A DNA stretch of 42,100 bases, from positions 15,245 to 57,344 of the forward strand of contig JAHFOX010000003.1 of NCBI GenBank assembly GCA_023261445.1, in the 5' to 3' direction. The notes beneath the pieces were generated by a model. That model ran no database searches. It had not been told where the DNA came from and saw only the letters and a list, made by a program, of their open reading frames with translations. Below, piece by piece: positions 1-42,100 of the stretch (positions within the stretch are counted from its first letter, which is position 1; each line of letters opens with the position of its first letter). This DNA is from Planctomycetota bacterium (lineage in GTDB: Bacteria; Planctomycetota; Brocadiia; Brocadiales; Brocadiaceae). The position numbers were made by a program, and so were the translations under genes.

Positions 1-462
1 AAGAGAATGACTGAGTTTATACTAGAGAATAATATTGATATTCTTACCTTTGGTATTAACTGTCCATTCCCTAAAACACAACTATATGCAAGATTAGATT
101 CTGAAAAAAGAATCTTCAGAAAAGATTATCCAGAGGATTGGCAATACTACGATACGGCTCATGTGGTTCATAGACTCGTTGATATGACACTGGAAGATTT
201 TATGGAAGGAATGCAATATGTTTATGATCACCTTTACGCAGGTGACAATCTGAGGACGCGTTTCAGAAATTCTATTAAAACAACGAAGAATCCGAGAAAC
301 TCCATGTTTGGTTTTAGAGTAGGTTCGGATTGGAAACAGGTGTTTGAACAAGTACTACAGAATTTGAAAGAATTATATGATTCTGGCGATTATTACAAAG
401 ATTGGTACACATCGAATGCAGTAACAGTAACGAAGCCTGTTATGGTGTCTGCCAGTACTTAA
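1..462 (+). CDS. B12-binding radical SAM protein, C-terminal fragment
   Basis: This is the 3' end of a gene that enters from the left edge; the frame is open from base 1. The visible 153 residues contain no CxxxCxxC cluster, so the cobalamin and radical SAM cores lie outside the window. The segment resembles the C-terminal region (DUF4070-like) of B12-binding radical SAM enzymes: a FPKTQLYARL stretch, a W-x-x-Y-D-x-x-H-V-V block near residue 47 and a conserved Arg-rich helix. Family members modify lipids, hopanoids or other small molecules; the substrate cannot be told from this fragment. It is followed by about 100 bases without a gene and then by the small membrane peptide and lpdA. The family call is moderately sure and any specific function is unknown. 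Confidence 0.6.
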   Translation, partial: KRMTEFILENNIDILTFGINCPFPKTQLYARLDSEKRIFRKDYPEDWQYYDTAHVVHRLVDMTLEDFMEGMQYVYDHLYAGDNLRTRFRNSIKTTKNPRNSMFGFRVGSDWKQVFEQVLQNLKELYDSGDYYKDWYTSNAVTVTKPVMVSAST

Positions 463-563
463 TATTTACTTTAAATTGAAGTTACTGATGCGTATGACAG
501 TTAAAAAATAAGGCGTTTTTGTAAAAAGTGTTTTGGTTTCATTCGAAAAAGGAGAGTAAATTT

Positions 564-692
564 ATGATCGGCAAATTGTTATCACTACAGATGGAAAAAT
601 CTATTATTCCAGATATTAGTCCCAAGGCTATCTTAGTTGTCACCATTGCGCTTATATTTGTTATATTGTTTACGTGGAAAAAGGAAGTATAA
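564..692 (+). CDS. 42-residue single-pass membrane peptide upstream of lpdA
   Basis: A short ORF beginning ATG ATC GGC, with a GGAGAG ribosome-binding site about 7 bases upstream. It encodes a 42-residue peptide with a polar N-terminal half (residues 1-21) and one hydrophobic helix (about residues 22-37), ending WKKEV, so the positive charges lie at the C-terminal end of the helix. Its TAA stop is directly followed by the TTG start of the dihydrolipoyl dehydrogenase gene (TAATTG), which suggests translational coupling. No homologue is recognised. It could be a membrane tether or partner of the downstream flavoprotein, or a leader whose translation controls it. The good ribosome-binding site and exact abutment support a real gene. 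Confidence 0.55.
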   Translation: MIGKLLSLQMEKSIIPDISPKAILVVTIALIFVILFTWKKEV

Positions 693-2126
693 TTGCCTGA
701 AAGGAGCTCCACCTTCGATCTTGTAATCATTGGTGGCGGGCCCGGAGGTTACGTAGCCGCTATAAGGGCCGCTCAGTTAGGGATTAAAGTTGCTCTCTTG
801 GAAAAGGACAAGGTTGGCGGCGCCTGTCTGCATCAGGGATGTATCCCAACAAAAACACTTCTACATTCTGCGGACCTTTACAACAAGTTCCAAAAAGCAA
901 AAGAATTTGGAATTATTGTTGATAAATTAGGAATCAATTATCCGCAGTTTCATCGTCGTAAAGAATCCATCGTTAACAAGTTATTCCATGGCATACAATT
1001 TCTCCTCAGAAAAAATGGTGTAGAGGTTTTTGATGGCGAAGGATATTTAACGTCTTCAAACAAAGTCATAATTAGAAAAAATGGTACAGACATAGGTGAA
1101 ATAGCTGCAAAAAACATTATATTAGCCACAGGTTCTGTACCACTCATTCCAAGGACAAGTCCCTACGATAGAAAATATGTACTTACCAGCAATGATATCT
1201 TAACAAAGGAAGAAATTCCCAAATCAATTATTATAGCCGGCGGCGGTGCTGTAGGGATAGAATTTGCGCACCTTTTTAACATCCTTGGGTCGAAAGTAAC
1301 TATCATTGAACTTTTTAATGATATCCTCCCTACCGAAGATAAAGAAATAAGCGCCACGCTGAGAAAAATATTTACTAAAAGAGGTATAGACATCTTAACA
1401 AGTACATCTTTGGAAAATGTTCAAATTAATAATAATGTTAGCGTAGAGACAAAAAGAAAAATTAACACTCCCTTCTCCCCTACCGTAAACGAAACTAAAG
1501 AATCCTTAAATGCTGATTGTCTGCTTCTTGCATTGGGCAGAACTCCTAACCTCGCAAATATTGGAATAGAGAGATTGACATTAAGTTTTAAGGGAAAATA
1601 TTTGCAAGTTAATGAGGTAATGGAGACCAGCCAAAACGGATTTTATGCGATTGGTGATATTACAGGACCCCCACTTCTTGCACATAAAGCATCGAACGAG
1701 GGGATACATGCTGTTTGTCATATTGCAGGCAAAGAAACAATACCAATAAATTATCAAAATATACCTCGAGTAACTTATTGCTTTCCACAAACAGCCAGTA
1801 TAGGACTTACACAAGAAGAGGCAGAGAATAAAGGTCATAAAATAAAAGTTGGAAAATTTCCATTTATTGCTAACAGTAAGGCAATTATTGACGGAGAGTG
1901 TGAGGATGGGTTTATAAAGATAATTACAGATGAGAAATACGGTGAGATTTTGGGTATGCATGCTATTGGACCTAATGTTGGGGAGCTGTTGTGGGGTATG
2001 TCATTGACCAATATTTTGGAAGGAACGGTATTTGAGTTATCAAATACCATATTCCCCCACCCTACCCTCTCAGAAACTATCCTGGAAGCAGCCCATGCCG
2101 CAGTTGATAAACCGATACATATTTAA
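693..2126 (+). CDS. lpdA: Dihydrolipoyl dehydrogenase (E3)
   Basis: A 477-residue flavoprotein disulfide reductase that would reoxidise dihydrolipoamide with NAD+ for 2-oxoacid dehydrogenase or glycine-cleavage complexes. Visible features in order: FAD-binding GGGPGG at residues 14-19; redox pair C45 and C50 in a GGxCLxxGCIPTK context; an NAD-binding GGGAVGIEFA fold near residue 186; the AIGD FAD motif near residue 315; and the C-terminal HPTLSE active-site motif, whose His and Glu complete the catalytic base. Length is normal. The TTG start is chosen because AAGGAAG lies 5 bases upstream and the N-terminus then matches the family. It directly abuts the membrane peptide gene. No E1 or E2 gene is nearby, so its complex is encoded elsewhere. 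Confidence 0.92.
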   Translation: MPERSSTFDLVIIGGGPGGYVAAIRAAQLGIKVALLEKDKVGGACLHQGCIPTKTLLHSADLYNKFQKAKEFGIIVDKLGINYPQFHRRKESIVNKLFHGIQFLLRKNGVEVFDGEGYLTSSNKVIIRKNGTDIGEIAAKNIILATGSVPLIPRTSPYDRKYVLTSNDILTKEEIPKSIIIAGGGAVGIEFAHLFNILGSKVTIIELFNDILPTEDKEISATLRKIFTKRGIDILTSTSLENVQINNNVSVETKRKINTPFSPTVNETKESLNADCLLLALGRTPNLANIGIERLTLSFKGKYLQVNEVMETSQNGFYAIGDITGPPLLAHKASNEGIHAVCHIAGKETIPINYQNIPRVTYCFPQTASIGLTQEEAENKGHKIKVGKFPFIANSKAIIDGECEDGFIKIITDEKYGEILGMHAIGPNVGELLWGMSLTNILEGTVFELSNTIFPHPTLSETILEAAHAAVDKPIHI

Positions 2127-2194
2127 TTTAGTTTTATTTAATATAAAGGCAGATTATTCTCAATTTATCTACGTTCTATTTAATTAATAAATCT

Positions 2195-3841
2195 ATGAAA
2201 GCATCTGATCTACTCGTAAAATGTTTAGAGAACGAAGGTGTCCAATATATATTCGGAATACCCGGTGAAGAAAACATAGATATCCTCAACTCACTGGTTG
2301 GTTCAAAGATTAGGTTTGTAACAACACGCCATGAACAAGGCGCAGCCTTTATGGCTGATGTGTATGGTCGTTTGACAGGCAAAGCAGGCGTTTGTTTATC
2401 TACTCTTGGACCAGGTGCTACTAATCTTGTAACTGGTGTTGCTGATGCAAATCTCGACAGAGTACCTCTTGTTGCGATCACTGGGCAGGCAAGTCTTGAC
2501 CGTATGCATAAAGAATCGCATCAATATATGGACACCGTTGGCTTATTTAAACCCATCACGAAATGGAACACTCTTGTTCATACCGCCGATATCATTCCCG
2601 AAGTTGTTAGAAAGGCATTTAAACTAGCACAGATGGAGAAACCTGGCGCAACTCATATTGATATTCCGGAAGATGTTGCAAAGTCTGATATTGTAGTTCA
2701 GCCCATTCCTTTAAAGGAGGAGGTTCATGTCCCCTACCCCACGGAAGAGACATTAAAAATAGCTGCAAAATTAATTTCTGATGCAAATTATCCGATTATT
2801 CTTGCAGGAAATGGAGTTTTTAGATCACAAGCGAGTGAATCTTTGATTAACTTCGCAGTAAAATTAAATATTCCAGTGGCTACTACCTTTATGGGCAAAG
2901 GCGCTATTCCTGACGATTGTCCTCTTTCATTACTTTCAATTGGTTTACAGGCAGATGATTATATTTCCTGTGGATTTGATAAGGCTGACTTGATTATTGC
3001 CATCGGATATGACTTTGTAGAATACCATCCGCAAAAGTGGAATCCACACAAAGCCAAAAAAATACTTCACATAGACTCCACTCCCAGCGAAGTAGATGCC
3101 TATTATAATGCTGATATGGAAGTAATCGGTAGAATTTCAACAACACTCGATCATTTATCAGGTATTATCAAAATTAAAAACACAAAACACATTGTCAGTG
3201 TTTTGCGAAACAGGATTTTGGAAGAGTGCGAGACCATGTGCAACGATAAATCGTTTCCCATGAAACCGCAGAAGATATTGTGTGATGTGCGTGAAACATT
3301 AAAACCGGATGATATTTTAATTTGCGATGTGGGCGCTCACAAACTATGGGTTTCGCACATATATCCTGTTTACAAACCCAAAACATGTATAATATCAAAT
3401 GGTTTTGCATCCATGGGTATAGCACTACCTGGCGCCATTGCTGCAAAATTAGTCTATCCTGAACGACAAGTCATTGCAATTATGGGAGACGGTGGTTTTC
3501 TAATGAATTCTCAGGAGTTGGAAACGGCTGCTAGACTGAGAATATCATTTGTTTCGTTGATTATTAATGATGGTTATTATGGCATAATTAAATCAAAACA
3601 ATTAAATACCTTTGGGCGTTCTGCCTTCGTGGAATTCTCTAACCCCGATTTTATTAAATATGCCGAAAGCTTTGGGGCTAAAGGCTATCAAGTAGAACAT
3701 GCAAATGAGTTGAGATCTATATTAAAAGATGCGTTTAATCGAGGTGGTCTTAGTGTTATTGATTGTCCGGTAGATTATTCTGAAAACATTATATTCACTC
3801 AAAGGATGAATAAACTTATTTGTCCCATCACAAATGAATAA
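2195..3841 (+). CDS. Acetolactate synthase-like ThDP enzyme
   Basis: A 548-residue thiamine-diphosphate enzyme of the acetolactate synthase family, expected to condense two pyruvates to 2-acetolactate. The N-terminal pyrimidine-binding domain carries the RHEQGAAFMAD motif with catalytic E47. A central domain follows, and then the C-terminal diphosphate-binding domain with GDGGF (G431-D432-G433) and a downstream ND-x-x-Y-G-x-I-K element, which resembles catabolic AlsS more than anabolic IlvB. No regulatory small subunit (IlvH/IlvN) gene is adjacent, also consistent with an AlsS-like enzyme. No clear ribosome-binding site precedes the ATG. The last 8 bases overlap the start of the glucan phosphorylase gene. 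Other ThDP enzymes such as oxalyl-CoA decarboxylase are less likely from the motif spelling. Confidence 0.85.
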   Translation: MKASDLLVKCLENEGVQYIFGIPGEENIDILNSLVGSKIRFVTTRHEQGAAFMADVYGRLTGKAGVCLSTLGPGATNLVTGVADANLDRVPLVAITGQASLDRMHKESHQYMDTVGLFKPITKWNTLVHTADIIPEVVRKAFKLAQMEKPGATHIDIPEDVAKSDIVVQPIPLKEEVHVPYPTEETLKIAAKLISDANYPIILAGNGVFRSQASESLINFAVKLNIPVATTFMGKGAIPDDCPLSLLSIGLQADDYISCGFDKADLIIAIGYDFVEYHPQKWNPHKAKKILHIDSTPSEVDAYYNADMEVIGRISTTLDHLSGIIKIKNTKHIVSVLRNRILEECETMCNDKSFPMKPQKILCDVRETLKPDDILICDVGAHKLWVSHIYPVYKPKTCIISNGFASMGIALPGAIAAKLVYPERQVIAIMGDGGFLMNSQELETAARLRISFVSLIINDGYYGIIKSKQLNTFGRSAFVEFSNPDFIKYAESFGAKGYQVEHANELRSILKDAFNRGGLSVIDCPVDYSENIIFTQRMNKLICPITNE

Positions 3842-5531
3842 CGAAGCAAAGATTGCATATTTTTCAATGGAGATTGGTTTCTCCAACAATATACCAACTT
3901 ATAGCGGCGGTTTGGGTGTTCTCGCAGGCGATACACTAAAATCGGCAGCAGACCTTAAGATACCAATAATTGCCATTACACTAATTTCAAAAAAAGGTTA
4001 CTTTCGCCAGGATATTGATAATAATGGAAGACAAATAGAATACCCTGTTGACTGGGATCCATCCAAGTTTATGTCGCGCTTGCCTAAAAAGGTCGAGGTT
4101 AAAGTCGAAGGACGTAATGTATATATTCAAGCTTGGTGCTATAAAGTGAAAAGTATAACGGGTGGAGAGGTAGATGTTCTCTATCTAGACACAGACTTAG
4201 CAGAAAATACAAAAGAAGACAGAGAGATTACAGCCCAACTCTATGGTGGTGATGATTGTTACCGTCTGAAACAGGAAGTTGTGCTTGGTATCGGTGGGGT
4301 CCGCATGCTTCACGCCCTTGGATTTCATATTAAGAAATTTCACATGAACGAAGGACACGCCAGTTTATTGACACTCGAATTGCTATTGACACACAAAAAG
4401 GATGTTGAAAGTGTCTGGGATGAGAAATGGATATGGGATATTGACACAGTTAAAGACTTGTGTGTATTTACTACTCACACCCCTATCGAGGCAGGTCATG
4501 ATCATTTTTCTCACGAACTTGCAAAAAAAGTTATTGGTGAAATAGTTCCATTTGAGTTATTAAAGAAACTAGGTGGAGAGTATCAATTAAATATGACGCT
4601 ACTTGCGTTAAACCTGAGTAAATATGTCAATGGTGTTGCCAAGAAGCATGGTGAGGTTTCTAAAACACTATTTCCGGGATATGAAATCAATGCCATTACA
4701 AATGGCGTACACTCCTTTACATGGACATGTGAAAGTTTTAAGCAGTTATACAACAAATACATCGCTGGTTGGGCAAACGAACCTGAATTATTCGTTAGGG
4801 CTGAAATTATACCTGATGAAGAATTGTGGAAGGCACATCTTCGAGCTAAAAACGAATTATTTGATTACATAAAAAAGTCTTCTGGTATAGAATTAAGTCA
4901 GGAAGTGGTTACCATTGGTTTTGCAAGGAGATTTACTTCATACAAAAGAGCAGACTTAATATTTTCAAATCTTGAACAACTTATAAAGATAAGCGAAAAG
5001 GGAAAGTTTCAAATTGTTTATGCGGGGAAAGCACATCCCAAAGACACCCCTGGCAAAGATATAATAAAACGAGTTATTGATCTTTCGAAAACTATTAACG
5101 ACAAAGTCAAAGTGGTATTTTTAAAAGATTATAATATGGAAATGGCATTAAATTTGGTTTCTGGGGTGGATGTCTGGCTAAATACACCTTTACGCCCGCG
5201 GGAAGCGTCTGGCACCAGTGGTATGAAAGCGGCACACAATGGAGTAATCAATTTCAGTATTTTAGATGGGTGGTGGATTGAAGGGCATATAGAGGGAATT
5301 ACAGGTTGGTCTATTGGTCCCAAACCTTCAGAGTCTGCACTTATTAACACTGATGATATGAAAGATGCTGAGGATTTATACAACAAATTGGAAAATGTCA
5401 TTATCCCTATGTTTTATAATGACAGAAACCAATGGATAAAAATCATGAAAAATTCTATTAGCAAAATTGCTTATTACTTTAACAGCCATCGAATGATGCG
5501 CCGATACGTAACGGAGGCTTATTTGAGATGA
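3834..5531 (+). CDS. glgP: Alpha-glucan phosphorylase, short form
   Basis: A 565-residue glycosyltransferase family 35 enzyme that would release glucose 1-phosphate from glycogen or maltodextrin by phosphorolysis. It starts with the family block AYFSMEIGF and YSGGLGVLAGD, has the MNEGHA and THTPIEAGHD blocks in the middle, and carries the pyridoxal-phosphate lysine K465 in EASGTSGMKAAHNG. It lacks the N-terminal DUF3417 region of longer homologues, as in compact thermophile and archaeal-type enzymes. The ATG overlaps the end of the acetolactate synthase gene by 8 bases, so translation is probably coupled, and the HAD phosphatase gene starts 4 bases after its stop. The three genes look like one operon linking glucan breakdown with pyruvate use. 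Confidence 0.9.
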   Translation: MNNEAKIAYFSMEIGFSNNIPTYSGGLGVLAGDTLKSAADLKIPIIAITLISKKGYFRQDIDNNGRQIEYPVDWDPSKFMSRLPKKVEVKVEGRNVYIQAWCYKVKSITGGEVDVLYLDTDLAENTKEDREITAQLYGGDDCYRLKQEVVLGIGGVRMLHALGFHIKKFHMNEGHASLLTLELLLTHKKDVESVWDEKWIWDIDTVKDLCVFTTHTPIEAGHDHFSHELAKKVIGEIVPFELLKKLGGEYQLNMTLLALNLSKYVNGVAKKHGEVSKTLFPGYEINAITNGVHSFTWTCESFKQLYNKYIAGWANEPELFVRAEIIPDEELWKAHLRAKNELFDYIKKSSGIELSQEVVTIGFARRFTSYKRADLIFSNLEQLIKISEKGKFQIVYAGKAHPKDTPGKDIIKRVIDLSKTINDKVKVVFLKDYNMEMALNLVSGVDVWLNTPLRPREASGTSGMKAAHNGVINFSILDGWWIEGHIEGITGWSIGPKPSESALINTDDMKDAEDLYNKLENVIIPMFYNDRNQWIKIMKNSISKIAYYFNSHRMMRRYVTEAYLR

Positions 5532-5535
5532 TGGT

Positions 5536-6258
5536 ATGTTAAGATATCAAAGTAAAATTAAGGTATTTATCTTTGACCTTGACGATACCCTTTATGATTG
5601 TAGCGGTACTCTTGTATTGCGTGGCAGGAGGAAGGTTGCTAAGACAATTGCCGGACTAATTAATTGTTCTGAAGAAAAAGCATTTCAACTACAATTAAAG
5701 ATTGAAGAAAAATACGGAATACGGACAAATATCTATGAAAAGATAGTAGAGCTTTACAATCTTCCAACTACGTATGCAAAAGAATTGTTAGATGAATTTA
5801 TCCACGTGGACATAACCAATATTACTCTCTTTCCCGATGTTATGAATACACTAATTCAACTAAAAGCACATGGTTACAAGTTGATTCTTGTTTCTTCTGG
5901 CGACGAAGTAATACAGAGGAGAAAAATAGCTGTTCTAGGGTTGAAAGATAATTATTTCGACGAGATTTTGATTACTGACAGAAATAATGGTTATACAAAA
6001 AATATTTGCTTCAAGGAAATAATGCAACGATATAATTCTAAACCGGGAGAAACTGTTTGTGTTGGTGATAAAATAGACGACGAGCTAGCCGCTGGAAAGT
6101 TTTTGGGGGTAATTACAATAATGTTTGAACACGGCAGGCATTTTAAAGCATATCTAAAGGAGCAAGACAAACACATCAAACCTGACTATTTTATTAAGCA
6201 TATTAAAGATATCTTAAAATTAAATATCCTCAATAATTTACAAGCTAATAGGATATAA
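5536..6258 (+). CDS. HAD-superfamily hydrolase (phosphatase)
   Basis: A 240-residue HAD-IA type phosphatase. Motif I is D14-L-D16-D17-T18 in FDLDDTLYD, motif II is the SSG segment near residue 119, and motif IV is GDKIDDELAA near residue 177. The cap region between motifs I and II is helical and small, like that of pyrimidine 5'-nucleotidase or haloacid dehalogenase relatives. It starts 4 bases after glgP. A sugar phosphate from glucan phosphorolysis is one possible substrate, but specificity cannot be read from the sequence. The last gene of the cluster, it runs toward the convergent fabZ-like gene with only 12 bases between the stops. Confidence 0.8.
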   Translation: MLRYQSKIKVFIFDLDDTLYDCSGTLVLRGRRKVAKTIAGLINCSEEKAFQLQLKIEEKYGIRTNIYEKIVELYNLPTTYAKELLDEFIHVDITNITLFPDVMNTLIQLKAHGYKLILVSSGDEVIQRRKIAVLGLKDNYFDEILITDRNNGYTKNICFKEIMQRYNSKPGETVCVGDKIDDELAAGKFLGVITIMFEHGRHFKAYLKEQDKHIKPDYFIKHIKDILKLNILNNLQANRI

Positions 6259-6270
6259 GGGATTCTCTAA

Positions 6271-6744
6271 TTACACCACCATTCCAATAACAACACCTTC
6301 GAATACCAAACGACCATTAACAATACCTTGCGTATCAAATGTAGCCCTGCGCAAACGTAATTCGTTGTTTTTTGCAATTAATATAAGTTTGTCCCCTGGC
6401 ACAACCTTTCCACGAAACTTAACTTTATCAACTCCGCCAAAACCCAGAAAACGATTATCATGTGTAGTTTTTTTGTAATAATAGGTACACAACTGTGCCG
6501 CAGCTTCTAACATCAACACTCCCGGCATGAGTGGACGCCCAGGAATGTGTCCACGCACCCAAAATTCATCGTTTGAAACATTTTTATACCCCACAATAAT
6601 CTTTTGTTCTGGATCAAATTTTATAATGCCGCTCAATTGCTCCATTTCATAACGATGAGGTATAACAGCTCTAATAGCTTCCATATCCACTATTGGCTTA
6701 TTTAAATCCAAAGTGTTTAAATCTATTAGAATTTCTTGTGGCAT
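6271..6744 (-). CDS. FabZ-like 3-hydroxyacyl-ACP dehydratase
   Basis: A 157-residue single hot-dog-fold protein. The catalytic His (H66, in GHIPGRPLMPG) and Glu (E80, in VLMLEAAAQ) of FabZ are both present, as is the upstream IPHRYEM block. The expected reaction is dehydration of (3R)-hydroxyacyl-ACP to trans-2-enoyl-ACP. The usual F of GHFPG is I, and the HRYP block reads HRYE, so this is a divergent member. It stands alone, not in a fab cluster, and is transcribed away from the peptide genes. Brocadiales carry several FabZ paralogues, some in ladderane-associated clusters, but nothing here ties this copy to ladderanes. A related thioesterase-fold enzyme is less likely given the intact His/Glu pair. 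Confidence 0.82.
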   Translation of the reverse strand: MPQEILIDLNTLDLNKPIVDMEAIRAVIPHRYEMEQLSGIIKFDPEQKIIVGYKNVSNDEFWVRGHIPGRPLMPGVLMLEAAAQLCTYYYKKTTHDNRFLGFGGVDKVKFRGKVVPGDKLILIAKNNELRLRRATFDTQGIVNGRLVFEGVVIGMVV

Positions 6745-6870
6745 ATAGACAGATTTGTCTTGTAAAAAGAAGTAAAGTAAAATATCCCATATAAAAGTTA
6801 GTATGTTAATGACATATTATTAACAAGTCAATTAAAAACCAATCTTACAATTAATTAGATTAAAATATAA

Positions 6871-6899
6871 TTGACAATATACGTAGGTTTTGTTATATT
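6871..6899 (+). promoter_or_regulatory. Strong sigma-70-type promoter for the Cys-rich peptide genes
   Basis: TTGACA at 6871-6876 and TATATT at 6894-6899 are separated by exactly 17 bases. The predicted start is near 6906, giving a leader of about 100 bases before the ATG at 7009. It is the best canonical promoter seen in the window and faces the two small peptide genes. The leader shows no clear riboswitch or long hairpin. Confidence 0.7.
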
Positions 6900-7008
6900 T
6901 TTAGTGCTAATTGTAGTATTTTGCTCTTTTTAGAAAATTCTAAGCAATAGTGCATATTTTACTTATTCAGTATTCCAAAGAATTTTGAAAATAAGGAGGT
7001 GGTGGGTT

Positions 7009-7182
7009 ATGAGAAAATTTTATATTTCTTTAATGGTGTTTGGAGCTCTTATGTTTGGGGTTGGTTTAACAAACGTTCCAATGCTTGTTAAATCTGCTAT
7101 CGCCGGCGCATGTGAGTGTCCGGAAGGATGTCCATGCAGTCATTGTTCAGGAAAATCCAAAGATTGTACGTGTAAGAAGTAA
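7009..7182 (+). CDS. Small secreted Cys-rich peptide A
   Basis: A 57-residue protein. The start is the ATG at 7009 because AAGGAGGT at 6993-7000 is an almost ideal ribosome-binding site 8 bases upstream; an upstream TTG in frame is not needed. Residues 1-32 form a signal peptide (RK, a hydrophobic core, then SAIA before G). The mature 25-residue peptide contains seven Cys in C-x-C, C-x-C and C-x-x-C spacings plus a His, with a basic KK end. This looks like a periplasmic or secreted metal-binding (metallothionein-like) or disulfide-rich peptide. It is followed 61 bases later by a second peptide of the same design. No named family is recognised. Confidence 0.75.
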   Translation: MRKFYISLMVFGALMFGVGLTNVPMLVKSAIAGACECPEGCPCSHCSGKSKDCTCKK

Positions 7183-7243
7183 ATAATCACTATAATATTT
7201 TTGCTTATTATTTGATGTTTAAAATTTTTAAGAGGAATATAAA

Positions 7244-7405
7244 ATGTTAAAAAAAATTGGTATTACAATGGCGTTTGTAGGTGCTTTGGTTTTTAGCGTT
7301 GGTGTTGTTAATACTTTTGCGGGACCTTGTGCTTGCCCAAAAGACGCAAAATGTAAAGATAAATGTGAATCGGGCAAAACAGATCCTTGCCCTTGTCACA
7401 AATAG
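7244..7405 (+). CDS. Small secreted Cys-rich peptide B
   Basis: A 53-residue protein with AGAGGAA about 6 bases before its ATG. Residues 1-26 form a signal peptide (LKK, hydrophobic core, NTFA before G). The mature 27-residue part has six Cys, including C-x-C at each end, many Lys and a terminal His-Lys. Signal sequence and layout match the peptide at 7009-7182 (both contain a GAL-F-VG core and an AG-type cleavage site), so the two are probably tandem paralogues that diverged in the Cys region. It is followed by a strong terminator, so the two genes form a self-contained transcription unit. Function is unknown; binding of Cu, Zn or another soft metal is the simplest idea. Confidence 0.72.
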   Translation: MLKKIGITMAFVGALVFSVGVVNTFAGPCACPKDAKCKDKCESGKTDPCPCHK

Positions 7406-7431
7406 AATCGTAATTTTAAGTAGTTTAGGAT

Positions 7432-7467
7432 AAAAAGGCGCCTTATCTTGTATAAGGCGCTTTTTTT
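7432..7467 (+). terminator. Rho-independent terminator after the Cys-rich peptides
   Basis: GCGCCTTA at 7438-7445 pairs with TAAGGCGC at 7453-7460. The stem extends by a T-A pair inward and A-T pairs outward, the loop is about 5 bases, and the stem is followed by seven T at 7461-7467. It ends the peptide unit 29 bases before the L13 start codon. Confidence 0.85.
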
Positions 7468-7496
7468 GATACACTCAGTTTAAGGAATATTATAAA

Positions 7497-7931
7497 ATGA
7501 ATACGTTTATGGCCAAAAAAGAGCATGTAAAAAGGAATTGGTATATAGTAGATGCCCAGGACAAAACTCTTGGACGAATGCTAACCACTGTTTCCAGAGT
7601 CCTTCAGGGTAAACACAAACCAGAATATACACCCCATGTTGATGTTGGGGATTTTGTTATTATTACCAATGCAAGCAAAGTAAAACTTACTGGGAAAAAA
7701 ATGAAGGAAAAGATTCATTACTATGTGACTCACTTTCAGGGCGGTTTGAGAAAACGCATGGTGGGTAAAACCCTTGAAACTGCGCCTGAAAAGGTGTTTA
7801 ACCGATCAGTAAAGAGGATGCTGCCCAGATCAAGGCTGGGAAAAGCTATGTTGAAAAAATTAAAGATTTATGCAGGTGCTGAGCATCCACATCAAGCACA
7901 ACAACCAAAGGAATTAGTTATCCGCAATTAA
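7497..7931 (+). CDS. rplM: Ribosomal protein L13 (uL13)
   Basis: A 144-residue large-subunit ribosomal protein of normal length. The family blocks [34 protein letters not shown] and the C-terminal [11 protein letters not shown] and KLKIYAG are intact. The upstream of two nearby ATG codons is used because the MNTFMAKK start aligns with known L13 proteins, with AAGGAAT about 8 bases before it. It is paired with rpsI in the usual bacterial order, 14 bases apart. The terminator ending at 7467 leaves almost no room for a separate promoter. Confidence 0.97.
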
Positions 7932-7945
7932 TTGAAGGAGAAAAA

Positions 7946-8341
7946 ATGGTAGTAGAACAATATATTTGGGGTACAGGAAGACGTAAAACGTCCATTGCAA
8001 GAGTACGAATAAAGAAAGGTATCGGAAAAATTGTAATAAATAATAAAGATTTAGAAAACTATTTTCCTATAGACCGAGATAGAGGTGTAGTACGATCTCC
8101 TTTAAAAGCAACAAAAACACAAGGAGCGTTTGACGTGTTGGTTAATGTTATAGGAGGAGGTATAACTGGCCAAGCGGGAGCAATATCGCTTGGTATTGCA
8201 CGTGCCTTAGCCAAATCAGATGCTGCATTTGTTGATACTCTGCGCGAAGAGGGATTTTTAACAAGAGATAGCAGGATGAAGGAACGCAAGAAATACGGAC
8301 AAAAGGGTGCTAGGAAAAGCTTCCAATGGACAAAACGATAA
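7946..8341 (+). CDS. rpsI: Ribosomal protein S9 (uS9)
   Basis: A 131-residue small-subunit ribosomal protein with the [13 protein letters not shown]-terminus, the [10 protein letters not shown] block and the family's C-terminal tail [11 protein letters not shown], which reaches toward the P site (the common bacterial end is FSKR; here WTKR). AAGGAG lies 5 bases before the ATG. It is the second gene of the L13-S9 operon and converges on the epimerase gene, with 13 bases between the two stops and no evident terminator hairpin. Confidence 0.97.
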
Positions 8342-8354
8342 TAATCTCGCTGTA

Positions 8355-9287
8355 TTAACGTTTGCTTAATTCTTTGTAATACTTAGTTGCTAGTTTTACA
8401 CCTTCCTCAAAGGTTGTCTTTGGTTTCCATTTAAGTTCTTTCGTTGCCTTTGAGCTATCCAAACTCATATGATCAATTTCGCCAGGGCGCTTTTGGCTAA
8501 AAATAGGTTCAACATCTGATTCTAGCGCCCTTCTAACGGCTTGGAATACTTCTAAATCTGAAATTTCTTTTCCCCAACCGAGATTGTAGATTTCGTTATT
8601 TCCTAGGTTATCAATAACTTTTAGATTTGCAGTTACGATATCTTCAACGTAAACATAATCTCTAGTCTTAGAACCGTCACCGAAAATAGTTGGACGTTTG
8701 TTCTGAAGTATTAACTCACTAAATATTGCCACCACTCCGGCCTCCCCATGTGGAGATTGTCTTGGTCCATACACATTTGGATACCTTAATACGGTAAAAT
8801 TTACTCCGTATAATTTATAAAAAATAGATACATAATGTTCTACGGTATGTTTGCTTACTCCGTAATGCGATAGCGGCTCTACTGGGTGTGTTTCATTAAC
8901 TGGCAACTTCTTTGGTTCCCCGTAAACAGCGCCCCCGGTTGAAGCGTATATGAATTTTTTAATATGATATTTTTTTGAAAATTCACAAAGATTTAGAGAA
9001 CCTAAAATATTTATTGTAGCGTCATAAACTGGCATCTCTACAGATTTTCTCAAATCAATATGAGCCGCATGATGGTCAACAATGTCCGGTCTCTCGCTCT
9101 TGAAGATTTCCTCCAGTGCTTTAGAATCACAAATATCTATTTTGTAAAACGATGCCTTTGAATTGACGTTTTCTTTTCGTCCTGCAGAAAGGTTATCAAT
9201 CACAATAACACGATGCCCTTCTGCAATTAATCTATCTACTAGATGAGATGCAATAAAGCCTGCGCCGCCAGTCACAAGTATTTTCAT
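8355..9287 (-). CDS. NAD-dependent sugar-nucleotide epimerase
   Basis: A 310-residue extended short-chain dehydrogenase. It has the N-terminal Rossmann motif GGAGFIAS, a catalytic Ser/Thr region (ASTGGAVYG), the Y-x-x-x-K pair in HYGVSK, and the RYPNVYGPRQ and GDGSKTRDYVYVEDI blocks typical of UDP-glucose or UDP-glucuronate 4-epimerases. It would supply an epimerised sugar nucleotide for glycans or exopolysaccharide. GalE and glucuronate epimerase cannot be separated from the sequence. It stands alone and is divergent from the blaI gene, with 205 bases between the two starts. Confidence 0.88.
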   Translation of the reverse strand: MKILVTGGAGFIASHLVDRLIAEGHRVIVIDNLSAGRKENVNSKASFYKIDICDSKALEEIFKSERPDIVDHHAAHIDLRKSVEMPVYDATINILGSLNLCEFSKKYHIKKFIYASTGGAVYGEPKKLPVNETHPVEPLSHYGVSKHTVEHYVSIFYKLYGVNFTVLRYPNVYGPRQSPHGEAGVVAIFSELILQNKRPTIFGDGSKTRDYVYVEDIVTANLKVIDNLGNNEIYNLGWGKEISDLEVFQAVRRALESDVEPIFSQKRPGEIDHMSLDSSKATKELKWKPKTTFEEGVKLATKYYKELSKR

Positions 9288-9415
9288 AATAGAAGTCCCC
9301 TTTATAATTCTATAATATCATTCTATAGTGTTTGCAACTTTGGTACATAAAATAAATAACTCAGATGCACATTATAGCAATAATATCAAATTAATCAATT
9401 AGCGTAAATTTTTAC

Positions 9416-9445
9416 TTGCATATTTTACAATATGTAGAATATAAT
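9416..9445 (+). promoter_or_regulatory. Promoter of the blaI-like copper operon
   Basis: TTGCAT at 9416-9421 and a perfect TATAAT at 9440-9445 are separated by 18 bases. The start of transcription should fall near 9452, about 40 bases before the blaI ATG. A TACA/TGTA dyad sits within the spacer, as expected for a repressor-controlled promoter. Confidence 0.65.
9426..9436. promoter_or_regulatory. Candidate BlaI/CopY operator 1
   Basis: TACA-ATA-TGTA is a perfect inverted repeat between the -35 and -10 boxes. BlaI/MecI and CopY repressors recognise TACA/TGTA half-sites, usually with a 2-base spacer; here the spacer is 3. Binding would block polymerase directly. Confidence 0.55.
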
Positions 9446-9454
9446 ATTTGAAAA

Positions 9455-9472
9455 TGTATATTATATATTACA
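9455..9472. promoter_or_regulatory. Candidate BlaI/CopY operator 2
   Basis: TGTA at 9455-9458 and TACA at 9469-9472 form a wider dyad over AT-rich DNA, just after the predicted transcription start. It could be a second repressor site, as in bla/mec systems with two operators. The local AT richness makes chance occurrence more likely than for operator 1. Confidence 0.35.
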
Positions 9473-9492
9473 AGTCATAGTGTAACCTAAAT

Positions 9493-9975
9493 ATGAATAA
9501 ACAATTAGATTTAAAATTTAATTTTAATCCTTTCAAAGAAGGGTTAAACCAGGTACTTGGGACTCTAGAGAAGGATATTATGGAGGTATTGTGGCAACGC
9601 GGAGAGTCTTCAGTAAAAAACATTTTAGACATCTTTTCTGCCGACAGGGATGTCTCTTATTCAACAATAATTACCGTAACTAATCGAATGGCCAAAAAAG
9701 GCCTTCTTAAGAAAAGAAAAGTTAGAAAGGCGTATTTTTATAAGCCTACTCATACAAGAGAACAGTTTTATGAACTCGTATCAAAAAAGGTTGTGGAAGG
9801 AGTCTCTGGATTTTCTTTACAGACGGCAATAGTACACTTTATTGACTATATGGCACAAATAGACCCAGACAAGATAGAATATTTTTCGAAACTGATTGAG
9901 TCTAAAAGGCAAAAACAATCATTTACTACTAGAACGCAAAGAATTTTAAACAAGGGTTCAGAGAACACCGTATGA
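9493..9975 (+). CDS. BlaI/MecI/CopY-family repressor
   Basis: A 160-residue winged-helix regulator. The block from LGTLEKDIMEVLWQRGE to the SYSTIITVTNRMAKKGLL recognition helix and the KKRKVRKAYFY wing (about residues 20-95) is typical of the family; the C-terminal half would dimerise. Known members repress beta-lactamase, mecA or copper-transport genes and are inactivated by a membrane metalloprotease or by metal binding. Here no metal-binding CxC motif like that of CopY is present, so proteolysis by the next gene's product is the likely switch. Its TGA overlaps the ATG of the M56 gene (ATGA). No ribosome-binding site is evident before its own ATG. Confidence 0.88.
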   Translation: MNKQLDLKFNFNPFKEGLNQVLGTLEKDIMEVLWQRGESSVKNILDIFSADRDVSYSTIITVTNRMAKKGLLKKRKVRKAYFYKPTHTREQFYELVSKKVVEGVSGFSLQTAIVHFIDYMAQIDPDKIEYFSKLIESKRQKQSFTTRTQRILNKGSENTV

Positions 9976-10970
9976 AGTACTTTTTCAATAACCAGCAAGA
10001 GAAAGCCCAATTATATTTTGCGACTATTGTATTTATTAACTTTGTAATCTTGTGTATCGTGATTACGGGTATCGCAATTGGTATAAAAGGATATATATCC
10101 GATACCAAATCTGCTTATGATACTGTTACATGTTGTGGTAGTATTTGTTTAAAATGTTTTTTTACTTTACACACATTCTCTATAATGTTTCCATGGTGTT
10201 GTATCATTATCCTCTTCGTTGGAATTTGTATGGCCATTCATAAAACATGCTTGATGTTATCACGAAACTATACATTTACTCTTTCCACAGCCCTTCCCGT
10301 ATTCCTTAACAATCACCCTAAACTAAAAAATCTTATCTCTAATGAACATCTTTGTAGCCAAGTTGTGCTTTTGGATAATGCCAAACTACGTTTTGCCTTT
10401 ACATCTGGAATTTGGAAACCAAAAATATATTTATCTAAGGGTATTTGCTCATATCTAACCATAAAAGAACTCTTAGCAGTAATTCTCCACGAAAAACATC
10501 ATAAAGACAATAACGTTCCGTTAAAACTATTTATCATACAGGTACTCTATGCACTTAACTTTTTCCTCCCCATTAATCATTATTTGTTAAACCTATTTTC
10601 TGTAGCCTCCGAAAAGGCGGCAGACGACAATGCTGTGAATTTCTCTAGAGAACCTTTAGAGCTTGCAAGTGCGCTCGTAAAATTATCTAAATCTAATGCG
10701 ATAAGTATTACATCCCCCCCCATCTCGTTTTATAGTAGGCGAGAAGTTTTAGAAGACCGAATAAAACGCTTGTTGGAACCACAAGGAACATCCACCGACT
10801 TTGGTAAGGCACGTCTCTTTCCAAGAAAAGAGGCGTGTTTTTATCTTTCGTGTCTTTTGTCGTTTTTTGTTATGGCAACAATCTTTTTATCCTTGTTTTA
10901 TAAACCTGTTACATCAAATCATACAATGGGGTGTAAAACAAAGATATGCCGCATGGTAAAATGTGGCTAA
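9972..10970 (+). CDS. M56 (BlaR1-type) membrane zinc protease without sensor domain
   Basis: A 332-residue membrane protein. Hydrophobic segments lie near residues 17-41 and 66-90. The cytosolic metalloprotease part carries H173-E174-K-H-H177 and a downstream glutamate in SEKAADD (E214). A last transmembrane helix (about 290-310) precedes a short tail. BlaR1 has a long penicillin-binding sensor domain after that helix; here only about 20 residues follow, with three Cys, a His and two Met. Another Cys cluster (C54, C55, C59, C62) lies in the loop after the first helix. It would sense a signal, probably metal, and cleave the BlaI-type repressor whose gene it overlaps by 4 bases. The family call is firm; metal sensing is an inference. 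Confidence 0.85.
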   Translation: MKYFFNNQQEKAQLYFATIVFINFVILCIVITGIAIGIKGYISDTKSAYDTVTCCGSICLKCFFTLHTFSIMFPWCCIIILFVGICMAIHKTCLMLSRNYTFTLSTALPVFLNNHPKLKNLISNEHLCSQVVLLDNAKLRFAFTSGIWKPKIYLSKGICSYLTIKELLAVILHEKHHKDNNVPLKLFIIQVLYALNFFLPINHYLLNLFSVASEKAADDNAVNFSREPLELASALVKLSKSNAISITSPPISFYSRREVLEDRIKRLLEPQGTSTDFGKARLFPRKEACFYLSCLLSFFVMATIFLSLFYKPVTSNHTMGCKTKICRMVKCG

Positions 10971-11111
10971 TCTAATCGTTACCTGCTTCGAGATGTAGGC
11001 TAAAAGTTGTAAGTTGAAGATTGCGTATTTACACACTGAAGACTCTAACTAACGACTTCAAAAACAATCTTTTTGTGGTTTTGCATTATTGTATTTCCTG
11101 CGGAGCGTAGC

Positions 11112-12446
11112 ATGGCTAGAATACCATCCAAACAATTTATGCTGCTGTTCATCCTTCTTATTCCCTCCATTACAACCATTTTTGCTGAAGAAAAGATTAA
11201 CAGTAAAACTCAGACACAAATAAGTCCCAAAAATGTTATTACAGAAGTTAACAATCCAAAAGAGTCTTTGGATTTAAAATGGTTAATCCAAGAAGCTGTG
11301 GAACACAACCCTGAGATTATTGCTGCGCAGAAACGCATGAATGCTGCAAAGACAAGAATTTCACAGGCTAAGTCGTTGGAAGATCCATCCATCAGCGCCG
11401 GGTCATTTGATATGTCAAATAATCCGATAAATATTAATGGGCAAACAGAAATGCTTCAACAGCGGTACGGTGTTTCACAAAAAATACCATTCCCGGGGAA
11501 ACTGCGTCTCAGGAGTGAAGTGGCAATCGAAGAGTCTAACATGGTAGAAAAGGAATTGCAGGCAAAAATACAAGAGATTATAGCCCTCGTAAAATCCGCC
11601 TTCTACGAACTTTATTATATTGACAATGCTATTAATATTACAGAGGAAAATAGGGATCTGCTGCGCAAATTTACCAAAATCGCAGAAACAAAATATTCCG
11701 TAGGCAAGGCTACCCAGAGGGATGCACTTGCAGCACAGGTCGAATTATCTACATTAGCGAATAACCTTATAGTTTTAAACAAGGAAACGGAATCAATTAA
11801 CGCCCGTTTAAATACATTATTAGACAGACCCACACAGACTCCATTGGGAAGACCCCGCCCCTTTGAAAAGCATACCCTAACTTTAACGATAAAAGAATTA
11901 GAAGACCTTGCTGTTAAAAATCGTCCTGAGCTTAAAAGGTTTGACCACGCCGTTAAAAGGAACGATGCAAACTTAAAACTTTCAAAAAAAGATTATTACT
12001 ATTCAGACTTTGAACCGATGGTGGAATATATGCAGGAAGATAGACGGTCCGATACATGGGCATCTACCATCACGATCAATGTCCCGTGGCTTTGGCCTAA
12101 GAATCGTTCAAAAGTTAAAGAGTCAAAAGAAGACCTGAATGCTGCTAAGTCAGACTATCGCTTTATCAACAACAAGACATTATTTGAGGTCAAAGATTTT
12201 TTGGTCAAAATACAATCATCCGAAAGCACGGTAAATCTCTATAAAACAGGCATAATCCCACAGGCAGAACAATCCTTAAAAGCCGCACGAATCGGATATG
12301 AGGCAGACAAGGTGGATTTCCTTACCCTAATTGATAGCCAGAGGATTCTTTTAAATTCGAGGCTACTTTACTATAGGGCGCTGACTGATTTTGAACAAAA
12401 CCTGGCAAACATGGAAAGGGTTGTGGGTATGCAGTTGACGCAATAA
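11112..12446 (+). CDS. TolC-family outer-membrane efflux protein (CusC-like)
   Basis: A 444-residue outer-membrane factor. The start is the ATG at 11112, with GGAG 6 bases upstream; it gives a clean signal peptide (MARIPSKQF, a hydrophobic core, then IFA before EEK). An upstream TTG would add 13 residues in front of the signal peptide. The mature protein shows two helical-hairpin halves with typical phrases such as AQKRMNAAKTRISQAKS near residue 80 and LKAARIGYEADKVDFLTLID near residue 395. It would provide the outer-membrane exit channel for the CusBA pump encoded next. It is not a lipoprotein, unlike the second TolC relative at 18308. Confidence 0.88.
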   Translation: MARIPSKQFMLLFILLIPSITTIFAEEKINSKTQTQISPKNVITEVNNPKESLDLKWLIQEAVEHNPEIIAAQKRMNAAKTRISQAKSLEDPSISAGSFDMSNNPININGQTEMLQQRYGVSQKIPFPGKLRLRSEVAIEESNMVEKELQAKIQEIIALVKSAFYELYYIDNAINITEENRDLLRKFTKIAETKYSVGKATQRDALAAQVELSTLANNLIVLNKETESINARLNTLLDRPTQTPLGRPRPFEKHTLTLTIKELEDLAVKNRPELKRFDHAVKRNDANLKLSKKDYYYSDFEPMVEYMQEDRRSDTWASTITINVPWLWPKNRSKVKESKEDLNAAKSDYRFINNKTLFEVKDFLVKIQSSESTVNLYKTGIIPQAEQSLKAARIGYEADKVDFLTLIDSQRILLNSRLLYYRALTDFEQNLANMERVVGMQLTQ

Positions 12447-12447
12447 A

Positions 12448-12500
12448 ACCAGCGATTAGCTTTCAGCTATCAGCGGCTATGCCAAAAGCTAAATGCTGGT
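12448..12500. repeat. Inverted repeat in the tolC-cusB spacer
   Basis: The 16 bases at 12448-12463 (ACCAGC, 2 unpaired, TTAGCTTT) are complementary to 12485-12500 apart from 2 bases, with a 21-base loop that itself contains CAGC/GCTG elements. No T run follows, so it is not a standard terminator. It may stabilise the upstream mRNA end or be a relic of a dispersed palindromic repeat. Confidence 0.5.
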
Positions 12501-12547
12501 CACTGGTGGCTGAACATTTACCATGAAAGTTACGAAAGGAGTGTTAT

Positions 12548-14536
12548 ATGTCCTTTAAGCAAAAGTTTCTTCACAATAAATATTTTATAATACCCGTGCT
12601 TGCTATCCCCAGTGTCCTTTTTGGCATACATTTTAGCATAAAAACCCATTACAAAGCGTTTCAACAAGATGGATCAAATTTTATTTCTTCCGCAAGCGCT
12701 GAAGAACTAAGAGAAAAGAAGATCCTTTATTGGACTTGCGGCATGCATCCCTCCGTTAAAATGGACAAACCAGGGAAATGTCCCATTTGCGCTATGGACC
12801 TGGTTCCTGTGTATGAAAAGGGTGCGGGCGTTGAAGAAGTCGGCGCACTGGCCACCATAGAACTGAGTGAGCGAGCACGCAAACTGGCACAAGTCAAAAC
12901 GGATACGGTTGGCTTCAGATCTTTAACCAAAGATATTTATACCGTGGGATTAATTGAATTTGACGAACGGCTCAAGTCCATAGTCTCTGCATGGATTCCA
13001 GGCAGGATTGATAAATTATTTGTTGATTTCACAGGTACACAGGTTGTAAAGGGAGAGTCCATGGTCTGGATATATAGCCCTGATCTTGTATCCACTCAGG
13101 AAGAATATCTGTTGGCGCTTGAAACCCTTGAAAAAGTCAAAGAAAGTCCTTTTGAAGAAGTAGTAAACGGCGCTAAATCGCTCATTGAAGCATCAAAAGG
13201 GAGATTATTATGGTGGGGTATTACAGATAAACAGATTGAAGAGCTTGCAAAAAACAAAAAAATAAAACAACATACTGTAATATATGCACCCATTAGCGGC
13301 ATTGTCACTGAGAAAAAGACGTTAGAAGGACAATATGTCATGCAGGGTGAAATGATATATGCCGTCGCAGATCTTTCGAATGTATGGATGAAGGCAAACA
13401 TCTATGAGTATGAAATGTCATGGATCAAGATCGGGCAGGAAGTAGAAGTCACAACGCCGACATATCCGGGAGAGGCATTTATAGGAAGGATATCTTTTAT
13501 AGAACCATTTCTGGATGATAAGACACGCTCAGTAAAGATACGATGTGATATCCCCAACCACCAAATGAAACTTAAACCTTCTATGTATATCAATGCCCGG
13601 ATACGGATACCTGTTGAAGAACTTGAAAAGCAGGGTGAAATCTATGTAAGTGGACTGGATTATGTCTGTCCCAATCATCCTGAAATAAAGTCCAGCAGAC
13701 CGGGTATATGCCCAGAGGATAATATCCCCTTCGAAATGAAACCCCCTGCCAAAACGGGTTTAGCCACTACGAGCGATTCATCAATGCAACAAGAAGGAAT
13801 TGAATACGAATATATCTGTCCTATGAAATGCTATGCATCAAAAGCCCCAGGAGATTGCCCACTATGTGGTATGCATCTTGAGAAACGGGAGATACCCGTT
13901 GGAATTTCCGGCGAAAAGTTAACGTGTATTTGTCCTCAAGAATGGGATCTTGCCACAGCCCCCAAGTCATGTCCCATGTGCGGCATGATGTTACAAAAGA
14001 GTATAACCATAACTTTACCCACCGGTGACAAGAAGCAAAAATTCGTATACATGTGTCCCATGGCCTGTATGACATCTGACAAACCGGGTGAATGTCCCGA
14101 TTGCAAGAGACGAATGGGTCGTTGGGAGGTAAAGGAAGATTTGGGAATTAAGGTAAAAAAAATAGAGCCTAAAAAACGCAGCGTTTATGCCTGCCCAATG
14201 CATCCTGATGTGACCTCTGATAAACCTGCTGATTGTACCAAGTGTGTAATGCATCTTGAGAAAACCACACAGGTATTAGCTATTCCAGCCACTGCAGTAT
14301 TGGATACAGGCATTCGAAAAATTGTCTATATAGACAAAGGCAACGGACAATATGTCGGAAAGGAAGTAACTCTCGGTACAAAGGCTGGTGATTATTATCC
14401 TGTTTTAGAAGGTCTTGAGGAGGGAGACAAGGTTGTCACATCAGCCAACTTCCTCATTGACTCTCAGAGCCAGCTTACAGGAGGAGCCAGTGCCCTGTAC
14501 GGCGGTGCGATGGAATTTAAGGAAGAACAAAAATAA
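12548..14536 (+). CDS. cusB: CusB-like RND adaptor with six heavy-metal-binding motifs
   Basis: A 662-residue periplasmic adaptor (membrane fusion protein) for the CusA pump; the usual CusB length is about 400. A membrane anchor or signal lies at residues 11-32. A heavy-metal-binding motif (YWTCGMHP...CPICAMDL) follows at 61-87, then the barrel-sandwich and hairpin region (about 100-290) and a beta-barrel to about 355. Five further Cys-rich motifs of the same kind are then inserted at about 372-397, 422-446, 459-484, 501-527 and 547-572, before the membrane-proximal domain resumes (VLAIPATAVLDTG) to the end. Motifs 1, 3 and 6 are nearest the consensus and 2, 4 and 5 are degenerate but keep Cys. 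The array probably captures or passes Cu(I)/Ag(I) to the pump. Confidence 0.9.
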   Translation: MSFKQKFLHNKYFIIPVLAIPSVLFGIHFSIKTHYKAFQQDGSNFISSASAEELREKKILYWTCGMHPSVKMDKPGKCPICAMDLVPVYEKGAGVEEVGALATIELSERARKLAQVKTDTVGFRSLTKDIYTVGLIEFDERLKSIVSAWIPGRIDKLFVDFTGTQVVKGESMVWIYSPDLVSTQEEYLLALETLEKVKESPFEEVVNGAKSLIEASKGRLLWWGITDKQIEELAKNKKIKQHTVIYAPISGIVTEKKTLEGQYVMQGEMIYAVADLSNVWMKANIYEYEMSWIKIGQEVEVTTPTYPGEAFIGRISFIEPFLDDKTRSVKIRCDIPNHQMKLKPSMYINARIRIPVEELEKQGEIYVSGLDYVCPNHPEIKSSRPGICPEDNIPFEMKPPAKTGLATTSDSSMQQEGIEYEYICPMKCYASKAPGDCPLCGMHLEKREIPVGISGEKLTCICPQEWDLATAPKSCPMCGMMLQKSITITLPTGDKKQKFVYMCPMACMTSDKPGECPDCKRRMGRWEVKEDLGIKVKKIEPKKRSVYACPMHPDVTSDKPADCTKCVMHLEKTTQVLAIPATAVLDTGIRKIVYIDKGNGQYVGKEVTLGTKAGDYYPVLEGLEEGDKVVTSANFLIDSQSQLTGGASALYGGAMEFKEEQK

Positions 14537-14616
14537 CTATTCATCCCAAGTCACGGAGATTAAAAACTTTACTCTTAAAACAAATAACTGCATAAGGAAA
14601 GCCGTTAACAACTTCA

Positions 14617-14660
14617 TTTTTTCTCTGTTTCTCAGTGTGTTCTCTGTGCTAAAAAAACCA
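14617..14660. repeat. CTCTGTG-type spacer repeat before cusA
   Basis: The spacer holds TTCTCTGTTTCTCAGTGTG and TTCTCTGTGCTAAAAAAA, matching the CACAGAGAACACAGAGA-type element (opposite strand) that I know as common in bacterial intergenic DNA. The same theme appears in spacers around 38241-38265 and 39803-39834. The rest of the 137-base spacer holds nothing recognisable. Confidence 0.4.
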
Positions 14661-14673
14661 GATTAAATAAATT

Positions 14674-17600
14674 ATGATCAACAAACTTATTGAAATCTGC
14701 TTAAAAAACCGATTCCTCGTCATTTGCTTTTACCTCATGGTGATATTCGGCGGCGTCTTCGGATTAAAGAATATCAACATGGATGTCATACCTGATATTG
14801 GAGAAAACCAGTGCATCGTCTTTACCGATTGGCCTGGACGCAGTCCGCAGGACGTGGAAGATCAGGTTACCTATCCCCTAACGGTTAATCTACTCGGTGT
14901 ACCCGGCGTAAAGGTTATACGTTCCCAATCGGGATTTGGTTTTTCCATGATATTTATTATCTTTAAGGAAAAGACCGATTTTTACTGGGCGCGTTCCAGG
15001 GTTCTGGAGAGATTAAACTTTATCCAACAATTGCTGCCTAAAGACGTCACACCCAAGCTCGGCCCCGATGCCACAGGACTAGGACAAATCTTCTGGTATA
15101 CCGTGGAAGGCGAAGGATATGACCTGGGACAACTGCGCTCTATCCAGGATTGGTACATCCGCTATCAACTAAATGCCGTTGAAGGCGTCTCAGAAGTAGC
15201 AGGCGTGGGTGGCTTCGTTAAGCAATATCAGGTCGATGTTGATCCTAACAAACTGTTGGCATATAACATGACCGTGGGGATGGTGTATGAAGCCGTTGGC
15301 AAAAGCAATATAGACGTTGGCGCAAAGGTTGTGGAAAGTAACAATATGGAGTTCATCATACGCGGCCTTGGATTCATCAAAAATGTTACCGATATTGAAA
15401 ACATCACCGTGGGCAGTAATAACGGCGTACCTATATTTGTTAAAAACATCGGGACTGTCCAAGTGGGTGGTGATTTCAGGCGTGGGGCGCTGGACAAGGA
15501 AGGCGCTCCGGTAGCCGGTGGCATCGTTATCATGCGCCAAGGCCAAAATCCCTTAGAGATAATAAAGAGAGTAAAAAAGAAGATCAAAGAGATCGAACCG
15601 GGGTTGCCGCCGGGGGTAAAGATTGTGCCTTTTTATGACAGGGAAGGACTTATCCATCGTGTTATTGACACCCTTAAAGATGCGCTGATAGAAGAAATCA
15701 TTGTTACCTCCATTGTCGTAGTGATATTCCTGTTGCACGTTCGGAGCATCTTTATCTGTTGTCTTGGATTTCCCGTATCCATACTTATATCCTTCCTGTG
15801 CATGTATTTTATGGGTATTGACTCAAACATCATGTCCCTCACGGGTATCGCCATTGCCATTGGCGAGGTAAGCGATATGGCCATCGTCATGACGGAAAAT
15901 ATCTATAGAAACCTCCTGGAACAAAAAGACAAGAAAAGCAGGGCACAGATCATCCTTGACGCATCCAAAGAAGTCGGCGGCTCTATATTTTTTGCAGCAT
16001 TGACCACAATTTTTATGTTCTTTCCGGTATTTGGACTTACCGGGCAAGAAGGAAAGCTCTTTACTCCACTGGCCTGGACAAAGACCATTGCCATTGGGTC
16101 GTCGGTCATCATGGCAATTACCCTGACACCCGTGCTTTGTACCTTTCTCCTCAAGGGCAAAATAAAGCCCATGGAAGAAAATTATGCCTCAAGAATGCTC
16201 TTGAATGGGTATCAGCCTGTCCTTCGGTGGGTACTGGACCATAAAAAGGCATTTCTAGCCATTCCGCTCGCCATTGTTGTTTCTTCCGTTTTTCCCGCAA
16301 TGAGGCTGGGAAGAGAATTCATGCCCCCTCTGGATGAAGGCTCTATCCTCTTTATGCCTGTGATGTTACCCAGTGTATCATTAACAGAAGCCCTTAAAAT
16401 TATGCAAAAGCAAGATATGATTATTAAGTCCTTTCCTGAAGTTGATACAGTGGTCGGAAAATTAGGCAGGGCAGAGACCCCTACAGACCCGGCACCTGTC
16501 GAGATGTTTGAGACCGTTGTTGCCTTAAAACCAAAAGAGGAATGGCATAAAAAGAAAATAGAGTACAAATTCTTAAACTATGTACCCTCATTCCTCCACC
16601 CTGTTTTTCATTGGTTTCTTCCTTATGAACGAAGGATTACAAAACAGGAGATCATCAAGGATATAGACGAAGCAACGAGAATACCTGGCGTGGCAAATAT
16701 ATGGACACAACCGATTGTGAACAGGATTGACATGTTGTCTACCGGTATCCGTACATCAGTTGGTGTCAAGGTCTTTGGGCAAGACCTGAACGTCATACAA
16801 CAGTTGGCCATTGACGTAGAAAAGGCGTTGCGCGATGTCCCTGGGGTGGCAGACCTTTATGCAGAGCGGGTTACGGGAAAACCCTATATGGAATACAAGA
16901 TTAAACGTGAGGAAATCGCACGCTATGGTATCAATATCCGGGATGTACAGGACATCATTGAGACAGCCATTGGAGGAGAAAATATCACGACTACGATAGA
17001 AGGTCGTGAACGATACCCTGTGCGGGTCAGATACATTCGGGAACTGCGGGATAACTTTGACGCATTGAAAAGAATTTATGTCTCCAGTTCTACAGGTGCG
17101 CTTATCCCCATTACGCAAGTTGCAGATATCCGTTACGTAATGGGGCCTGCCATGATCAGTAGTGAAAACGCACTCCTGAGGGCGTATGTCCTTATGAACG
17201 TCCGTGGTAGAGACCCTCTAAGCTTTGTAGAAGAGGCTTCGAAAGTTGTAGCAAAAAAGGTAATGTTACCCCATGGGTACTTCATTCAGTGGAGCGGTCA
17301 GTATGAAAATCAGGTCAGGGCCAGGAAGAAATTACAAATCCTTGTACCTTTGGCAATGTTTGTTGGTTTTCTCCTGATTTTTATGGCGTTTAAATCTTTT
17401 CCACAAACAATGTTTATCCTGTTTGCAGGGATTCCTACAGCCATTGCAGGTGGCGTCTGGCTTCAATACTTATTTGGATACAACTTTAGTGTTGCCGTCT
17501 GGGTAGGTTTTATCTCCATCTTTGGCATTGTGGATGACGACTCCGTTCTTATTACTACCTATATTAATGATTTGTTTGGCAAAAAAAAGATGAAAAATGT

Positions 17601-17883
17601 TCAGGATATACGCGATACCATCTTGATGGCAGGCACGCGCAGGATACGGCCCTGTATGATGACGGCCGCCACTACATTTATTGGACTCGTTCCCATCCTA
17701 TGGGCAACTGGAGCTGGTGCCGAAGTAGCCAAACCCATGGCGATCCCCTCTATTGGAGGCATGGCCATGGCGCTGGTCAGTGTCTTCATAATCCCCTGTC
17801 TGAACGCCTGGCACAAGGAACACAAGTTAATGAAGGCATTAAAAAATGATTCCAGTATTGCAGAAACGGGCATGATTGTATAA
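14674..17883 (+). CDS. cusA: CusA-type heavy-metal RND efflux pump
   Basis: A 1069-residue inner-membrane proton-driven transporter of the heavy-metal RND class. The N-terminus has the diagnostic NMDVIPDIGENQ and WPGRSPQDVEDQVTYPL blocks. TM4 contains D401 and E408 (GEVSDMAIVMTEN), matching the proton-relay acids of CusA. The second periplasmic half has the class signature MPPLDEGSILFMP and GRAETPTDPAPVEM. An unusual DDD run sits in TM10 (GIVDDDSVLITTYIN). It would export Cu(I) or Ag(I) using the CusB-like adaptor and a TolC channel encoded just upstream. No ribosome-binding site is visible before the ATG. The motifs favour monovalent-metal (CusA) over CzcA type, but substrate is inferred mainly from the copper-related neighbours. 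Confidence 0.92.
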   Translation: MINKLIEICLKNRFLVICFYLMVIFGGVFGLKNINMDVIPDIGENQCIVFTDWPGRSPQDVEDQVTYPLTVNLLGVPGVKVIRSQSGFGFSMIFIIFKEKTDFYWARSRVLERLNFIQQLLPKDVTPKLGPDATGLGQIFWYTVEGEGYDLGQLRSIQDWYIRYQLNAVEGVSEVAGVGGFVKQYQVDVDPNKLLAYNMTVGMVYEAVGKSNIDVGAKVVESNNMEFIIRGLGFIKNVTDIENITVGSNNGVPIFVKNIGTVQVGGDFRRGALDKEGAPVAGGIVIMRQGQNPLEIIKRVKKKIKEIEPGLPPGVKIVPFYDREGLIHRVIDTLKDALIEEIIVTSIVVVIFLLHVRSIFICCLGFPVSILISFLCMYFMGIDSNIMSLTGIAIAIGEVSDMAIVMTENIYRNLLEQKDKKSRAQIILDASKEVGGSIFFAALTTIFMFFPVFGLTGQEGKLFTPLAWTKTIAIGSSVIMAITLTPVLCTFLLKGKIKPMEENYASRMLLNGYQPVLRWVLDHKKAFLAIPLAIVVSSVFPAMRLGREFMPPLDEGSILFMPVMLPSVSLTEALKIMQKQDMIIKSFPEVDTVVGKLGRAETPTDPAPVEMFETVVALKPKEEWHKKKIEYKFLNYVPSFLHPVFHWFLPYERRITKQEIIKDIDEATRIPGVANIWTQPIVNRIDMLSTGIRTSVGVKVFGQDLNVIQQLAIDVEKALRDVPGVADLYAERVTGKPYMEYKIKREEIARYGINIRDVQDIIETAIGGENITTTIEGRERYPVRVRYIRELRDNFDALKRIYVSSSTGALIPITQVADIRYVMGPAMISSENALLRAYVLMNVRGRDPLSFVEEASKVVAKKVMLPHGYFIQWSGQYENQVRARKKLQILVPLAMFVGFLLIFMAFKSFPQTMFILFAGIPTAIAGGVWLQYLFGYNFSVAVWVGFISIFGIVDDDSVLITTYINDLFGKKKMKNVQDIRDTILMAGTRRIRPCMMTAATTFIGLVPILWATGAGAEVAKPMAIPSIGGMAMALVSVFIIPCLNAWHKEHKLMKALKNDSSIAETGMIV

Positions 17884-17963
17884 CTAAGAATTGAATTACC
17901 AGTAATATTGTTTTACGCTTTCGAATAGTAATTTTGGTTGCCCTTTCAAGTGGGGGAATGACA

Positions 17964-18308
17964 ATGATAGTACGGATAGTAACGACCGTTTTGTATTTGA
18001 CACTGTTGACGGGTTGTGCTAGCCATACACTCCAACTACCAATATCTACCAACGACCCTGCAAATCCTAACGCCCCGGAAGCTGCGTTTTCTCCACGGCC
18101 TAATTGGCTCCAAAGCGAGGTTCCTGTCACAGCGGAACAACCAACTGCCGAACCAACTGCTCCTACACGTCTCCCCACAACCACAGCCACAATGTACACC
18201 TGCCCAATGCACCCCGAAGTAATACAATCAAGCCTAGGCAAATGCCCTGAGTGTGGGATGAAACTAGTTCCGAAAGAACCTTCCAAAACCGAAACGGAGG
18301 GTAAATAA
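17964..18308 (+). CDS. Heavy-metal-binding lipoprotein
   Basis: A 114-residue protein. The ATG at 17964 is preferred, with GGGGG 7 bases upstream; TTG and ATG codons further upstream are in frame. It begins with a lipoprotein signal ending LLTGC (C18), then a Pro/Thr/Ala-rich flexible linker, and a single heavy-metal-binding domain at about residues 78-103: YTCPMHPEV followed by CPECGMKL. It is probably lipid-anchored and could hand copper to the oxidase or the efflux channel. Its TAA shares one base with the next ATG (TAATG), indicating tight coupling with the second TolC gene. Base composition becomes clearly more GC-rich from here than in the operon's upstream genes. Confidence 0.78.
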   Translation: MIVRIVTTVLYLTLLTGCASHTLQLPISTNDPANPNAPEAAFSPRPNWLQSEVPVTAEQPTAEPTAPTRLPTTTATMYTCPMHPEVIQSSLGKCPECGMKLVPKEPSKTETEGK

Positions 18309-19771
18309 TGACACATAGATTGATAGCCAAATTTATAACGCTCATGTGTATTGGAGTAGTTATTGGCTGTGCATCGGTTCCTAAAGAGGCTGGATTTCCG
18401 GATGTCCAGAAGCTTATAGAACAACGCATTGGTTGGCGGGTGCATTGGAATCAGGGTACACCTGAGGATACTGCGGTTGCTGATGCTGTTCGGTCCATGC
18501 TGCGGCAGGAATTAACCCCGGACGCGGCCGTGCAGATTGCACTGCTCAACAACCGATCCTTACAGGCAACGTATGAAGACCTTGGAATTGCTCAGGCTGA
18601 TGTTGTTCAGGCCGGTTTGCTGAGAAACCCTGTTTTTTTGGCCAGCTTCCGATTTCAGGATAAGGCTATAGGCGGACATCGCAGTACTAACACCGAGTTT
18701 TCGGTGGATCAGGATTTTCTTGATTTGTTTGTGCGTCCGTTGAGGAAGAAGGTAGCTGCTGAGCAGTTTGAACAAGAGAAGTTGCGTATCGGTAATGCAA
18801 TATTGAACCTTGCCGCGGAGGTGCGGTCAGCTTATTATATTCTGCTGGCAGATGAGCAAATGTTGGAGATGCGCCGAACAGTGTCCCGGGCTACAGAAGC
18901 CGCAGCGGACATTGCTGGTCGCCAGCATGAGGCTGGTACTTTAAGAACGCTTGACCTAACCAATCAGCAGGGATTCCACGCTCAGGCGAAGCTTGATGTC
19001 GTGCGCATAGAGACCATGATTATTGCTGACCGTGAGCGTTTGAATCGCCTGATGTGGCTTTGGGGGACAGATACAACATGGAAACTTCCTAATAGGCTGC
19101 CAGAGCTACCAAAAGCCGAAGTCGCCCTGGAGCATCTGGAATCTACGGCTGTATCGCAACGCTTGGATATTGCCGCTGCACATCACGAAACACAAGCCAT
19201 TGCTCATGCCCTGTTATTGACGAAAAAGTTCCGGTATGTTTCTATGCTCGACTTTGGCGTTGATACTGAGCACGATGTCGCCGATGGCGTAAATCTTACA
19301 GGACCTCACCTGACAATCGAACTTCCAATCTTTGATCAACGACAGGCAAAGATCGCCAGGATAGAGGCACAGTTGCGGCAGAGCCAGCAGCGTCTCTCTT
19401 CCCTGTCAATTGATATACGTTCGGAGGTCCGGGAGGCACGTGACCGGTTAATGGCATCCAGAAATGTTGTCAAATACTACCACGACGTCGTTCTCCCCCT
19501 GCGGCAACGTATTGTGGATGAGTCACAGCTTTATTACAATGGCATGCTTATTGGGGTTTATGAGTTGCTCCTGGCGAAACAAAACCAGATCAACGCAGGC
19601 CGCGAATACATCGAGGCGTTGAGGGATTATTGGACCGCAAGGTCTGACGTGGATCGAGCCGTTGGGGGTCGCCTGAGAGATATAGCTGAAACTCCGCAAC
19701 CGCCCACACAACCGGTGGAACAATCAGCTACACAGCCATCCAAATCATTTGAACTTATTCATCAGCATTAA
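18308..19771 (+). CDS. TolC-family outer-membrane lipoprotein
   Basis: A 487-residue second outer-membrane factor, with a lipoprotein signal (GVVIGC, lipid Cys C21). Two repeats of TolC type follow, with LTPDAAVQIALLNNRSLQ near residue 71 and VYELLLAKQNQINAGREYIEALRDYWTARSDVDRAVGG near the C-terminus. It resembles the TolC proteins that sit next to multicopper oxidases in copper-resistance loci more than the first TolC of this operon. It overlaps the metal-binding lipoprotein gene by one base, and the oxidase follows 11 bases later. The codons are rich in G and C (one 60-base stretch near 18481 is about 60 percent GC), unlike most of the window. Confidence 0.85.
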   Translation: MTHRLIAKFITLMCIGVVIGCASVPKEAGFPDVQKLIEQRIGWRVHWNQGTPEDTAVADAVRSMLRQELTPDAAVQIALLNNRSLQATYEDLGIAQADVVQAGLLRNPVFLASFRFQDKAIGGHRSTNTEFSVDQDFLDLFVRPLRKKVAAEQFEQEKLRIGNAILNLAAEVRSAYYILLADEQMLEMRRTVSRATEAAADIAGRQHEAGTLRTLDLTNQQGFHAQAKLDVVRIETMIIADRERLNRLMWLWGTDTTWKLPNRLPELPKAEVALEHLESTAVSQRLDIAAAHHETQAIAHALLLTKKFRYVSMLDFGVDTEHDVADGVNLTGPHLTIELPIFDQRQAKIARIEAQLRQSQQRLSSLSIDIRSEVREARDRLMASRNVVKYYHDVVLPLRQRIVDESQLYYNGMLIGVYELLLAKQNQINAGREYIEALRDYWTARSDVDRAVGGRLRDIAETPQPPTQPVEQSATQPSKSFELIHQH

Positions 19772-19782
19772 GGAGATTAATC

Positions 19783-21060
19783 ATGATTACTCGACGCAAA
19801 ATGCTTCTTTCCAGCGCAGCGGCATTGCTAACTGGCGGTGTCTCCATGTTGCTAGGCCGCAAACAACTCGAAGCAATAGGCACACAGACCACTACACAGC
19901 CCTCCCCTATTATGTCACCCATACAAGGTTTGTCATATACACCGGTAATTATACCCAATGGGAGTACACTCCCCTGGAAGTGGGACAATGGTGTTAAAGT
20001 ATTTCACTTGATCGCCGAGCCAGTCAAGCGGGAGTTTGCGCCAGGAATGATCGTTAATTGCTGGGGTTATAACGGACAGACACCAGGCCCGACGATTGAG
20101 GTGGTGGAGGGTGATCGTGTACGCATCTTAGTCACCAACAAGATTGCAGAACATACAACGATCCACTGGCACGGTGTACTCCTGCCAAATGGTATGGACG
20201 GTGTCGGAGGATTGAACCAGCCGCAAATTAAACCGGGCGAGACCTATGCCTATGAATTTACCCTCCGTCAGCACGGCACGCAGATGTATCACCCGCACGC
20301 CGATGAGATGGTGCAAATGGCAATGGGAATGGAGGGCTTTTTCATTATACATCCAAAGAAGCCGGAGCAGCCTCAGATCGACCGGGACTTCTGCATCTTC
20401 CTGCAGGAATGGTTAGTCGAACCTGGCACAAGTACTCCAAATCCAAACATCATGACCGATTTCAACCTCTTTACGTTCAATAGTCGCGTTTTCCCAGGTA
20501 CTGCGCCGTTGATAGCGCGTCTGGGGGATCGTGTGCGTATACGGATTGCTAACCTAAGTATGGATTCTCACCCGATCCACCTGCATGGTTATAACTTCAA
20601 GATTACTGGCACTGATGGTGGGCAGATATCACCCTCTGCACAGTGGCCTGAGACCACAGCCAACGTTCCACCGGGTACCACACGTGACATAGAGTTCGTG
20701 GCCAATGCACCCGGAGACTGGGCTTTTCACTGCCACAAGACCCATCACACCATGAATGCTATGAGTCATACCGTACCAAACATGATAGGTGTAAAACAAA
20801 AAGGATTGGAACAGAAAGTCCAGAATCTCCTACCAGATTATATGGCAATGGGCGAAAGCGGAATGGCCGAAATGGCCGAAATGAACATGCCCTTACCAAG
20901 AAACACACTCCCTATGATGACCGGGAAAGGACCATTTGGTCCAGTTGAGATGGGCGGGATGTTTACCGTGTTAAAGGTGCGCGAGGGTATTACTGGGTAC
21001 GATGACCCCGGCTGGTACGAACACCCAGAAGGCACTGTAGCTTGGCGAATAGCTGAATAA
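19783..21060 (+). CDS. Tat-exported two-domain multicopper oxidase
   Basis: A 425-residue copper oxidase. The N-terminus TRRKMLLSSAAALL is a twin-arginine signal. All four copper motifs are present: H128-W-H130, H170-P-H172, H263-P-I-H266-L-H268, and H316-C317-H318 with H322 and M327 (type 1 copper Cys, His and Met). The spacing allows only two cupredoxin domains (about 75-195 and 205-340), as in small laccases, not the three of CueO or CopA; small laccases act as trimers. A Met-rich tail (residues 353-393, with MAEMAEMNM) may bind Cu(I). It probably oxidises periplasmic Cu(I) to the less toxic Cu(II). AAGGAG lies 7 bases before the ATG. It is the last gene of the copper island; no terminator is clear after it. 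Confidence 0.9.
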   Translation: MITRRKMLLSSAAALLTGGVSMLLGRKQLEAIGTQTTTQPSPIMSPIQGLSYTPVIIPNGSTLPWKWDNGVKVFHLIAEPVKREFAPGMIVNCWGYNGQTPGPTIEVVEGDRVRILVTNKIAEHTTIHWHGVLLPNGMDGVGGLNQPQIKPGETYAYEFTLRQHGTQMYHPHADEMVQMAMGMEGFFIIHPKKPEQPQIDRDFCIFLQEWLVEPGTSTPNPNIMTDFNLFTFNSRVFPGTAPLIARLGDRVRIRIANLSMDSHPIHLHGYNFKITGTDGGQISPSAQWPETTANVPPGTTRDIEFVANAPGDWAFHCHKTHHTMNAMSHTVPNMIGVKQKGLEQKVQNLLPDYMAMGESGMAEMAEMNMPLPRNTLPMMTGKGPFGPVEMGGMFTVLKVREGITGYDDPGWYEHPEGTVAWRIAE

Positions 21061-21334
21061 TTATTAACAAATGCGTCTTATTGCAGATTCGAAAAGTGGA
21101 ATGACTGCTATTTAAATGTATGAAATTTCAAACAATCAGTTCTCCTCTTTGATGGTGGAGGCTCGGTGGGGGGTGAAGGAAAAAGCCAATCACCCTCCCT
21201 AACATGTAGTTGCCGAACCTACATTAAAGGCGGTAACTCCAATTATAATAATTGAGACTACACTTTATAACTGCTTGCAATAGGTATAAAGTTGAGTTAA
21301 ACAAAACTAATCCAACAACTCCAATACCATCTTG

Positions 21335-21826
21335 TTATATCTTCTTTATCGTAAAACCAGCCTGTTCAAGTCTCCGCAAAAGTATTGATGCAAGGCAGAG
21401 ATGATCTAGACAAAGATCGGGAGAATCTTTAATTGCGTACTCATGGCCCCTTGGATTTCGAATCGCAAGCACACTTCCAGCAAATAGAAATTGATAGCCT
21501 TTTTGTTCGTCTTTTTCAGAGATATTTGAGTTAGGCGTAATCGCTATCACGGGTGATGCTTCGGCAAACACCTGCATCATTAGTTTAAAGCCTGTCTCTG
21601 ACGATCTAGATAATCTCTGGATTTCTTTATCTACAAACTTGAATGCCTCGAAAGTTGCTTGAGAATAATGCCCGTCATCGAATAACTTCTTTACGATATC
21701 AGGAAGATCCTGATGTATGTTTCGAGTTTCAAACGGATGCTGAGCTTCAAGTATTTCTGCATCAACATCTGTAAACTGAAAAGCTTTCCTCACAATCTTT
21801 TCAAAGGTAAAAAGTGGGTTATCCAT
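21335..21826 (-). CDS. TIGR02391 (Ymh-like) family protein
   Basis: A 163-residue protein of unknown function. The pattern GHYSQATFEAFKFVDKEIQRLS, a central LMMQVFAE and a C-terminal FAGSVLAIRNPRGHEYA followed by a helical DHLCLASILLRRLEQAGF is what I associate with the TIGR02391/Hypoth_Ymh family. That family is frequent in mobile and defence-rich regions, and its role is undescribed. The gene overlaps the end of the DUF5343-like gene by 8 bases, so the two form an operon and their products probably act together. Confidence 0.65.
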   Translation of the reverse strand: MDNPLFTFEKIVRKAFQFTDVDAEILEAQHPFETRNIHQDLPDIVKKLFDDGHYSQATFEAFKFVDKEIQRLSRSSETGFKLMMQVFAEASPVIAITPNSNISEKDEQKGYQFLFAGSVLAIRNPRGHEYAIKDSPDLCLDHLCLASILLRRLEQAGFTIKKI

Positions 21827-22489
21827 TGAGCAAATTTTCTCTTATGCTTTTGAAAATTCTATCATAAGTTTCCTGATTTCCCTCAGCTGGTAAGTTAATT
21901 TCAATTCTTACAGTAAGACCAAAAGCATTGCGTACACCCTGAGATGGATCAGTATTACCAATTAGAGATTTTTTTCGTTTCTCGATCGATTGCTTAGCAG
22001 AATCAATCTTTTTACTTTTTTCTGCTTTTACTGTTGATGTACTTGTTTTCGGCTCAGGAATTTCACCATACCCAGATAACGCTGCAAGAGCGAGGAAGAT
22101 GTTGGCCTGTTTTTTGCCTACAATTGCAGTAGTATGATCTGTTTGTCTAAAGAATGTGATTAGAGTGTCTAAATCCAAAGTCCAGGCTGCTTCTGAATAC
22201 AGAGTAAAAATCTCATGATATGATTCCTTTACTAATGCTGAAAATTCTTCTTGAAAAGCGTTGTCTTCATGTTGAGAAAATATTTTGCCAGCTTTTTCCG
22301 TCTTTTTCCCTTTCTCGTCGATAACTCCTATAAATCGCAAGATGTTTATAACGTAGCTTTCGTTCTTCTTAGCATATCCAAGTTTCTTAAGGTATCAGAT
22401 GTGATTTGTGCAGGGAATGATTTTCTTAAGTGGTTTATAAACTGTATGAGGGGACCACTACTTGTGACATAAGGATGTTTGTCTTCCAT
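21819..22489 (-). pseudogene. DUF5343-like gene split by a -1 frameshift
   Basis: The ATG at 22489-22487 has an ideal AAGGAGG 8 bases upstream and begins MEDKHPYVTSSGPLIQ, as DUF5343 proteins do, but that frame stops after 47 codons at 22346. The second frame continues with KKLGYAKKNESYVINILRFIGVIDEKG and runs to 21819, so the shift must occur near 22384-22390 (TTAAGAAACTT on the minus strand); one missing A would restore a protein of about 223 residues. The 173-residue open part from 22340 lacks the N-terminal helices and has no ribosome-binding site of its own. It could be a decayed gene, a sequencing error or recoding; no standard slippery heptamer is present. The function of DUF5343 is unknown. 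Confidence 0.75.
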
Positions 22490-22824
22490 ATCACAATCCT
22501 CCTTCTTTTTAAAAACCTAACTTTATTTTCGACTCTCCAATTATCACATTCTTTTACTTTATTTCGGTAAGCTATTACTTATTCTGCATATCTTTAGCTT
22601 GCCGTATTTTACGGAGAGGGAACTATATAATCAAGATAAATCAAGCCGCTGCCACGAAGATACCAAGGATGAAAAGGGGTCAGGTCTTGTTTCTTGATGT
22701 TGCAATAGCTCCATTTTTAGGATGTGATAAATTAAAACCCAATCTTACACAACTTTAAGCCCTGGTCAAATGCCGGTATTTGATTCGATGTGGCTGGTCG
22801 CCTGCAGAGCCAAGACGTTTTTTT
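22490..22824. other. Gene-free spacer with a REP-like motif
   Basis: About 335 bases with no credible ORF. At 22672-22690 there is AAAAGGGGTCAGGTCTTG, a motif I associate with ends of REP/IS200-type (Y1 transposase) elements; no transposase gene is present. The right part is more GC-rich and may be the relic of an insertion. Two promoters would be needed here or in the flanks, but I see no clear one. Confidence 0.35.
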
Positions 22825-25800
22825 CTATCCGCCTCCTTTCCCAGTAAATTTCAGCACTAGGTCATCCAGCAAGGTGTAAACTACAGGAACAACAACCAAT
22901 GTCAGTAATAAAGATGAAAATATTCCGCCAACCGTTGCGATTGCCATAGGATTTCTGGTTTCAGAACCAGGTCCAATCCCAAAGATAATTGGAAATATAC
23001 CGAATATTGTAGAAAATGCTGTCATAAGAATCGGCCGTAATCGAACGGGCGATGCTTGCAAAACGGCATCATTTCTGGCAAGTCCTTTCCCCCTTAATGT
23101 GTTTGTATAATCAACCAGAAGAATAGAGTTCTTTGTTACTATAGACATCAAAAGAATAATACCTATCATGCTGAATATATTAATGGTATTCCCCGTTAAC
23201 AATAGTATACCAAGGGCACCGATCATACTCAGCGGTATTGACAATAGTACTGTAAAAGGATGTATAAAATTCTCAAATAACGACGCAAGAATAATGTACG
23301 TAAATATCAAAGCCAATATAAATGCAAAATAAAGACTGCTAAACGACTCTTTAAATGTCTCAGCCTTGCCAGTGAATGAAATTGTATATCTCTGCGGCAG
23401 GATTTGTTTTGCTATCGCATTCACCTCATTTACGGCAGTTCCTAATGGTTTGCTGGATTCTAAATTTGCACTAATAGTAACCGAACGCTGCCTGTTTAGC
23501 CGATTAATAACATTTAGCCCCATCCCTTCATACACATTAACCACATCTTCCATTGATATCAGTTTCCCTTCCTTGTTTCTTATAAGCAGAGGTCTAATAT
23601 CTATAGGCGTATCCCTTTGTTCCCCAATGAGTCGTACTGTAACGTCGTATCTCTTGCCCTCGCTCTTGTATTTTGCAACATCAAGTCCTCCTATTAACGT
23701 TTGTAATGTCTCCCCAATTGATGTCGCATCAACGCCAAGATCAGCGGCTTTGTTACGATTTATAATTGTGCGAACCTCTGGCTTCCCCAATTCCAAATCT
23801 GTATCTATATCAATAATACCTTTGAGTTCACGCATACGGTTTATAAATTCTTTAGCTAGTTTCACTAATTCATCAAGGTCTGGACCTTCAATGGTAAATT
23901 CGAGAGGTTGTCCCCTGCGTTCGCCAAATGTCTGAGATAAATCCATCGGAAAGGCGAACATACCGGGGATTTGACTAAACATATTTCTAAGATAATTCAT
24001 AATGTCCTGTTGTGTTTTTTCACGCTCATTTTTAGGTATCATGTGAGTAAACATGATACCCTTATTCGCACCAGTTGTCTCTCCGAGACCAACAGCACCA
24101 AAATAGGTGCGTATTTCAGGTACTCCATCCATGACATTTTCACACTTATGAAGCATGCTATCCGTGTAGTCTATAGAAGATCCAACAGGTGTTTTAATAG
24201 CCACCACAAATTGACTCTGATCTTCGGGCGGTACCAACTCCTTCCCTAGTATTTGCCAAATAAACATTGCTACGGCAAAACTTCCAAGGGCTATCAATAC
24301 AACAATCAAACGGTGATTTAATGCAATTCCAAGAACAAACTTATAGCTACTCTCTAACCGCAAAAACAGCTTCTCTAAATAATTATATACCGGATGTTTT
24401 TTGCCAGATAATTTTAACCACCGAGAACACAACATAGGTATAAGGGTAATTGCCATAAATGTAGAGAATAAATTTGCTGAAGCAACGGAAATTCCAAATT
24501 CGTAAAAGAATTTACCTATAATTCCCTTCATAAACGCCACAGGCACAAAGACCGCAACAAGTGCAAGTGTTGATGCTATAGTAGCAAATGCGACTTCATT
24601 CGTCCCCTGCCTTGCAGATTCATATTTAGTTAAACCAGTTTCTCTGTAACGATAGATATTTTCCAACACCACAATCGAGTCATCAGTAACTGACCCAACA
24701 GCAAGTGCCAGTGCTAACATGGTCATATTGTTTAAGGTAAATCCTAAAAAATACATTACTGCAAACACACCACAATATGCCGCTGGAATTGTAAGACATA
24801 TAAAGACTGTGCCGCGTATATTCCTTAAAAAAAAGAAAACCACCATACCGGCGAGAACGACACCAATTGCGATGGAGAACTGCACCTCACGAATGGATTC
24901 TACGATAAAAGTAGAATGGTCTGCAGCAACATCCAATTTGATGCCTTTTCGTATCAAGCCAGTTAATTTCTGACATACCACTTTTACACGTTTTGCAACC
25001 GCTACTGTATTTGCATCGGATTGACGTTTAATGCCTAAACCTAATGCAGGCTCTATGACGCCCGGAGAGCTGCGGTACCTTGCCACAAAACGTTTATCTT
25101 CCATTCCATCTTCAGCATACCCAATATCCGACAACCGTATTGGCGAGCCTTTGCGATATTCAATAATTAAATCGTTAAAAGCATTTGGCGAATCGAACTC
25201 ACCCTCTGTCTTTACTGAAAATTCTATCGAGCTACTCTCAATTCGTCCCCCAGGCAATTCCTTGTGTTCTCTTTTTAAAGCCCTTGTGACATCCAGGGCG
25301 GTAATCTGAAATGCCTCCATTTTTTTTGTGTCTAACCAGATTCTAACGGCACGTTGCCGCTTCCCCCCTTCTAATATTGATCCAACACCCTCCAATATCT
25401 CAAACTTCGGTTTCAAATCGTAATGGGCATAATCACTGATTTCCCTCAAACTTTTGTCGCCTGAAACGGCTAACCACATAATAGGTTGGGCTTGTGGGTC
25501 TTCTTTATCTACTATTGGCGGATCAATATCGTTTGGAAGTTTATACCTTGCTACAGCAACTTTATCTCTTACATCCTGAGCGGCAATATCAATATCCCGT
25601 TCCATCTCAAATTCGATTACGATTTGAGATACGCCGTCGGAACTAGATGACCTCAGATTTTTTATACCGGGAATTGTGTTGATTTCCTCTTCTAGCGGTT
25701 CAGTAACATCAGCCTCAATAACCTCTGGACTAGCACCTGTGAGCGTTGTCGTTACAGACACGTACGGAAAGTCAACATGGGGATATTCATCCACTCCTAA

Positions 25801-25893
25801 GCGGCTGTACCCAATTAGACCAAATACGACAATAGCCACAAATATCATAGTGGCAAAAATGGGCCTTTTTACGGAAATTTCCGGTAGAAACAT
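22825..25893 (-). CDS. HAE1-type RND efflux pump (AcrB-like)
   Basis: A 1022-residue inner-membrane proton-antiport pump for hydrophobic compounds. It starts with the class-typical ISVKRPIFATM and GYSRLGVDEYP segments. TM4 contains D404-D405 in VGSVTDDSIVVLEN, and TM10 contains the relay lysine in VTKNSILLVDY, so the proton pathway looks intact. Two large periplasmic loops and twelve membrane segments fit the family length. Unlike most AcrB relatives it has no adaptor or TolC gene beside it in this window, so it must borrow partners, possibly from the copper island. No strong ribosome-binding site precedes the ATG. Substrate unknown. Confidence 0.9.
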   Translation of the reverse strand: MFLPEISVKRPIFATMIFVAIVVFGLIGYSRLGVDEYPHVDFPYVSVTTTLTGASPEVIEADVTEPLEEEINTIPGIKNLRSSSSDGVSQIVIEFEMERDIDIAAQDVRDKVAVARYKLPNDIDPPIVDKEDPQAQPIMWLAVSGDKSLREISDYAHYDLKPKFEILEGVGSILEGGKRQRAVRIWLDTKKMEAFQITALDVTRALKREHKELPGGRIESSSIEFSVKTEGEFDSPNAFNDLIIEYRKGSPIRLSDIGYAEDGMEDKRFVARYRSSPGVIEPALGLGIKRQSDANTVAVAKRVKVVCQKLTGLIRKGIKLDVAADHSTFIVESIREVQFSIAIGVVLAGMVVFFFLRNIRGTVFICLTIPAAYCGVFAVMYFLGFTLNNMTMLALALAVGSVTDDSIVVLENIYRYRETGLTKYESARQGTNEVAFATIASTLALVAVFVPVAFMKGIIGKFFYEFGISVASANLFSTFMAITLIPMLCSRWLKLSGKKHPVYNYLEKLFLRLESSYKFVLGIALNHRLIVVLIALGSFAVAMFIWQILGKELVPPEDQSQFVVAIKTPVGSSIDYTDSMLHKCENVMDGVPEIRTYFGAVGLGETTGANKGIMFTHMIPKNEREKTQQDIMNYLRNMFSQIPGMFAFPMDLSQTFGERRGQPLEFTIEGPDLDELVKLAKEFINRMRELKGIIDIDTDLELGKPEVRTIINRNKAADLGVDATSIGETLQTLIGGLDVAKYKSEGKRYDVTVRLIGEQRDTPIDIRPLLIRNKEGKLISMEDVVNVYEGMGLNVINRLNRQRSVTISANLESSKPLGTAVNEVNAIAKQILPQRYTISFTGKAETFKESFSSLYFAFILALIFTYIILASLFENFIHPFTVLLSIPLSMIGALGILLLTGNTINIFSMIGIILLMSIVTKNSILLVDYTNTLRGKGLARNDAVLQASPVRLRPILMTAFSTIFGIFPIIFGIGPGSETRNPMAIATVGGIFSSLLLTLVVVPVVYTLLDDLVLKFTGKGGG

Positions 25894-26160
25894 ATCAGTT
25901 GTTTACTTTCAAAATTTTGTTTTACTCCGATGACCAATAGATAACTATGACACCTAAAATACATTGATGGGCAAAAAGATGAGAAGAAGTTTATCACATA
26001 TCAATGTGTTAATTCAATTACAATATCGCCTTGTAACTCCTCACAAAATTTATTCAATTTGGACTTGACAATAATCAAGTTGATTATATAATTTTAACGA
26101 ACTTTAGCAAATTCCCATTAAATAGTGAATATTTTTAATTTTTTGTGGAGACGTAGTAAA

Positions 26161-26328
26161 ATGATTTTGGATGTAAATCGGCTTACAGATAATCAGCGAA
26201 AGAAAATTGAACGTTTAGCATTTATTAAAGAAAGGTATAAAAAATTAGTGCTCGAACCTAGAAGAGAAATTGAGTTTGAAATTGAAAGAGCATTAGATGA
26301 CGAAGACGGCGATATAGATAGTTTATAA
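26161..26328 (+). CDS. Small charged hypothetical protein
   Basis: A possible 55-residue protein from ATG 26161, with GGAG at 26147-26150. It is rich in Lys, Arg and Glu in the first 45 residues, predicted as one long helix, and ends in an acidic DDEDGDIDSL tail. A GTG upstream would add 12 hydrophobic residues with a poorer ribosome-binding site. No family is recognised. It lies alone between two minus-strand genes. The clear amphipathic, charged composition argues for a real gene over a chance ORF, but only weakly. Confidence 0.45.
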   Translation: MILDVNRLTDNQRKKIERLAFIKERYKKLVLEPRREIEFEIERALDDEDGDIDSL

Positions 26329-26571
26329 CTATTAATTTTACATTTCTGCCTGTTAACTCCCCGATGACACATTCCAAGAATCTTCAAGTAGAAATATTAA
26401 GTGGAAAATCTTTTGACGTGTAAACTAAATAAATGATATAAGCAGAATTATTCCAGATGCTTTCTGCAGATTTTGGGGAGATAGGGCGTGGTGATTAGCC
26501 AATAAAAGTTCTGCTATTGATTCATGTACATATGCTACCATTCCAGCATGGTATAAAAGTATCTTTTTACC

Positions 26572-27276
26572 TTACTTAAGCGGTTCGACAACTTCAACCC
26601 CCCTTGGTACGTCAAATATGAATAGCTTGTCAGACAATCCTTTGTTGAGCTTAATGTCTTTAAGCTCTATGATGTTAACAACCTCTCCCCCACTCTCATA
26701 TAGTTCTATTCTGTTTGGAAGCCAGAATCCATCCTCTACCCATAATCTGATATCTGAATACTGAGATTTTTGGTCATTAGGTTTTAAATCCAGTATGTAA
26801 ATTCTCTTTTTACCGTCTTCCTTGGTGTCTATTAAAGTAATTTTATAGTCTCTTTTTGCGGCGCTTAATGATTCGCCATATCCAAACTCAAGAAAACTCA
26901 TCCCTTGAGAAGGTTGTTTACTCTGATTCAGCTCGTATTTTTCAACCTGCTTTTCTTTGGGGTGATATATCCACACATATTTTCCATCCACAATATTGAT
27001 TTCATTACGGGGCGGATAAAATTTTAAATACAATCTTTGGGGTTTTTTGTAACTCACGTCCCCCTGTGATGATTCTGTAGATTCAAGCAGTGTGATGGTA
27101 CGTGTATATATTATATTTGCTTTGAGGGTCTTAAATGCTGAATTAGCCTTTTCAATCTCCATAATAACGCTGTCAACGTCTTTCCAGCCAGAAATTTCTT
27201 TTGATAAAGCTACCCCATTAAAAGATAAAATCCCAATTATTATAAGTGTAAAATAAATCAATTTATTTCTGTGCAC
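26572..27276 (-). CDS. LolA-like outer-membrane lipoprotein-sorting protein
   Basis: About 234 residues. The GTG at 27276 is chosen as start because GGAGG lies 5 bases upstream and the protein then opens with a signal peptide (RNK, hydrophobic IYFTLIIIGIL, then ALS). A longer frame would reach far into the HAD gene. The mature protein has the LolA-fold pattern: the FKTLKANIIYTRTI strand, KKPQRLYLKF, KYVWIYHPKEKQVEKY and the WVEDGFWLPNRIELYE strand. LolA-fold proteins bind lipid acyl chains in the periplasm and carry lipoproteins or other lipids to the outer membrane; the exact cargo is unknown. It overlaps the HAD gene by 14 bases, implying co-translation. Confidence 0.75.
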   Translation of the reverse strand: MHRNKLIYFTLIIIGILSFNGVALSKEISGWKDVDSVIMEIEKANSAFKTLKANIIYTRTITLLESTESSQGDVSYKKPQRLYLKFYPPRNEINIVDGKYVWIYHPKEKQVEKYELNQSKQPSQGMSFLEFGYGESLSAAKRDYKITLIDTKEDGKKRIYILDLKPNDQKSQYSDIRLWVEDGFWLPNRIELYESGGEVVNIIELKDIKLNKGLSDKLFIFDVPRGVEVVEPLK

Positions 27277-27886
27277 AGTATCCTCCAGCAAAATCAGTCC
27301 CGGCTTTTTCAAAATGTTCAATAATGTGAATAATCTCACGGATATTATCAATTTCAAAATCAGGGACTATTTCGTGTTCCACATATTCTTTGTAACGGAG
27401 CAGTACAGTTTTAGTGCCTGCAGCCTTTCCACACATGATGTCATATTTGTAATCACCTACCATTAACAAATAATCGGTGTGAATGTCCATCTTTTTACTA
27501 AGCAAAAATATCGGGTCGGGAGCCGGCTTTGGTTTGGTATCTTCACGGCTTACAATATATTCAAAGTGCAGTTTGTGTTTACTAAGGACTGTATTTACAG
27601 ATTTCCTGGAATTTCTAGTTAAAAGCGCTTTTTTTATGTTTTTCCTGGACACATAATTAAGTATTTCCATCACACCCTCATTAAGTTCAGATTCAATTGC
27701 TGCCTTAGATTCATAATGTTCGAGTATTTCCAAAGCGCGTGCCCGCTCCTCAGGGCTCGATTTTTCAGCATAATCTATAATAAAACCAACCTTTGCACCA
27801 ATTTCTCTTTCAATTGCTGCAAAGTCAACATTTGGTTTTGTAATCGTACCGTCCATATCAAATATAATTCCTTGCAACATTATCAT
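27263..27886 (-). CDS. HAD-superfamily phosphatase
   Basis: A 207-residue HAD-IA hydrolase. Motif I is D10-M-D12-G-T14, motif II is TRN near residue 90, motif III is the Lys of KPKPAPDP, and motif IV is GDYKYD near residue 143. These match the phosphoglycolate phosphatase or beta-phosphoglucomutase group. The start MIMLQG is preceded by GGAGA. It is co-transcribed with the LolA-like gene downstream. Substrate not determinable; a general phosphate-ester or damage-repair phosphatase is plausible. Confidence 0.8.
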   Translation of the reverse strand: MIMLQGIIFDMDGTITKPNVDFAAIEREIGAKVGFIIDYAEKSSPEERARALEILEHYESKAAIESELNEGVMEILNYVSRKNIKKALLTRNSRKSVNTVLSKHKLHFEYIVSREDTKPKPAPDPIFLLSKKMDIHTDYLLMVGDYKYDIMCGKAAGTKTVLLRYKEYVEHEIVPDFEIDNIREIIHIIEHFEKAGTDFAGGYCAQK

Positions 27887-28108
27887 TTTTCTCCAATTTA
27901 GACTTTTTTAGATTTAATCCTCAAAAATATCTTCTTAAATATAACATAAGTACAAAACGGTTACAATATTGATTAAAATTCAACTGGTAATCGGGGTAAA
28001 AGGCTTATTTTGGTATTGTTTTTTATACTGCTTTTAAGTATCTTTTATAGTCGGCAACGATAAACACCTTACTCTTAAATAGTAACACTTAGAATTATGG
28101 AGTTGTAG

Positions 28109-28993
28109 ATGAGATATAATGTTAACGTCCCTTTTGCCGTGATTGGCGGCAGTCAGGCTTATACCTTGCTCCAAAAAGGGTATATACAAGGAAAAAGAAT
28201 TGGCGAAATACAAACGCCTTTTGGGGATTCACAGCCTATATACCATATCAGCAATCCTCAATATGAAATGCTCTTTCTTTCACGGCATGGAGAAAAGGGA
28301 TATAGCCTTACAGCCCCTTTTATTAATTATCGTGCAAATATTTATGCTTTAAAAGAACTTGGTGTAAAACACATTGTTTCGTGGTCTGGTCCAGGGGCTA
28401 TAAACAAAGCATATAAAATTGGAGAATTTGTCATCATAGACGACGTTGTTGATGAAACACATAGCAGAGAATTCACCTTTTACAAGAATCGGGGTATTGG
28501 TTTTACCCGCCAATTTCCTGTGTTCTGTCCTATCTTAAGAAAATGCATTGTAGAATCGTTAAACATTTTACATATTAACTTTTCGGGTAGAGGCACATAT
28601 GTCTGCACACAAGGTCCTCGACTAGAAACACCCGCCGAAATAAGAAAATATAAGTCTTTTGGATGTGATCTGGTCGGAATGACACTTGTTCCTGAAGTCT
28701 TCTTGGCTAAAGAGCTTGAACTGTGTTATGCCTCCATCTGCTACGTTACAAACTATGCGGAAGGGGTTGTTGATAAGCCTTTCAAGGCAGGCGAACTATT
28801 TGAAGGACTTTCCGATGATGCCGACCGTAAGGCAGTAGAAGATGCCGTAACTCAATTCCCATCTATTATAATTAACATCGCAAAATATTTAAAACGACAA
28901 AGAATAATATGTCAATGTCAATCATCCATGGAGCGTTACAAGAAGCGCGGAGATATTGAAGATGACTGGCATGATTGGATTAAGAATACTTGA
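28109..28993 (+). CDS. MTAP/PNP-family nucleoside phosphorylase
   Basis: A 294-residue member of the methylthioadenosine/purine nucleoside phosphorylase family. Visible blocks: VIGGSQAY near the N-terminus, the SRHGEKG phosphate-site segment, the PFINYRANIYALKELG helix, GTYVCTQGPRLETPAEI and MTLVPEVFLAKELELCYA. The segment where MTAP has ATDYD (Asp contacts adenine) reads VTNYAEG here; Asn at this place is usual in 6-oxopurine-specific PNP. This suggests hypoxanthine-type nucleosides such as methylthioinosine. The SWSGPGAIN segment also departs from classical MTAP, so it is a divergent subfamily. GGAG precedes the ATG by 5 bases. The amidohydrolase 79 bases downstream may make its substrate. 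Confidence 0.82.
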   Translation: MRYNVNVPFAVIGGSQAYTLLQKGYIQGKRIGEIQTPFGDSQPIYHISNPQYEMLFLSRHGEKGYSLTAPFINYRANIYALKELGVKHIVSWSGPGAINKAYKIGEFVIIDDVVDETHSREFTFYKNRGIGFTRQFPVFCPILRKCIVESLNILHINFSGRGTYVCTQGPRLETPAEIRKYKSFGCDLVGMTLVPEVFLAKELELCYASICYVTNYAEGVVDKPFKAGELFEGLSDDADRKAVEDAVTQFPSIIINIAKYLKRQRIICQCQSSMERYKKRGDIEDDWHDWIKNT

Positions 28994-29072
28994 GACCGCA
29001 GACTACTCAGAACACACAGATAAATAATACAACCGTCAGTGAAATCTGCTTCTAAATGCAATTGATATAAAA

Positions 29073-30308
29073 ATGATAATTATAAGGGCTAAATATCTTA
29101 TTCCCAATCCAGAGAATTGCATTGAAAACGGAGCTGTTACTGTCAACGGCGTTAAAATAGATCGTTTTGGTAAATTTGACGAACTCAAGACACATGGAAA
29201 AAATGAAACAATTATTGATTTAGGCAATGCAGTTATACTACCCGGTTTGATAAATATACACACTCATCTCGATTTATGTAATCTGCATAACCGTGTCAAA
29301 CCTACAAATAATTTTACACACTGGGTGTTTCAAATAGCAGGAGCAAAGTTGCGATGGAAAGACGAAGATTATATATCTTCAATAGAAAAAGGAGCCGAGA
29401 TTTGTATTGAGTCTGGTACTACAACACTTGCAGATATCGCTAGCACAGGGCATTCCTTTGCTATTTTAAAGAAATATCCTTTACGCAAAGTCGTATTTAA
29501 AGAAATTATTAACACGAATCCAGACAACGTAAATGATGTTATGAATAAAATTCAAACAGAACTGTCCATGACTGCAACAGACAATCTCCTTCACACAGGA
29601 TTATCTCCTCATGCCCCCTACTCTGTTTCGAAAGAATTATACCAAGCAATTGCTCAAATGGCGAAAAAGACAGGTACGCCAATATGTACACATATTGCGG
29701 AGACGCAAGATGAAATTGAGTTTCTGACAAGAGGTACCGGAAATTTTCCAATTTTACTAAAGCAATTGAGGGCTATGCCTAACAATTGGCAACCTCCGGG
29801 ATTCACGCCAATTTTATACTTGAAAGAAACGGGAATATTAAGTAGCAGTCCACTCCTTATCCATTGTAATTACATTACAGACGAAGAAATTTCCATGATC
29901 AAATCCACTAATGCAAATGTAGCTTTCTGCCCAAGAAGTCATCGCTTTTTTGGTCACACTAATCATCCCGTACAAAAGCTTTTGGATGCTGGTATAAATG
30001 TTGGATTAGGTACTGATAGTCTGGCAAGTAATGACTCCTTAAGCATCCTGGATGAAATGAAATTTCTATTTAATAACTATTCAATTTCACCGAAGACATT
30101 ACTTACCCTTGCCACAATAAATGGAGCAAAGGCGCTTAATATGGAATCGAAGGTGGGACAAATCAGGGAAGGTTTTCAAGCCGATTTATGCGCAATCAGG
30201 ATATCTAATAGTCATACCGATAATATTTATAATCAACTCTTAGATGTTGCCACAAAGAATATATTTACCATGGTTGCAGGCACAGTTTGCTACAATATGT
30301 CTTTATAA
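29073..30308 (+). CDS. Amidohydrolase, MTA/SAH or aminofutalosine deaminase type
   Basis: A 411-residue COG0402-type metal-dependent deaminase. Metal and catalytic motifs are complete: HTHLD near residue 63, LSPHAPYSVS, the CTHIAETQDE Glu, the LIHCNYI His, VAFCPRSH and the GTDSLASN Asp. Known members deaminate 5'-methylthioadenosine, S-adenosylhomocysteine or 6-aminodeoxyfutalosine. The stretch of Trp and hydrophobic residues after HTHLD (FTHWVFQIAG) and GTTTLADIAS resemble aminofutalosine deaminases, so menaquinone synthesis is a real alternative. It follows the MTAP-like gene on the same strand. Its end overlaps the convergent YkgJ gene by 6 bases. No ribosome-binding site is obvious. Confidence 0.82.
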   Translation: MIIIRAKYLIPNPENCIENGAVTVNGVKIDRFGKFDELKTHGKNETIIDLGNAVILPGLINIHTHLDLCNLHNRVKPTNNFTHWVFQIAGAKLRWKDEDYISSIEKGAEICIESGTTTLADIASTGHSFAILKKYPLRKVVFKEIINTNPDNVNDVMNKIQTELSMTATDNLLHTGLSPHAPYSVSKELYQAIAQMAKKTGTPICTHIAETQDEIEFLTRGTGNFPILLKQLRAMPNNWQPPGFTPILYLKETGILSSSPLLIHCNYITDEEISMIKSTNANVAFCPRSHRFFGHTNHPVQKLLDAGINVGLGTDSLASNDSLSILDEMKFLFNNYSISPKTLLTLATINGAKALNMESKVGQIREGFQADLCAIRISNSHTDNIYNQLLDVATKNIFTMVAGTVCYNMSL

Positions 30309-30830
30309 AAAGCCTTTTGCCAACACATATATTCGTTGCTCTTTACAGGTATCGTCCCACAGGCTTGTGGGTATTTGATTAAGCATCTTCCAATAATTCT
30401 TGTCAATTAATGGTATTAGCTTTTTTAAAGCTGATATGACATTTGATAGATAATTTGTGTCTTTAACCAAAGATTCAATAAGCGGACAGGTTTCGTCAAT
30501 AAGCAGTTCCATCTCGCCTTTAGCTGTTAAATTAGGATAGAATGGATACAGACGACAGGCGACAGGGCGATGTTCGTGGATAAAGCATTTTATCCCATCT
30601 GTAAAATCACATACATTTCCAATAATTTCAAGCACGCCATTGGGTAATTTTAATCTTTCATTACAGATGTGCTTGCCGCTTCTGCTGAAAATGAAGTCGT
30701 CCTCATAAGGTAAAAGCACAGACAAGGGCTTTTGCTCACACCGACCATCACACTTCTCTATACATGGCATAAAACCGAAATTTGTCGCATAAATTTCTTC
30801 ATAAACTTTAAATAATCCTTCTTTATTCAT
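30303..30830 (-). CDS. YkgJ-family Cys-cluster protein
   Basis: A 175-residue protein with C23, C27 and C31 near the N-terminus, more Cys in the middle (CNERLKL, CDFTDG, KCFIHEHRPVACRLYPF) and a late CPLIE. The RP-x-x-CR-x-YPF motif marks the YkgJ/UPF0153 zinc- or iron-sulfur-binding family, whose activity is unknown. It follows the Ig-repeat gene by 12 bases on the same strand, although a functional link is not evident. Confidence 0.75.
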   Translation of the reverse strand: MNKEGLFKVYEEIYATNFGFMPCIEKCDGRCEQKPLSVLLPYEDDFIFSRSGKHICNERLKLPNGVLEIIGNVCDFTDGIKCFIHEHRPVACRLYPFYPNLTAKGEMELLIDETCPLIESLVKDTNYLSNVISALKKLIPLIDKNYWKMLNQIPTSLWDDTCKEQRIYVLAKGFL

Positions 30831-30842
30831 TTAATCTGCCAA

Positions 30843-33575
30843 TCATTGATAGACTTCAATCTTAACCTTTTCGGACAAGCCGCATACTCCAAACTCAACC
30901 TTTGCCTTCCCCTCCGCTACACCAGTAATTGTAAAAGAGGCACTACCGCTCTCGTCTGTTGTCTGTTCGTAAGGAGTTACCTCTATTCTTTTACCCCCAC
31001 TTTTAATAGTTGCATATATGCTTGTATCTGTAATTGGGTCATTATTAACATCCGTTGCGGTAACAGTTATGCTCTGATTTGTTCCAACAGATATGCTAAT
31101 ATTATTTTCGCTTACTTCAACCTGTGCAGTTTTAATAACCACAATATTTTCCTCTAGCGTAGAACCGCTACTCGTAACGAAAGTAATTGTTGCATTTCCT
31201 TCTCCAACACCTGTAACTGTAAACTTCGCCTCTCCATTCGTATCGGTCGTTTCCTTGTCTTCTACAACAACAACATCCGTGTCACTACTATCAGCCGTTA
31301 TCTTAATCCCAGACTTTGGTTGTCCATTCTGAAAAACTGTTATCGTAATCGTTTCTTCAGTTCCTAGAGAAACAATTCGTGCCTCTCTAATACTTACTCT
31401 CAGTTTTTCGCTTATTTCACCCGCATCAAATTTTATGGTGATTTTTCCTTTTCTCAATCCAATTACACTAAACGAAGCCTCACCATTCTCGTCAGTTAAA
31501 GCACTGGTTGGGCTTATTTCGGCAATATTTGATTCCTTCTCAGAAATTATTGTACTGACTACAACATCAGGAATTGGTGTGCCTATACTATCAACAACCT
31601 TAACAGTGACACTGCCGCTTTCACATTGTGATAACTTCAATTTCTTCTCACTAAATACAATTCTTGATGGTATCAAATCGTTTACGCTTACCGATGCCGT
31701 AGTTGTAACAGTGCCGGCGCTAAAAGACACATTCGTTTTTCCCTCTGATTCACCAAGCACAACAAACGAAGCTTGTCCATTGTTATTTGTTGTTTTGATG
31801 CTGGAATCAAGCGTTGCAATATTTGTATCACTGCTGACGGCATCTACTTTAACATTCGACATGAGAGCACCATTTTGATCACGTACAGTTGCTGTTATTG
31901 TTCCTGTTTTATCAAGCGGCACAGTGAGTACTTTACTATCCAAGACTAATGACGATGGAAAAATATCAAGCACAGACGCTACCAGTGAATTAGAAATATT
32001 ATTCGCAATAAAATTTACAGTTGCGCTTCCTACTGAAATTCCATAAACAGTGAAAAATGCTAGTCCGTCTGTGTTTGTTGTTTGGCTACCATCAACTGTT
32101 GCAATACTTGTATAGTCACTTGAGGCACTAACATTAATGCCTGACAAAGGAGTTTTATATTGATCCAAAACGGTTACAGTTGCTGTACCATCGTAATTTA
32201 TAGGAATTTTTAATTCACTTGGCGTAATATCCAAAGTAGTCGCTACACTTGTCAATACTACCGCTACAAAAGTAGAGGCTGTTAATGTGCCTGCACGAAA
32301 ATATGCCTTGGTATTCCCCTCCGATATACCAGTTATCTCAAACGAGGCATTCCCACTGCTATCTGCCGCCTTTGCATTCGGACTTACAGAAGCAGTACTG
32401 GTATTACCACTGTTTGCGTTTATACTAACATTCGGTATTGGAACATTATTTTTATCAAACAGTGTGACAGTTACCGTACCCTTTTGTCCTTTTAATACAA
32501 CAAGCATGTTTTTATTCACAAACAAAGATGCAGGAACAATATCAAGCACTGATACTGGGATAGATTTTGAGATGTTGTCCGCAATGAAATTAACAGTTGC
32601 GCTTCCTATAGAAACACCATTAATAGTAAAATATGCGTTACCGCTAACGTTTGTTGTTTGGCTACTGCTAACCGTTGCAACACCTGTATAGCTACTTGTA
32701 GCGGTTACACTAACATCTGACATAGCGCCATTATCCTGATCCAGAACTGTTACCGTCGCAGTACCACTGTAGTTAACAGGAATGCCAAATTCGCTAGGTT
32801 CAACGTTCATAGATGTTACCTTCATCTCCGTTAGCACGGAAACTGTAGCTGTGGCTGTTAATACGCCCGAAGTGAAAGTAATTACAGCGTTTCCTACAGA
32901 TTTGCCAGTTATCCCGAAGGTGGCGCTTCCGTAAGTGTTAGTCGTCTTAGATGAATCAACTGTAGCTATATTGGTGTTATTACTATTGGCTTGTATTGTA
33001 CTGTTTGATATAGGGGCTTTATTCTGGTCGAGCAGCATTGCGGTAATCGTCCCCTCTTTATTTGTTGCCACGCTTAATGCAGTTTTATCTAAAGTAAGTG
33101 ATGAAGGGAGAACAATATTCACAACCGATACGGGTATGGAATTCGACATACTACCTGCATAAAATGTTACTGTTGTATTTCCGCCAGAAATACCATAGAT
33201 ATAAAAATATGCTTGTCCGTTTGTGTCGGTTGAATGGCTACTATCTACAGTTGCAACACTCGTACTACTGCTTAAACCAGTTACGGTGGTATTTGGCATA
33301 AGGGTGTTGGTTTGATCATACACAGTGATTCTTGCTATTCCAGAATATCCTATAGTAACAATTAATTCGTTCGGCTCAATAGCTATTGTCGTTGGTATGC
33401 TAGTCCTTGAAATTGAAAGATTGGTATGCGCGATGCCTTGAGTATGTGTAATTAGGGTATTATTTGCAGTATTATCCGTAACCGTAAAAACATTTGCCTC
33501 ACTATGCATATTTCCAAAAGGAAATATACAAGATAATAATAAGATAATTATTATATAAATTAACCTGTTGGACAT
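30843..33575 (-). CDS. Secreted protein with nine Ig-like (Big) repeats
   Basis: A 910-residue protein with a signal peptide (residues 1-27, hydrophobic IIIILLLSCIF). From about residue 60 it consists of nine Ig-like domains of roughly 95 residues, each with an SG-x-ATVTVLDQ strand, a VATVDSS-x-x-TT-x-x-G-x-A-x-F-x-I-x-G core and an S-VSV ending. Repeats 1, 3 and 5 resemble one another (EPSEL..NYSG) more than 2, 4 and 6 (LDKT..L), so the first six are three copies of a 192-residue two-domain unit; repeats 7-9 are more divergent. It fits the invasin/intimin-type Big_1 fold used in adhesins and surface fibres. No C-terminal anchor, barrel or sorting signal is present. The propeller-like protein encoded directly upstream has the same type of Ig tail. 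Confidence 0.85.
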   Translation of the reverse strand: MSNRLIYIIIILLLSCIFPFGNMHSEANVFTVTDNTANNTLITHTQGIAHTNLSISRTSIPTTIAIEPNELIVTIGYSGIARITVYDQTNTLMPNTTVTGLSSSTSVATVDSSHSTDTNGQAYFYIYGISGGNTTVTFYAGSMSNSIPVSVVNIVLPSSLTLDKTALSVATNKEGTITAMLLDQNKAPISNSTIQANSNNTNIATVDSSKTTNTYGSATFGITGKSVGNAVITFTSGVLTATATVSVLTEMKVTSMNVEPSEFGIPVNYSGTATVTVLDQDNGAMSDVSVTATSSYTGVATVSSSQTTNVSGNAYFTINGVSIGSATVNFIADNISKSIPVSVLDIVPASLFVNKNMLVVLKGQKGTVTVTLFDKNNVPIPNVSINANSGNTSTASVSPNAKAADSSGNASFEITGISEGNTKAYFRAGTLTASTFVAVVLTSVATTLDITPSELKIPINYDGTATVTVLDQYKTPLSGINVSASSDYTSIATVDGSQTTNTDGLAFFTVYGISVGSATVNFIANNISNSLVASVLDIFPSSLVLDSKVLTVPLDKTGTITATVRDQNGALMSNVKVDAVSSDTNIATLDSSIKTTNNNGQASFVVLGESEGKTNVSFSAGTVTTTASVSVNDLIPSRIVFSEKKLKLSQCESGSVTVKVVDSIGTPIPDVVVSTIISEKESNIAEISPTSALTDENGEASFSVIGLRKGKITIKFDAGEISEKLRVSIREARIVSLGTEETITITVFQNGQPKSGIKITADSSDTDVVVVEDKETTDTNGEAKFTVTGVGEGNATITFVTSSGSTLEENIVVIKTAQVEVSENNISISVGTNQSITVTATDVNNDPITDTSIYATIKSGGKRIEVTPYEQTTDESGSASFTITGVAEGKAKVEFGVCGLSEKVKIEVYQ
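31671..33398 (-). repeat. Three copies of a 576-base tandem unit within the Ig-like gene
   Basis: Equivalent bases recur exactly 576 bases apart: for example the segments starting at 32020, 32596 and 33172. The unit encodes two Ig-like domains (192 residues). Copies differ by many substitutions but no net indels over the positions checked, indicating an old duplication kept in phase. Confidence 0.7.
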
Positions 33576-33639
33576 ATCTACTCACATAATATATTAATAT
33601 TTTTTGTTTATCCAACAAAAAAAATGTTAAAAGTACAAT

Positions 33640-35184
33640 TTATTTTTCTACAATATTTACCGACACTGTTGTCTCCAGATTGTCTTTTTTAACCTTGAAT
33701 TTAACAGTTGTATCGCCTGTTTTGTTCTTGGCAGTTATCGTGAATGAAGCTTCACCATTTGCATCTGTTTTTTGACTTGACGGTTTGACCCTTATTCGAT
33801 CTCTTCCATCTTTTTCTACCGTTGCTTTAACTGTTTTATCTCCAACAAGACAACCGCCTTCACCTGTCACTGTCACAATTACCGTGTCGCTCTCCTTTTT
33901 CTGCAGTGTCAGTTCAGTTGGATTTGCTTCAATCTCTGTAGCATCCTCACAAGCAGTTGGGGTAGAAGTCGGTTTTGTTGTTGGCGTAACTGTTGGTGTT
34001 GGTGATGGTGACGGCGTAGATGTAACTGTTGCTGTAGGTGTTGGCATGGGAGTCGGTGTTTGTGTGAAAATCGGTGTTGATGTTGGAGTTGGTGTGGGCG
34101 TAGGCAGAGGAACATTAGCAGCATATTTAAGAACACCATTGGTGCTGTCATAATAACTGATATGAACATTGTCATAGGAGTCGAGCGCTATAGAAGAATG
34201 TTGGCCAACATTACCACTTGTGTCCACACTTGTAGTTAACCACGAACCTGAGGCATTGGTGGCGTATTTTAGGTCGCCGTTTGTGTTGTCATAATAGCTA
34301 ATATGCACCTTACCTGAATTGTCAACTTCAATGGAGTTATACATGCCTACATCACCATTGCTATCCACAGTGGTCATTACCCATGAACCAGAGGTATTTG
34401 TGGCATATTTGAGGGAGGTGTATTTAATAGTGGAATCTGAATAGTAATAACTGATATATGCCTTACCCGATTCGTCAGCCGAAGCCGAGGTATATGATCC
34501 ACAATTATAGTCTATTGGGATGGTTGTCCAAGAGCCTGAGGTACTTGTATTTATTGCATAATTAAGATAAAAATCGTTGGAACAATAACTAATATGTATC
34601 TTGTTTGTTTCGTCAATTATTATAGAAGTATATTTGCCTATGTTCTTATAATAACTGTTACTATCCACAATAACCGCTGTCCATGTACCAGAGGTATTGT
34701 TAATATATTTTAAAGTATTATTTGAAACATCACGATAGCTAATATGCACCTTGCGCGACGAGTCAACTGCTACTGAGGAATATTGACCTACATCTCCACT
34801 GCTTTCCACAGTCGTTGTTTCCCATAACCCAATTATATTATTTGCATACTTAAGATTAGCATTGGTGCTATCATAATAGCTGATATGCGCCTTGCCCACT
34901 TTGTCAAGCGCTAGGGAAGTATATTGTCCAACGTCTCCATTGCTGTCCACTGTTGTTGTTACCCAAGAACCTGATGCATTTGTGGCGTATTTAAGGTCGT
35001 TATTTGTGCTATCCCAATAGGCAATATGCGCCTTGCCTGACGAGTCCAGTGCTAGAGAAGAATATTGACCTACATTTCCGTAGCTGTCTACAATTTCTAA
35101 TGTTGTTGCAAATGTTTTTATAATAGCTGGAACAAAAATAATAAAGGTTAAAAGCAACACCAAGAAATATACTTTTTTAACCAT
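33640..35184 (-). CDS. Secreted seven-repeat propeller-like protein with Ig-like tail
   Basis: About 514 residues from the second of two nearby ATG codons, which has the better-spaced GGGG ribosome-binding site. After a signal peptide (VKKVYFLVLLLTFII...TFA), seven repeats of about 47 residues follow, each VDSxGDVGQYSSLALD-SGK-HISYYDSTN-LKYA-N-SGSW. Seven copies strongly suggest a seven-bladed beta-propeller. A Pro/Thr-rich linker (TPTPTP, roughly 60 residues) then leads to a single C-terminal Ig-like domain similar to the last domain of the neighbouring Ig-repeat protein. The linker is typical of secreted multidomain or glycosylated proteins. The product is probably extracellular or surface bound; a ligand cannot be inferred. 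Confidence 0.82.
   Translation of the reverse strand: MVKKVYFLVLLLTFIIFVPAIIKTFATTLEIVDSYGNVGQYSSLALDSSGKAHIAYWDSTNNDLKYATNASGSWVTTTVDSNGDVGQYTSLALDKVGKAHISYYDSTNANLKYANNIIGLWETTTVESSGDVGQYSSVAVDSSRKVHISYRDVSNNTLKYINNTSGTWTAVIVDSNSYYKNIGKYTSIIIDETNKIHISYCSNDFYLNYAINTSTSGSWTTIPIDYNCGSYTSASADESGKAYISYYYSDSTIKYTSLKYATNTSGSWVMTTVDSNGDVGMYNSIEVDNSGKVHISYYDNTNGDLKYATNASGSWLTTSVDTSGNVGQHSSIALDSYDNVHISYYDSTNGVLKYAANVPLPTPTPTPTSTPIFTQTPTPMPTPTATVTSTPSPSPTPTVTPTTKPTSTPTACEDATEIEANPTELTLQKKESDTVIVTVTGEGGCLVGDKTVKATVEKDGRDRIRVKPSSQKTDANGEASFTITAKNKTGDTTVKFKVKKDNLETTVSVNIVEK
34110..35091 (-). repeat. Seven tandem repeats of about 141 bases
   Basis: These encode the 47-residue propeller-like units. Units 1, 2, 6 and 7 are the most alike; units 4 and 5 carry small insertions or deletions. 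Confidence 0.75.
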
Positions 35185-35296
35185 AACCATTCCCCGTAAA
35201 TAAAAATATTAAGAAGTGTGGTTTATTCAAAATATTTCATATCAATACCATTTTATTGCTTGATGTGTAATGTCTACTTCATTTAATCATATAGAT

Positions 35297-36052
35297 TTAT
35301 TTCATAAAGCGGCTTAAAAATATTTTCGTTCGTTTATTTTTAGGATTACTAAACATTTTCTTTGGACTGCCACGTTCTACGATATTTCCCTTTTCTAAAA
35401 AAATTACATGAGTTGAAACGTCTCTTGCGAAACCCATTTCATGCGTTGCTATTATAGTCGTCATCCCTTCCGATACAAGATCCTTTATAACCAGAAGCAC
35501 TTCTTCAATCATTTCCGGATCCAAAGAAGATGTAGGTTCGTCAAATAGCATCGCTTCAGGTTTCATTGCTAACGCCCTTGCGATAGCGACCCTTTGCTGC
35601 TCACCGCCTGATAGTTGGGCAGGATAGTTTTGAGCCTTCTCCTCCAGATGCACCTTCTGGAGCAAAGAAATGGCAGTCGCCTCAGCTTCAGCCCGACCAA
35701 TGCCCAATACGCGAACAGGAGACTCGGTTATATTATTAAGTACAGTCATGTGTGGAAATAGGTTAAATTGCTGAAAAACCATACCAACTTTCCGGCGGAT
35801 GTCTTTTACCATACTGTCTTCGTCTGTCTTATTGTAACTTTGTTCATTAACACCGTAGCGTTTTTGGCCATCAACAGATATGCATCCCTTCTGAAAACAC
35901 TCCAATCCATTAATACACCGCAATAGTGTGCTCTTACCACTGCCAGAAGGTCCTATAAGCACGACAATGTTTCCCTTTTCTACTTCAAGATTAAGACCAT
36001 TGAATAAGGGTTGTTCACCATATTGTTTAAACAAATTACTGATTTCTATCAT
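35297..36052 (-). CDS. Polar amino-acid ABC transporter ATPase
   Basis: A 251-residue GlnQ/HisP-type ATPase. Walker A is GPSGSGKST (residues 34-42), the Q-loop is QQFNLFPHMTV, the signature is LSGGEQQR, Walker B is AMLFDEPTSSLDPE, and the switch His is in ATHEMGF. These patterns are diagnostic of the polar amino-acid uptake family. It overlaps the permease gene by 17 bases and would energise uptake through it. The sequence does not say which amino acid is carried. Confidence 0.93.
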   Translation of the reverse strand: MIEISNLFKQYGEQPLFNGLNLEVEKGNIVVLIGPSGSGKSTLLRCINGLECFQKGCISVDGQKRYGVNEQSYNKTDEDSMVKDIRRKVGMVFQQFNLFPHMTVLNNITESPVRVLGIGRAEAEATAISLLQKVHLEEKAQNYPAQLSGGEQQRVAIARALAMKPEAMLFDEPTSSLDPEMIEEVLLVIKDLVSEGMTTIIATHEMGFARDVSTHVIFLEKGNIVERGSPKKMFSNPKNKRTKIFLSRFMK

Positions 36053-37583
36053 AATATTTCAATTTTTTCTCTAGTCTTCTGGCATAAATAGAGAGTGGGT
36101 AACTCATGCCAAAATATAGGAGGGCCGTAATAATTCCCAATTGGAAAAAATTCATGGATGCAGCCGCCAGCATACTATAACTTTTCGTAAGTTCCACCAT
36201 AGTAATTACCGATACTAAGGATGAATCCTTAAATAAGGCTATAAAATCATTGGTCATGGGTGGTATAGCAATGCGAAATGCCTGCGGTAAAATAATACGC
36301 CTTAGTGTCAAACGTCTAGACATACCCAAAGACAGCGATGCCTCAGTCTGTCCCTTTGGGATTGCCTGAATACCAGCACGATAAATTTCCGATTCATAAG
36401 CGGCATAGTTCATACCCAACCCAAGTATGGCAGCAATAAAGGCGCTCAATGTAATGCCAATATTAGGCAGCCCATAATATAAAATATATAATTGGATAAG
36501 AAGCGGTGTCCCTCGATAAAACTCTGTATATGCAGTAGAAACCCTTCGTAACCATTTATTACCATATAATCTCATAATTGCAAGGGTCAAGCCCAGCACT
36601 ACAGCCAGCATCATGGATAAAATCGAAATACCTATTGTGACTAACGCCCCTTTCATCAAGGTGGGTAAAAAGGTAGTTACCCTAAGAGAGACTTTTTTAG
36701 AAAGGGACGGCGGCATTTCTGTATACTTTTGCAAAAGACCTTCATGAAAGAAAAGCTTTTCTTGCGAAACATTCCACACCCCCCACCGTTCGTAAATCTT
36801 CTTTAATTCACCAGATCTCAGGATTTTCTCAATAATTATATTTAATTCATCAGCAAGGGCTGTGTCCTCTTTCCGAACAGCAATGCCATAGTATCCTTCT
36901 CCAACAGGCTCACCCGCCATACGCAGTTGTGGATTTGGTACGGCATAATAAGAAGCTATTGGCAAATCTACTAAAACAGCATCAACACGGCTTAAAGAAA
37001 GATCTTTAAACGGCTCAATCTGACCGCTATAAGTATTTACAGTTACATCTCCCATCTCATCGAGTATTTGTTTGGCAACAGTGTTATACAGAGTACCGAC
37101 TCTCTTGCTGTGCAGATCTTCCAAACAATTAATACGATTGTCTGAGGCACGAACTACAATCTGTTCGGCATACACAAAATACGGGCGTGTAAACAACACA
37201 GCCTGTTCTCTATCAGACGTAATTTCTACGCCGTTAAGCGCAATATCAAAATCTCCGCGCTGAAGAGAAAGCAGGATACTGTCCCACTCATTTTGAAAGT
37301 GCTGCACTTTCACACCTAATTCTCTCGCAATAGCCGCAACAAGGTCCACCTCAAAGCCTATCAATTTAGAGGGATGTTTAGTGTCATGAAATACATACGG
37401 AGCGCCCCCCTCTGCATCAAACCCCCAGGTTAACACACCAGAACTTTTAACCTTTTCCAAAGTATCCTGATATGCAAATGTATTGGTTATGAAAAAGCAT
37501 ATTACAAAGCAAAAAATCTGCAGTATCAAATAACTCTGAATTATAGATTTCTTACGAATCATGAGCATAAGTTTTTTATACAT
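36036..37583 (-). CDS. Fused substrate-binding and permease protein of an amino-acid ABC transporter
   Basis: A 515-residue fusion. After a signal sequence or anchor (hydrophobic to about residue 38), residues 40-275 form a periplasmic binding domain of family 3 type (GVLTWGFDAEGGAPYVF, LIGFEVDLVAAIARELG, RVGTLYNTVA). Residues about 300-510 form the inner-membrane permease with several helices and the EAA-like loop GQTEASLSLGMS. Binding protein and permease are separate chains in GlnH-GlnP but fused in a group of transporters with two domains in one polypeptide. It forms an ABC system with the overlapping ATPase gene. It starts 12 bases after atpD on the same strand. Confidence 0.9.
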   Translation of the reverse strand: MYKKLMLMIRKKSIIQSYLILQIFCFVICFFITNTFAYQDTLEKVKSSGVLTWGFDAEGGAPYVFHDTKHPSKLIGFEVDLVAAIARELGVKVQHFQNEWDSILLSLQRGDFDIALNGVEITSDREQAVLFTRPYFVYAEQIVVRASDNRINCLEDLHSKRVGTLYNTVAKQILDEMGDVTVNTYSGQIEPFKDLSLSRVDAVLVDLPIASYYAVPNPQLRMAGEPVGEGYYGIAVRKEDTALADELNIIIEKILRSGELKKIYERWGVWNVSQEKLFFHEGLLQKYTEMPPSLSKKVSLRVTTFLPTLMKGALVTIGISILSMMLAVVLGLTLAIMRLYGNKWLRRVSTAYTEFYRGTPLLIQLYILYYGLPNIGITLSAFIAAILGLGMNYAAYESEIYRAGIQAIPKGQTEASLSLGMSRRLTLRRIILPQAFRIAIPPMTNDFIALFKDSSLVSVITMVELTKSYSMLAAASMNFFQLGIITALLYFGMSYPLSIYARRLEKKLKYYDRNQ

Positions 37584-37595
37584 TAATGAATTAAT

Positions 37596-38216
37596 TTAGT
37601 GACGATTAACAAGCATTTCCTTGACCTTCATAACTCTGCTTATATTCGAACGTTCCATCTCGTCTAATTTAGTTTTGATAAATTTTATAGATTCCCGCAA
37701 CTGTGGAATCAGTATGTATTCCAGGGCATTCACCCTTCGGCGCGTCTTTTCTATTTCCCTTGCTAGTAAACGCATAGATTGTTCTAATTCTGCAACTTTA
37801 ACCAAATGAGGAATGAACTCTTTAAGCTTAATGATTGCATCATCAAGTTCTGCTGGCGTATTTATAAGACTATAAGAATTATTCTCAATAACAGATACCT
37901 CGAATACTGGTACCTTAATATTTAAAATATTTCTTTCAAATATTTTTAATTCTAATTTTCCTCTTGATTGTTCTAAAGCGGTTGATATGCTTTGGAAAGA
38001 AGATGAAATCCGCGTAAGAACAAACATTTTCATACATTCTGGCAAACCATCATCTACTCTTTGGCGTACTTCTTTATGTACTTTAGCGAGGATCAAAAAT
38101 TCCTTTATAAGTCCTTCGTTTTTGTCTTTGAGGAGTTTGTGCCCTCTCACCGCCATTGAAAGCCTGCGGCGTAATTTAAAAAACTCCATCCTAGTAGCAT
38201 TGACTTTTAATTTCAT
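37596..38216 (-). CDS. atpD: V/A-type ATP synthase subunit D
   Basis: About 206 residues when started at the internal ATG giving MKLKVNATRMEFFKLRRRL, which aligns with subunit D; a start 13 codons upstream would reach into the spacer repeat. The protein is an antiparallel coiled coil with conserved N- and C-terminal helices (TRMEF..., LIPQLRESIKFIKTKLDEMERSN) and forms the central rotor shaft with subunit F. It follows subunit B on the same strand and is the last ATPase gene here, as in the usual A-B-D order. Confidence 0.88.
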   Translation of the reverse strand: MKLKVNATRMEFFKLRRRLSMAVRGHKLLKDKNEGLIKEFLILAKVHKEVRQRVDDGLPECMKMFVLTRISSSFQSISTALEQSRGKLELKIFERNILNIKVPVFEVSVIENNSYSLINTPAELDDAIIKLKEFIPHLVKVAELEQSMRLLAREIEKTRRRVNALEYILIPQLRESIKFIKTKLDEMERSNISRVMKVKEMLVNRH

Positions 38217-38270
38217 CGTATTTTTACTTGTAGTGGTCTTACCACAGAGTTTCACGGAAACGCACCGGTA

Positions 38271-38292
38271 ACCGTAGCCTTTAGGTTACGGT
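38271..38292. repeat. Hairpin in the atpB-atpD spacer (1)
   Basis: ACCGTAGCCT at 38271-38280 pairs with AGGTTACGGT at 38283-38292 apart from one mismatch, leaving a 2-base gap that would open to a loop of about 4. There is no T run on either side. It lies in the spacer between atpB and atpD along with a second palindrome. Confidence 0.5.
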
Positions 38293-38322
38293 ATTCCAAC
38301 TTTACGCGAGGACAAAATTCCA

Positions 38323-38336
38323 CAGGCTGAAGCCTG
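38323..38336. repeat. Palindrome in the atpB-atpD spacer (2)
   Basis: CAGGCT-GA-AGCCTG is a perfect inverted repeat with a 2-base centre. Such GGCTGAAGCC palindromes recur as dispersed intergenic repeats in many genomes. Here it sits within the transcribed ATPase operon and could affect relative expression of B and D. Confidence 0.45.
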
Positions 38337-38366
38337 CGACTACTCACTATATTTATTTTTTTAGTG

Positions 38367-39767
38367 TTAATCCGTGTTCTCCGGTAGTGAATTATTCCAA
38401 GGTTTGTAATATCTTTCAATATATTCCTGTTTTATGCGTTTTAATTCGGTTTTTGGCAAATACCCTAAAATTTTCCAGCCAATGTTAATTGTTTCTTCAA
38501 TTGCTCTGTTTTCTTCTTCGTCCTGCGAAACAAATACTTTTTCAAAAAGTTCAGAAAATTTCATATATTGCATATCCAGAGGAGTCAGTGCTGATTCACC
38601 TAATACAACAACTAATTCTTTGACATAATTTCCCCTTGCATAAGCCGCATAGAGTTGATTTAAAACATCGGCATGATCCTCCCTCGTTTTCTCTTTGCCA
38701 ATTCCTTTATCCTTAAGTCGAGAAAGGGATGGCAAAACATCAATGGGGGGATATATACCTTTTGAATGTAACGAACGACTGAGGATAAGCTGTCCCTCTG
38801 TAATATAACCAGTGAGGTCAGGAATTGGATGGGTTTTGTCATCCTCAGGCATTGTCAAAATTGGGATTTGTGTAATCGAACCATTCTTGCCTTTGATTCG
38901 CCCAGCACGTTCATAGATTGTCGCAAGGTCGGTGTACAAATATCCGGGATATCCGCGTCGTCCTGGCACCTCTTTTCTTGCCGCAGAGATTTCGCGAAGG
39001 GCTTCGCAATAGTTTGTCATATCTGTAAGTATGACCAAAATATGCATATCCTGCTCGTAAGCAAGATATTCTGCCACAGTCAATGCCATACGCGGTATAG
39101 CAATACGTTCAATGGTTGGATCGTCAGCCAGATTAATAAAAAGTACGGCACGTTCAATTGCACCAGTTCTTTTAAAATCAGTTATAAAATAGTCGGCTTC
39201 CTCAAATGTGACCCCCATTGCTGCAAATATCACGGCAAACTTCTCCTGAAATTGAATTACCTTTGACTGCCGTGCTATTTGCGCTGCAATTTTGGCATGC
39301 GGTAGTCCAGCACCAGAGAATATTGGTAACTTCTGGCCACGAACAAGGGCATTCATACCATCAATAGAGGAAATACCTGTCTGTATAAACTCTTTTGGAT
39401 AATCACGCGCACACGGATTAATTGGGCTACCGTTAATGTTTAAATATTTTGACGGAATGATTGGAGGTCCTCCATCAATTACTTCACCAGCACCATTGAA
39501 TATTCTCCCGATAATATCGGAAGATACCCCAATCTCCATCCCCTTTCCAAGAAATTTTATCTTAACATCTTCTTTAGAAATACCACGTGTCCCTTCAAAC
39601 ACCTGAACAAGCGCCCTGTGGTCAGCAATCTCTAAAACCCTTCCACGGCGAACTTCGCCGCTGGCAAGTTTTATTTCAGCAAGCTCCCCATACGCTACCC
39701 CTTCCACATCCTGCAATAAAATAAGGGGTCCTATAATATCCTGAATATTCAGATATTCTTTAAACAA
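38367..39767 (-). CDS. atpB: V/A-type ATP synthase subunit B
   Basis: A 466-residue non-catalytic nucleotide-binding subunit. The Walker A position reads [14 protein letters not shown], degenerate as in all V/A-type B subunits. The blocks [23 protein letters not shown] and [24 protein letters not shown] are fully conserved. It alternates with subunit A in the A3B3 head. Its last codons overlap a repeat-like sequence (GTTCTCCGG), so the C-terminal NSLPENTD may be a late extension. The symbol follows V/A-type naming and should not be confused with F-type beta. Confidence 0.93.
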
Positions 39768-39802
39768 TTTGCTGCCTCACTTAATAACTTACCACTTTTA
39801 TA

Positions 39803-39834
39803 TTTCTGTGATATTCCGTGTTTTTCCGTGGTAA
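39803..39834. repeat. CCGTG-type spacer repeat between atpA and atpB
   Basis: The 80-base spacer holds TTTCTGTGATATTCCGTG followed by TTTTTCCGTGGTAAAT, a variant of the CACGGAA/CACAGAG spacer theme also seen at 38241-38265 (CCACAGAGTTTCACGGAAA) and at 14617-14660. Confidence 0.4.
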
Positions 39835-39847
39835 ATCCATTCTTCAA

Positions 39848-41614
39848 TTATGAAGTTTTATTTTTTGACAATGCTTCTAATTCCTGTAACATCTTTGCTT
39901 CCAATCTATCAAATTCATCAAAATTATCTTCTGGTATAAAACGCATCTGTGCAATATTTGACATTGAAGGGATGGAAATTATTTTTGAAAGCTCAATATT
40001 GAACTGTAGCAATTCATTTGCCTTATCATAATATTTTAGGATCACAGATAACATAAGAAATTGTTTTTTTAATGAGGTATAGGTATCACGAAGGTCATAG
40101 GCATTCTGATATAAATAATCCTCCCTGATCATCCTTGCAACTTCCATAAGAAGCCTGTCTTTTGTAGAAAGGGAATCAATTCCTACCAAACGCACTAGCT
40201 CCTCCAACTCAGCTTCCTTATGTAATATCTCCATTGTCTTCATTCGATACATCTTCCAATTCTTATGAATATAAATATTAGTGTACTCATCCACAACGTC
40301 CTGATAAAGCGAATAGCTTGTTAACCAATTGATTGCCGGAAATTGTCTTTGAGAAGCCAGCCTGTCATCTAAACTCCAAAAGGCTTTTACTACTCGCAGG
40401 GTGTTTTGAGTTACTGGTTCAGATAAATCTCCTCCCGGAGGTGAGACTGCACCAATCACGCTTAAACTTCCTTGCCGATCATCTGAACCAAAGCAAATAA
40501 CATTTCCCGACCTTTCGTAGAAACTAGCCAATCTGGAGCCAAGATATGTTGGAAAACCTTCCTCGCCTGGCATCTCTTCTAGTCTGCTAGACATTTCACG
40601 CATTGCCTCTCCCCAACGGGAAGTAGAATCAGCCATAAGTGCGACATTGTATCCCATATCCCTGTAATATTCTGCAATAGTAATGCCTGTGTATACCGAT
40701 GCTTCTCTTGCCGCTACTGGCATATTGGATGTATTAGCTATAAGTACTGTTCGTTCCATAAGCGGCTCACCCGTTTTTGGGTCTTTTAAGACAGGAAAAT
40801 CAACCAAGACCTCAGTCATCTCATTTCCCCGCTCGCCGCATCCAACATAAACGATTATATCGGCATCTACCCAGCGTGATAACTGGTGCTGAATCACGGT
40901 CTTTCCGCTCCCGAAAGGACCAGGTATACACGCAACACCACCCTTAGTAATTGGGAAAAACGTATCAATAATTCTCTGCCCGGTAACCAAAGGGGCAGTT
41001 GATTTAAGTTTTTGCTTTACCCTTCGGAAACTTCTTACTGGCCATTTCTGGAGCATAGTTAACTCCTTTGTGCCATTAGCTGTATCAACCTGCGCAATTA
41101 CATCTTCTATTGTTCCATCTTTTTCTTTAATCATTGATAATCTTCCCTTAGTGTCTGTGGGTATCATGATCTTATGTTTCACAAGCCTTGATTCCTTCAC
41201 GTATCCAATCACATCGCCACCAAAAACCTCGTCACCAATGTTTTTTAATGGATAAAAATGCCACTTCCTTGTTCTGTCAAGCGGTGGATGTTCTATGCCT
41301 CTCACAATGTAATCTCCATGCAGACGATTAATTGCATCTAACGGTCGTTGAACGCCATCAAATATAGAACCTATTAGACCCGGTCCAAGTTCTACACAAA
41401 ACGCATTATAAGTGGAAACGACAGGTTCGCCCGGACCGAGACCTTCGGTCTCTTCATAGACCTGTATAAAGTACTCATCGCCGCGTATCTCCACCACTTC
41501 GCCAAAGAGTTTATAATGTCCGACGCGCACCATGTCGTATATACATGTACCACTTAACCCTTTGGATACAACAAGCGGGCCTGAAACCTTGATGATTGTT
41601 CCGTTAGCAGACAT
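39848..41614 (-). CDS. atpA: V/A-type ATP synthase subunit A
   Basis: A 588-residue catalytic subunit. The N-terminal barrel and the family-specific bulge (about residues 110-200) precede Walker A G232-PFGSGKT-239, followed by YVGCGERGNEMTEVL (catalytic Glu), STSRWGEAMREMSSRLEEMPGEEGFPTYLGSRLA and the SPPGGDLSEPVTQNTL loop. It couples ATP hydrolysis or synthesis to ion movement through the membrane sector. It starts 3 bases after the HD-GYP gene. Genes for E, C, F, I and K are not seen downstream and must lie beyond the right edge or elsewhere. Confidence 0.95.
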   Translation of the reverse strand: MSANGTIIKVSGPLVVSKGLSGTCIYDMVRVGHYKLFGEVVEIRGDEYFIQVYEETEGLGPGEPVVSTYNAFCVELGPGLIGSIFDGVQRPLDAINRLHGDYIVRGIEHPPLDRTRKWHFYPLKNIGDEVFGGDVIGYVKESRLVKHKIMIPTDTKGRLSMIKEKDGTIEDVIAQVDTANGTKELTMLQKWPVRSFRRVKQKLKSTAPLVTGQRIIDTFFPITKGGVACIPGPFGSGKTVIQHQLSRWVDADIIVYVGCGERGNEMTEVLVDFPVLKDPKTGEPLMERTVLIANTSNMPVAAREASVYTGITIAEYYRDMGYNVALMADSTSRWGEAMREMSSRLEEMPGEEGFPTYLGSRLASFYERSGNVICFGSDDRQGSLSVIGAVSPPGGDLSEPVTQNTLRVVKAFWSLDDRLASQRQFPAINWLTSYSLYQDVVDEYTNIYIHKNWKMYRMKTMEILHKEAELEELVRLVGIDSLSTKDRLLMEVARMIREDYLYQNAYDLRDTYTSLKKQFLMLSVILKYYDKANELLQFNIELSKIISIPSMSNIAQMRFIPEDNFDEFDRLEAKMLQELEALSKNKTS

Positions 41615-41617
41615 TAT

Positions 41618-42100
41618 TTAAGAATACCTTTCCCTGATACTTTTTAACAAATCGGTTTTAAATAGTTTCCTGAAACCGTTTACAATCCTTGGATTCAACG
41701 ACTTTCCACTTAATGACAGAATCTCATGATAAGCTGCTTCTTCCGTCCACGCCTCCTTGTACGGTCTTTTGGTAATAAGCGCATCGTAAATATCGGCTAG
41801 TTTCGTAATTTGAGCGGCAATGGGAATCCCTTCTCCTTTCAGGCCGTCCGGGTAACCTGTCCCGTCAACATTCTCATGGTGCGACCGCGCGATCTCCCTT
41901 GCGGTTTGAAAGGATGGCTTATTTATCAGTAGTTGTTCTCCCCGCGTGGTATGAGTTTTCATAACCACCCATTCCTCTGGCGTCAATTTCGCTGGTTTCT
42001 TCAATATCTTTTCAGGTATGTAAATCTTTCCAACATCGTGCAGGATGCTTGATATCCCGATTTGTTCCGCCTGTTTTTGAGGAAACCCTAACTCCAGCGC
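41618..42100 (-). CDS. HD-GYP domain protein, partial (5' end outside the window)
   Basis: 161 residues are visible, open to the window edge. The HD motif appears as LHDVGKIYIPEKIL, followed by HHENVDGTGYPDGLKGEGIP (the GYP motif) and the ADIYDALITKRPYKEAW helix. HD-GYP proteins usually hydrolyse cyclic di-GMP; the metal-binding His and Asp residues seen here are intact. What precedes the domain (receiver, GAF or PAS) is not visible. The stop lies only 3 bases before the atpA start, which places a signalling protein in the same transcript as the rotary ATPase. Confidence 0.88.
   Translation of the reverse strand, partial: ALELGFPQKQAEQIGISSILHDVGKIYIPEKILKKPAKLTPEEWVVMKTHTTRGEQLLINKPSFQTAREIARSHHENVDGTGYPDGLKGEGIPIAAQITKLADIYDALITKRPYKEAWTEEAAYHEILSLSGKSLNPRIVNGFRKLFKTDLLKSIRERYS

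Follow-up and report, generated by a model that had tools for sequence, protein, structure and literature searches.

A BlaR1-type M56 protease with two cysteine clusters as a putative copper or silver sensor of a Cus efflux operon in Brocadiaceae

The window, a stretch of 42,100 nucleotides from the metagenome-assembled genome of a planctomycete of the family Brocadiaceae, which its relatives mark as an anammox bacterium, contains a forward-strand gene cluster in which a BlaI/MecI/CopY-type repressor (9493-9975, 160 aa, no Cys; Pfam Penicillinase_R, 3.8e-25) overlaps by 4 bp at its 3΄ end with an M56 membrane metalloprotease, here regarded as a putative metal sensor (9972-10970, 332 aa). The genes that follow encode a TolC/CusC-like outer-membrane factor (OMF; 11073-12446; Pfam OEP, 1.3e-45), which is syntenic in relatives and for which translation more likely starts from the ATG at 11112; a CusB-type adaptor (12548-14536; HlyD_D23, 1e-72) with five heavy-metal-binding (HMBD) repeats (HMBD, 2.9e-34, five stretches); a CusA heavy-metal RND pump (14674-17883; TIGR00914, 1041.6 bits against a cut-off of 701); a small lipoprotein-like protein with one HMBD (17934-18308; Pfam HMBD, 3.6e-12), found in the same order in L042; a second OMF (18308-19771; Pfam OEP, 6e-29); and a multicopper oxidase (19783-21060; Cu-oxidase_3, 3e-40), the probable end of the operon, beyond which the next long frame lies on the opposite strand. 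The initial annotation had described the M56 gene as flanked by genes for a BlaI repressor and a Cus pump, and this arrangement is borne out. Elsewhere in the window, positions 6985-7182 encode a small, secreted-looking, Cys-rich protein, CECPEGCPCSHCSGKSKDCTCKK, which had no Pfam match, is conserved in relatives in the vicinity of the ribosomal L13/S9 genes and is present as a second copy in some of them; it appears metallothionein-like.

Upstream of the repressor gene, a –35 element TTGCAT (9416-9421) and a –10 element TATAAT (9440-9445) are separated by an 18-bp spacer, which is filled by a putative operator palindrome, ATTTTACAATATGTAGAAT (9422-9440), with one mismatch to ATTCTACAnnnTGTAGAAT; all three elements are on the forward strand. 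The palindrome is conserved in the upstream stretches of relatives: ATTCTACAnnnTGTAGAAT was found with three or fewer mismatches in 49 of 56 such stretches (one duplicate included), representing all groups, with TTGCAT or TTGACA at the same spacing 5΄ of BlaI in nearly all relatives and with TATAAT-like –10 elements. In a whole-genome scan, 9422-9440 was the sole site with at most one mismatch to ATTCTACAnnnTGTAGAAT. A generic promoter scan did not pick out the operon promoter, because TTGCAT is a weak –35 element.

The repressor of the window matched MecI and BlaI structures, which have the BlaI-fold winged helix. Its residue F116 aligns with F102 of Staphylococcus aureus BlaI/MecI, at the P1΄ position of the known staphylococcal cleavage site, N101-F102, and the aligned residue was Phe in 55 of 58 BlaI proteins and Leu or Ile in the others. 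We also considered the possibility that this repressor itself senses cytoplasmic copper in the manner of CopY, with the M56 protein serving only to clear or fine-tune BlaI. The nearest NCBIfam model to the repressor is indeed CopY_TcrY (1.1e-14, far below the cut-off); however, the window BlaI contains no Cys, those of relatives contain from zero to three, and the CopY motif CxCx4CxC was found in none of them. We accordingly rejected direct copper sensing of the CopY kind and consider this explanation highly improbable.

The frame at 9972-10970 is intact (332 codons) and encodes a BlaR1-type M56 protease (Peptidase_M56, E = 1.6e-10, above the Pfam cut-off). A profile built from the family of the window protein matched the chains of the S. 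aureus BlaR1 cryo-EM structure (E = 4e-7), and BlaR1 (8exq) was the best Foldseek match (E = 5e-4) of an AlphaFold2 model of the window protein with a mean pLDDT of 73.6. As the initial annotation had recognized, the zinc-protease motif is kept (H173-E174-K-H-H177, HExxH, at 10488-10502, with E214xxxD218 beyond it in the family alignment); H173, H177, E214 and D218 are present in 55 of 55 family members and E174 in 54 of 55. R266 is retained as well, unlike the BlaR1 residues D210 and Y261, which correspond to V182 (Asp in 43 of 55 family members) and L231 (Leu family-wide and rarely Met or Ile among the 55). Catalysis by the window protein could therefore differ from that of BlaR1, which counts against the sensor reading set out below. 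A C-terminal penicillin-binding sensor domain with SxxK is absent from the 332 residues, and the score against the NCBIfam model blaR1_generic was 22.7 bits, compared with a cut-off of 400. The proposal that the protein had swapped a penicillin sensor, implying descent from BlaR1, was not upheld; M56 is a broad family, and no penicillin sensors were recognized among the control M56 proteins read here. The source genome encodes a single M56 protein above the Pfam cut-off and a single BlaI.

Two Cys clusters distinguish the protein, both of them as initially described. The first, C54-C55-x3-C59-x2-C62 (10131-10157, forward strand; intervening residues GSI and LK), lies in the first loop, at the position of the BlaR1 extracellular loop EL1 in the alignment to BlaR1 (PMC9834060). 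The second, C321-x4-C326-x4-C331 (10932-10964, forward strand), lies where the BlaR1 sensor domain begins in the family alignment, within a tail of 18-26 residues that ends in TSNHTMGCKTKICRMVKCG and follows a last hydrophobic helix at about 288-306 (reaching 314 in the model). An alignment of orthologues had been set as a check of Cys conservation, and the residues proved to be conserved in copper-operon orthologues. All 30 orthologues aligned at first, which come from the same taxonomic order and have identities down to 37%, keep the three tail Cys, and the four loop Cys are kept in them almost without exception. In the family of 55, C62 and C321 are each present in 55 members, C55 is present in 54 (the sole exception is an N-terminally short frame), and C326 and C331 are present in 50, with all five exceptions adjoining cytochrome c genes rather than Cus genes. 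Outside the protease core, the loop and tail Cys form the best conserved part of the family. We rejected chance conservation because the 30 orthologues keep the tail Cys and nearly all of the loop Cys, and rejected lineage-wide Cys richness as well, given that the other Cys of the M56 proteins vary among the 55 members and that BlaI is almost Cys-free. In the third phylum described below, the tail at the same position typically reads C-x4-C..H....C-x3-C with a His-rich end.

In BlaR1, EL1 (residues 56-96) precedes helix 3, the active site is cytoplasmic and the C-terminal sensor is extracellular; signalling begins when EL1, which is docked in the sensor, is displaced (PMC9834060). Helix 2 of the family profile aligns to BlaR1 from residue 106, past EL1, and the last helix aligns up to residue 335, where the sensor begins. 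Combined with the published BlaR1 topology (PMC9834060), this alignment places both Cys sites outside the membrane, and we infer that the Cys loop replaces EL1 and the Cys tail replaces the sensor. The tail was modelled with low confidence (pLDDT < 50), so any contact of the tail with the loop is conjectural.

The family comprises 55 relatives from four phylum-level groups, and its named anammox members include Brocadia, Jettenia, Kuenenia and Loosdrechtia. One phylum (centred on L083) yielded members in 3 of 24 genomes and Nitrospirota (with L082 as the centre) in 6 of 396, where a seventh genome gave a match at 7e-21 that falls outside the family; in a third phylum, for which the 'Deltaproteobacteria' MAG of L088 was the centre, members came from about 15 of 395 genomes. 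Among relatives with enough contig, 51 of 53 have BlaI directly 5΄ of the M56 gene, and 42 of 48 have an OMF, CusB or CusA gene 3΄ of it; the six without a downstream pump gene are the five cytochrome-c-linked members and L169. The order BlaI-M56-OMF-CusB-CusA recurs among the relatives, in some of which a cupredoxin gene separates M56 from OMF. Some members of the third phylum have in that place an uncharacterized secreted protein with weak YtkA/DUF4426-like matches (L160:7844-8248, L162:6666-7040, L163:6477-6872 and L168:7941-8321), which is possibly a CusF analogue. In Brocadia carolinensis (L057:9461-10493), the M56 gene is in two frames and CusB is in several pieces, reflecting either a broken operon or assembly errors.

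For comparison, we used a control set of 40 other planctomycete M56 regions and eight more (48 M56 proteins), in which a single protein (L172) had three or more Cys among its final 45 residues and a single one was near a CusA-like pump (L089, of a separate BlaI-M56-CzcA type). The former (L172:6922-7959) is a distant M56 protein accompanied by BlaI, and no Cus pump was found near it. The possibility that the family consists of ordinary planctomycete M56 proteins was rejected, as the 40 planctomycete controls have neither the Cys tail nor a Cus pump and a branch with an SH-aLRT value of 92 set the family apart in a maximum-likelihood tree (quick method). A scan of viral contigs revealed no carriage of the family, and a search for plasmid spread of the Cys type yielded no full-length matches and led instead to a His type described below.

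The metal class of the operon was read from its pump. In an alignment to E. coli CusA (3t51), M561, M611 and M687 of the window CusA correspond to M573, M623 and M672, the methionines that line the Cu/Ag path. This triad is present in all 30 of the long CusA proteins adjoining family members, including that of the window, and with its membership in the CusA/CzcA family, the pump can be assigned to the Cus-type Cu/Ag RND pumps (HME-RND4). Because a Met-triad CusA, a multicopper oxidase and HMBD proteins occur together, we infer that Cu/Ag is also the metal class of the sensed signal, and the conservation of the Cys residues tracks linkage to a Met-triad CusA. Alternatively, the M56 protein might sense another extracytoplasmic signal, such as envelope damage, an apo-protein, or Hg, Zn or Cd, and its Cys residues might hold a structural metal: Cys sites often hold Zn, and the metal cannot be named from sequence alone. 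Since linkage to genes for Met-triad CusA, HMBD proteins, cupredoxins and multicopper oxidases points to Cu/Ag, we regard this alternative as quite unlikely.

The His type occurs in BlaI-M56-TolC-HlyD-CzcA operons on plasmids of Shewanella, Pseudoalteromonas and Glaciecola and on one Paraglaciecola chromosome, with HupE/UreJ annotated next in the operon in the Shewanella and Pseudoalteromonas records. The Alteromonadales M56 proteins (L220:3022-4002, L221:8533-9507, L226:7001-7990, L228:7001-7981 and L089:7719-8693) are 29-79% identical and share nine invariant His; the protease motif accounts for two of these, and the other seven belong to the loop (HWHH-x7-SSWH type) and the tail (HH...H). 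The CzcA pumps of these operons lack the Met triad. An M56 protein with 79% identity is also found on a Salmonella enterica plasmid record (NZ_CP100354.1). The same two places thus carry His in M56 proteins that accompany a divalent-type pump and Cys in those that accompany a Cu/Ag-type pump; as few independent lineages are involved, this match of ligand to pump type is suggestive. Other pairs were also noted: on two Bacillota (Bacillus-group) plasmids, arsenic resistance genes surround BlaI-M56 pairs in which the M56 loop is CCN-x-H (L223:4570-5828 and L227:4576-5816), the Priestia plasmid pair is accompanied by copper resistance genes too, and one M56 protein with a CCN-x-H loop has a heavy-metal P-type ATPase and a copper-binding four-helix protein encoded nearby.

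The five members lacking the full tail form one Nitrospirota clade (L082, L084, L085, L086 and L087) beside ResB and CcsA-type cytochrome c biogenesis genes; they keep the loop Cys, and their tail is C-x4-H. That these relatives retain the loop Cys without a copper pump argues against the metal-sensor reading, and they suggest that the same M56 scaffold reads other signals too. They also bear on the chief rival of that reading, namely a thiol-redox sensor in which disulfides formed by the extracytoplasmic Cys under copper or oxidative stress, and not metal binding, activate the protease. The CC and C-x2-C pairs can form disulfides, and this sister clade with the same loop lies beside genes for a process in which thiol redox matters. 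However, additional His and Met and extra Cys in the tail are confined to pump-linked members, an odd number of tail Cys is common, and the divalent-pump counterpart has His instead of Cys at both places. A redox switch therefore appears unlikely.

We consider it probable that the M56 protein senses extracytoplasmic Cu(I)/Ag(I) as a one-component transmembrane sensor and acts by proteolysis of BlaI. The BlaI partner, the operator, the Phe at P1΄ and the homology-based topology all fit a transmembrane protease sensor. In the absence of metal, BlaI dimers would occupy the palindrome between the –35 and –10 elements and repress the operon together with their own gene. When periplasmic Cu(I)/Ag(I) rises, the metal would be bound by thiols of the helix 1-2 loop and the C-terminal tail, which are predicted to share one side of the membrane and might be bridged by the metal. 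The resulting movement of the flanking helices would activate the cytoplasmic zinc protease, which would cut BlaI in its dimerization region, before F116; the cut repressor would leave the DNA, and the Cus pump, the HMBD proteins and the multicopper oxidase would be made.

More broadly, there is perhaps an even chance that BlaI-M56 pairs are a modular type of transmembrane metal sensor in general use for the control of efflux operons. Metal held between EL1 and the tail would then replace beta-lactam acylation, with Cys serving for Cu(I)/Ag(I) alongside Met-triad CusA (Brocadiaceae, Nitrospirota and others) and His for divalent metals alongside CzcA-HupE (Shewanella, Pseudoalteromonas and Glaciecola). 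If the sensor reading is true, anammox bacteria and several groundwater phyla control copper efflux without a two-component system or a cytoplasmic metalloregulator, and a minimal sensor made up of a few ligands is enough for a BlaR1-type protease to detect metals. The matching of ligand to metal can be tested directly through the contrast of Cys with His in the two pump types, and copper handling matters in anammox wastewater reactors.

Among known systems, BlaR1/BlaI and MecR1/MecI of staphylococci and bacilli share with the window pair the M56 gluzincin core (HExxH, ExxxD), an adjacent BlaI and a palindromic operator, and in both cases the sensor parts occupy the EL1 position and the stretch that follows the last helix. 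In contrast to BlaR1 and MecR1, the window protein has a Cys loop and tail instead of a penicillin-binding sensor domain, fewer N-terminal helices, and changes at the equivalents of D210 and Y261, the former being needed for induction by BlaR1 in Bacillus licheniformis (PMC9834060). CopY of Enterococcus and streptococci is likewise a BlaI-fold repressor of a copper efflux operon; however, CopY itself binds copper via CxCx4CxC, a site that the window BlaI lacks, and the operator spacing is TACA-N3-TGTA in the window, compared with N2 for CopY (PMC7253601). E. coli CusRS/CusCFBA resembles the window locus in having a Met-triad Cu/Ag-type CusA and relatives of CusB and CusC, and in sensing its signal outside the inner membrane, as proposed for the window M56 from its predicted topology, whereas the window locus has no histidine kinase or response regulator, and a repressor and protease are proposed in their place. 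The closest functional precedent is PetR/PetP of Synechocystis. According to published accounts, PetP (Slr0241), of the BlaR1 family, degrades PetR, of the BlaI family, in response to copper (PMC7896320, PMC13421787), and protease-based copper sensing is thus not unprecedented. As described there, a BlaI-family regulator lies beside an M56 membrane protease in both cases, and activation of PetP by copper with degradation of PetR is the scheme that, by analogy, we propose for the window pair. By the same accounts, PetRP differs in switching plastocyanin and cytochrome c6, that is, copper supply, whereas the window operon serves efflux. Homologues with no assigned role have been noted in Planctomycetota and other phyla (PMC10141476). 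In a literature search, which was short on subscription journals, neither a version serving Cus efflux nor the Cys loop and tail turned up in any paper. Copper-activated M56/BlaI proteolysis, a rare scheme, is already known from the cyanobacterial PetP/PetR system, of which the proposed sensor for Cus efflux would be a variant.
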